Shown here: positions 1-40,303 of the stretch, piece after piece
How the letters are laid out: every line of letters starts with the position of its first letter
Position numbering within the stretch: position 1 is the first letter of the stretch
DNA from: Prevotella sp.
Lineage (GTDB): Bacteria; Bacteroidota; Bacteroidia; Bacteroidales; Bacteroidaceae
Direction: 5' to 3'
DNA: 40,303 nt
NCBI GenBank assembly: GCA_017470055.1
Contig: JAFUFD010000086.1
Coordinates: forward strand, 1-40,303
The notes under the pieces: generated by a model
The model's input: only the letters and a program-made list of their open reading frames with translations
The model's database searches: none
Told to the model about the DNA's origin: nothing
Translations under genes and position numbers: made by a program

Positions 1-106
1 GGTCCTTGGCGATACGTCCCACCTTGACGGGCAGTGTCCGTCTCATGGCATGCTCCACCTCATCCCTGTGGGCTGCCAACTGTCTTCCGAATTGCTCTAA
101 ATCCAT
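1..106 (-). CDS. Phage virion morphogenesis protein, Mu gpG-like (N-terminal fragment)
   Basis: Only the first 35 codons lie in the window, and the gene continues past base 1. The start is the ATG at 106-104. The visible sequence begins MDLEQFGRQLAAHRDEV and contains RRTLPVKVGRIAKD, which resembles the N-terminus of Mu-like virion morphogenesis proteins (helical start, then a basic P-V-K-V-G-R stretch). The position directly downstream of a MuF gene is where this protein sits in Mu-like phages. A near-duplicate of the start (ATGGATTTAG) occurs 20 bp upstream and opens a nine-codon frame ending just inside the gene. Whether that frame is used cannot be told from sequence. Confidence 0.65.
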   Translation of the reverse strand, partial: MDLEQFGRQLAAHRDEVEHAMRRTLPVKVGRIAKD

Positions 107-125
107 ATTTTTTTGCCTAAATCCA

Positions 126-156
126 TTGTCGTTTCAAAAATTATGCTTATCTTTGC
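126..156 (+). promoter_or_regulatory. Perfect Bacteroidetes-type promoter, antisense to the MuF gene
   Basis: TTG at 126-128, 19 bp, then TATCTTTGC at 148-156 matches the TTG/TAnnTTTG consensus. It points rightward into the 3' end of the leftward MuF gene. The only sense frame just downstream is a 28-codon ORF from the ATG at 179, of unknown reality. The box lies in the AT-rich stretch that also contains the MuF toxin-like tail, so it may have arrived with that module. Confidence 0.4.
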
Positions 157-211
157 AGAGGAAAATAGTTCCTTATCTATGTTGGATTGTATTTCCAGCC
201 GTGATACGGGG

Positions 212-1387
212 CTATTTTTCTATAAGACCTTTAAGTATATTAGGGCTATCAGATATACTGTATAAGTACTTCTTTCCATCTAAGTACTCTTTGACAATAA
301 TCCAAGTTTTATCTCCCTGTATTGATGTTTCAAAGAGATGTACCCAATTTGATCCTGGTTTCTCACTGATATCCTTTTTATGACCACGATAACGTGACTT
401 TTTCAGAACTTCACCTATAGATAGTAGCATTCTGTTCTTTTCTGCGTAATGGATATGAGGTTGGTTTGTCCATTCGTCTATACTGGTTCTTGATATACCA
501 ATCTCATTCAATTTTGGATGACTAATGGTAGTGCCTTGGAGTGTCTTTCTTGCTTCTTTCTTAATCTCTTTTATATGCCCTCTTTCTATGCCAAATATAC
601 ACCCATCAATGTACGGACAGTGATAGCAGTCCTTTGTCCTGTCCTCGAAGAATGAGGTCATGAAATCCCTTCTGCCAGGCTTATAGAAGGCGCAGTGGCG
701 ACAGTCGCTTGGGAAGTAAGGATGACTGTCGTTGATCAGGGCTCCGTCCTTACCCGGGTTGTTGTCAAGACCACGGTGGGGGGCGTTGCCCGGCTGCTGT
801 GACACTGCAGCAGACGGAACGGGGGTCGCGGGCTCGTCGGTACTGGTGAGGTCGCACTTGCAGTTCCAGCGGTCGCCGGGACGGTGCTGGTCCCAGAACG
901 GGTCGTCGACGGGGCGTATGACTCCCCAGAAGCGGCGGTGGTCCTCTCCCGGGTGGAGGGACGTGGACGGCATCCACTTGAGGTTGGGCAGCACGTCACG
1001 CTCACGCTCGAACTGTCGCCAGTCAGCAGCCTGTCTTGCGCGAAGAATGGCGGTGTCGTATTCAGTCCTGAGCCAGGCACGGCACTGGTGGCTGGCAATG
1101 GGTATCACCTCCTTTGACCACTCGTTGAAAGGTTTTAAATCGCCATTCGCGTCAAGCAGGCGTGCCGCCATGTCGTTCTGCATGCGGTGAGTCTTGAAGG
1201 CCGAGAAGACGGCGTTTCCATGGCGCACAGCCTCACGGAAGTCGTCATCAGGATCCGCTGCCTCGGAGAATCCCTTATCGGCAGCCGTGTTGAAGATGCG
1301 GAGGAACTCGCTGAAAAGATGCTCCTCGATATCCGTCTTGGGGTTGAACCGCTTGGAGTAGATGCGCCTCTGAGCCGCCTGCAGCAC
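212..1387 (-). CDS. MuF-like minor head protein with a nuclease-toxin-like C-terminus
   Basis: This is a minor head protein of the Mu F/SPP1 gp7 family, which associates with the portal. The MuF-type core contains WMPSTSLHPGEDHRRFWG and DPFWDQHRPGDRWNCKCDLTS, a typical MuF ending. A cysteine cluster follows (DCRHCAFY and DCYHCPYIDGC: two CxxC plus a further Cys), probably a zinc site. The last 110 or so residues (HIHYAEKNRMLLSIGEV, WVHLFETSIQGDKTWIIVKE) resemble the barnase/EndoU/colicin-E5/RelE-like nuclease domains often attached to MuF proteins. The 3' part of the gene (212 to about 650) is clearly more AT-rich than the rest, suggesting a swapped module. The GTG at 1387 is only the first conventional start. 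The frame is open back to the stop at 1585 without ATG/GTG/TTG, and the extra residues look protein-like (VVNDLYYNHGPLCGD), so translation probably arrives by -1 frameshift from the portal gene. Confidence 0.75.
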   Translation of the reverse strand: MLQAAQRRIYSKRFNPKTDIEEHLFSEFLRIFNTAADKGFSEAADPDDDFREAVRHGNAVFSAFKTHRMQNDMAARLLDANGDLKPFNEWSKEVIPIASHQCRAWLRTEYDTAILRARQAADWRQFERERDVLPNLKWMPSTSLHPGEDHRRFWGVIRPVDDPFWDQHRPGDRWNCKCDLTSTDEPATPVPSAAVSQQPGNAPHRGLDNNPGKDGALINDSHPYFPSDCRHCAFYKPGRRDFMTSFFEDRTKDCYHCPYIDGCIFGIERGHIKEIKKEARKTLQGTTISHPKLNEIGISRTSIDEWTNQPHIHYAEKNRMLLSIGEVLKKSRYRGHKKDISEKPGSNWVHLFETSIQGDKTWIIVKEYLDGKKYLYSISDSPNILKGLIEK

Positions 1388-1476
1388 TGTCTGGTCGAAG
1401 CGGAAGGAGGCTGCGTCGGTGAAGGTGGTGACCGTGTCACCGCATAGGGGACCGTGGTTGTAGTAGAGGTCGTTGA

Positions 1477-2820
1477 CTACCAGTCTAAATGAGCCCCGTC
1501 CGTCGGGGCTTGGGCGAAAAAATCCCTCATCCGCATCCAGAAGGTGCGCCGCTGGCGGTTGGCGGGCTGTTTGTCCTGGTTGTCAGGATCTGTGTCCTGT
1601 CCCTCGTCCCCTTTCCTCATCTGGCTGGCGATATAGGCATCCACTCGCTTGCGCTGCTCCTCCTTCAGGCTGTCGTAGTCCTTGGGCTTCTCGATGCCGA
1701 ATGTCTCGTAGAGGTAGTCGTCCGATACAGGCAGCCCGAAGTTGGTCTGAGCCTGCACCAGGATATTCATCTTCGCCGTGAGGTCGACGTTCTTCGGCTC
1801 CATATAGACGAACTTCCCGCCACCGGTGTCGATGCCCATCGCCTGGAATATCTCCGTCATGTCATAGTTGAGCACGTTGAGGATGAACTTCTTGTCAGCC
1901 TTCAGGATGTTCTCCTCTACCGACTTATGGACGGTGCCCAGCGCCTGTGTGCCTGTCGTCGAGGCCTCGGTGGTGAGCGTGTTGCCCAGGATGAGTTTGG
2001 AGAGTTCCGCGTTGCACTGCTCGCAGAGTCGGTCATACAGGTCCGCCGACGCTGTCTTGCCCGTGGACTCCACCAGTCTCATCTCAGTGTCCTTCGAGTG
2101 GAGAAACCTCTGCAGCGCGCCCGCCGACTCGATATCCCTGAGCAGCCGCTTGCGCGCCTCGTCGTCACCAGTCTCATAGATATACTCCTGGATAGGCATC
2201 CCGAATATCTCCGCGAACTGTGCCCAGTCGGCGACGCCGTTACGCTTGTAGATGACCCAGTAGGCTGCCCTCACCAGCAGGCCAAGGTCACGCTCCTTGC
2301 CGACGAATAGCATGTTCGGGTACTCATCCCACTGGCTGCCGGAGATATCGCCCTGCTGACGCAGGATATAGCGGCGGACAGGATCCACGTGCTTGCGTGG
2401 TATCAGGTCGTAGTTGACCCAGCCGCTCTCCTTGTAGAACTGCAGGAGGGTGAAGCCGTACAGTTTCGCGTCGAAGATGTCGCCGATGAGACTGTCGAAC
2501 CACGGGGACTCCAGTTGCTCGTTGACCTTGTCGTCCGGGACCCCGTCGCGGGTGAATGATATCTTGGATGCGAGCAGCGCGTTACGGCGGTGTTCTATGA
2601 CGCTGGTGAGGTGCGTGTCCAGAAGGATGTCCTCATAGAGGTCATAGAGCCTTGTACGGCGGGCGTACTCGATATTCTCAGCGCCTTTGACGGCGCGCAT
2701 GTAGTCGTCGATGTCAATATGGAACTTGCGACCCTGTGTGATGATGATGGTCGTCGGCGCTTTCTGTCCCGGCATGGGACGCAGACCGCCCATGGTAATC
2801 TTCTCTTTACTCTTAGTCAT
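1477..2820 (-). CDS. Portal protein, DUF935/Mu gp29-like
   Basis: The dodecameric portal forms the DNA gate at the head vertex. At 447 residues it is of usual length for the family. Recognisable parts include the N-terminal region ending in an HRRNALLASKISF segment, then SPWFDSLIGDIFDAKLYGF, AYWVIYKRNGVADWAQFAEI with FGMPIQEY, and the late LILGNTLTTEASTTGTQALG motif common in DUF935 proteins. The start is the ATG at 2820, four bases below the end of the gp36-like gene, consistent with an operon. Near the 3' end, codons GAT TTT TTC (1524-1516) form a perfect slippery heptamer followed by a GC-rich hairpin. A -1 shift there would replace the last 12 residues with the MuF protein, giving an 869-residue portal-MuF fusion. 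Confidence 0.88.
   Translation of the reverse strand: MTKSKEKITMGGLRPMPGQKAPTTIIITQGRKFHIDIDDYMRAVKGAENIEYARRTRLYDLYEDILLDTHLTSVIEHRRNALLASKISFTRDGVPDDKVNEQLESPWFDSLIGDIFDAKLYGFTLLQFYKESGWVNYDLIPRKHVDPVRRYILRQQGDISGSQWDEYPNMLFVGKERDLGLLVRAAYWVIYKRNGVADWAQFAEIFGMPIQEYIYETGDDEARKRLLRDIESAGALQRFLHSKDTEMRLVESTGKTASADLYDRLCEQCNAELSKLILGNTLTTEASTTGTQALGTVHKSVEENILKADKKFILNVLNYDMTEIFQAMGIDTGGGKFVYMEPKNVDLTAKMNILVQAQTNFGLPVSDDYLYETFGIEKPKDYDSLKEEQRKRVDAYIASQMRKGDEGQDTDPDNQDKQPANRQRRTFWMRMRDFFAQAPTDGAHLDW
1492..1522 (-). promoter_or_regulatory. Probable programmed -1 frameshift site (portal to MuF)
   Basis: On the minus strand the heptamer T TTT TTC (1522-1516) is in the correct X XXY YYZ register of the portal frame. 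After a 5-nt spacer comes a perfect 7-bp hairpin, AGCCCCG with a 5-nt loop and CGGGGCT (1510-1492). The shifted frame is exactly the MuF frame, which has no ATG, GTG or TTG start until 1387. The U-run precedes the hairpin, so this is not an intrinsic terminator on either strand. Confidence 0.7.
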
Positions 2821-2823
2821 ATC

Positions 2824-3249
2824 CTAAAAATGATTGGTTCGCTTGGGGTTGCTGAGGAGCCTGGTGCCCTCATGGCTGACCTGATCCTCATCGGATGCAA
2901 GGGGAAGCCCGTCGACGGAAATCTCCCCCCTGCTAATCTGTTTCAGCCACTCTACGGCTCGCTCATAGCGGTCACGCCGCAACTGTGACAGTTTCTGGGG
3001 ATTGTGGATCGAGAAGATATGGTAGATGGCGATATCCAGCGCCATCATCAGCACCAGTTGGCTACGGTCCCCGCCGCGGGCGGAGAAAACGGCGTCACAG
3101 TCATAGCGTCCTGACATATAGGAGCGCATCTCCTCTATAGCCCTGTCCTCGCATATCTCCACAACAGCATGGTCGGCACGGGTCAGGGAGTCCAGTATCT
3201 CACGGTGGATGCTGGCGTCATAGTCTTTCAGATCAATAAACTCACTCAT
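2824..3249 (-). CDS. Mu gp36-like protein (DUF1320-type)
   Basis: This 141-residue protein starts at the ATG at 3249, four bases after the terminase stop, and is followed by the portal gene. It is mainly acidic and helical (DYDASIHREILDSLTRADHAV, then AIEEMRSYMSGRYDCDAVF and LVLMMALDIAIYHIFSIHNP). The RxYMSGRYD-type motif and the conserved ALDIAIYHIF helix match Mu gp36/DUF1320 proteins, a family close to head-tail connector adaptors. The tail (EGTRLLSNPKRTNHF) is typical of Bacteroidetes members. A connector or adaptor role between portal and tail is inferred from family and order only. Confidence 0.7.
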   Translation of the reverse strand: MSEFIDLKDYDASIHREILDSLTRADHAVVEICEDRAIEEMRSYMSGRYDCDAVFSARGGDRSQLVLMMALDIAIYHIFSIHNPQKLSQLRRDRYERAVEWLKQISRGEISVDGLPLASDEDQVSHEGTRLLSNPKRTNHF

Positions 3250-3253
3250 AATA

Positions 3254-4783
3254 TCATAGTCTGTATTTGTTCCTCTTCCTGGTCTGTCTTGAGGTGATGA
3301 TCACCGGGGGCTCCATCGATGCCTGCAGTTCGTTCAGTTTACGGTTCCCGCCCTCCACACAGTCGGGACCGTCGGCGGGGAACTTCAGCCGCATGGTGAA
3401 CAGCAGGAACTGCTCCTCCAGACGCTTCATGTGGGGATCGTCACGGAGTGCCTCGTTCAGGACAAGGTTGCCCTCACGGTTCATCGGCTCTAGGTTCGCC
3501 TCGATACGGGTAGCCTTATCGGTTTTCTTCTCCTCGTCACCCCGGATATAAAGGTCGATGCCCTGCCTCTTGCGAAGTTCACGGACATGGGGCTGGAACA
3601 CCTGCTGGAAGAAAGGATCCTGCAGGGAGTTGTTCTCCATGTAGCAGTAGACATTGCTCCTGCCTTCCGTCATCTGGAGCATGTCGACGTACCACTGGAT
3701 GAACTCCGCGCTGGAGGCACGGTCGAGACGGCATCCTATGACATAGAGTCTCCCGCTGACCTTTCCCAACAGGATAACCGCCTTTGTGGAGTTGCGTTTG
3801 GTCTTGTTCTCAGAGTTCGACGGGTCACCATAGATCACCAGGTACTTGAATCTCCTGAGAGGCGGAATCTTGCCATAGGTGACTGACTTGAAAACCTCGC
3901 CCTCCGATATCGGGTTGTTGAAGTACTCGCCCTGAGCCGCTTTCGTGGATATCTTAGACAGTGTACGGTCGATATGCTCCTCGCTGTTCTTCTCGGGCCA
4001 GGTGCTTCGTCCCTCCTTGTCGCGGATATTGACGATATCCCAGTGGTCGGCAGCCTTTCCCGCACGTACCACACAGCAGTCCTTCGCGATGATGTTGCCG
4101 CACCAGACCACCAGCATGGGCTCTGATATGGATCTTGTGGGGTAAGCCGACCGCTCCACCCAGTCCCACTTCTTGTTGATGGTGTCCGGGTTAAGGCACT
4201 CCTCATCCGTGTCGAAGTCGTCGAACAGCAGTACGTCAGGACGCGCCGCCTCATTACGGGTACCACGTGGCGACTGCCCCGCGCCCAAGGCACGGAAGGA
4301 GGCGCCGCACTTCAATATAAACTCGCTGTCGGTCCAACTGCCAAGCGTCTGCTGCTTGCCGTAGTATGCCTCGATACGCTGGTTAGCCTCAAAGTTCACA
4401 CGGTAAGGATCCAGCAGTCGCCTGGCGTTGTCGAGAGAGTTGGAGATGAGCAGGATATTCTTTTTCTTTCCGGTGAGCACCAGATAGAAGACAATGAACA
4501 TGACACAGGTGGACTTCGCCAACTCGCGGCTCCATGAGAGCACCTCATACCACTCATCGTTGGAGATGATACGCCTGATAGCCCTCATCTGGAAGTCGGC
4601 GAACTCATATTTGGCATAGCCAGGGAAGAAGAACTTGATCCACTCCAAGGGATGCTCCTCCAGCCAGATGCGGTGCCTCTCGATATCCGCCTTGGACATC
4701 GCCTTGTCTACCGGGGTCTCGTGATATATGGTATATTTGTACGCGTCCCAGTCACGGTATGCGTCACGGTCAATCTGTCTCAT
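3254..4783 (-). CDS. Terminase large subunit, Mu gp28-like
   Basis: This 509-residue DNA packaging motor has an ATPase N-terminus and nuclease C-terminus. A Walker A-like SWSRELAKST lies at residues 83-92 and Walker B DVLLFDDFD at 183-191, followed by acidic residues (TDEE). The GAGQSPRGTRNEAARPD segment between them is typical of Mu-like terminases. The nuclease half opens with LVIYGDPSN, whose Asp is the usual first metal ligand of the RNase-H-like fold, and later has YCYMENNSLQDPF. The start codon at 4783 overlaps the stop of the small subunit by four bases, indicating translational coupling. Length and motifs are complete, with no sign of damage. Confidence 0.9.
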   Translation of the reverse strand: MRQIDRDAYRDWDAYKYTIYHETPVDKAMSKADIERHRIWLEEHPLEWIKFFFPGYAKYEFADFQMRAIRRIISNDEWYEVLSWSRELAKSTCVMFIVFYLVLTGKKKNILLISNSLDNARRLLDPYRVNFEANQRIEAYYGKQQTLGSWTDSEFILKCGASFRALGAGQSPRGTRNEAARPDVLLFDDFDTDEECLNPDTINKKWDWVERSAYPTRSISEPMLVVWCGNIIAKDCCVVRAGKAADHWDIVNIRDKEGRSTWPEKNSEEHIDRTLSKISTKAAQGEYFNNPISEGEVFKSVTYGKIPPLRRFKYLVIYGDPSNSENKTKRNSTKAVILLGKVSGRLYVIGCRLDRASSAEFIQWYVDMLQMTEGRSNVYCYMENNSLQDPFFQQVFQPHVRELRKRQGIDLYIRGDEEKKTDKATRIEANLEPMNREGNLVLNEALRDDPHMKRLEEQFLLFTMRLKFPADGPDCVEGGNRKLNELQASMEPPVIITSRQTRKRNKYRL

Positions 4784-5223
4784 AACTTGCTTTTGATGTA
4801 ATTGTCAGCCAGGCGGGTAATCTCCTTCGCCTTGTCAAGGTCCATAGGGCGGATAAAGTCAATGAATCCCATCAGCACACTGATGATCTCAGCGATACCA
4901 GCCTCCACCTCCATCTTCTTGATGGCGGAGGATAGTTTGGAGAGGATGTCCGCCTCACTGGGGCTGGCATAGCGCTCACCCTCTGGTTTCTCCTCGATGG
5001 TGCGGTTGATCGCCGCCACCTGTCGGTACAGGTTGGCGATCTGCTGCTCACGGGTGATAGTGAGCCCCGCCTTGTGCTCCTCCCACTTGCCGTCGCCTAC
5101 CCATCGGTTGACTGTCTTGCGTGACACGCCCACACGGTCGGCTATCTCCTGCTGGGTGAGGTTCTCCCTCAGGTAGAGGGTTCTCGCCCAGTCCTTTTTC
5201 TGTGTATTGGTCAGTTCTGCCAT
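4780..5223 (-). CDS. Terminase small subunit / HTH DNA-recognition protein
   Basis: This 147-residue protein starts at the ATG at 5223 as first gene of the leftward late operon. The N-terminus has a clear helix-turn-helix (residues about 22-43, LTQQEIADRVGVSRKTVNRW), as in small terminases that bind phage DNA for packaging. The centre is helical with coiled-coil character (REQQIANLYRQVAAINRTI), suiting oligomerisation. The C-terminus (DLDKAKEITRLADNYIKSKL) resembles other Bacteroidetes Mu-like small terminases (DUF1804/gp27 type). The four-base overlap with the large subunit gene supports the role. A purely regulatory HTH function is less likely given the position. Confidence 0.8.
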   Translation of the reverse strand: MAELTNTQKKDWARTLYLRENLTQQEIADRVGVSRKTVNRWVGDGKWEEHKAGLTITREQQIANLYRQVAAINRTIEEKPEGERYASPSEADILSKLSSAIKKMEVEAGIAEIISVLMGFIDFIRPMDLDKAKEITRLADNYIKSKL

Positions 5224-5244
5224 ATATTATTTATGTTTACGGTG

Positions 5245-5276
5245 CAAAATTGCGGAAATTCCCCCTTTTATGCAAA
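5245..5276 (-). promoter_or_regulatory. Leftward late promoter
   Basis: On the minus strand, TTTG (5276-5273), a 20-bp spacer and CAATTTTGC (5252-5244) precede the terminase operon. The -7 box starts CA rather than TA, the same deviation as in the opposing promoter, which suggests dependence on an activator. Confidence 0.6.
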
Positions 5277-5285
5277 TCGGCATCG

Positions 5286-5333
5286 CATGATGACACTTTA
5301 AAACGTCATCATGGCATTCTAAAATGTCATGAT
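5286..5333. promoter_or_regulatory. Twin palindromic operator between divergent late promoters
   Basis: Two dyads lie side by side. The first is CATGATGAC...GTCATCATG (5286-5313, perfect 9-bp arms). The second is ATCATGGCATT...AATGTCATGAT (5308-5333, 11-bp arms with one mismatch). They are also a direct repeat with a 21-bp period (TGRC-N10-GTCA), so a protein dimer would bind both on the same helix face. The outer edges are 9 and 10 bp from the two -33 boxes, a symmetric class-II-like arrangement. The likely ligand is a Mor/C-type late activator encoded by the phage. Confidence 0.65.
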
Positions 5334-5343
5334 AAAAACCCGA

Positions 5344-5376
5344 TTTGCACGTCTCGTGGAAAACCCTCATCTTTGC
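5344..5376 (+). promoter_or_regulatory. Rightward late promoter
   Basis: TTTG (5344-5347), a 20-bp spacer and CATCTTTGC (5368-5376) lie 14 bp upstream of the protease ATG. It mirrors the leftward promoter, sharing CGATTTGCA around the -33 box and the CA-type -7 box. Confidence 0.6.
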
Positions 5377-5390
5377 ACAAAAAAAGAACG

Positions 5391-6437
5391 ATGGCAAAGC
5401 GTAAATTCTATAACATGATGGTCCCTGGAGACAAGGAGTGTACCATATTCATATACGGTGAGATTGGGGAATGTGCCGAGGTCAAGAGTTCCGATATCGC
5501 CCAGGAACTGATTATCGCCAACCAGAAGTACGAGCATGTCAATATCCGTATCAACAGTATCGGCGGTGACGTGTTCACAGGCCTGGCAATCTACAACGCC
5601 CTGAAGCGTTGCTCCAAGGCGCACATATATATTGACGGCGTAGCGGCTTCAATGGCAAGTGCCATCGCCATGTGCGGTGCTCCTGTCGAGATGAGCAGGC
5701 ATGCCCGTCTGATGATCCACAGCGTCAAGGGCGGTTTCTACGGTACCGCCGACGAGATGGAGAGCACGGTCAAGGAGATACGTACGCTGGAGGAAACCCT
5801 ATGTGATATGTACGCGAGGAAATGCGGCATGACAGCCGATGAGTTCCGCGCACAGTATTTCGACGGGGAGGACCACTGGCTCTCTGCCCGGCAGGCTCTT
5901 GACATGGGGTTCATCGACGGTATCTACGACACTGACCCCGTCCCTGAGAACCTGACCAACGAGGAGTTATACCAAACATTCAATAACCGGCTTGATACCA
6001 AGCCACAAACTATTTTAAACATGGGATTAATTGACGAATTGAGGAAAGACCCGCAGTTCAAGGATTGTAAGGACGATGCCGAGATCCTTGCCAAAGTGGG
6101 GACTTTGAAGAGCCAGGCAGGCGGAGCCGCCGCACTGGCTCAGGAGAACGCCGCCCTGAAGAGGGAGAACCAGGCGTTCAAGGAAGAGAAGGAGGCTGCT
6201 TTCAAGGCACAGAAGAAGCAGTTGCTTGACGACGCGGAGAAATGCGGGCGTATCAACGCCAGCACCCGCCCGGCTTTCGAGGCTCTCCTGGAGAGCGACT
6301 ATGAGAAGGGCAAGGCAGCCATTGAGGCATTGCCAGCCACTAAGCGTGTGATTCAGGATATCAATCGGGATCAGGATGGTCCTGATGCCTGGGACAAGAA
6401 ACAGGCGGAGATCCGTGAGAAGTACTATAACAACTAA
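5391..6437 (+). CDS. Head maturation protease (ClpP-like) fused to scaffold
   Basis: This 348-residue protein processes the prohead. Residues 1 to about 190 are a ClpP-like serine protease: INSIGGDVFTGLAIYNAL (54-71), nucleophile Ser87 in GVAASMAS, and catalytic His110 in RLMIHSVKGG. Residues 211-348 are a coiled-coil, charged scaffold (AQENAALKRENQAFKEEKEA). The start chosen is the ATG at 5391, just after the late promoter; the frame is open upstream but passes through the promoter. Met211 (6021) follows a short AT-rich stretch and begins MGLIDELRKDPQFKD, as an independent scaffold gene would, so an internal start producing scaffold alone is likely, as in lambda C/Nu3. The capsid gene follows 12 bp later. 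Confidence 0.88.
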   Translation: MAKRKFYNMMVPGDKECTIFIYGEIGECAEVKSSDIAQELIIANQKYEHVNIRINSIGGDVFTGLAIYNALKRCSKAHIYIDGVAASMASAIAMCGAPVEMSRHARLMIHSVKGGFYGTADEMESTVKEIRTLEETLCDMYARKCGMTADEFRAQYFDGEDHWLSARQALDMGFIDGIYDTDPVPENLTNEELYQTFNNRLDTKPQTILNMGLIDELRKDPQFKDCKDDAEILAKVGTLKSQAGGAAALAQENAALKRENQAFKEEKEAAFKAQKKQLLDDAEKCGRINASTRPAFEALLESDYEKGKAAIEALPATKRVIQDINRDQDGPDAWDKKQAEIREKYYNN

Positions 6438-6449
6438 TATATAAGAGTT

Positions 6450-7658
6450 ATGCCAATCATTATTAAAAACACCAATTACAATGGTGAGGTACTGGCACGT
6501 ATCTTCACCCTTGCCGTGATGGGATGCCAGATTGTCGAGAAAGGACTTATCGCCGTCATCCCTAACGTGGACAAGAAACTAAGCATTCCCCGCCTGCGTA
6601 CAGGCAAGATGCTGCAGAAGAACAAGGAGATGCCCAAGTTGACAGATGCCAAGGGCAATTTCGAGTACAGTGAGAATGAACTTAACCCAGAGGAGTTCAT
6701 GGCATTCACAACATTCAACCCTAATACCCTTTACAATATCTGGCGTCCTTTCCAGCCAAAAGGGGACCTCGTGTTTACGGAGTTGCCGCCTTCTGCCCAG
6801 AACGCTCTGCTTGACGCATTGTCACGTCAGGTAAAGTTCGAACTGGGTCTACACTACATAAACGGTGTCTTTGGCAAAACCGACGATGAGTTGTTCAACG
6901 GTATCCTCTACCGCATCAAAAATGATAAGGATGTCATCCGTATCTCCTCCAGTGAGACCAAGATGATCAAGAGACTCTACGCCCTTAGGGCTGCCATTCC
7001 TGAGACCATCAAGGAGCATCCTAATCTCCGCATCCTCATGAGCCCTTCTGACTTCGATGACTATGACACTGAACTGACCATCCGTGAGCATAAGAACTCC
7101 GACGAGACGAAGATCAACGAGAAGTCCTTCAAGGGCATCAAGATCGAGACGCTTGTGGGCTGGCCCAGCGGTTTGCTCATCGCCACGCTCTGCGCCCCGG
7201 ACGAGTCGTCCAACCTCTTCGCAGGTGTCCATCTGCCCGATGACGAGAATGTCATCCAGATTGACAAGTATATGCCTGCTGGTGAACTCTACTTCTTCAA
7301 GATGAAGATGAAGGCTGACACTAACATCGCCTTCGGTGAGGAGGTCGTAGTGCTGGATACCCGTGAGAGTCCCGAGTTCGCCCCCAGTATCAGCCTGAGC
7401 CTTGAGAGCAAGACCTTCGATGCTGCGGGCGGTAGTCAGGAGATCACCGTTACGGCTACCAGCGACTATAAGATCGGAGCCGTACCCGCAGGGTTCAGCG
7501 TGGAGGAGAGTGACGGCAAGTTCACCGTGACGGCTGCCGCCAACACCGGTGAGACGGATGTGACTGGTACCATTACGGTATCGCTGTCCAACAATCCGTC
7601 AGTCAAGAAAGTTTTAAGTTTAACAACCAGCCATCAGGAAGTGATTCCTGAGGGATAA
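6450..7658 (+). CDS. Major capsid protein with C-terminal Ig-like domain
   Basis: This 402-residue protein follows the protease/scaffold gene, the standard location of the capsid gene. Residues 1 to about 305 form the shell domain (IPRLRTGKMLQKNKEMPK, ENELNPEEFMAFTTFNPNTL, LRILMSPSDFDDYD, GWPSGLLIATLC). From about 311 there is an Ig/BACON-like beta domain (SLSLESKTFDAAGGSQEITV, SDYKIGAVPAGFSVEES, GTITVSLSNNPSVKKVLSL), probably surface-exposed on the capsid. Ig-like decorations on phage heads are known to help binding to mucus or carbohydrate; that use here is inference. The last residues (EVIPEG) resemble the end of the tail tube protein (SVVPEG). RBS evidence is weak, as is usual in Bacteroidetes. 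Confidence 0.85.
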   Translation: MPIIIKNTNYNGEVLARIFTLAVMGCQIVEKGLIAVIPNVDKKLSIPRLRTGKMLQKNKEMPKLTDAKGNFEYSENELNPEEFMAFTTFNPNTLYNIWRPFQPKGDLVFTELPPSAQNALLDALSRQVKFELGLHYINGVFGKTDDELFNGILYRIKNDKDVIRISSSETKMIKRLYALRAAIPETIKEHPNLRILMSPSDFDDYDTELTIREHKNSDETKINEKSFKGIKIETLVGWPSGLLIATLCAPDESSNLFAGVHLPDDENVIQIDKYMPAGELYFFKMKMKADTNIAFGEEVVVLDTRESPEFAPSISLSLESKTFDAAGGSQEITVTATSDYKIGAVPAGFSVEESDGKFTVTAAANTGETDVTGTITVSLSNNPSVKKVLSLTTSHQEVIPEG

Positions 7659-7669
7659 AAAAAAAGTGT

Positions 7670-7846
7670 ATGGCTAAAGTAAGAGTGGTGAACATGTTCA
7701 TTGACAAGAACGACCACAAGACCAAGTACAAGAACGGTACCATCCTTGAGATTAGTGACGAGACCAGAGTCAAGGACCTTATAGACCGCAATCTCTGCAA
7801 GAATTATTCCGGCAACAAGGAGGCGGATATCACCCTAATCCAATAG
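7670..7846 (+). CDS. Small conserved phage protein of unknown function
   Basis: A 58-residue ORF from the ATG at 7670, 12 bp after the capsid stop and 3 bp before the amidase ATG. The product begins MAKVRVVNMFIDKNDHKTKY and continues with NGTILEISDETRVKDLIDRN. It reads like a small beta-rich head or connector accessory protein (KVRV..F.DK..H..YK.G resembles small proteins next to capsid genes in many tailed phages). It keeps the reading density of the operon, with no overlap with another frame. No function can be assigned from the sequence. Confidence 0.7.
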   Translation: MAKVRVVNMFIDKNDHKTKYKNGTILEISDETRVKDLIDRNLCKNYSGNKEADITLIQ

Positions 7847-7849
7847 TAG

Positions 7850-8314
7850 ATGGCACAGTTACGATATCTTGTGATCCACTGTACCGCAACCCCGGAGGGA
7901 CGTGAGGTGACCGGTGCCGACATCCGGCACTGGCACTGCGACCCCAAGCCGAAAGGCAACGGGTGGAGACAGGTCGGCTATACGGACATCTTCCACCTCA
8001 ACGGAGGCGTTGAGCGCCTTGTCGCCAACAACGAGGACGCCAATGTCGACCCGTGGGAGATCACCAACGGGGCTGCCGGGTACAACAGTGTCAGCCGTCA
8101 TGTCGTGTACGTGGGCGGTCTCGCAAAGGACGGGAAGACTCCCAAGGACACCCGTACCCTGGAGCAACGCAAGGCGATGGAGAGATACGTCAAGAGTTTC
8201 CACCGGAAGTTCCCCGATATCCCCATCATCGGTCATCGTGACCTGCCTGGCGTGACAAAGGCATGCCCTTCCTTCGATGTGGCGCAGTGGCTGAGAGAGA
8301 TCGGAGTCAAATAA
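7850..8314 (+). CDS. N-acetylmuramoyl-L-alanine amidase (T7 lysozyme-like endolysin)
   Basis: This 154-residue type-2 amidase cleaves the amide bond between muramic acid and the stem peptide. Zinc ligands match T7 lysozyme: His10 (LVIHCTAT), His129 (IIGHRDL) and Cys139 (ACPSFDV). The catalytic Tyr and Lys equivalents are Tyr44 (QVGYTD) and Lys137 (VTKAC). There is no signal peptide or membrane segment, so a separate release mechanism is needed, and the next gene encodes a membrane protein. The length is that of a bare catalytic domain without a cell-wall-binding module. The location between head and tail genes is common in Bacteroidetes Mu-like phages. Confidence 0.92.
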   Translation: MAQLRYLVIHCTATPEGREVTGADIRHWHCDPKPKGNGWRQVGYTDIFHLNGGVERLVANNEDANVDPWEITNGAAGYNSVSRHVVYVGGLAKDGKTPKDTRTLEQRKAMERYVKSFHRKFPDIPIIGHRDLPGVTKACPSFDVAQWLREIGVK

Positions 8315-8323
8315 CCCTGATAT

Positions 8324-8818
8324 ATGGCAATGGTAGACGCAATACTTCTGATATTGCAATGGGCAGTACCCGGTGGCATCGGTGGCACCATAGTCTGGCT
8401 AGTAGACCGTAAGGGACGTAAGGCTGAGACGGCGAAGAAGGTGCATGACGCCTATCGTGCCATGTATGAGGAGGTGTCACAGGACTTGGAAAAACAACGT
8501 GAGCAATATGAGAGACTTTACAAAGAACTTGAGGACAACCGCAAGGACTACCTGCGGCTCAACAGGTCGGTCAACCGCCTGTCGAGAGCCGTCGAGGCTA
8601 TCCAGTTTTGTCCTTATCGCACTAATTGCCCTGTCCGCCGTGAGTTGCGGCTCAGCGAGGAGAGTGGAGGCACAGTCAGAGACGGTAAGAGCCGCAAGTC
8701 TGCAGCAGGTCACCGGCGCAAAGGTGACGGTGACAAGCGAGACGGAACCGTCGACGACAGAGACAGCGGCACTGACTCTCCCGGAGGAGAGGATATCGAT
8801 GCTTCCGGAGGAGGCTGA
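8324..8818 (+). CDS. Membrane-anchored coiled-coil lysis protein (i-spanin or holin-like)
   Basis: This 164-residue protein has one N-terminal membrane segment (residues about 5-27, ILLILQWAVPGGIGGTIVWL) followed by basic residues and a long coiled coil (VSQDLEKQREQYERLYKEL, continuing to about residue 85). That is the layout of an inner-membrane spanin subunit; a holin-like role is the alternative. A CPYRTNCPVRREL segment at about 97-109 gives two Cys-Pro motifs. The last 50 residues are Gly/Asp/Arg/Ser-rich and overlap another frame that encodes a lipoprotein, so this tail is probably overprinted. It lies 9 bp after the endolysin, as in lysis cassettes. Confidence 0.65.
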   Translation: MAMVDAILLILQWAVPGGIGGTIVWLVDRKGRKAETAKKVHDAYRAMYEEVSQDLEKQREQYERLYKELEDNRKDYLRLNRSVNRLSRAVEAIQFCPYRTNCPVRRELRLSEESGGTVRDGKSRKSAAGHRRKGDGDKRDGTVDDRDSGTDSPGGEDIDASGGG

Positions 8819-9149
8819 GTATAGTGCCTCCATGAATGATATCCGCGTGTCGGTCAAGAGAATCGGCAAAGACTCCCTCATGGTGTCAGCGCAAGGAGTC
8901 AGACAACCCAAGCAGAAAATTCTTGTAGCCGCTGACCTCTCCTCCCGGTCGGAGGTCAAGGACACATCGAAGATGCGAGCGGAGGGGTCTCCGGCGGAGT
9001 TTTACCGTACCCGGGACTATCAGCCAAGGGGACAGCCTTCAGGCAAGATGACCATAGAGAGTATCACAATATGCGTCATTGCCATACTTCTCATCGCATT
9101 GATAGCATACGAGTATAACCAAAGAAGCAAAAAAGACAAAGATGGATAA
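8508..9149 (+). CDS. Overlapping lipoprotein with C-terminal membrane segment (u-spanin-like)
   Basis: The frame is offset by +1 from the preceding gene. It encodes a hydrophobic stretch ending in a lipobox (FVLIALIALSAVSC; Cys codon 8646-8648), about 140 mostly hydrophilic residues rich in Thr/Ser/Glu, and a C-terminal membrane helix (ITICVIAILLIALIAYEY) with a basic end. Lipid anchor at one end and inner-membrane helix at the other is the architecture of unimolecular spanins such as T1 gp11, which join outer and inner membranes at lysis. The start is uncertain. The ATG at 8508 gives an unusually long 30-residue n-region, and no ATG, GTG or TTG lies closer. The tail tube gene overlaps its end by 8 bases. 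Confidence 0.7.
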   Translation: MRDFTKNLRTTARTTCGSTGRSTACREPSRLSSFVLIALIALSAVSCGSARRVEAQSETVRAASLQQVTGAKVTVTSETEPSTTETAALTLPEERISMLPEEAEYSASMNDIRVSVKRIGKDSLMVSAQGVRQPKQKILVAADLSSRSEVKDTSKMRAEGSPAEFYRTRDYQPRGQPSGKMTIESITICVIAILLIALIAYEYNQRSKKDKDG

Positions 9150-9648
9150 GAATTTTATTTACGGTATAGGTAAGGTCACCATTGGCGAGAGCGAGGTGGG
9201 CTACATCGAGAAAGACTCTTTCGACCTGGGCGGCACCGCGGGTGAGACCGTGGACATCAACGCCGAGCAGGTGCCTGGAGCCCCAGTACTCCAACTGGTT
9301 CAGAAGAACGGCACGATAGCGCCGACCTTCAACCTCATCCAACTCAACCTTGATAATATCAAGAACGTGCTGGGAGGAAAGATCGAGGGTAAAAAGTGGC
9401 TGGCTCCCTCCGAACTGATCAATATCCAGGACAAAGTCAAGATCGAGACTGTCTCTGGTGCTGTGATTGATATCAAGAAAGCGTCAGTGACAGCCAACCT
9501 CACAGGTAAACTGGCTCTCACAGAGACGGCAAAGATCGGCGTCACGCTGAAAGTCCTGATTCCTGACGATAAGAGCAATCCTTTCAGTATCGACTTCACG
9601 GAAAATGGAAGCGGTAGTCAGGAGGAAAGCGTGGTTCCTGAGGGCTAA
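9142..9648 (+). CDS. Major tail tube protein
   Basis: The 168-residue product is beta-rich (GIGKVTIGESEVGYIEKDSF, APVLQLVQKNGTIAPTFNLI, KLALTETAKIGVTLKVLIPD), the profile of tail tube proteins. The gene sits directly before the frameshifting chaperone pair and tape measure gene, as in other siphophages. No sheath gene is present, so the tail should be non-contractile. The start at 9142 overlaps the lipoprotein gene by 8 bases. The C-terminal tail (GSGSQEESVVPEG) resembles that of the capsid protein (HQEVIPEG). Confidence 0.75.
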   Translation: MDKNFIYGIGKVTIGESEVGYIEKDSFDLGGTAGETVDINAEQVPGAPVLQLVQKNGTIAPTFNLIQLNLDNIKNVLGGKIEGKKWLAPSELINIQDKVKIETVSGAVIDIKKASVTANLTGKLALTETAKIGVTLKVLIPDDKSNPFSIDFTENGSGSQEESVVPEG

Positions 9649-9660
9649 ACCATATCAGAT

Positions 9661-10152
9661 ATGGATGATTTGAAGAAACGGCTCATACAGATAGAGGCGG
9701 GGGAGGCACTACTTGACTCTGGTGTCTCCTTCCCTTTGAGATCCTTAAAAATACCTTTCAAGAAGAGACCGCTGGTCATCAGACTCACAGCCAAGCGTCC
9801 CCGCCTCTCTGTGCAGATCAGGATCGCGAGGATATATCTCAGGATGGGGGTCAAGGCGAAGGATATCCTCGCCTTCTCAAAAGAGGAGGACATGAGGTTC
9901 CTCGCAGAGCACGGAAAGGATATCTCGCTGATGGCGGCTATGTCGGTATGCTGCACATCACTGAGATGCCGGCTTTTCAGTCGTCCCCTCGCCTGGATCA
10001 TCAGACACTACGTGGCGGATGAGCACATCCAGTTTATCTTCAGCAAGTTTATCCTGCTAATAGGTACCAAGCGTTTTACGAGTTTTATCAGATCGGTGGA
10101 GACGGCAAATCCGGTAGCACCGAGACTGAGCCACAAGGGAAAGAGGAGTTAA
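9661..10152 (+). CDS. Tail assembly chaperone, gpG-like
   Basis: This 163-residue, strongly basic protein lies between tail tube and tape measure genes, the position of lambda G. Similarity to lambda G is positional; the sequence is otherwise unfamiliar (KIPFKKRPLVIRLTAKRPRL, then ILAFSKEEDMRFLAEHGKDI). The frame ends PRLSHKGKRS with stop at 10150-10152. The codons AAG GGA AAG near the end contain the slippery heptamer G GGA AAG in frame. The next frame (-1) is open to the tape measure start. The protein should therefore be made in two forms that bind tape measure protein and recruit tail tube subunits. Confidence 0.75.
   Translation: MDDLKKRLIQIEAGEALLDSGVSFPLRSLKIPFKKRPLVIRLTAKRPRLSVQIRIARIYLRMGVKAKDILAFSKEEDMRFLAEHGKDISLMAAMSVCCTSLRCRLFSRPLAWIIRHYVADEHIQFIFSKFILLIGTKRFTSFIRSVETANPVAPRLSHKGKRS
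10137..10143 (+). promoter_or_regulatory. Programmed -1 frameshift heptamer GGGAAAG
   Basis: The sequence G GGA AAG is in the proper register (AAG|GGA|AAG) nine codons... specifically two codons before the AGG AGT TAA end of the gpG-like gene. It is the same heptamer used in the lambda G/GT gene pair. Slippage leads into a frame open to 10391 that ends on the tape measure start codon. Confidence 0.88.
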
Positions 10153-10391
10153 CGAGCGAGTATGAGGGCTCCCATAGCCTCTTCGGTTTCATCTGGCAGA
10201 TCGTCAGTGAGACAGGCTGGAGTATCCAGTATGTCCTAGACAAGGTAAACTACCAGACACTGGTGATGATGGTGTCGGACGCTCCCCATTACAGGAGCAG
10301 CAGTGACAGGAAGGAAGAGCCGGAAACCACCACACAGGAACAGGGAGAGTCAGACGACCCTGTCCTGAGATTTTTTCAAAGCAAACTATAA
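10143..10391 (+). CDS. Tail assembly chaperone frameshift extension (GT product)
   Basis: This frame has no independent start and is reached by a -1 slip at GGGAAAG. Joining 9661-10143 to 10143-10391 gives 161 plus 82 residues, a 243-residue GT-like protein. The added part begins EELTSEYEGSHSLFGFIWQI and continues WSIQYVLDKVNYQTLVMMVS, a helical T domain that in lambda contacts the tail tube protein. It ends in an acidic tail and FFQSKL. The stop overlaps the tape measure ATG by one base (TAATG). Confidence 0.85.
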   Translation, partial: EELTSEYEGSHSLFGFIWQIVSETGWSIQYVLDKVNYQTLVMMVSDAPHYRSSSDRKEEPETTTQEQGESDDPVLRFFQSKL

Positions 10392-13300
10392 TGAAACCCG
10401 TAGAGATCGAATTTCTTATGCGCGGCAACCTCCACAGGGGGCTAGGCCAGGCACAGCAGCAGGCAGTCCAACTTGACGGCATCCTGAGGCGTGTCGGAGC
10501 CACTGTCGGTATCGCGTTCGGTACCGCACAGGCTGTGGACTTCGCCCATAAGATCATGGATGTCCGCGGGGAGATGGAGAGCCTGCAGATGTCCTTTGAG
10601 ACACTGGCGGGTGCCTCCAAGGGTAACAAACTATTCAGCGACATCAAGGAGTTCGCAACCAATACCCCGATGATGATGCAGGATCTCGCCAAGGGGGCGC
10701 AGACCCTACTTGCCTTCAACACGGAGGCGGAGAACGTGATGCCCATCCTCCGCCAGATAGGAGATATCTCCATGGGCGACGCCCAGAAGTTCAACTCCCT
10801 CGTGCTTGCCTTCTCGCAGATGTCGTCGACGGGCAAACTCATGGGGCAGGATCTCCTTCAGATGATCAACGCAGGCTTCAACCCGCTTGTGGTCATCTCA
10901 GAGAAGACCGGCAAGTCCATGGAGAGACTGAAAGACGACATGTCGAAGGGCAAGATCACCGTCGATATGGTCGCTGACGCATTTGCCACCGCCACCGCTG
11001 AGGGCGGTAAGTTCCACGGGATGCTGGAGAAACAGTCAAAGGGAGTCCAGGGCGCGATGAGCAACCTGCAGGGCGCATGGGAGAATTCCTTGAACGATAT
11101 CGGCGAGAAGACCCAGGGGGTGATGATGGACGGCATAGAACTCGCCACCCTCCTCGTGAAGAACTACGAGCAGGTTCTTGACGTGCTGGCGGGAATCGCC
11201 GTCGCCTATGGCACCTATAAGGCAGCCTTGATGGCATGTGTCACCATCGAGAAGGCGCGCAACATGGCGGATATGATCCGGCTGGTGATGATGTACCGCA
11301 AGGAGATGGGACTATTGACAGCAGCCCAGAAGGCGTTTAACCTCGCTGCGCTCAGGAATCCCTATGTCATGATAGCGGCAGCCCTTGCCGGGGCAGCAGT
11401 AGCCGTCTATAAACTTGCCACCGCAGACAATGCGGCGGAGGCGGCTCAGAAAGACCTTAACAAGACTGTTGAGAAGGGTGCTAAAGCCTTGAACGACCAT
11501 CAGGAGGAACTTGACCGCCTTACCAGTACGGCTAATGACGAGGCTGCGAGCACTACAGCGCGTAGTGACGCTATGCAGCAACTGATTGACAAATACCCTA
11601 ATATCATCAAGAAATACATCGATGAGAAGGGACATCTGAAAGACATACTCCAACTGAAGCACGAGATTGCCATGTTGGACGGGAGTGAGACAGCCAAGAG
11701 CCTTGCGGAGAAAAGGGAAAAGGCACAAAGATACCTTACCCTCTATAAAAGGAGATTCCAAGGTCTGTCACAAGAGGAGTGGACAGAGTACTCCAGACTG
11801 AAGAAAGAGGTTTGGGATCAGCAGGGATTCTGGACGAAGGCTGGCTATGGCTGGGGAGATGACAAGTTTGTCAGAGACTTCTATCAAGGGCAACTCCCCG
11901 GGCTCAAGAAGGCGGCAGCCCGTGCCAATACCGAGAATGTCCTTCGTGAGTTCAATTTCGGGCTTACGGAGAAAACGGATCAGGAACTGGAGGCAATGCT
12001 GAAGGTCGCCAGGTCATCACTGGACAGACTCAACCAGAAAACCATAGCGGCAAAGGATGCCCTGACCAATGACTACCTTACGGAGGGTGACTGGATGGAG
12101 CGTATTAGTACCATCAGCGGCATCCTCGACAAGAGGCATCCTAAGAAACCAGAGACACCCGCCAAGCCAACCAAAGGAAAGACCGCCCTGGAGACAGAGA
12201 CAGAGCGTAAGCAGAAAGAGGCTGACGCCCAGGTTGAACTTGACAAATATACACGTAACATGGTCCTCGCCACCCGACAGTCTGAGTTGGAGATCAGACA
12301 GTCACGCCTTGACGCACAGGAGGAGGGTCTTACCAAGGAGGTGGAGCAGATCAGGATCAACTACGACAAACTGCAACTTGCCAACGAGCAGCGCAGGGAG
12401 CAGATGGTCGAGCAGATGAAAGCCGCTGAGCGTAAGCAGTGGGAGAAAGACACCCCCAATGCGGCAAAGGAAGGCAAGGTGTTCACCTCCAGGATAACCG
12501 CTGATGACTTGACTGCCGAGCAGAAGAGAATCCTCAGCGAGTATGAGAAAGCAGCGGAGCAGTACAAGGAGTCAGCCACCGCCTCTGCGGTGAAGGATAT
12601 CACCAGCCAATATATCAGGGACTATGGTGACTATCAGCAGCAGCGTGAGTTGATTATCCGTGAGGGTAATGAGAAGATATCCCGCCTGATGCGTGACTAC
12701 GAGCAGGCGGAGGATGCCAATGTAAGGACTGCCATCCGTATGCAGGCTAACGGTGCCCGTAAGGAGATGGAGAAAGGAATATCCGAACTGGACTTCAAGC
12801 ACCTGAAGGACTCCATTGACTGGGAGACAGTCTTCAATGACATCGATAAGGTCTCCACAGGATATCTGCAGGATCTCAAGACCAAGTTGAAGACAGCACT
12901 GGACACCAAGGATATCACAGCGGAGAATGCCAAGGTCCTGTCGGAGAAAATCCGTGAGATAGAGGACCGTATCACAGTCAGGACCGATTTCCTTACCCAG
13001 TTGCTTCCGGGACTCAGGGAGCGCAAGCGTCTGACAGAGGAGGCGGCACAGGCAGAGGACGCATACAGGAAAGCCATTGCCAAGGAGGGTGATGCGATGA
13101 ATAAGGTCATCGCCACCAAGAAGGAGATTAAGGCTGCCCTTGACAGTGTCGATATCCGTGATGCCCTCGGTCAGAGAATAACTATTGAACTGGAGGCTAT
13201 CAGTGAGGAGAACAAAGAGAATCTCCTTCAAAACATAGACAAGGGCTCGGAACTGTACAAAGCCCTCCTGAGACTCTTTGAGAACCTCGCCGAGGACAAT

Positions 13301-14809
13301 GAGGACCTGAAAGAGACCCAGGCTACGACACAATCCAGAAAAGCCCGTGCGGAGACAGTCAATGACAGTCTGTTGAGACTAAAAGGCGGCTGGTCAGATT
13401 GGTTCAACACAGGTGATGGTACCTTTACGGAGATATTCCAAAGTGTCAACCAGAATGTCCAGTCACTAAACGACCTGGCAGATACCTTGGGGGTTGCCGA
13501 TACGGACTTCGGAAGGTTTGTTGGTGACTTCGCTGAGTCATCGCAGCATTTTACCGATGCGATATCCAAGTTGGCAAGCGGTGATGTGATCGGCGCTCTC
13601 GACAGCGTTATCAACGGTTTCGCCTCCCTTGGAGAGGCTATCGGCGGTGTCTTCGGGTTAGGAGGCGCGGACTACAGCGCCTACAATGCGATGAAGGAGA
13701 GATTCGACGCGCTCAATGAGGTGTGGGATGAGATCCTGCAGAAGAAGCGCTCATATATCAGCCTAAGTTGGGGAATTGAGGCACAGAGGGCTGGTGACGA
13801 GGCTTTGGCTCTGCTTGACACGGAGCGCAGGATGAATGCCCTTCTCGGTGAGCAGCGTCTTGACTCTGGCTCAAGTACCGGGAGCCATTCTATCTGGTAC
13901 AGGATGTGGAAGGGCTCGTACAAAGGCGATATCACCAACGACAAGGGAGTGACTAATGACGGGCAGAGGCGTGGCGGCATCATGTGGAGGGATGTCAATG
14001 AGGCCGTCATGCGCGGACTCTCCTCCGCAGGGCTTGGCAACGTGGACTTCTATGGCATGGGCGACATGCTCAATATGACTGGGGAGCAGTTGGAGTGGAT
14101 CCGCGAGAACTATACCGGTCTATGGGTTGCCATGGACGGAGAGTTCCGTGAGTGCCTTGAGAATATCATCCAGTATGGGGAGACAGAGTCAGAGATACTG
14201 GAGCGGATCCGCACGCAGGTGCTTGGGACCTCCTTTGACTCCATGTTTGACAACTGGATGCAGAATCTCCAGAACATAAAGGACGGGACGGACTCGGTCA
14301 CAGAGGCTATAGAGGAGGACTTTGAGGAGATGATGAATGTCTCCGCCATCAAGTCTATTATGGGTGAGACCTATAAAAAGCGCATGAGGGAATGGTATGA
14401 CCAGTGGTATGCGTCTTGGGAGGAGGGGAAAGGGCTCAACCAGTCTGAGATCGCCCGCCTCAAGGAAGGCTACATGAATATTACCAATGACGCGATGAGG
14501 GAACTGGAGGCTCTCCGTGAGGCAGGCATCCTGCAGGACATGGAGCAGGCATACAGCCAGTCCGGTCGATCCGGCTCCTTCAACGCTATGTCACAGGAGC
14601 AGGGTACGAAACTGGAGGGGATGTTCACGTCAGGGCTTCGTCACTGGGTATCCATTGATGAGGAGACGGAATCGGTTGTGTCAGTCCTTGGTGACGCTAT
14701 TGACAAACTGGAGGAGATTGCCGATAACACCAAGGAGAGCAAGGGACTCCAGAAGGATATTAAGGAACTAATTGACAAAATCATTAGGGACGGCATAAAG
14801 ATGAAATGA
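10391..14809 (+). CDS. Tail tape measure protein
   Basis: This 1472-residue protein sets tail length and helps DNA entry. The N-terminal tape-measure domain (residues about 60-230) is clear: MSFETLAGASKGNKLFSDI, LAKGAQTLLAFNTEAENV, GQDLLQMINAGFNPLVVI, with a typical LQGAWENSLNDIGEK end. Hydrophobic segments follow at about 270-345 (VLDVLAGIAVAYGTYKAALM and YVMIAAALAGAAVAVYKLA). The centre is long, charged coiled coil. A Gly-rich hydrophobic patch (SLGEAIGGVFGLGGADYS) occurs near 1080-1100. By the usual relation of about 0.15 nm per residue, the tail would be around 220 nm. The start overlaps the GT stop by one base. Confidence 0.93.
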   Translation: MKPVEIEFLMRGNLHRGLGQAQQQAVQLDGILRRVGATVGIAFGTAQAVDFAHKIMDVRGEMESLQMSFETLAGASKGNKLFSDIKEFATNTPMMMQDLAKGAQTLLAFNTEAENVMPILRQIGDISMGDAQKFNSLVLAFSQMSSTGKLMGQDLLQMINAGFNPLVVISEKTGKSMERLKDDMSKGKITVDMVADAFATATAEGGKFHGMLEKQSKGVQGAMSNLQGAWENSLNDIGEKTQGVMMDGIELATLLVKNYEQVLDVLAGIAVAYGTYKAALMACVTIEKARNMADMIRLVMMYRKEMGLLTAAQKAFNLAALRNPYVMIAAALAGAAVAVYKLATADNAAEAAQKDLNKTVEKGAKALNDHQEELDRLTSTANDEAASTTARSDAMQQLIDKYPNIIKKYIDEKGHLKDILQLKHEIAMLDGSETAKSLAEKREKAQRYLTLYKRRFQGLSQEEWTEYSRLKKEVWDQQGFWTKAGYGWGDDKFVRDFYQGQLPGLKKAAARANTENVLREFNFGLTEKTDQELEAMLKVARSSLDRLNQKTIAAKDALTNDYLTEGDWMERISTISGILDKRHPKKPETPAKPTKGKTALETETERKQKEADAQVELDKYTRNMVLATRQSELEIRQSRLDAQEEGLTKEVEQIRINYDKLQLANEQRREQMVEQMKAAERKQWEKDTPNAAKEGKVFTSRITADDLTAEQKRILSEYEKAAEQYKESATASAVKDITSQYIRDYGDYQQQRELIIREGNEKISRLMRDYEQAEDANVRTAIRMQANGARKEMEKGISELDFKHLKDSIDWETVFNDIDKVSTGYLQDLKTKLKTALDTKDITAENAKVLSEKIREIEDRITVRTDFLTQLLPGLRERKRLTEEAAQAEDAYRKAIAKEGDAMNKVIATKKEIKAALDSVDIRDALGQRITIELEAISEENKENLLQNIDKGSELYKALLRLFENLAEDNEDLKETQATTQSRKARAETVNDSLLRLKGGWSDWFNTGDGTFTEIFQSVNQNVQSLNDLADTLGVADTDFGRFVGDFAESSQHFTDAISKLASGDVIGALDSVINGFASLGEAIGGVFGLGGADYSAYNAMKERFDALNEVWDEILQKKRSYISLSWGIEAQRAGDEALALLDTERRMNALLGEQRLDSGSSTGSHSIWYRMWKGSYKGDITNDKGVTNDGQRRGGIMWRDVNEAVMRGLSSAGLGNVDFYGMGDMLNMTGEQLEWIRENYTGLWVAMDGEFRECLENIIQYGETESEILERIRTQVLGTSFDSMFDNWMQNLQNIKDGTDSVTEAIEEDFEEMMNVSAIKSIMGETYKKRMREWYDQWYASWEEGKGLNQSEIARLKEGYMNITNDAMRELEALREAGILQDMEQAYSQSGRSGSFNAMSQEQGTKLEGMFTSGLRHWVSIDEETESVVSVLGDAIDKLEEIADNTKESKGLQKDIKELIDKIIRDGIKMK

Positions 14810-14810
14810 T

Positions 14811-15278
14811 ATGGACGGGATACTAGCAGGACAAGTAATAGTCAACGACAAGGACATCTGGACCTCTTACGGTGTGTTCCTGGCAGAGGAAAGCGAGGGA
14901 GGCATGGATAATCTCTCTGCCATACTTACGCCATCACCCACCAAAGAGCATACCGCTGTCAATATCAGGGAGCAGAACGGTGAGAAGCATTCCTCCACGC
15001 TGACAGTGGCTAATGAGGCGCGCGACGTGACACTCCACTTCGCCCTGTACGCTCCGTCAAAGGCGGAGTGGTTCCGCAGGTACATCGCCTTTATCAATTT
15101 CCTGAAGACTGGGGAGAACGGGTGGCTCAACATCAGTTTCCCAAGTATCTCCATCACGATGAGAGTGTACTATCAGAGTGTCCAGGACAAACTCAAACCG
15201 CTCTCATATCTGTGGAATGAGGGCATGCATGCCGGACGCTTCAAGGTCAAGTTCCGCGAGCCAAACCCCATTATATAA
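14811..15278 (+). CDS. Distal tail (Dit)-like protein
   Basis: A 155-residue protein whose ATG lies one base after the tape measure stop. Gene order (tape measure, this gene, large tail-tip protein) is that of Dit in siphophages, the ring linking tail tube to the tip. The sequence has a Dit-like start (VNDKDIWTSYGVFLAEES), then a central beta-rich part with VTLHFALYAPSKAEWFRRYI and a W/F/Y-rich end (YQSVQDKLKPLSYLWNEG, AGRFKVKFREPNPII). The assignment rests on order, size and general character, not on a diagnostic motif. Confidence 0.65.
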   Translation: MDGILAGQVIVNDKDIWTSYGVFLAEESEGGMDNLSAILTPSPTKEHTAVNIREQNGEKHSSTLTVANEARDVTLHFALYAPSKAEWFRRYIAFINFLKTGENGWLNISFPSISITMRVYYQSVQDKLKPLSYLWNEGMHAGRFKVKFREPNPII

Positions 15279-15296
15279 CGTTTGAATACTGATTGA

Positions 15297-18200
15297 ATGC
15301 TACTCACACTATACGACAGATATCACCAGAAGAAAGCCGACCTGTCACCCAATGACAGCAGCCGGCAAGAGAAGGAGATCCAGAGTGACAATATCCTGGC
15401 ACTCTCCTTCACGCTCTATGAGTGTGTCAATGTGGAGGTGAACGACTACTTGGACTTCATGGGTGAGCGGTATTGGGCGATAGAGCGATATCGTCCCAAC
15501 GAGGTCAACAGCCAGCAATGGAGTTATGATCTGAGGCTCTACGGCATTGATAGCCTTATTAAGCGTTATCTGGTGCTCAATAAGGTGGACGGGACCACTA
15601 ACCCTATCTTCACGCTGACCGCACCGCCCGTAGAGCATGTGCGCCTGATTGTCGGTGTCATCAATGAGGAGATGGGTACCACCGACTGGAAGGTGGGCAC
15701 GGTGGAGGGGACGGAGAATGTCACCGTCGACTATGAGGGCAAGTACTGCCATCAGGGTCTTGAGGAACTTGCGAAGAAGACGGGTACGGAGTACTGGATA
15801 GAGGGTACCACCGTCAACCTCTGCCGTTGTGAGCATGGCGAGGAGATTACGATGGGATATGGTAGCGGGCTTGTCAACATCAGTATTGACAAGGCAGACA
15901 ATGTCGCATTCTATACCAGGCTATTCCCTGTCGGGAGTTCCCGGAATATAGACCCAGAGAGATACGGATACCCAAGGCTCCATTTGCCAGGAGGACGTGA
16001 GTACGTCGATATCAATACGGAGGAGTATGGTGTCATCCATCATTTCGAGAAGGATGCTTTCGCAGATATCTATCCAAGGAGAGTCGGCACAGTGTCATCC
16101 GTCCGCAAGGAGACAAGGACTGGGGATGACGGGAATCCCTTCGATATATATTTCATCAAGGATGACGGTCTGGAGTTCGACCCAAACAACTATATGCTCC
16201 CAGGTAAAGTCCTCCGTGTCTCTTTCCAGGAGGGAAGTGAGATTGCCGGTCTGGGCAGTGAGGAGGATGGCACCTATTTCTTTGAGGTCAATTACGACAG
16301 TAAGACCAAGGAGTTCGAGATCATCACCCTCTTCCCCTATGACGACGGATCACAGTTGCCTGGTGGCAACCTGATACCCGCAGTAGGAGACCAGTATATC
16401 CTGTGGAACCTGCGCATGCCCGACGAGTACTACCCGCTGGCGGAGCGGGAGTACCAGGAGAAGGTCAATGAGTACAACCGCCAGAACGCCCTTGATGTCA
16501 CCAAGTTCCAGGGACAGACAGATCATGTATGGATAGAGGATAACGATATTGTCCTGACTGTCGGTCAGCGTATCCGTCTGGAGAGCAGCCAGTATTTCCC
16601 CGCCAAAGGATATAAGAGCACCAGAATCACCAGGATAAGCCGCAGGGTAAACTTGCCGACCATAATGGATATTGAACTCTGTGACGCACTGTCGACAGGG
16701 ACGAAGGAGAAACTCAACAATGATATCGCAGATGTCAGGAACTACGCGAAGTCCATCAAGCAGTCCATTTCTATTCCTGATATTATCAAGACAGGGGATG
16801 GTACCCTGCCGACTGACAATAACCTGTTTTCGGCTAAGCGTGTTCTCAATGATTTCCTCTCGAAGAACCTCCCCGGCACAGCCAAAGAGGTTATAACCTT
16901 TCTCAAAGGCATAATCGTCAAAGCAAAGAGTTACTTCAAAGGTATTGAGAATGAGGGCGATATCATCAACTCGGGAAATATAACCAACGACGGCGATATT
17001 GCCAACACGGGATCAATCGCGACCAAGAACCTAGTGGTCACAGGCAAGGCGACCTTCATGTCCGTGGAGATAGAGGAGGTCAAGGCTGCGGGTGGTATGA
17101 TTGTCGAGAGTCCCGGACGCTTCCGCGTCGACAAGGTGGCTCTCCTCGACGATATCGGTGCCCAGCGCACCGCCTTAAACAAAGATACGGGCAACACGGA
17201 CAGGGTGATCCGCTGCTACCAACTTGCAAGAGATGACCGTGATCGTCTCATTCTTAACGAACTACGCCCAGGTGACCAGGCGCTATGCATGACTTTCAAT
17301 GTCGACCCAGGGAATACGGACGTTGCGACCACCAACCGCTACTGGTGGCGCAGGGTCCTTGCCGTCAGCACCACCCCTGAGATCTTGACGGAGGATGACG
17401 GCGGCACAAACCCCTACCTCTGGGCGGACATATCACTTGACGACTATGACGACTCCTTCGAGACGGTGAATGGTGAACTCGTCACCCTTGGGGACAGCGG
17501 CACAGTAAAGGCTGACGTTCCCGCTGAAGGCGACGAGACTGTAGTGCTCGGTCATCGTTGGGGAGAGGACACCGACGAGGACAGACAGGGCGCATGGGTG
17601 TCGTCAGCATACAAGGGCAACGATCCCCTGCTAGCCAACAAGGCTCCATACAAGGCGCAGTACTGGGGCATCGACGACTATGACCTCTCCAGCCACCTCA
17701 TGACCTACTTCGCCCGGGGAAAGAACCATATCGTTGGTACCGTGGAGATGTCCTCTGACTCCAAACTCGGCAGCGAGGTCCTCACAGAGACACTCCGCGG
17801 ACTCCGCTCCCAGGTCAATGAGGTCAAGAGCCAGGCGGACAAACAGATCGTCATCTGGTTCGGCGAGGAGATACCCACGCTCCAGAACGAGCCCGCCTGC
17901 GAGTGGGCGGACGACGAGGCAAAGATCCTGCATGAGAAGGATCTCTATTACAACAAGGCGCAAGAGACTGCTAACGGGAAAGGACGAGCATGGTCGTGGG
18001 AGAGGATTGAAGGAGTCTGGACTTGGAGAGAGATTACCGACAAGGACGTACTTGCTTCCCTGGAGGCGGCCGCCGCTGCCCAGAGAGACGTCAACAGTGT
18101 CAAGACCAGACTGGACGACTGGGCATCCGACGGGAAAATCTCCCCAGCGGAGAAAAGAGCGCTCGCCTCAGAATGGGCAGTCGTAAACGAGGAGTACGCT

Positions 18201-19844
18201 CAGGTGTGCACCGACGCAGACAGGTACCATGTCAGCAAGACTGCCTATACCACAGCATACAACTCCGCCGCTGCCGCCTTCGGGAAATACACGGCAGCAA
18301 CTCCGGAGACAATCACGATAGAAGAGGACTACCAGGACATTGCGGCATACTACACTGCCCTGAAGAACATCCGTAACGACATCGCCGCAGCAGCGCAGCA
18401 GTCAGCCGATGAGAAATGCAAGGTCTTCGTTATGGCAGAGCCCAACACCCTTCCGTCGCCTCCCTATAAAGTCGGAGATCTCTGGATGAACGCCGTCTTC
18501 AGTAACATGGATGAGAGAACCCTGGGGGGACAGGCTAAAGTATACAACTACGACAATGACCTACTGAGATGTGTACGGGCCAAGGACACCGGGCAGACTG
18601 CCAGCATAGAGGACTGGAGACCAGCGAGTGCAGTGACATCCGCAAGGATAACCCTCCTGAATGACGCCATCGAGGCAAAGGTGAGCACCACCACCTTCAA
18701 CCAGTTCAAAGGATCCTATCTCACACTGAGAGACGCGTTCTCCTCACTGCTCTCTGAGAAATTCACTTTCGATGAGGACGGGAATGTGACGAATGCCAGC
18801 CAGTCTGGTGTCGTCACCACGACAGACCTTACTGATGCCCTCAAAAACTATGTCTCGACCGGCTCCTTCCAGTCCTCACTGCAGAGCGTCCTCAGCAACT
18901 ATGTCACAGGGCAGTCGATGACAGAGGCCCTTAAAAATCTTGTCACGATACAGTCTTTCGCGGGAATGTTCGCCACTGCGGTGAATGAGAGCGACGACAT
19001 CGTCAAGAAGGCTTCCCTCTCGGCATTCGTCGCCAGGGTGCCTGTCCTGGACGAGGACGGTAATCCTGTCACCGACAGCGACGGCAATGAGGTATATCGC
19101 CTGCAGAGCGGTGTTCTTATCGACGCGGACCGGATAGACTTCGTCGGCAAAACCGTCATCAACGGAAAGTTCACCGTGGATACCGACGGCAATGTCACCA
19201 TGGATCACTTCACGGCAACGAATGCGACAATCACGGGAGTGATAAACGCACAATACGGGACCTTCGAACAGGGGTTGCTTAGCACGAACAATATGGTGGG
19301 GTTATGCGACACTCCCCGTGGCTCATACTATTGGAGAGGACTTGCGGTGGGATATGATGTGAGGGGCTATGGCGAAAAAGACCTTGCGAATATCGGCGCA
19401 CGCTTCCCCAACCAGTCCGAGAGCGGTGCCTACGGAAGGGTCGCCATATCCAGCCATGCGGCTGGCTACAACCCTATCATCGAATTGTCGGGTCTGGACG
19501 GAAGCGTGACATCCTTGATCGTCAACACGAGATCCATGAAATTTCTCGGCTTGGTGTCTGGGATGATAGAGACATATTACGATCTTACCCTTACTTCCGC
19601 ACACTACCTTATACGGGTTCTCGGATCTAACAAGACCATAACTCTTCCCGCCTCCGCCTCCATGGGGCAATCCTACATCATCATCCCCCATGACGGTTGT
19701 ACCCTCTCAGTCGGCAACCAGAACGACCGCATCGTCAAACAGAGTGATTCCATCGTCAAGAGCACATCCCTCAATGGCACAAAACTCCACTTTGTCTTCT
19801 ACGACAGCGACAGGAAGGAATGGATACTATGTTGGACTAGTTAA
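15297..19844 (+). CDS. Tail-tip hub / central fibre protein
   Basis: A 1515-residue protein following the Dit-like gene. The first 480 residues resemble tail-tip hub proteins (YWAIERYRPNEVNSQQWSYD, KYCHQGLEELAKKTGTEYWI, NVAFYTRLFPVGSSRNI). Residues about 555-590 contain short G-x-I repeats (EGDIINSGNITNDGDIANTG) as in trimeric beta fibres. The middle part (about 915-1030) is helical with an AEKRALASEWAVVNEEY segment seen in siphophage central fibres. The C-terminus carries a beta-rich tip (LPASASMGQSYIIIPHDG). It probably plugs the tube and starts cell contact. No peptidoglycan hydrolase motif was found. Confidence 0.78.
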   Translation: MLLTLYDRYHQKKADLSPNDSSRQEKEIQSDNILALSFTLYECVNVEVNDYLDFMGERYWAIERYRPNEVNSQQWSYDLRLYGIDSLIKRYLVLNKVDGTTNPIFTLTAPPVEHVRLIVGVINEEMGTTDWKVGTVEGTENVTVDYEGKYCHQGLEELAKKTGTEYWIEGTTVNLCRCEHGEEITMGYGSGLVNISIDKADNVAFYTRLFPVGSSRNIDPERYGYPRLHLPGGREYVDINTEEYGVIHHFEKDAFADIYPRRVGTVSSVRKETRTGDDGNPFDIYFIKDDGLEFDPNNYMLPGKVLRVSFQEGSEIAGLGSEEDGTYFFEVNYDSKTKEFEIITLFPYDDGSQLPGGNLIPAVGDQYILWNLRMPDEYYPLAEREYQEKVNEYNRQNALDVTKFQGQTDHVWIEDNDIVLTVGQRIRLESSQYFPAKGYKSTRITRISRRVNLPTIMDIELCDALSTGTKEKLNNDIADVRNYAKSIKQSISIPDIIKTGDGTLPTDNNLFSAKRVLNDFLSKNLPGTAKEVITFLKGIIVKAKSYFKGIENEGDIINSGNITNDGDIANTGSIATKNLVVTGKATFMSVEIEEVKAAGGMIVESPGRFRVDKVALLDDIGAQRTALNKDTGNTDRVIRCYQLARDDRDRLILNELRPGDQALCMTFNVDPGNTDVATTNRYWWRRVLAVSTTPEILTEDDGGTNPYLWADISLDDYDDSFETVNGELVTLGDSGTVKADVPAEGDETVVLGHRWGEDTDEDRQGAWVSSAYKGNDPLLANKAPYKAQYWGIDDYDLSSHLMTYFARGKNHIVGTVEMSSDSKLGSEVLTETLRGLRSQVNEVKSQADKQIVIWFGEEIPTLQNEPACEWADDEAKILHEKDLYYNKAQETANGKGRAWSWERIEGVWTWREITDKDVLASLEAAAAAQRDVNSVKTRLDDWASDGKISPAEKRALASEWAVVNEEYAQVCTDADRYHVSKTAYTTAYNSAAAAFGKYTAATPETITIEEDYQDIAAYYTALKNIRNDIAAAAQQSADEKCKVFVMAEPNTLPSPPYKVGDLWMNAVFSNMDERTLGGQAKVYNYDNDLLRCVRAKDTGQTASIEDWRPASAVTSARITLLNDAIEAKVSTTTFNQFKGSYLTLRDAFSSLLSEKFTFDEDGNVTNASQSGVVTTTDLTDALKNYVSTGSFQSSLQSVLSNYVTGQSMTEALKNLVTIQSFAGMFATAVNESDDIVKKASLSAFVARVPVLDEDGNPVTDSDGNEVYRLQSGVLIDADRIDFVGKTVINGKFTVDTDGNVTMDHFTATNATITGVINAQYGTFEQGLLSTNNMVGLCDTPRGSYYWRGLAVGYDVRGYGEKDLANIGARFPNQSESGAYGRVAISSHAAGYNPIIELSGLDGSVTSLIVNTRSMKFLGLVSGMIETYYDLTLTSAHYLIRVLGSNKTITLPASASMGQSYIIIPHDGCTLSVGNQNDRIVKQSDSIVKSTSLNGTKLHFVFYDSDRKEWILCWTS

Positions 19845-19874
19845 TCAAGTTGTTATTCATACAAGAACACTAAT

Positions 19875-20144
19875 ATGCAAAGAATCGATTTCTCAAAAAT
19901 TACCGTCCTCGACATTGAGGGCAAGGAGGTCAAGCGGGATATCTCCAGAGACCTCGGCAACATCCTCTACTATAGTGCCCGAGACATCGCCGTTAGCGAG
20001 TTGGGCAAACGTATCTATCATGACAAGGAGATAGATGTTGACGGAAAGACCGCCAAGATCCTGCGCAAGACGGTGCAGGAGAACTTCACCTTCGTGGTGG
20101 TGTCCTCGCTATTGCCTGTCCTTGACAGTATTGCCGATGAGTAG
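19875..20144 (+). CDS. Small unrecognised phage protein
   Basis: An 89-residue ORF between the tail-tip gene and the fibre gene, starting at the ATG at 19875. The product begins MQRIDFSKITVLDIEGKEV, then RDLGNILYYSARDIAVSELG, and ends in a hydrophobic helix with an acidic end (FVVVSSLLPVLDSIADE). It looks soluble and of mixed alpha/beta type, without a signal peptide. Its stop overlaps the next gene by 8 bases, so the two are probably coupled. Pairs of small genes at this position occur in related prophages, but no function can be assigned. Confidence 0.65.
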   Translation: MQRIDFSKITVLDIEGKEVKRDISRDLGNILYYSARDIAVSELGKRIYHDKEIDVDGKTAKILRKTVQENFTFVVVSSLLPVLDSIADE

Positions 20145-20358
20145 CCTGCCGCACATCAAATTCACCGTCCGCCAGTCTGCACTGGACACGGAGGGCATGT
20201 ACCGCACCGCCACGGTGAGGAACGTTGAGGTCTCAGGAATCAGCGACACCGCGAGGAAGTACGTCCCCGACATCATCATGCATGCGCTGACACATTCCAA
20301 AGGCGTAAGCGCTGGCGACGACATGTTCACATATACTTTTCCTTTCAGACTATCGTAG
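20137..20358 (+). CDS. Small unrecognised phage protein
   Basis: A 73-residue ORF starting at the ATG at 20137, overlapping the end of the previous gene by 8 bases and ending 6 bases before the fibre start. The product reads MSSLPHIKFTVRQSALDT, then RTATVRNVEVSGISDTARKY and DMFTYTFPFRLS. The frame is open further upstream, but earlier starts would lie inside the preceding gene. The amino acid composition is normal for a soluble small protein. Location suggests a fibre-assembly or tail accessory role, but nothing in the sequence shows it. Confidence 0.6.
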   Translation: MSSLPHIKFTVRQSALDTEGMYRTATVRNVEVSGISDTARKYVPDIIMHALTHSKGVSAGDDMFTYTFPFRLS

Positions 20359-20364
20359 TTATCT

Positions 20365-23300
20365 ATGGCTATAACAAAACTAAGATTCCCGGAGAAACTC
20401 ACAGGTGATCAACTCTCCGCAGAAGAGTTCAACCGCGTCCCCTCCAAAATCGACGAGGTTATCGACGCGATGAACGAAAAAGTTGGCGACATCCGATTCG
20501 AGGGCGGACAACTGGTGCTATACGACGCACCAGACGGCAACCGCATCGGGGCTGTCAATCTGTCCGGCACTGTTTACAGCGTGGTGCTTGCCAGTGACAC
20601 CACCCCTGTATTCTACGTGCTGACATCGGAGGACACGCGGTATATCTCCGTGACCCCCACAACACAGAGCGGGACTATCGGAGGATCCATGTCCGACTTC
20701 GTAGAGGACTACGACTACACCGTAGCCGTCGACAACGGCAACGGGTCGTTCCGAGAGGTCGTCAGCGGCTTTTGCCGTAGCGGATCCTCCATACGAGAGA
20801 ATATAAGGTCATACCTTGCCGTCGGCTCAAACCGTCTGAGGCTTACCGTCACAGGCCAGGAGTCCGGGCAAGTGAAGACGCTGATATATACGGTCACCGT
20901 AACGACCCTTTCGCTGGAAAGCCAGTTCTCATGGTGGAGACCTTTCATTGAGGGACAGTCTTTTGCTGTCGACGGTCTCCTCTTCGGGGGTAACCTGCAG
21001 AAGACGCTCTACGTTTGTATCGATGACGACCCCGGTCAGACCTACACGGCATCCTTCTCCTCCGCCACCTCATACGTCACTACGGCTTACTCCTTCGACC
21101 TGTCGTCGAGATTCCCCACAGGGGGTACCGGCGTTCACAAGTTGGAGGTGTGGATGGCGGGCGAGGGAGTGGAGACCGCACACTACACGTACCATGTCAT
21201 GTGTGTCGCCGCGTCCGACGTAAGCCGTGTGTCTCTTGTCTGCGTCAACTCTGTGGCCTCCAAGGCGGTCAACTATACCTCACAGGCGCTTTTCGAGTTC
21301 GCCACCTACAACGCCACCTCCGTGACATTCGATATCTCCGTGAGCGACGGCAACACCCGTTGGGCGGTGGTCGAGGGACAGGTGGTGTCCGTCCAGACAC
21401 AGACACGCCAGCAGTATGCCACGGCGCTGGAGGTGGACACGGAGATTATGGACTCGCTGGAGATGACCGCCGTCGCCACGGCTGGGGACTCCAGTCAGAC
21501 CGTGTCGCTGCCCGTCGACAACTCCAACAGTTACGCGGCAACGGAGGGTGCGGCCTTCTACATGAACGCTGCGCTGCGAACCAACGGAATGGCGAGCAGG
21601 ACAGAGATCCCGAATACCGCCCCAGGGGCTTCTGTGACGTCCTACCCCGCCCAATGGCATGGCTTCGCCTGGTCGGTAGACGGATGGAATCAGGACAGTG
21701 ACGGCAACAGGTGTCTCGCAGTAGCCGCCGGATGCGGGGTCAGCGTACCAGGGCTGAAGCCTCTGGCGACGACAGCCACCGGCAGCCTTACGCTGGAGAT
21801 GAAGGTGAGGATGGCTAATATAGCGGACTATGACACGCCCATACTGTCCTTTATGTCGACGGACGACTATAGCGAGGCGACGACCTGCGGCATCATCCTC
21901 TTCCCGACCAGGATTGTGGTGCTGAGCACGACGGAGCGTGAGGTGACGCCCCAGAGCGTGAACCTCTCGGAGAACTCCATCCTGCATATCGTCATTGTCC
22001 TCCAGCGCCAATACGGAGCCACGGGGCGTAATCTCTGCCGCATCTACGTCAACGGTATTCAGAACGCCGTGTTCGAGTATGCCGGCAACGCCTCATTCGG
22101 CAACGGGTCCCTGGTCATGGGGCAGGAGTCCTCCGACCTCTACCTGTATATGATGCGCTGGTATGTGGGACGCGCTCTAGAGCATCGTGACATCCTGGCA
22201 AACTTCCTGAACACCATCAAGGACGACGCGCGATTCACAAGATCCGGTGTCCGCGCGGACAATAACATCATGGACGGCGGTGCTGTCAGTTATGACCTCT
22301 GCAAGGCGGCTGGCTACAACTGTATGGTAATCGAGACGGAAAATGACGTGCCGGTTCCGAGCCTGGAGTACACCACGGGGGCGAAGACAACCCTGACCAT
22401 GGAGTACAACGACCATCCCGAGTGGAACTTCTCCGTCCAGAACGCCCCGATTGGCGGTCAGGGCACCACCTCCATGCGATACTACAGATGGAACTTCCGC
22501 TGGAAGATGAAGAAGGACTGCGTGTGGACGTATGCCGACGGCACAACGGAAACGGGCAAGGGGGGATACATAGCGGGCAGGAGCCATCCCAAATGTGAGA
22601 AGGTCACCGCCAAGAAGAACTACGCCTCCAGCCAGCAGGGACACAAGATGGGTGCCACGGCGATGTATGATGAGTTGTACGAGCAACTGGGACTCAAGAA
22701 CTCGCTGCCGGCCATAGAGGACAGGGTGGCGGTATACCAGCACCCCGCCATGGGCTTCCAGAAGTTCGCCGACGGCTCGTATGTGTTCATCGGACTGTAT
22801 ACGATCGGTCCCGACAAGGGAGACAAGAAGACCTTCGGATATGACACGGATACATACCCGTCACTGCTGTCACTGGAAGGTCCCAACCATGCGCCTCTTG
22901 GCACTCGCTTCCTGCACCCCTGGACAGACGACGTGGACTACGATCCGTCACAGGAGACCCTGACTTTCGGCGGAGAGGAGGCATGGGACGTCGACGTATG
23001 TCCCTACGAGACAGACGGCACCAGTGACGACTGGGTGCCAGAGAACCGGCAACTCATCCTTTCCCTGCTGGAGAGGGAATGGAAGCCCGCCTACGACATC
23101 GTCTACTACTGCTCACCATATCTGCGGTCGCTGTCGGAAATCGGCATGACGCTGGAGCAACTGAACGCCTCCCCGGGGACGTTCCGCAACCGCATGGACA
23201 TCCTGGGCAACCGCAAGAACGAGGTGCTGCAGTTCTACGACGAATCCTACAATCTCATCTATTATCGTACCGCCGCGAGCCGCTATGAGGTTCTCACCTC

Positions 23301-25812
23301 ACACAATATGCTGGAGTATCTGGCAGAGTATCTCACCACGCATACCCCGGACACGTCCCAGTTAGTGCTGGCGCGTGCGGCGAAGTTCCGGGCGGAGGCG
23401 GACAACTATTGGAGCATCGACGACGCCTGCTACCACGACTGCTTCTGTGAGTTGACAGGATCCTCAGACAACCACGCCAAGAACTCATACCCGTTCAAGT
23501 TCAGGACGCTGGACGAGGGTGGTCGCTGGGCTTGGAGACAAGACGACCTCGACACCATCATGGCGACCGACAACAACGGACAGTCCACGAAGTCGTACAG
23601 CATTGAGGTGGGGGACATCACTGAGGATGGCACCGACATCTTCCAAGGGGCGTCGTCGGTATTCTGGACGCTCATCGGAGGTGTTTTCCTCTCAGAGAAG
23701 AGGCAGATGATGACACGTATGGTGAACTCCCTCGTTGCCATGGCACAGCGTCTGGGTGTCAGCGGAGCCTATGTGCATGAGTCCGTACTGAATATGTTCT
23801 CGTATTATTTCTGGGACCGCTCCGCAAGGTATTTTCCGGCAACCGCATACAACGAGGACGCCGCATGGTCATATATCCTGCCCTGGAGCATCGACCCGTC
23901 CAAGACATACAACAACGTGTACCCGCTGACGCAGGCGCTCGGTGACCAGGTCGAGGCGGAGAGGCTATGGGTCACAAGGCGCATTCTGTATATTTTCTCC
24001 CTGTACCAGATAGCGGGATTCACAGGCTCCGGAGAGGACGGCTACGGACGTGTCGAGTTCACTCCCGCAGAGACTTTCACCTTCCATCTGGTTCCCGCTG
24101 TCGACATGTATCCCAGTGGAAACAGGGGAGGTGGCAATGACGTGCAGGGAGGACGTACCAGAGCCGGGGAGCAGTGCGCCATAACCGCGACGTCGGACGG
24201 CTCCACCACCTTCTACCTCAAGGCGCTTGACTGGCTCACGTCACTGGGCGACCTCTGCTCCCTGGTCCTGACCAATCGTGGCGGTGACGCATCAGTGGGA
24301 GCCTCCTTCTCTGTCAGCGGCAAGCGGCTTCGGTTCTTGAAGGTGGGAGACGAGGATGCCGCCAAGGTGCGCTTCAATGCTGGAAGCCTTGCCGTCAATG
24401 GTGAGGCGATGGAGGTTGTCGACGCACGTAACGTGGTGTCGCTCAGGAGTAACGTGTCCCTTCTCGGATGTCCCCGTCTGAAGCGAGCCCTGTTCAATGG
24501 TACCAACGTGCCTACTCTGTATATTCCTCGTGGAGCCAAGATTACGGAGGTGGCTTTCCCCAGCGGTCTGCAGACTCTTTTCCTGCATACTCTCCCTTTG
24601 CTCCAGGAGTCCGGGATGAGTATTCCCGATGCCGCACTGACCACCATCACGGGTATTTACTACTACCAGTGCCCTGGTATTTCGCCGTTCTCCATCCTTC
24701 GCCGCATCTTTCAGACGGCAGGCAACGTGCTGCAGTTCCTTACCATGATATGGACGGACGATGTGAGTGGCACCAGCGAGGATCTCGACATGCTTGCCGC
24801 CTTCGCGGGACACTCCTACGACCCGGAGACGGGAGAGGGGTATGGAAGTGTCGTGTTCGACGCGGACAACAACATACTGAGTAACTCATCGCAGCGTCCT
24901 GACCTGCAAGGTGTGATCAACATAGCGGGCAACGCCTATGAGGACAGTGCCAACGCGCTTCGGGAGTATTTCGGAGCATCCTTGACGCTGAACATCACGG
25001 GTGCCTACTATATCCGCTTCTCCGACGATGTAGTGCGTCAGTTGTGCGCCACGAACTGGGGCGACGGGACCGGTCTGACACGTGAGCAGGCGGCTGCGGT
25101 TAGTTCCGTGGGGACTATATTCATGGGGAACACGGAGATAGTCGCCTTTGACGAGTTAAGGCTTCTCTCTGGGCTCGACAGCATATCGGAGAGTTATGGC
25201 GGACAGACCGCGGAGGGAGTGCCCCTGCAGAGCACGTTCTACGCATGCACATCTCTTGTAAGGGTCAGCATGCCACCCGTGAATATCACCTACGGAAATA
25301 TCCGAGCCTTATATGGAGACAGGTCGCCTTTGGCCGGCTGCACATCGCTTACACATGTAGACTGGGGGATGTGCCATCCAGCGTACACCCATATGCTATA
25401 CTATGGATGCACGTCTCTTGATTATTACGACGGCATCCTGCCCAAGGGACTGACAAGTATAGGCAATGCTATGTTCTTCAACTGCAGGTCCCTCACTCGA
25501 ATGATATTCTATGAAGGAATAACGGAGTTCGGGGAGTCGTTGTTCCAAAACTGCCTCGCACTTCGCTACGTGGTATTCCCGGCATCGACGAAGGTCATCT
25601 CTTTGGTTAGCCTTACACGTGACGCATATACAGGTGGTATCCATATCGCTATTAGGGCAATTAATCCGCCCGCATGCTCTACCGGAGGCTATAATCGCAC
25701 CATGCACTTCTATGTCCCCGATGAGTCGGTGGACACCTACAAGGCTACTCCCGGTTGGAGTACATATGTCGGGTATATCAATCCCATATCCAAGTTCCCC
25801 TACACGATCTAA
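20365..25812 (+). CDS. Giant tail fibre with phase-variable leucine-rich-repeat tip
   Basis: An 1815-residue receptor-binding fibre. The N-terminal attachment part (MAITKLRFPEKLTGDQLSAE) is followed by beta modules and a concanavalin/LamG-like domain at about 395-610. A large domain at about 680-1160 has features reminiscent of CotH-like atypical kinases: GGQGTTSMRYYRW with WK (697-714), SSDNHAKN (1033-1040) and WRQDDLDT (1057-1064). From about 1580 to the end come BspA-type leucine-rich repeats (CTSLTHVDW, NCRSLTRMIFYEG, CLALRYVVFPA). A 58-bp repeat at 25100-25157 marks the beginning of the exchangeable part (about residue 1580 on). An inverted second version of this part lies just downstream, so the tip can be switched. 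Confidence 0.88.
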   Translation: MAITKLRFPEKLTGDQLSAEEFNRVPSKIDEVIDAMNEKVGDIRFEGGQLVLYDAPDGNRIGAVNLSGTVYSVVLASDTTPVFYVLTSEDTRYISVTPTTQSGTIGGSMSDFVEDYDYTVAVDNGNGSFREVVSGFCRSGSSIRENIRSYLAVGSNRLRLTVTGQESGQVKTLIYTVTVTTLSLESQFSWWRPFIEGQSFAVDGLLFGGNLQKTLYVCIDDDPGQTYTASFSSATSYVTTAYSFDLSSRFPTGGTGVHKLEVWMAGEGVETAHYTYHVMCVAASDVSRVSLVCVNSVASKAVNYTSQALFEFATYNATSVTFDISVSDGNTRWAVVEGQVVSVQTQTRQQYATALEVDTEIMDSLEMTAVATAGDSSQTVSLPVDNSNSYAATEGAAFYMNAALRTNGMASRTEIPNTAPGASVTSYPAQWHGFAWSVDGWNQDSDGNRCLAVAAGCGVSVPGLKPLATTATGSLTLEMKVRMANIADYDTPILSFMSTDDYSEATTCGIILFPTRIVVLSTTEREVTPQSVNLSENSILHIVIVLQRQYGATGRNLCRIYVNGIQNAVFEYAGNASFGNGSLVMGQESSDLYLYMMRWYVGRALEHRDILANFLNTIKDDARFTRSGVRADNNIMDGGAVSYDLCKAAGYNCMVIETENDVPVPSLEYTTGAKTTLTMEYNDHPEWNFSVQNAPIGGQGTTSMRYYRWNFRWKMKKDCVWTYADGTTETGKGGYIAGRSHPKCEKVTAKKNYASSQQGHKMGATAMYDELYEQLGLKNSLPAIEDRVAVYQHPAMGFQKFADGSYVFIGLYTIGPDKGDKKTFGYDTDTYPSLLSLEGPNHAPLGTRFLHPWTDDVDYDPSQETLTFGGEEAWDVDVCPYETDGTSDDWVPENRQLILSLLEREWKPAYDIVYYCSPYLRSLSEIGMTLEQLNASPGTFRNRMDILGNRKNEVLQFYDESYNLIYYRTAASRYEVLTSHNMLEYLAEYLTTHTPDTSQLVLARAAKFRAEADNYWSIDDACYHDCFCELTGSSDNHAKNSYPFKFRTLDEGGRWAWRQDDLDTIMATDNNGQSTKSYSIEVGDITEDGTDIFQGASSVFWTLIGGVFLSEKRQMMTRMVNSLVAMAQRLGVSGAYVHESVLNMFSYYFWDRSARYFPATAYNEDAAWSYILPWSIDPSKTYNNVYPLTQALGDQVEAERLWVTRRILYIFSLYQIAGFTGSGEDGYGRVEFTPAETFTFHLVPAVDMYPSGNRGGGNDVQGGRTRAGEQCAITATSDGSTTFYLKALDWLTSLGDLCSLVLTNRGGDASVGASFSVSGKRLRFLKVGDEDAAKVRFNAGSLAVNGEAMEVVDARNVVSLRSNVSLLGCPRLKRALFNGTNVPTLYIPRGAKITEVAFPSGLQTLFLHTLPLLQESGMSIPDAALTTITGIYYYQCPGISPFSILRRIFQTAGNVLQFLTMIWTDDVSGTSEDLDMLAAFAGHSYDPETGEGYGSVVFDADNNILSNSSQRPDLQGVINIAGNAYEDSANALREYFGASLTLNITGAYYIRFSDDVVRQLCATNWGDGTGLTREQAAAVSSVGTIFMGNTEIVAFDELRLLSGLDSISESYGGQTAEGVPLQSTFYACTSLVRVSMPPVNITYGNIRALYGDRSPLAGCTSLTHVDWGMCHPAYTHMLYYGCTSLDYYDGILPKGLTSIGNAMFFNCRSLTRMIFYEGITEFGESLFQNCLALRYVVFPASTKVISLVSLTRDAYTGGIHIAIRAINPPACSTGGYNRTMHFYVPDESVDTYKATPGWSTYVGYINPISKFPYTI
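25100..25157 (+). repeat. 58-bp inverted repeat, inner copy (in fibre gene)
   Basis: Identical over all 58 bases to the reverse complement of 26450-26507; identity stops abruptly on both sides. It encodes the GTIFMGNTEIVAFDE stretch of both tips. Inside are short opposed arms TCCGTG and CACGGA (25105-25136), a possible recombinase core. Confidence 0.95.
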
Positions 25813-25824
25813 ACTATTGGGATG

Positions 25825-26499
25825 TTACCTCAGCGTCCCCATCGCCCTGTACCCGTCAGGTAGTTCGCTGATGGGCTTGACGGTCTGGCTACTCCAGCCC
25901 TCAGTCGCTTGATAAGCCTCCAAGGAGTCATCGGGGACGTAGAAGTATCTGGTCCTGTTGTCCGAGGTGTCGCTACTCGACAATTCTGGTGGTATCATAG
26001 CCTTGACCACTATATGTATTCCATCTCTGCAGGCATCCCAGCATAGACGATATAGGCTCATTTTCCTGGTAGTCGCAGGGAATTCCACGTAGCGAAGTGC
26101 GAGGCATTCTCTGAGAATCTCCTGCCCGAACAGTTCCATACCCTCATAGAATATCATTCGAGTGAGGGAAATGCAGTTGAAGAACGCCATGTCGCCTATA
26201 CTTGTCAGTCCCTTGGGCAGGATGCCGTCGTAGTAGTCAATAGATCTGCATCGGGAGAAAAGTCCGTATGTGATTAAGACGGAACTATCGCCCCAATCCA
26301 CATGCGTGAGTGCCGTGCAGGAATAGAATGGTCCATGGTCGTGGGCGTGGGAATCCCATGATATCTCTACAGATGGCATTGATATGCGTCGTAGCGAACT
26401 GCAACTTATGAAGAGTTGCTTATAATTGGTCACGCTGGTAAAATTAGCGAACTCGTCAAAGGCGACTATCTCCGTGTTCCCCATGAATATAGTCCCCAC
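25825..26499 (-). CDS. Silent alternative C-terminus of the tail fibre
   Basis: A 224-codon open frame that opens at a GTG inside the 58-bp repeat and has no promoter-proximal start of its own. It is homologous along its length to the end of the fibre: GTIFMGNTEIVAFDE identical, then divergent leucine-rich repeats, a shared DYYDGILPKGLTSIG, NC.SLTRMIFYEG, CLALRYV.FPA.T and FYVPD.S. Divergence is concentrated in the segments between the conserved repeats, as expected for alternative receptor specificities. It follows the recombinase gene on the same strand: the recombinase stop (26506-26504) is four bases from this GTG, so some translation by coupling is possible, though the natural use is after inversion. 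Confidence 0.85.
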   Translation of the reverse strand: MGTIFMGNTEIVAFDEFANFTSVTNYKQLFISCSSLRRISMPSVEISWDSHAHDHGPFYSCTALTHVDWGDSSVLITYGLFSRCRSIDYYDGILPKGLTSIGDMAFFNCISLTRMIFYEGMELFGQEILRECLALRYVEFPATTRKMSLYRLCWDACRDGIHIVVKAMIPPELSSSDTSDNRTRYFYVPDDSLEAYQATEGWSSQTVKPISELPDGYRAMGTLR

Positions 26500-26507
26500 G
26501 GAACTAA
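26450..26507 (-). repeat. 58-bp inverted repeat, outer copy
   Basis: Perfect inverted match of 25100-25157. Its outer four bases overlap the stop region of the recombinase gene, so inversion leaves that gene intact. Confidence 0.95.
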
Positions 26508-27487
26508 TTACGGAAAGCCTTCTTGACCTCTCGGCTTATTGCCGTGTCATGTAAAGCCGCATAGTGCTCAGTTGTGACAATAGATTTGTGACCTAGGATT
26601 GACTGTATTACGGGTAAAGTGCACTTCCTAGACAATAGAACCGTCGCACATGTTCCACGCGCGCAATGGTATGTGATATGTTTTCTGATGCCGAGACTGT
26701 CCATAATCTTTGATAGGACAATATTAGTCTTGCAGTTAGTGGGTAGCGGGAATGGTCTCTCCGGATTACTTGCCCCTCTGATAAGTTCCAAAGCCTTGCC
26801 GTCAAACATATAGCCTATGGGGATTCGTACCTCTCCTCCGGTCTTGCGCATTCTCATTATAAGCCATTGGGATCTCACGCATGCCGATGTGACTCGAAGC
26901 ACGTCTGAGTATCTGAGACCCGTGTAGACGCTGAAGAGAAATCCGTTAAGTACCATCTTCTCATCCCCGCTCAGATAGTCAGCATGATTTTCCAACTTCC
27001 GGATTTCCCTCTCCGTCAATGTGTCCTTACGGGTCCTCTCTGTCTTAATTTTGAACTTCCTGAAAGGGTGTGCAGTGATCAGATCATCCGTGTAGGCTAT
27101 TGTAAGATAATGGCGTAGGATCTTCAGGAACTTGGCGATCGTATTCACGGCATATCCTCTCGCCTGCAGATAATCCTCGAAATCCTCCGGCAGTTCTTCT
27201 GTCAGTCCAGAGAACGTGAGTTTCGGACTGAACTGCCGCAGCACACGAAGGGTGGCGTTATGGTTATATCTTGTGCCTACAGTTATCTGGGCACACTCAA
27301 TTCTCTCCCTCATCCAACCGATGAAGGATTGCCTGCTCCTGACCTTTACATGCCGTGGACTCTCGGATAGTTTGTTAAGGTCACCGACCCTCCTGACATA
27401 ATAATGGTTATCAACCTGCACTTGGATAAGCGCGTTCCTCCCTTCAAGGGCTTCTGCCATGACATTAATTAATTTCTGTATGTTCAT
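26504..27487 (-). CDS. Tyrosine recombinase, probable fibre-tip invertase
   Basis: A 327-residue protein with an N-terminal SAM-like core-binding domain (about 45-140) and a C-terminal catalytic domain. All six residues are present: Arg192 (TGLRYSDV), Lys215 (MRKTGG), His274 and Arg277 (HCAR), His300 (LGHKS) and nucleophile Tyr309 (TTEHYA). The usual RH(T/D) after the second Arg is RGTC here. The gene abuts the invertible segment and its stop lies in the outer repeat, which strongly suggests it inverts the tip. A phage with Mu-like ends does not need an integrase for insertion. It is probably read from the leftward promoter at 27677-27706 through a structured leader. A role in integration or resolution is the alternative. 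Confidence 0.88.
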   Translation of the reverse strand: MNIQKLINVMAEALEGRNALIQVQVDNHYYVRRVGDLNKLSESPRHVKVRSRQSFIGWMRERIECAQITVGTRYNHNATLRVLRQFSPKLTFSGLTEELPEDFEDYLQARGYAVNTIAKFLKILRHYLTIAYTDDLITAHPFRKFKIKTERTRKDTLTEREIRKLENHADYLSGDEKMVLNGFLFSVYTGLRYSDVLRVTSACVRSQWLIMRMRKTGGEVRIPIGYMFDGKALELIRGASNPERPFPLPTNCKTNIVLSKIMDSLGIRKHITYHCARGTCATVLLSRKCTLPVIQSILGHKSIVTTEHYAALHDTAISREVKKAFRN

Positions 27488-27502
27488 TTTGCGCTTTGAT
27501 AT

Positions 27503-27534
27503 TTGGGATTTTCATGACTTCTTACTATCTTTGC
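27503..27534 (+). promoter_or_regulatory. Rightward promoter crossing the recombinase leader
   Basis: TTG (27503-27505), 20 bp, TATCTTTGC (27526-27534): a full Bacteroidetes consensus. It would drive the HTH gene at 27700 with a leader of about 160 nt. Confidence 0.65.
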
Positions 27535-27545
27535 AGGTACAAAAA

Positions 27546-27673
27546 TCCCCGGTCGGCAGTTTCAGTATTGACGCCAATCATATACCACACGCAAATGCGC
27601 ATCCGCCACTCGACCGGGGAGAGACCCCTTCCGTGACAGACACGCATTTTTCTGTGTTGATATATGATTGGCG
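27546..27673. repeat. Two interleaved perfect inverted repeats
   Basis: Repeat A is TCCCCGGTCG (27546-27555) with its complement at 27611-27620. Repeat B is CGCCAATCATATA (27572-27584) with its complement at 27661-27673. The order A-B-A'-B' is not nested, so RNA from either strand could form a pseudoknot or choose between two helices. Read leftward, helix A is followed by a run of five U (27545-27541), an intrinsic-terminator-like end just before the recombinase gene, whereas helix B would form earlier. A GGGG-AGAGA-CCCC hairpin competes with A'. Confidence 0.7.
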
Positions 27674-27676
27674 ATG

Positions 27677-27706
27677 CAAAGATAATAAATTTTTCGGATA
27701 TGACAA
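27677..27706 (-). promoter_or_regulatory. Leftward promoter for the recombinase
   Basis: On the minus strand, TTG (27706-27704), 19 bp, then TATCTTTG (27684-27677). It faces the rightward promoter at 27503-27534, so the two transcripts overlap by about 130 nt. Its -33 box lies in the first codons of the HTH gene. Confidence 0.65.
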
Positions 27707-27942
27707 TTTATGAAATACTGAAATTTAACAAGGAGATGTTATTGCGTCTGCGGCAGGCTGGCATACGGCTGGATGACTGCCAGTATATTGACCTGTATAC
27801 GGATTACCAAGACCTGCGTTTTAGGGGGGGTAAGATTACGTATATTGTCACTGTGTTGGCTGAGAGATATTCCATAAGTGTCCGTAAGGTGTACAGCCTG
27901 ATTAGACTTTTTGAGAGTGACTGCACAAATGGTGCAGCATAA
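27700..27942 (+). CDS. Small HTH protein, possible Mor/C-like late regulator
   Basis: 80 residues from the ATG at 27700; an earlier in-frame ATG at 27664 would lie within the promoter and repeat region. The N-terminal half is helical (EILKFNKEMLLRLRQAGI) and the C-terminal half contains KITYIVTVLAERYSISVRKV followed by YSLIRLF, which reads as a helix-turn-helix (A-x-x-Y-x-I-S-x-R-x-V-Y). This resembles the DNA-binding end of Mor/C-type activators of Mu-like phages. Such a protein could bind the twin operators at 5286-5333. A role in governing the recombinase, with which it shares a crossed promoter region, is an alternative. Assignment is tentative. Confidence 0.55.
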   Translation: MTIYEILKFNKEMLLRLRQAGIRLDDCQYIDLYTDYQDLRFRGGKITYIVTVLAERYSISVRKVYSLIRLFESDCTNGAA

Positions 27943-27947
27943 TTTCT

Positions 27948-27988
27948 GACGGATCCGTCGTTGTCTTGTGGATTAACCGTACCTTTGC
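27948..27988 (+). promoter_or_regulatory. Promoter and GATC-containing palindrome before the methylase
   Basis: A perfect 12-bp palindrome GACGGATCCGTC (27948-27959) stands just upstream of TTG (27961) and TACCTTTGC (27980-27988). The 16-bp spacer is shorter than usual. The palindrome contains GATC, which recalls methylation-sensitive control of Mu mom, but the target of this methylase is not known. Confidence 0.45.
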
Positions 27989-28006
27989 GGCATAAAACCG
28001 TAGACA

Positions 28007-28837
28007 ATGAGAAAGCAATACTTGTCGGCTCCGCTTCCATTTCAGGGACAGAAGCGGATGTTCGCAAAGGAGTATATCAAGGTGCTCCACCAGTTCCCTG
28101 ACGGAACAACATTCGTGGACCTGTTCGGTGGCTCTGGCTTATTATCACATATAGCCAAGTGCCAGAAGCCGCATTCCACAGTAGTATATAATGACTTTGA
28201 CGGCTACCGCCAGCGTCTGGAGGCATTGCCTGTTACCAATGCGCTGCTGGCGGAACTGAGGGAGATTGTGGATGTGCCACGCCACAAGCCCATATTGGGA
28301 GAGGCAAAGGAGCGTGTGCTGTCATGCGTCCGCAAGTATGAACGCGACTGCGGCTACATCGACTATATCACGCTGTCCTCGTCGATAATGTTCTCCATGA
28401 AATACGCCACCAAGTTCTCAGACTTGGAGAAGGAGACATTATATAATAATATAAGGACGACGGACTTCCCACCGTGTACGAACTACCTCGATGGGCTGAC
28501 TATCACCTCCTGCGACTACAGGGAGGTGTTTGAGCAGTACAAGGACGTGCCAGGCGTGGTGTTCCTGGTTGACCCTCCGTATCTGAGTACAGACAGCAAG
28601 ACCTACAAGATGTACTGGAAACTGTCTGACTACCTCGACGTGCTGACGGTGCTTGCTGGACACCGGTTTATCTATTTCACCTCAAACAAATCCTCTATTA
28701 TGGAACTTTGCGACTGGATGGGTAAGCATCCAGAACTGGGCAATCCGTTTGAGAACTGCCAGCGCCGTGAGTTCAATGCCCACATGAACTACAGCGCATC
28801 TTACACGGACATCATGCTATATACGAAAGCCGCTTGA
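28007..28837 (+). CDS. DNA N6-adenine methyltransferase (D12 class)
   Basis: A 276-residue SAM-dependent adenine methylase. In order: motif X-like PLPFQGQKRMFAKEYI near the N-terminus, SAM-binding motif I VDLFGGSGLL (about 37-46), a variable target-recognition region, and catalytic motif IV VDPPYLS (about 187-193). This order is that of the Dam/D12 class. No restriction partner lies nearby, so it is an orphan enzyme, likely protecting phage DNA or regulating phage genes. Methylase or DNA modification genes at the right end are common in Mu-like phages (compare Mu mom). The ATG at 28007 follows its own promoter. Confidence 0.88.
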   Translation: MRKQYLSAPLPFQGQKRMFAKEYIKVLHQFPDGTTFVDLFGGSGLLSHIAKCQKPHSTVVYNDFDGYRQRLEALPVTNALLAELREIVDVPRHKPILGEAKERVLSCVRKYERDCGYIDYITLSSSIMFSMKYATKFSDLEKETLYNNIRTTDFPPCTNYLDGLTITSCDYREVFEQYKDVPGVVFLVDPPYLSTDSKTYKMYWKLSDYLDVLTVLAGHRFIYFTSNKSSIMELCDWMGKHPELGNPFENCQRREFNAHMNYSASYTDIMLYTKAA

Positions 28838-28862
28838 ATGACATTCTAACACCGTTTGAACA

Positions 28863-29501
28863 ATGAACAAATACTATCAAATACTGGGTAAGGTTCTGGA
28901 GAAAGGAAAGACACAGACCAACAAGAAGGGAAACATACGCTACCTGCTGAACGAGCAGTTGTCATTGACCCCAGCCGACCTTCTCGATATCTTCGAGAGC
29001 CACGGTATAGCCAGAAAGAAACTGAAGAATGAGTTGCAGTTGTTTATGCAAGGTGAGCGAAACGTGGAAAGGTACCGCAATGTGGGCATCAACTGGTGGG
29101 ATTATTGCGGAAGTGTGTTAGTGAACAGTTACCCGACCTACTTCGAGAAGTTGCCACCACTCATTGCGAAGATAAACTGTGAGAAGCGCAACAGTAAGAA
29201 CTATGTGCTGTTCCTCGGCGAGACTGGCGCAGAAAGTAATCAGGCACCATGTTTAAGTCTCGTCCAATTTCAAATAGATGAAGGCGAACTCGTCGTGTCC
29301 GCTTACCAAAGAAGTAGTGACGCAAACTTGGGACTCCCTGCAGACATCTACCATCTGTACTTGATGGCACGACAGATAGACCTGCCGCTTAAGTCCATAA
29401 CTCTCAATCTCGGAAATGTACACATCTACGAGAACAACATCGTCCGAAGTCAACAACTCTTAAATGGCGACGAAAATGTGAGATTTGACCTTAATGTGTA
29501 A
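28863..29501 (+). CDS. Thymidylate synthase-family protein, possibly dCMP (hydroxy)methylase
   Basis: 212 residues that follow the thymidylate synthase pattern: YYQILGKVLEKG at the start, LFMQGERNVERYRNVGINWW (TS: FL.G.TNI.YL...I.IW), catalytic Cys130 in QAPCLSLVQFQI, phosphate-binding AYQRSSDANLGLPADI (Arg150, Asp153) and GNVHIYENN (His187, Tyr189). The residue matching E. coli Asn177, which selects dUMP, is Asp161. Asp at this site is characteristic of dCMP-specific members such as T4 dCMP hydroxymethylase. The His after the catalytic Cys is Leu. The protein is shorter than TS (264 in E. coli) and lacks the GPVYG-x-Q region. It follows the methylase by 25 bp. It may supply a modified cytosine nucleotide; an inactive relative cannot be excluded. 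Confidence 0.75.
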   Translation: MNKYYQILGKVLEKGKTQTNKKGNIRYLLNEQLSLTPADLLDIFESHGIARKKLKNELQLFMQGERNVERYRNVGINWWDYCGSVLVNSYPTYFEKLPPLIAKINCEKRNSKNYVLFLGETGAESNQAPCLSLVQFQIDEGELVVSAYQRSSDANLGLPADIYHLYLMARQIDLPLKSITLNLGNVHIYENNIVRSQQLLNGDENVRFDLNV

Positions 29502-29531
29502 GGTTTTCTCGTTACAAAGTTACGAAAAAAG

Positions 29532-29583
29532 AAGGGAAAATGCAAGAGTTTTCGCTTGACGAAAATTTTGTGTGTTTTCCCTT
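29532..29583. terminator. Nested hairpins after the right-end operon
   Basis: TTTTCG/CGAAAA (29549-29565, 5-nt loop) followed by TTTTG lies inside a wider AAGGGAAAA/TTTTCCCTT pair (29532-29583). The stem is AT-rich and weak, but the position, 30 bp after the last phage gene, suits a terminator. The remaining AT-rich stretch to 29659 shows no gene. Confidence 0.4.
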
Positions 29584-29659
29584 ATTTTGTGACTTTTGGT
29601 TTTGAAAGAAAAACACACATTTCGTTTATTAAATCATTATTTTTCGTTTTGTCGGATTT

Positions 29660-29791
29660 AAATTCAATTTGATTTGCTGTGTAAATCAATTTGATTTACT
29701 TTGCAATTCAATTTAAATTACAACGCTATCTAAGTTTAATTACAATGCTATCTAAGTTTAATTACAATGCTATCTAAGTTTAGTAACATCG
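29660..29791. repeat. Six tandem 22-bp repeats: transposase-type right end
   Basis: Units start at 29660, 29682, 29704, 29726, 29748 and 29770. Units 4 and 5 are identical, and unit 6 diverges only near its outer end. Units 1-3 are more diverged but keep the spacing. Twenty-two bp is the spacing of MuA and TnsB sites. Reading inward, the outer unit gives TGTTACTAAAC, and the internal units have TG or AG at the same offset, placing the phage terminus at 29788 with the last three bases as host DNA. Confidence 0.8.
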
Positions 29792-29804
29792 AGACCTCTA
29801 ACAC

Positions 29805-30818
29805 CTACTCGTTATAAATCACTTGCAGGAGAGTCTGTCCGACAGCCTGCAGGGTGTTTTTGTCGATATGTTGCATATCGTCATTGACGGTATGCCAAGT
29901 CGGTCCGAAGGAACTCTGAGGACAATCGGGATAATAGTTGATGATGTCGATACAGGGGATATTGGCGATATCGTTCACTGGCACGTGGTCGTCAGTGACA
30001 CCGCCTCCCTCCTTCATGGGGAAGGTGCTGCCATAGCCTGCGGCACTGGCGGCACGCCATACCTTCTCTACGATTTGCCCCGCCTTTTGTAAGGAATAGC
30101 CCTCTTGGTAGAACTTCGCCCCCTGTCCACCTACCATGTCGAGGAGGATGGCATACTGATAGGTTGTTGACCTCATTCCCGAACTTTGTTCGCCTACCCG
30201 TAGCCTTTGGCTCTTTGCCCAGTATTGTGCGCCAAGAGCCCATGAGTCGGTACCGTCGCCTGTCTCATCCCATTGAGGAATGCCCCAGTCTTCCGCATCG
30301 AAACAGATAAAGTCCACTGCGACATTCAGGGAGTCGTGCTGCTGGATGAGCCGTGCCAACTCCAGCATCACGGCAACACCACTTGCCCCGTCGTTAGCCG
30401 CTATCACTGGTTTACGCCAGTTGGCGGAGTCAGGGTCGTTATCAGCCCAAGGGCGACTATCCCAGTGGGCGCAAATGAAAATTCTGGCAGTTGCCTTTTG
30501 GCTATTGGCTGTTGGTTGCTTGGCAATGATATTGGTGCTTTTGAGGATAGTGCCGTCATAGCCTTTGAGGTCGGCTTTCTGGAGTTCCACCTGATAGCCA
30601 TACTGCTGGAACTTCTGTGCGATCCACTGAGCGCACTGCTCATGTGCCTCGCTATTCATCGTGCGAGGTCCGAACTGACACTGTGCGGCACAGAACTGGT
30701 AGGCAGAGTCCGCATTAAACTGGATGCTGACAGCAGGTTGCTGCTCCACCTGTTTCTTGGTGGTGCCACAAGAGGATATCATGCCTACAAGGCAAAGGAG
30801 ATAGATGATTTTCTTCAT
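29805..30818 (-). CDS. M28-family zinc peptidase / glutaminyl cyclase-like lipoprotein
   Basis: 337 residues with a lipoprotein signal (LLCLVGMISSC, Cys17). The M28 zinc core is visible: HWDSRPWAD, ANDGASGVAVMLELAR, FDAEDWG, DDHVPVNDI and WHTVNDD. Family members at this size in Bacteroidetes either cleave N-terminal residues or cyclise N-terminal glutamine, and the sequence around FDAEDWG fits the cyclase subgroup (QC), which acts on exported proteins. The stop codon at 29805 lies 16 bp inside the chromosome from the phage end, so the gene is intact. It is 8 bp downstream of coaD and probably in its operon. Confidence 0.85.
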   Translation of the reverse strand: MKKIIYLLCLVGMISSCGTTKKQVEQQPAVSIQFNADSAYQFCAAQCQFGPRTMNSEAHEQCAQWIAQKFQQYGYQVELQKADLKGYDGTILKSTNIIAKQPTANSQKATARIFICAHWDSRPWADNDPDSANWRKPVIAANDGASGVAVMLELARLIQQHDSLNVAVDFICFDAEDWGIPQWDETGDGTDSWALGAQYWAKSQRLRVGEQSSGMRSTTYQYAILLDMVGGQGAKFYQEGYSLQKAGQIVEKVWRAASAAGYGSTFPMKEGGGVTDDHVPVNDIANIPCIDIINYYPDCPQSSFGPTWHTVNDDMQHIDKNTLQAVGQTLLQVIYNE

Positions 30819-30826
30819 GACGGCAA

Positions 30827-31276
30827 TTACTTTTTCTTCGGCAGGAACTCGTCCACGTTTCTTCCGAAATGCTGTAACTCACGAACCATACTGCTGCTGA
30901 CACTGGCATACTGAGGCTCCGCAAAGAGCAGTACCGTCTCGATGCCACCGATCTGGCGGTTGATATCCGCCTGCTCCCGTTCATACTCAAAGTCCTTGAC
31001 AGAGCGCACACCTTTTATAATATAATAGGCACCTTGCTCTTTCGCAAAATCAACGGCAAGACCGTAATAGGGTTTGACCTCTATACGAGGCTCGTCGGCA
31101 TAGAGTTCCTGGATGGCACGCATGCGCTCTGTGGCAGGTGCCATATCGGGTTTGTGCACCTGGTCGCCCACCACCCCGATGACGAGGCGGTCGAACAGAC
31201 CTAAGGCTCTGGTCACAATGGAATCGTGACCTACTGTAAACGGGTCGAAACTTCCTACAAATACTCCTATTTTCAT
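30827..31276 (-). CDS. coaD: Phosphopantetheine adenylyltransferase
   Basis: 149 residues, catalysing the penultimate step of coenzyme A synthesis (4'-phosphopantetheine plus ATP to dephospho-CoA). The nucleotidyltransferase motif GSFDPFTVGH lies at residues 8-17, with IIKGVRSVKDFEYE in the middle and SVSSSMVREL (the ISSxxVR equivalent) near the end. Length is close to E. coli CoaD (159). The gene lies 9 bp downstream of ruvB on the same strand. Confidence 0.96.
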   Translation of the reverse strand: MKIGVFVGSFDPFTVGHDSIVTRALGLFDRLVIGVVGDQVHKPDMAPATERMRAIQELYADEPRIEVKPYYGLAVDFAKEQGAYYIIKGVRSVKDFEYEREQADINRQIGGIETVLLFAEPQYASVSSSMVRELQHFGRNVDEFLPKKK

Positions 31277-31285
31277 GACTATGAA

Positions 31286-32323
31286 CTATTCAAACAGGTT
31301 TGGTTCCATGATATTGCCCGTATAGGGATTGCGCCCGAAATGGCGATAGGCGAGTTCCGTCACCATACGACCACGAGGAGTACGCTTGATAAAGCCCTCC
31401 ATGATCAGGAAAGGCTCATAGACCTCCTCCACCGTTCCTGCATCCTCGCCAATGGCGGTAGCGATAGTGGTGATGCCCACAGGACCGCCCCGGAACTTGT
31501 CGATGATGGTCAGGAGGATGCGGTTGTCAATCTCGTCCAGTCCATACTGGTCGATATTCAGTGCCGTGAGGGCTATCTTCGTAATCTCCGTGTCGATGCG
31601 TCCTGTGCCCTTCACCTGGGCGAAGTCACGGACACGGCGCAACAGGGCATTGGCGATACGGGGCGTACCACGTGAGCGGCGGGATATCTCCGCAGCGGCA
31701 TCCGTCGTGATAGGTACCCGCAGGATAGAGGCGGAGCGTGAGATAATCTTCTGCAAAGTCTCGGGCTCGTAATACTGCAAGTGCATGTTGATGCCGAAAC
31801 GCGCGCGAAGGGGTGCCGTCAACAGTCCGCTGCGGGTGGTGGCACCCACCAGGGTAAACGGGTTGAGGTCGATCTGTATCGAGCGTGCCGACGGACCTTT
31901 GTCGATCATGATGTCGATGCGGTAGTCCTCCATGGCGGAATAGAGATACTCCTCTACCACAGGCGACAGACGATGAATCTCGTCGATAAACAGCACGTCG
32001 TTCTTCTCTAATGAGGTCAGGATACCCGCCAGGTCGCCTGGCTTGTCGAGCACAGGACCACTGGTAATCTTAAACCCTACGCCCAGTTCGTTGGCGATGA
32101 TATTCGAGAGTGTCGTCTTACCCAAGCCAGGAGGACCATGCAGCAGGGTATGGTCAAGAGGCTCACCACGATATTTCGCTGCCTCCACGAAAACCTGCAG
32201 GTTCTCCACCACCTGCTGCTGTCCGCTGAAATCGCTGAAAGAGAGGGGGCGGAGGGCATTCTCAAAATCTTTCTCGGAAGAGGAGAACTGCTCCTGTCGG
32301 ATGTCAAAATCTTCGTCCATCAT
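31286..32323 (-). CDS. ruvB: Holliday junction branch migration helicase RuvB
   Basis: 345 residues of AAA+ motor, working with RuvA in recombination and fork repair. Walker [11 protein letters not shown] (62-71), Walker [13 protein letters not shown], sensor region [18 protein letters not shown], and a winged-helix C-terminus with [17 protein letters not shown]. Two adjacent Met codons give 345 or 344 residues. A -7 box TAACTTTG (32353-32346) precedes it, divergent from the esterase gene. The following coaD and M28 genes probably share the transcript. Confidence 0.97.
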
Positions 32324-32345
32324 TTACTTTTTGCTCTTTTGCCTG

Positions 32346-32374
32346 CAAAGTTACGTATTTATTTTGTAAATTTG
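32346..32374. promoter_or_regulatory. Divergent -7 elements between ruvB and the esterase gene
   Basis: TAACTTTGC reads leftward (32353-32345) and TAAATTTGC rightward (32367-32375). Neither has a TTG at ideal distance, so the assignment rests on the -7 boxes and the gap between two divergent genes. Confidence 0.5.
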
Positions 32375-32398
32375 CACACAGAACAGAAAAAACCTATT

Positions 32399-33499
32399 AT
32401 GAAACGTATCACACTACTAACACTTTTCGTGGCACTGACCCTGATGGCAAGCGCGTCCACAACCCTCCCTGTCAAAGGGAAAGTCATCAACCCAACAGAC
32501 AAGAACATCCAATACATCGGACGTATCTGTTTCGATAACCCCATGCGCCCTCGCTTCACCCTTCCCGGCACACAGATCAACGCCCGCTTTACGGGAACGA
32601 GCCTGAAGATAATGGCGAAACCCAAGAGCGGCTATTTCATGGCGCAGATCGACGAGGCAGAGCCTTTCAAGGTGGCTTTCATGGGAGAGCGTGACTCCGT
32701 GGTGACCCTCGCTACTGCCTTACCCAAGGGAATACATACCATCCGACTGATGTATGTCATCGAGGGCTATGACATGAAACCAGACTTCCGTGGCTTCATC
32801 CTCGACAATGACGGCATGCTATTAGAGGCTCCCGCCCTGCCAGAGCGACAGGTGGAGTTCATCGGCAACTCCATCACTTGCGGCTATGGCGTGGAGAGTT
32901 ATAATGCCAACGACCATTTTGAATACGAGACAGAGAACCATTATATGACATACGCCCAGCAGACCTGCCGCAACCTGAACGCCATTGCCCATGTGGTGGC
33001 ACGCAGTGGTATCGGTGTGTATCGCAGTTATGGCGGTCCGAAGGCGGGTACCCCAGAGAATGTGATGACGACAGAATATGAGTACACCAACCTCTACGAC
33101 CGCTCTGAGCGTTGGGACTTCTCACGCTACCAGCCACAGGTGGTATGTATCAACCTGGGTACTAACGACCTGTCGACCAATAACTATGATGTGAAACTGC
33201 TTAAGGACGCCTATAAGAAGTTCCTAAAACAGGTACGCCAGCACAACCCCAAGGCGAAGATTGTCTACCTCTGTGGCTCGATGCTGAACGGCAAGGAACT
33301 GGAGATTGCCAAGAAAACACTGAACGAGGTGGTGGAAGAGGCAAAGAAAGACGGCGATCAGGAAGTGTACCGCTTCGACTTCACCCCACACAATGGGGAC
33401 ATCTACTATGGTGCCGACTGGCATCCCTCTTTCTGGCAACACCAGAAAATGGCTGGTGAACTCACCGCTTTCCTCCGTGCCTTGATGCGCTGGTTTTAA
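32399..33499 (+). CDS. Secreted SGNH/GDSL esterase, CE2-like
   Basis: 366 residues from the ATG at 32399, which begins a signal peptide (KRITLLTLFVALTLMASAS). An earlier in-frame ATG would extend through the promoter. An N-terminal beta domain is followed by the SGNH hydrolase: nucleophile Ser in VEFIGNSITCGYG, the oxyanion Asn in NLGTND, and the Asp/His pair in ADWHPS. The two-domain order and the IGNSITCGYG form match carbohydrate esterase family 2, which removes acetyl groups from plant polysaccharides. It is probably periplasmic. It stands alone on this strand. Confidence 0.88.
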   Translation: MKRITLLTLFVALTLMASASTTLPVKGKVINPTDKNIQYIGRICFDNPMRPRFTLPGTQINARFTGTSLKIMAKPKSGYFMAQIDEAEPFKVAFMGERDSVVTLATALPKGIHTIRLMYVIEGYDMKPDFRGFILDNDGMLLEAPALPERQVEFIGNSITCGYGVESYNANDHFEYETENHYMTYAQQTCRNLNAIAHVVARSGIGVYRSYGGPKAGTPENVMTTEYEYTNLYDRSERWDFSRYQPQVVCINLGTNDLSTNNYDVKLLKDAYKKFLKQVRQHNPKAKIVYLCGSMLNGKELEIAKKTLNEVVEEAKKDGDQEVYRFDFTPHNGDIYYGADWHPSFWQHQKMAGELTAFLRALMRWF

Positions 33500-34521
33500 A
33501 TCTCCTGCTCGACAAACTGTCGGATAGCCTCTACCAGTTGGTCATTCTCTTCCGGACGTTGTGTGGCAACACGGAAGAAATGATCGGAGAGACCTGTGAA
33601 GTTAAAGCAGTCACGGATCAGGATGCCATGCTCATGGACGAGATAGAACTTCAACTTGGTACTGGTGGCATTCTCTATCTCGCATAGCATAAAGTTGGTC
33701 TTGGTCTCAAATACACGGATGCCCTCTATCTGACGCAGGTTGGCGCGTAACCGCTCTGTCTCCGCCAGATACTCGGCTAAGTCGGGAATAGCGGGCTCAT
33801 GACGCCTCACGAGGAAATTCCCCGCTTCTATCGCCAAAGCACTCACAGACCAAGGATGATACTTGTCACGCAAGAGGTTGATGACCTCCGGATGACCAGT
33901 GACATAGCCGATACGGAGTCCAGGGACGGCATAGCACTTACTCAGCGAGTGGAGCACCAACAGGTTATGGCAGTCCTGCATCTCTTTGGGGCGGATTAGC
34001 CGCTCCCTCGTATAGTCCTCATACGACTGGTCGACCACGAAGGTGTAGCGAGGTGAGCGTCGCACCATATACTCTATAATACCCTTCGTCATCACATTAC
34101 CCGTCGGATTATTGGGGTTACAGATCCAGTAGACACGGTCGTTAGGTAATTCCTTGATATCGTCATCATTCTCGTAGGTGATGATATGGTGGTTGATGCG
34201 ACAAGCGTCCGCATACTCGTTGAAAGTAGGCTGGGGAATGATAGACACACTATGGTGCAGCATCTGGGCTATCAGGTAGATAGCCTCCGTAGCACCGTTG
34301 GTCACCATCACCGACTCAGGGGATATCTCCAACTGCTGGGCAATCATCTTCTCAAGAGAACGAGGGCGTGGCTCAGGGTAGTTGTTGATGAGGTCAAGGC
34401 TATCGGCAAGATGAGCCTTCAGTGCCGAATGGTCTGCCTGCTGGTAGATATTGGAACTGAAGTTAATTCGCACCATACCTGGGTCATAGCGATGTAGATC
34501 GTCTCCGTGTCCTTCTATCAT
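33496..34521 (-). CDS. PLP aminotransferase-family protein, CobD-like threonine-phosphate decarboxylase
   Basis: 341 residues of fold-type I PLP enzyme. The start GHGDDLHRY recalls the HGG(D/N) opening of CobD. Further motifs: VTNGATEAIYLIAQ, WICNPNNPTGN, VVDQSYEDY, and the PLP lysine in HSLSKCYAVPGLRIGY. CobD makes (R)-1-amino-2-propanol phosphate for the cobamide nucleotide loop; histidinol-phosphate aminotransferase is the near relative and the main alternative. The adjoining ABC ATPase of the FecE/BtuD type, with a four-base overlap, favours the cobamide reading. The 3' end overlaps the convergent esterase gene by four bases. Confidence 0.75.
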   Translation of the reverse strand: MIEGHGDDLHRYDPGMVRINFSSNIYQQADHSALKAHLADSLDLINNYPEPRPRSLEKMIAQQLEISPESVMVTNGATEAIYLIAQMLHHSVSIIPQPTFNEYADACRINHHIITYENDDDIKELPNDRVYWICNPNNPTGNVMTKGIIEYMVRRSPRYTFVVDQSYEDYTRERLIRPKEMQDCHNLLVLHSLSKCYAVPGLRIGYVTGHPEVINLLRDKYHPWSVSALAIEAGNFLVRRHEPAIPDLAEYLAETERLRANLRQIEGIRVFETKTNFMLCEIENATSTKLKFYLVHEHGILIRDCFNFTGLSDHFFRVATQRPEENDQLVEAIRQFVEQEI

Positions 34522-35312
34522 TCTGTTACTCGTATGGTTAGTGTCTGGGCATTGAACACGATGCCCTTATGTTCTATAAAACGACTTAAAGCCCCCTCGT
34601 CGGCAAGTTGGCGGGGAGTGCCCACGCTCAACTGGTCTGGCTCCATCAGCCAGATACAGTCGGCAACCTGCAGCGACAGTTCCACGTCATGCGTCGAGAG
34701 GAAAATGGTCTTCTGCTGCTCACGAGCCAGACGGTGTAACAGTTGCATGACCTCCACCTTGCTGGGGAAGTCAAGGAAAGCAGTAGGCTCGTCGAGATAG
34801 ATGATGGGTGTCTGTTGGGCAAGAGCCTTGGCGATCATCACCTTCTGGCGCTCTCCATCACTCAGCGTATGCACATAACGACCACGTAGCGACTCAATAC
34901 CCACCAGCGAGATAGCCTCATCAACAACCTGATGGTCGTCTTTCGACAAGGCTCCCCAGAAACCCGTATATGGAGAACGCCCCATAGCCACCAGTTCCTC
35001 GATGGTCATGTTACGGACCTCTGGTTTCTCTGTCAGTACCACACCGATGAGACGGGAGAGTTGTTTGTCGGTAAATTGGGTGATGGGTGTCGGTTGCTCG
35101 GTGCCGGATGTCAGCAGGATATCACCACCTAAAGGTGGCTGGAAGGCAGAGAGCGTACGCAACAGGGTCGACTTGCCGATACCGTTGCGCCCCAGCAGAC
35201 AAGTCAACTCGCCCCTACGGATAGCGGCATTCAGGCATGAAGCCACCACCTTATTATTATTCTTCGCTTGATACCCGATCGTCAGGGCGGTGAGTATGAC
35301 GGTCTCGTTCAT
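34518..35312 (-). CDS. ABC transporter ATP-binding protein, FecE/BtuD type
   Basis: 264 residues with complete ATPase motifs: Walker A LLGRNGIGKSTLL, Q-loop near VVLTEKPEVRNMTI, signature LSDGERQKVMIAKALAQ, Walker B IIYLDEPTAFLDFP and H-loop FLSTHDVEL. The short spacing and VAMGRSPYTGFWG segment are typical of iron-siderophore, haem and cobalamin importers. No permease or binding protein gene is in the window, so the substrate is inferred from the overlapping CobD-like gene: cobalamin or cobinamide. The ispG gene ends upstream, 5 bp away. Confidence 0.85.
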   Translation of the reverse strand: MNETVILTALTIGYQAKNNNKVVASCLNAAIRRGELTCLLGRNGIGKSTLLRTLSAFQPPLGGDILLTSGTEQPTPITQFTDKQLSRLIGVVLTEKPEVRNMTIEELVAMGRSPYTGFWGALSKDDHQVVDEAISLVGIESLRGRYVHTLSDGERQKVMIAKALAQQTPIIYLDEPTAFLDFPSKVEVMQLLHRLAREQQKTIFLSTHDVELSLQVADCIWLMEPDQLSVGTPRQLADEGALSRFIEHKGIVFNAQTLTIRVTE

Positions 35313-35317
35313 CCTAC

Positions 35318-36694
35318 TTATCTCTGGTCGTTATTAATCAACTCAAGGAGTTTCTCCACGGCTTCTTCCTCCGGGATATTCTTTTCTACACAGACTTTCT
35401 GCTTGTAGAGGCTGATCTTGCCTCTGCCCGCTCCTACATAACCGTAGTCAGCATCAGCCATCTCGCCAGGACCGTTGACGATACAGCCCATGATGCCGAT
35501 TTTCAAACCTACCAGGTGACTGGTGGCTGCCTTGATGCGGGCAATCGTCTCTTGGAGGTTATACAGCGTTCTACCACACCCAGGACAGGAGATATACTCT
35601 GTCTTGGTGAATTTGATTCTTGCTGCCTGCAGAATAGCATCTGCAAGACTAGTCAATCTAGGATCTTTAAAAGAACTAGAATTAATGATTAATTTGGTCG
35701 CCTTATGGTCAATGAGCAAGGCGCCGACAGCCATGGCGGCTTTCAGTTGGAAGGTTTCCCAATCTGGCTCATCGAGGGAAAGCGTGATAGTGTCGTCCTT
35801 GATAGAAGCCTCTGCCTCAGCGCGCAGACGGGCACATTCTTCGATGGAATCGACTAATTGGCGTGCCACGGGAATCTCATATTCGGGTTCCTCACTCAAA
35901 GACACACGGATGGTGTCGCCAATGCCTTCTGTCAATAAGGCTCCAATGCCTACGGCACTCTTGATCCTACCATCCTCACCCTCACCGGCCTCTGTCACGC
36001 CTAAGTGTAACGGATAGTGCATATCCTCTTTGTCCATTGTCTTGACCAACAGACGAACGGTGGTAACCATGACGACGGTATTGCTCGCCTTGATAGAGAT
36101 AACGATGTCGTTGAAGTTTTCCCGTTTGCAGATGCGTAAGAACTCCATACAACTCTCCACGATACCTTCTGGCGTGTCGCCATAGCGTGACATGATACGG
36201 TCGCTGAGGGAACCGTGATTCACTCCGATGCGGATGGCGGTTTGATGCTCCTTACAGATATTCAGAAAAGGCACAAGTTTATTCTCTATCTTCCTCAATT
36301 CCTCCGCATATTCCTCATCGGTATATTCCAGATGCTTGAAGACACGTCCTGGGTCGACATAGTTGCCAGGGTTGATACGCACCTTCTCACAATACTGGGC
36401 GGCAACATCTGCGACATGTGCAGTGAAATGCACGTCAGCCACCAAAGGGGTGGTGTAGCCGTCTGCTTTCAGACGAGCCGATATGTTCTTCATGTTCTCC
36501 GCCTCACGAGTGCCTTGAGTGGTGAATCGTACCAGTTCACCACCAGCATCGATGATGCGTTTTGCCTGTGCCACACATCCTTCGGTATTGTTGGTGTCCA
36601 CTGTTCCCATCGACTGGATGCGGATAGGACTGTCACCACCGATGGTGATATTGCCGACATGGGTGACGGACGAGATTCTTCTTTGGTAATTCAT
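35318..36694 (-). CDS. ispG: 4-hydroxy-3-methylbut-2-enyl diphosphate synthase
   Basis: 458 residues. The enzyme acts in the MEP isoprenoid pathway, converting MEcPP to HMBPP with a [4Fe-4S] cluster. The TIM-barrel part (IGGDSPIRIQSMGTVDTNNT, ADVHFTAHVA, KVRINPGNYVDP) is complete. The cluster-binding end has TEYISCPGCGRTLYNLQ and KIGIMGCIVNGPGEMADADY, supplying three Cys and the conserved Glu region. Between them is an insert of roughly 90-100 residues relative to the short E. coli type (372). Many Bacteroidetes enzymes carry a considerably longer insert, so this one looks reduced. It starts immediately after purE. Confidence 0.95.
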   Translation of the reverse strand: MNYQRRISSVTHVGNITIGGDSPIRIQSMGTVDTNNTEGCVAQAKRIIDAGGELVRFTTQGTREAENMKNISARLKADGYTTPLVADVHFTAHVADVAAQYCEKVRINPGNYVDPGRVFKHLEYTDEEYAEELRKIENKLVPFLNICKEHQTAIRIGVNHGSLSDRIMSRYGDTPEGIVESCMEFLRICKRENFNDIVISIKASNTVVMVTTVRLLVKTMDKEDMHYPLHLGVTEAGEGEDGRIKSAVGIGALLTEGIGDTIRVSLSEEPEYEIPVARQLVDSIEECARLRAEAEASIKDDTITLSLDEPDWETFQLKAAMAVGALLIDHKATKLIINSSSFKDPRLTSLADAILQAARIKFTKTEYISCPGCGRTLYNLQETIARIKAATSHLVGLKIGIMGCIVNGPGEMADADYGYVGAGRGKISLYKQKVCVEKNIPEEEAVEKLLELINNDQR

Positions 36695-37201
36695 TTAGTT
36701 GGTCTTATACTGGAATTTCACTTCGGCGAGTTCTTTGTTTGCCTTCTCTATCTTCGCCTTGAGCCCCCTCTTATAGTCACTAAGACGCTGTGCGATAGCC
36801 TCATCGGAGAGCGCAAGCATCTCCACAGCGAGGATGGCTGCGTTTTGGGCACCATTCACTCCCACCGTGGCGACAGGGATGCCTGGAGGCATCTGGATGA
36901 TTGAGAGCATGGCGTCAAGACCATCGAGCATTCCCTTGATAGGAACACCGATGACGGGCAGGGTGGTAGAGGCTGCTATCACACCAGGCAGGGCTGCCGC
37001 CATTCCTGCAGCGGCGATAATCACGCGGATGCCACGCCCTTTGGCGTTGCGGGCAAACTCCTCGACAGCCTCTGGCGTACGATGTGCTGAGAGGGCATTG
37101 ACTTCAAAAGGTACCTGCATCTCGTCTAAGAGTTTACAGGCTTTCTCCATAACAGGCAGGTCACTCGTACTGCCCATGATAATACTGACAATTGGATTCA
37201 T
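36695..37201 (-). CDS. purE: N5-carboxyaminoimidazole ribonucleotide mutase
   Basis: 168 residues, purine biosynthesis (N5-CAIR to CAIR). The class I PurE signature is present: IMGSTSDLPVMEKA near the N-terminus, SAHRTPE with the catalytic His, IAAAGMAAALPGVIA, and GLDAMLSIIQMPPGIPVATV. Length agrees with E. coli PurE (169). It directly precedes ispG with no gap; PAP2 and rpoN genes lie upstream on the same strand. Confidence 0.96.
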   Translation of the reverse strand: MNPIVSIIMGSTSDLPVMEKACKLLDEMQVPFEVNALSAHRTPEAVEEFARNAKGRGIRVIIAAAGMAAALPGVIAASTTLPVIGVPIKGMLDGLDAMLSIIQMPPGIPVATVGVNGAQNAAILAVEMLALSDEAIAQRLSDYKRGLKAKIEKANKELAEVKFQYKTN

Positions 37202-37232
37202 ATTCTTTAGTTATTTCGATATTTCAACATGA

Positions 37233-37853
37233 CTACAAGAAGAGGATGGCGAGGGCGGCACAGGCAAAGCCTATCCAGAAGCCCCCAATGACTTGTGATA
37301 GGGTGTGCTGGCGAAGCACCATCCGGCAAGTGCCCAAAACACCTGCCACCAAGAAGACGATACACAGCCACCAGACAGGGTTAAAGCCCAGATACTCAGC
37401 GAAAGCGAACAAGGCTCCACCCACTCCTCCAATGGCTGCCGTATGGGTAGATATTTTCCACCAGACATTGATAAGCGCACAGATAATCTGGACCATCAGC
37501 GCCGCTATGACGATGGAGATGATGAAATGCGGCAAGTGCAGCCGCATCATCACATAGATACAGGTAAAATAGCAGACAATAGAGAGGATATATGGCACCA
37601 TACGACGCTCCCTTTGTCCGAGTTCTATGAGTGTCCACCCTTGATAGCGTCGATAGAGATGAATCATTACAGAAGGCAACAGGATGGTAAAGAAGTAGAC
37701 CATGATGAGTACCTGTAACTTATACGCCCAAGGGAAGATGCTCATATAACTGAAGGTAAATAGCGTTATCAACCCAATGATAGGGAGATAGAAGGGAGTG
37801 AAGAGCATGCTAATCACCCGTGCTGCCAATATCATCTGTTGTCGTTGCTTCAT
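37233..37853 (-). CDS. PAP2-like integral membrane protein
   Basis: 206 residues with about six membrane helices (PFYLPIIGLITLFTF, VLIMVYFFTILLPSVMI, ILSIVCYFTCIYVMM, IISIVIAALMVQIICAL, WWLCIVFLVAGVLG, VIGGFWIGFACAALAIL). The segments KISTHTAAIGG and RMVLRQHTLSQVIGG match motifs 2 and 3 of PAP2 phosphatases (SGH-type and SRxxxxxHxxxD-type), though the final Asp is Gly/absent at the expected place and the SGH is STH, so catalysis is uncertain. Its start overlaps the rpoN stop by four bases, suggesting coupling. Confidence 0.75.
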   Translation of the reverse strand: MKQRQQMILAARVISMLFTPFYLPIIGLITLFTFSYMSIFPWAYKLQVLIMVYFFTILLPSVMIHLYRRYQGWTLIELGQRERRMVPYILSIVCYFTCIYVMMRLHLPHFIISIVIAALMVQIICALINVWWKISTHTAAIGGVGGALFAFAEYLGFNPVWWLCIVFLVAGVLGTCRMVLRQHTLSQVIGGFWIGFACAALAILFL

Positions 37854-39346
37854 TTCCTAAGTCTTGCGATAGGTATTCCTAATTGTTCACGATATTTCGC
37901 CACGGTACGTCGGGCGATGGGGTAGCCTTTCTCTGCGAGCAGTTTTCCCAGTGCCTCATCACTGAGCGGATGCTGTTTGTCTTCCGTATGGATGATATCC
38001 TGCAGGGTAGACTTGATCTCTCTGGTGGAGAGTTCCTCACCTGCCGCTGTGACATAACTGTCACTAAAGAAATGGCGCAGGGGGAAAGTGCCCCAACGGG
38101 TTTGTGCGTATTTTGAGTTGCTGACACGTGAGATGGTGCTGAGGTCAAGTCCTGTTTTCTCTGCGATATCCCTCAGGATCATAGGGCGTAGCAAAGACTC
38201 GTCGCCTTCCTCAAAATATCGATGTTGCCACTGGATGATGGCTCTCATCGTAGCAGTGAGAGTCTGCCGACGCACCCGTATCGCCTCGATAAACCCTTGG
38301 GCGGCATCCACCTTCTTCTTGGTATAGAGCAATGCCTCCTTCATCTGGCGGCTCATATTCTCTTTGTTGTCCTGGTATTCACGAAGGGTATCCGTGAATG
38401 ACTGTGAGACATGAAGTTCCGGAAACTCTGAGGTGTTCAACAGGAAAGTGACGGTTCCATCGTCTTGCGTGTCGATGATGAAATCGGGAGTAATCTGTTG
38501 TAGGGAGCGCCCCATCGTTTCTCCCAAGGAAGCGCCTGGTTTTGGATTGAGTTTCCGTAACTCTCCCATCAGTGTCTCTGTCTGCAAGTCGTTCAGTTGT
38601 AGTGACTGCTGGATCTTCTGCCAGTGCTTTTTGGTAAAAGCCTCGAAGAAGTCTTCGATAACCCGTTCCATCAGACTACGAAGATGAGAGGGCTCCCGTC
38701 GGTGGATTTGCAGTAATAGGCATTCCTGTAAGGAGCGACCTCCAATACCTGCGGGGTCAAACTCTTGTAAGCGCCGTAGCACCTGTTCTATCTCTTGTGG
38801 GGTGGCATCGACAGCATGGTAGATGGCAAGTTCATCACTGATACTGTCGAGTGACTTACGAAGCAATCCGTCCTCATCCAGTGACCCTATAAGGTATTCC
38901 ATGATATCTCGTTGGCGGTCATCCATCTCAAGGACTCCCATCTGCTCTTTCAACTGGTCGTAGAACGACAGGCTCTCGCCATAGACCATCTCCTCGCGTT
39001 CCTCATGGTATGCCTGTCCGCCTTGGTAAACAGGTAGTTCCTCATCGTCTCTGCCGATGCTCTCCAAGGCGGCATCCAGCGCCGACTGGCGTTCCTCCTG
39101 CTCGAAGTCGTTGGTGTTGTCAGAGGTCTCGGAATTCTCGAAGTAATCGGGGTATTCAGAGTAGTCGGGGTCCTCCGCCTTCTGCTCCAGTGCGGGGTTG
39201 TCGTCCATTTCGGCATTGACACGCTCCAGCAGTTGGGTAATGGGCAGTTCTATGAGTTGCGCCTGCAACAACTGTTGCTGCGTAATACTCTGTGTCTGTT
39301 TCAACGCCAGGGTCTGTTGCTGTTCTTGTATCTGTTCCTGCGCCAT
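37850..39346 (-). CDS. rpoN: RNA polymerase sigma-54 factor
   Basis: 498 residues. Region I is glutamine-rich (EQIQEQQQTLALKQTQSITQ), followed by an acidic region II, the core-binding domain (YLIGSLDEDGLLRKSLDSIS, FDPAGIGGRSLQECLLLQI), an HTH (IAEKTGLDLSTISRVSNSKY) and the RpoN box ARRTVAKYRE close to the C-terminus. All parts are intact. Sigma-54 needs AAA+ activators, none of which is in this window. It has its own promoter. Confidence 0.97.
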   Translation of the reverse strand: MAQEQIQEQQQTLALKQTQSITQQQLLQAQLIELPITQLLERVNAEMDDNPALEQKAEDPDYSEYPDYFENSETSDNTNDFEQEERQSALDAALESIGRDDEELPVYQGGQAYHEEREEMVYGESLSFYDQLKEQMGVLEMDDRQRDIMEYLIGSLDEDGLLRKSLDSISDELAIYHAVDATPQEIEQVLRRLQEFDPAGIGGRSLQECLLLQIHRREPSHLRSLMERVIEDFFEAFTKKHWQKIQQSLQLNDLQTETLMGELRKLNPKPGASLGETMGRSLQQITPDFIIDTQDDGTVTFLLNTSEFPELHVSQSFTDTLREYQDNKENMSRQMKEALLYTKKKVDAAQGFIEAIRVRRQTLTATMRAIIQWQHRYFEEGDESLLRPMILRDIAEKTGLDLSTISRVSNSKYAQTRWGTFPLRHFFSDSYVTAAGEELSTREIKSTLQDIIHTEDKQHPLSDEALGKLLAEKGYPIARRTVAKYREQLGIPIARLRK

Positions 39347-39353
39347 ACCGACT

Positions 39354-39386
39354 GCAAAATTACAAAATAATCTAGGATTACGACAA
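39354..39386 (-). promoter_or_regulatory. rpoN promoter
   Basis: Minus strand TTG (39386-39384), 21 bp, TAATTTTGC (39362-39354), 8 bp before the rpoN ATG, implying a very short leader. Confidence 0.6.
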
Positions 39387-40037
39387 TTATTTGAAGTATT
39401 CTTTTAACTGACTGGCATAGGAGGCAAGTTGCTCCGTATCACTATTTCCGTATCGCTGCCATATCGTCTGGCAGGCAGGGAAGAGAGGACTGAACATCAC
39501 ATCCTTGCGATGAAGGTAGGGGTCGCAGTGCTGGAAGATATCCATGATATCGGCTATCTCGCGGGCGGGAATCTTTATCAATCGGCTTAGTTGCTGTATC
39601 TCTGGAGTCTCTGACACCATGGTAATAGGGGTCAGACGGAAATACAGGTCGAGTATCAGAATCAACATAACAGGGATAATAGGACTATTGTCACTGACTG
39701 GACGAAAATCACCCTCAAAGGTCTCTTGGATGTCCACGCCTTCATAAAACAGGTCATTGCTACCAAAGCCTTTCATCTGGCGTAGTAGTCCCACCGCACG
39801 TTTCAGCCGGCGTGGGTTCTTACCGTATTCCTGCCAGATGCGCTCGATGCGTGGAGTCTCCAGATTGGCAATCTCACACATCTTGTTAAACAAAATCTGT
39901 GGGGCAATATGCAGTTCCATGCTAAGATCGACCATCGCCTTGCTATACATTGGTTTTACTCCCACAGGTCTCATGAGATACAGTTGCATCACAAGGAGCC
40001 AGTCATCATCTTGCCATTGCTGATACTTTGCCATCAT
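39387..40037 (-). CDS. Conserved Bacteroidetes protein of unknown function
   Basis: 216 residues from the tandem Met at 40037 (or 40034); the frame is open further upstream but that part carries the promoters. The protein is soluble and helical: WLLVMQLYLMRPVGVKPMYS, MELHIAPQILFNKMCEIANL, RIWQEYGKNPRRLKRAVGLL, PVMLILILDLYFRLTPITMV, RLIKIPAREIADIMDIFQHC. There is no signal peptide or known catalytic motif. The first part, with successive helices and LHIAPQILFNKM, could be a winged-helix-like fold, but this is only an impression. It lies upstream of rpoN on the same strand. Confidence 0.7.
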   Translation of the reverse strand: MMAKYQQWQDDDWLLVMQLYLMRPVGVKPMYSKAMVDLSMELHIAPQILFNKMCEIANLETPRIERIWQEYGKNPRRLKRAVGLLRQMKGFGSNDLFYEGVDIQETFEGDFRPVSDNSPIIPVMLILILDLYFRLTPITMVSETPEIQQLSRLIKIPAREIADIMDIFQHCDPYLHRKDVMFSPLFPACQTIWQRYGNSDTEQLASYASQLKEYFK

Positions 40038-40058
40038 TCTTTCTTTTTGTTCCAATGG

Positions 40059-40167
40059 CAAAGGTACGAATAAGTGAGAAGAAAACCAAATATTATTTGA
40101 GTTTTCTTGAGCGAGAGTACTTTCGACACGAAGTATCAAAGGTACGAATAAGTGAGAAGAAAACTAA
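40059..40167 (-). promoter_or_regulatory. Tandem duplicated promoter
   Basis: A perfect 28-bp direct repeat (40059-40086 and 40137-40164; offset 78 bp). Each copy contains TACCTTTG on the minus strand. The copy nearer the gene has a TTG at 20 bp (40089-40087), and the distal copy has TTA. Both point to the gene at 40037. Confidence 0.6.
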
Positions 40168-40212
40168 ACTTTCAAGATAGAAGTGCAATTTCTTGGGAGT
40201 AGAAATAGACTC

Positions 40213-40277
40213 CCTCTCCGCAGGACTCAGACGTTCTCGGAGCGTAGCGATGAGGTTGTCTGAGTCCTGTGGAGAGG
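40213..40277. repeat. 20-bp inverted repeat with 25-bp loop
   Basis: Arms 40213-40232 and 40258-40277 pair at 19 of 20 positions. No U-run follows on either side, so it is not a clear terminator. The short frames covering it look like chance. Confidence 0.6.
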
Positions 40278-40303
40278 AAAAATCAATCAGCAATGCAAAT
40301 AAA

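Follow-up and report, generated by a model that had tools for sequence, protein, structure and literature searches.

The window analysed here, a contig of 40,303 nucleotides from Prevotella sp., carries a phage whose fibre gene appears to end in a DNA inversion switch that sets the fibre tip to one of two states; the switch would be encoded by the phage and driven by the adjacent tyrosine recombinase. From sequence comparison, we give this reading a probability of about 0.86. The window is an entire contig and its start falls inside the phage, which encodes Mu-type portal and F proteins. The Mu transposase family PF09299 had no match in the draft genome to which the window belongs, a result without weight, since the control likewise matched 0 of 14 genomes. 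No tRNA that could serve as attachment site was present in the window. A diversity-generating retroelement was also considered and rejected, as a Pfam scan of 17 proteins of the window, including the neighbours of the fibre, showed no reverse transcriptase family.

Organization of the Locus

The features of the locus are the following.

20365..25812, + strand: fibre gene, 1815 aa in the present orientation (ORF, LRR_5 near the C-terminus)
25100..25157, + strand: left arm of the 58-bp inverted repeat (inverted-repeat scan, frame reading)
25103..25115, + strand: site core GTTCC-GTG-GGGAC in the fibre gene (shared at the equal fibre codon in relatives)
25158..25812, + strand: tip 1, leucine-rich repeat (LRR), expressed in the present orientation (Pfam, frame reading, AlphaFold2 model)
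25825..26449, - strand: tip 2, LRR, silent in the present orientation (Pfam, frame reading, AlphaFold2 model)
26450..26507, - strand: right arm of the 58-bp inverted repeat (inverted-repeat scan, frame reading)
26492..26504, - strand: site core GTTCC-GTG-GGGAC at the recombinase stop (core scan, relatives)
26504..27487, - strand: tyrosine recombinase, 327 aa, presumed invertase (PF13102 and PF00589)

An earlier note on this DNA had described a perfect 58-bp inverted repeat, with one arm inside the fibre gene near codon 1580 and its partner at a tyrosine recombinase stop codon. All of this was borne out: the arms are complementary at 58/58 positions with 1292 nt between them, the left arm starts at codon 1579, and the recombinase stop falls within the right arm, so that inversion leaves the recombinase gene unchanged. 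Over the 14 kb scanned, the next-best inverted pair reached 29 nt at 79%, apart from the tips, which themselves pair as inverted matches (178 nt at 81% and 64 nt at 72%). In the 3.39-Mb draft genome, either arm matches only the two arm positions, and an exact scan of IMG/VR with a 41-bp piece of the arm returned 0 stretches.

The first 1580 or so codons of the fibre form a constant part, homologous to that of relatives having different tips, and tip 1 follows. The sequence GTIFMGNTEIVAFDE begins at fibre residue 1583, and residue 1815 is the last of tip 1. In the fibre frame, the reading through the right arm continues into tip 2, which stays open up to its stop (last base 25825) and would give a fibre of 1805 residues. 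The claim that either orientation yields a full fibre held, with the frame open through both arms, as did those of stop codons 12 bp apart and of two homologous but divergent, opposed LRR tips, which share 49.6% identity over 234 aa. Pfam LRR_5 was detected in the fibre (3.2e-11) and in the tip-2 frame (2.9e-15), and more generally in 19 of the 21 tips scanned among 35 collected; it is from this family that an LRR fold is assigned to the tips. AlphaFold2 models of the two tips had pLDDT values of 83.2 and 87.1.

According to the mechanism that we propose, the adjacent recombinase would exchange strands between the two inverted GTTCC-GTG-GGGAC copies, at about fibre codon 1580 and at its own stop codon, and the 1292-bp segment between the arms would be turned round. 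After its constant shaft (about 1580 residues), the fibre would then continue with either of the two homologous LRR tips, the recombinase gene and the reading frame being intact in both orientations, and receptor binding would differ between particles according to their tip.

Site Core and Recombinase

The core GTTCC-NNN-GG(G/A)AC was found in 9 relatives at the equal fibre codon and repeated at least once behind it, and in 8 of these 9 it adjoins the stop of a recombinase 41-49% identical to that of the window (two of these recombinases being fragments). Considering the recombinases with an intact C-terminus, a core lies at the stop in 9 of 12, versus 24 of 2385 background tiles; this count omits the second fragment of L016 and the fragment of L085, each followed by a core, and L100, where the match to the window enzyme extends only to residue 309. 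The core was absent behind the stop of the full recombinase of L016 and of those of L101 and L103. From nearly all readable tip-facing sites (34/35), the fibre frame stays open for 116-235 codons, versus at most 49 for the other frames, not counting two sites cut by contig ends, two running into N and, the core being nearly palindromic, matches reading away from the tips. The 3-bp centre of the core is constant within each of 11 records, and four kinds exist across records. In the window, the pattern GTTCCNNNGGRAC has 2 matches against 0.12 expected, and 2 of 100 shuffles reach as many; this rarity is post hoc, as the pattern was drawn up from the window and L016. Two further scans came after the pattern was set.

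Residues R192, K215, H274, R277, H300 and Y309 of the recombinase are invariant among three relatives, and were taken as catalytic. In a phylogenetic tree that covers 26 of the 28 relatives from host genomes and excludes the 396-aa integrases found in L014 and L015, the phage recombinases formed one clade of 13 (support 100/99). The host-family recombinases are 32-40% identical to the window enzyme, which groups among them, and inverted repeats of at least 35 bp occur at 16 of their 28 loci versus 0 of 30 recA loci. The site core was found behind the stop of none of these 28 relatives. Among the plasmid matches listed (25 of 170), the closest to the recombinase were site-specific integrases of Bacteroides plasmids. 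One candidate phage relative of the recombinase, L019 (MT835728.1), was rejected on account of its ParA and plasmid-like neighbours and the lack of a fibre match; it was kept among the phage rows of the tree and falls outside the clade of 13.

The earlier note had attributed inversion to a dedicated tyrosine recombinase. This is well supported by comparison, namely by the core, its place at the recombinase stop, the exchange of tips and the single clade. The phage's own enzyme can probably flip the segment, and we infer both an action of this enzyme on these sites and ongoing inversion in this phage.

A Family of Related Loci

By comparison, the window locus is the smallest, two-tip form within a family of fibre-tip shufflons of phages. 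Larger relatives have added back-to-back internal sites and 4-6 tips: four tips were counted in L073 and L075 and six in L078, compared with two in the window, and L103 has six sites. Likewise, the window has one convergent segment, and L075 and L078 have two or three. The same layout was present in isolate genomes and in independent viral contigs. The existence of relatives with as many as six interchangeable tips suggests that such switches form a working family.

The comparison of related prophages, for which the earlier note had called, revealed tips swapped at the core; it brought no orientation variant of the window phage, of which the searched collections contained no close copy. One tip that a relative has joined to its fibre is carried as a silent copy by another, and the homology begins inside the core. 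Of 6 matching tip pairs, 4 occupy different positions with homology from the core on, indicating that cassettes moved exactly at the core. At the contig ends of P. bivia, tip B is joined to two different left flanks, and at the left end the recombinase frame is broken. Other loci are reduced: in L014, L015 and G035 the recombinase is reduced to its start and the core is gone as well, and L085 retains only a 34-residue recombinase end. L017 has opposed tips at the equivalent point of the protein and a repeat of 62 bp, with no core, and no relative of the window recombinase within 23 kb. For L070, L076 and L079, the available sequence has a site in the fibre and neither a second site nor a recombinase. 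These four loci, like the recombinases of L016, L101 and L103 that lack the core behind the stop, speak against the proposed switch.

Alternative Explanations

The segment could also be inverted in trans, by a recombinase of the host or from elsewhere in the phage, the neighbouring enzyme being an ordinary integrase. L017, with its tip pair and repeat and no neighbouring recombinase relative, and L085, with its recombinase remnant, would fit this explanation, and a trans-acting case was proposed for a second bifidophage locus in the accessible part of that report (PMC6109161). However, 9 of 12 recombinases have the core at their stop, recombinase and core were lost jointly in L014, L015 and G035, and L014 and L099 encode a separate 396-aa integrase. 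We thus regard action in trans as improbable. Even less credit is given to a frozen remnant, in which an ancestral switch worked and this copy no longer inverts. The missing orientation variants and the degraded relatives (L014, L015, G035, L085 and the left end of P. bivia) would be compatible with it; against it, the arms are identical at 58/58 positions while the tips are about 50% identical, the recombinase, both tips and the frames are intact, and the six putative catalytic residues are retained.

A false inverted duplication made during assembly would be conceivable in a draft genome of 125 contigs with 6.8% estimated contamination. Nevertheless, the tips differ in half of their residues and are therefore not one sequence folded back, and the layout recurs in isolates and independent viral contigs, which makes an artefact extremely unlikely. 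An inversion switch driven by the adjacent recombinase remains our preferred reading.

Comparison with Known Systems

In the G segment of Mu and the C segment of P1, two opposed fibre ends share one invertible segment with the recombinase gene alongside; their recombinases (Gin, Cin) are serine recombinases, whereas that of the window is a tyrosine recombinase (PF00589/PF13102). In the R64 shufflon, the tyrosine recombinase Rci ends an array of invertible segments with convergent adhesin C-termini. The window shares with it, by layout, convergent alternative ends and a tyrosine recombinase gene at the array end, but the R64 shufflon serves a plasmid conjugative pilus and the window locus a phage fibre.

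The novelty implied by the earlier note was too high, since phage tyrosine invertases acting on receptor-binding proteins, and hence tyrosine-recombinase fibre shufflons as a kind, are already published: the Rin shufflon of Bifidobacterium prophages (PMC6109161) and a Rin-like locus in Eggerthella lenta prophages (PMC8778435). By layout, they share with the window a phage tyrosine recombinase beside alternative receptor-binding C-termini, and short crossover sites, which lie within the gene as well as at its cassettes. The sites given there are of 11 bp (TTCCCTAACCC) and 8 bp (ttccgtat), and the window core differs from rix. Their cassettes are described as mostly tandem and the Rin type has more than two of them, whereas the window family consists of convergent pairs, with two tips only in the window; the hosts differ as well, and the tips of the window phage are of the BspA-type LRR, unlike those of these systems. 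Searching phages with the recombinase gave no Bifidobacterium among the matches listed (20 of 56 records).

Bacteroidales also possess tyrosine DNA invertases, such as Tsr15 of B. fragilis (PMC6109161, in excerpt); unlike the window enzyme, host-family recombinases of this kind are without the core behind the stop (0/28). In sequenced stocks of the B. uniformis C3 phages ("Meggiephages"), an inversion lies inside a putative tail-fibre gene, and the tested hosts were unchanged (PMC9727126, in excerpt). Their likeness to the window is by description, the excerpt naming no enzyme or site.

Implications

A full-text literature search yielded no described fibre-tip switch for phages infecting Prevotella-type bacteria. 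The locus supplies a recombinase, a site and a cassette library for such a switch, and we infer that tip inversion would have a receptor-switch or host-range effect.

More speculatively, and less likely than not, the family may be modular, each phage lineage having its own 3-bp centre, fixed at all its sites, and cassettes mixing within a lineage and between co-resident prophages with the same centre, not across lineages. P. vespertina A2879 has co-resident prophages, both with centre ATC. Were this true, such prophages would share a common fibre-tip library, and a prophage without recombinase could be shuffled in trans.

Sequence alone would predict which prophages can switch tips, and at which position crossover occurs. 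Receptor switching on the phage side would thereby become testable by PCR in sequenced isolates of this genus.

Prophage, Fibre Gene and Inverted Repeat

The window spans contig C5 in full (40303 bp). The draft genome it comes from, 3.39 Mb in size, shares a genus with P. bivia DSM 20514 (G010) and P. vespertina A2879 (G003). Its left 29.5 kb are of phage origin, with genes for a Mu-type portal, a Mu F-like protein, terminase, tape measure, tail and fibre, and host-type genes (M28 peptidase, RuvB, GcpE, sigma-54) follow from about 29.8 kb on. At the right prophage end, we observed a D12-type adenine methyltransferase and a thymidylate-synthase-like gene (28007-28837 and 28863-29501); the methyltransferase is again a neighbour of the recombinase at other loci, those of P. 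bivia and P. vespertina among them. The relevant features are:

20365-25812, fibre gene, with BspA-type leucine-rich repeats (LRR) at its end
25100-25157, arm 1 of a perfect 58-bp inverted repeat, inside the fibre gene
26450-26507, arm 2, containing the stop codon of a tyrosine recombinase gene (327 aa)

Two opposed LRR tips lie between the arms, with 49.6% identity and their stops separated by 12 bp. The fibre frame is open in either orientation of this segment (1815 or 1805 residues), and neither orientation alters the recombinase gene. In this protein, residues R192, K215, H274, R277, H300 and Y309, which we take to be catalytic, were invariant in a comparison among three relatives. A possible operator region at 27488-27760, where inverted repeats interleave (13/13 CGCCAATCATATA, 13/14 TTACTATCTTTGCA, 10/10 TCCCCGGTCG), separates the recombinase from a divergent 80-aa gene. 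The 80-aa gene has, as judged by eye, a counterpart in the P. bivia locus (L053, 2363-2611).

A Short Core Site

The IMG/VR contig L016, with a fibre 57/46% and a recombinase 48% identical to those of the window, showed no long repeat at the arm positions. At these same two positions, it carries the 13 bp GTTCCATCGGAAC: one copy follows AAAVSS in the fibre, the other the stop codon of a C-terminal recombinase fragment. The window arms contain GTTCCGTGGGGAC. In P. bivia, a 20-bp perfect repeat containing GTTCCATCGGGAC occupies the equivalent two places. The search pattern GCNGCNGTTAGTTCCNNNGGRAC was built from the sites of these three loci, and describes a presumed crossover core of two 5-bp halves around a 3-bp centre. 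Of the 12 stretches it matched in IMG/VR, 10 (L016 again among them) have homology to a fibre or tip at the site, and two (L069, L077) do not. Lengthened by one base, the pattern matched seven stretches in species genomes. Five are fibres of phages (two each in P. bivia and P. vespertina, one in RUG13180), and two had no match (Photobacterium, Nitrosopumilus). With a profile built on three recombinases, nine genomes out of 398 in the genus reached E <= 1e-60, the source genome included.

A Family of Multi-Tip Loci

A fibre site with at least one further site was present in nine relatives (L016, P. bivia, L072, L073, L075, L078, L085, L097, L103). The far site marks the end of the recombinase, or of its C-terminal fragment (L016, L085), in eight of the nine; the L072 recombinase stops 49 bp short of it, and the L103 gene runs in the opposite direction. 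In the larger loci, the internal sites stand back to back, giving each segment a convergent pair of tips. The window, L016, L072 and L085 have two tips each, L073 and L075 four, L078 six and P. bivia at least four, while L103 has six sites. LRR_5 was matched by 19 of the 21 tips scanned. With readable DNA behind them, 34 of 35 tip-facing sites open 116-235 codons in the fibre frame, the other frames giving at most 49; the exception (34 codons) is L099, which has a recombinase and a site, the fibre being absent in the 16 kb examined. In L097 (genome G593), the assembly enters N immediately behind both sites.

The core centre was identical at all sites of each record (11 of 11, the two P. bivia ends apart), and differed between phages (GTG, ATC, CTC or TTG), ATC being found in seven of the 11 records, most of them close kin. 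By analogy with tyrosine recombinases in general, this constancy would be expected if the two recombining sites must match across the crossover.

Tip Exchange Between Relatives

Comparison of 35 tips gave six cross-record pairs with at least 80% identity, a count from which two matches are left out, one between the two tips of the window (82% over 180 bp) and one of 38 bp within two tips. In four of the six, the position differs: a tip on the P. bivia fibre is internal in L078 (85%), one internal in L075 is on the fibre in L085 (87%), one adjoining the recombinase in L075 is internal in L078 (95%), and a P. bivia tip adjoins the recombinase at one contig end and lies behind a spacer at the other (a match of 38 bp that reaches the contig end). 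The homologous stretch starts one or two bases inside the tip, at the core CC, and the bases left of it track position, not tip. Both P. bivia ends lie in the constant region of the fibre. They agree over 167 bp but have 16 mismatches in the 125 bp that precede the site, and may therefore come from two copies of the prophage rather than from a single one in two states. L075 and L085, the first and second prophage of P. vespertina A2879, share the ATC centre and one tip, and in one of them nothing but the end of the recombinase gene is present.

Recombinase Clade and Loci With Loss

The core lies at -1 to +49 bp of the stop in 9 of 12 recombinases with an intact C-terminus, against a background of 24 in 2385 tiles, real sites included. 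The other three are L103 (gene reversed), L016 (where the second recombinase fragment has the core) and L101, near a contig end and without a fibre. No core was found within 150 bp of 28 host-genome relatives (32-40% identical), where inverted repeats of at least 35 bp occurred near 16 of 28 versus 0 of 30 recA loci. The 13 recombinases of the group form one clade (100/99), nested in host-family tyrosine recombinases, with several long branches. In L016 (11858-14069), a NUMOD/HNH endonuclease gene (11989-12906) separates the full recombinase from the site-bearing second C-terminal fragment.

The fibres of L014, L015 and G035 show 80-81% identity as far as the site region, at about residue 306 of the 320-residue query, and diverge beyond it. 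All three have a single tip and lack the core, and their recombinase is confined to the first 75 codons (the L015 frame extends to 158). A separate 396-aa integrase in L014 and L099 indicates that the recombinase considered here is not the integrase in those two. In L017 (MT835639.1, fibre 30% identical), a 62-bp perfect repeat stands at the equivalent protein position with two opposed tips (15165-16357); a piece of a third tip was seen at 16911-17024. Since neither the core nor a relative of the recombinase was found in the 23 kb examined, this independent pair would need another enzyme, perhaps in trans. L070, L076 and L079 have the fibre site, the second site and recombinase being absent in the DNA examined. 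The L085 recombinase is a 34-residue end only, and the recombinase reading frame of P. bivia is broken. These cases show that loss or replacement of the recombinase is possible, and none excludes, for the window, inversion of tip segments between core sites by the phage recombinase.

Comparison With Known Systems

The window system shares its principle with the R64 shufflon and with Rin. Rin is a shufflon of Bifidobacterium prophages in which a phage-encoded tyrosine recombinase acts on a receptor-binding protein (PMC6109161), and a system resembling it is described in Eggerthella lenta prophages (PMC8778435). In B. uniformis phages, an inversion of 2 kb was observed within a putative tail-fibre gene, and the tested hosts were unchanged (PMC9727126). 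In Hankyphages, the fibre is diversified by a retroelement (PMC12135933). Among the publications listed for Prevotella shufflons, for tail-related DNA inversion in Prevotella phages, and for Prevotella prophages, titles and abstract openings revealed no such system. On the B. uniformis plasmid NZ_CP072237.1 (L134, 8950-11632), a recombinase of 38% identity precedes two homologous opposed genes (36% identical) enclosed by a 31-bp inverted repeat (29/31), with a fimbrillin operon not far off; this is the two-cassette layout of the window, but non-phage. Bacteroides phage BS-TP1 (L022, 6450-15057) has a distantly homologous fibre, then an annotated four-helix bundle protein and a reverse transcriptase, and is a like fibre type diversified by other means. 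The principle is already known, and the variant in the window has a recombinase clade and a site of its own, LRR tips, convergent-pair segments and Prevotella-type hosts.
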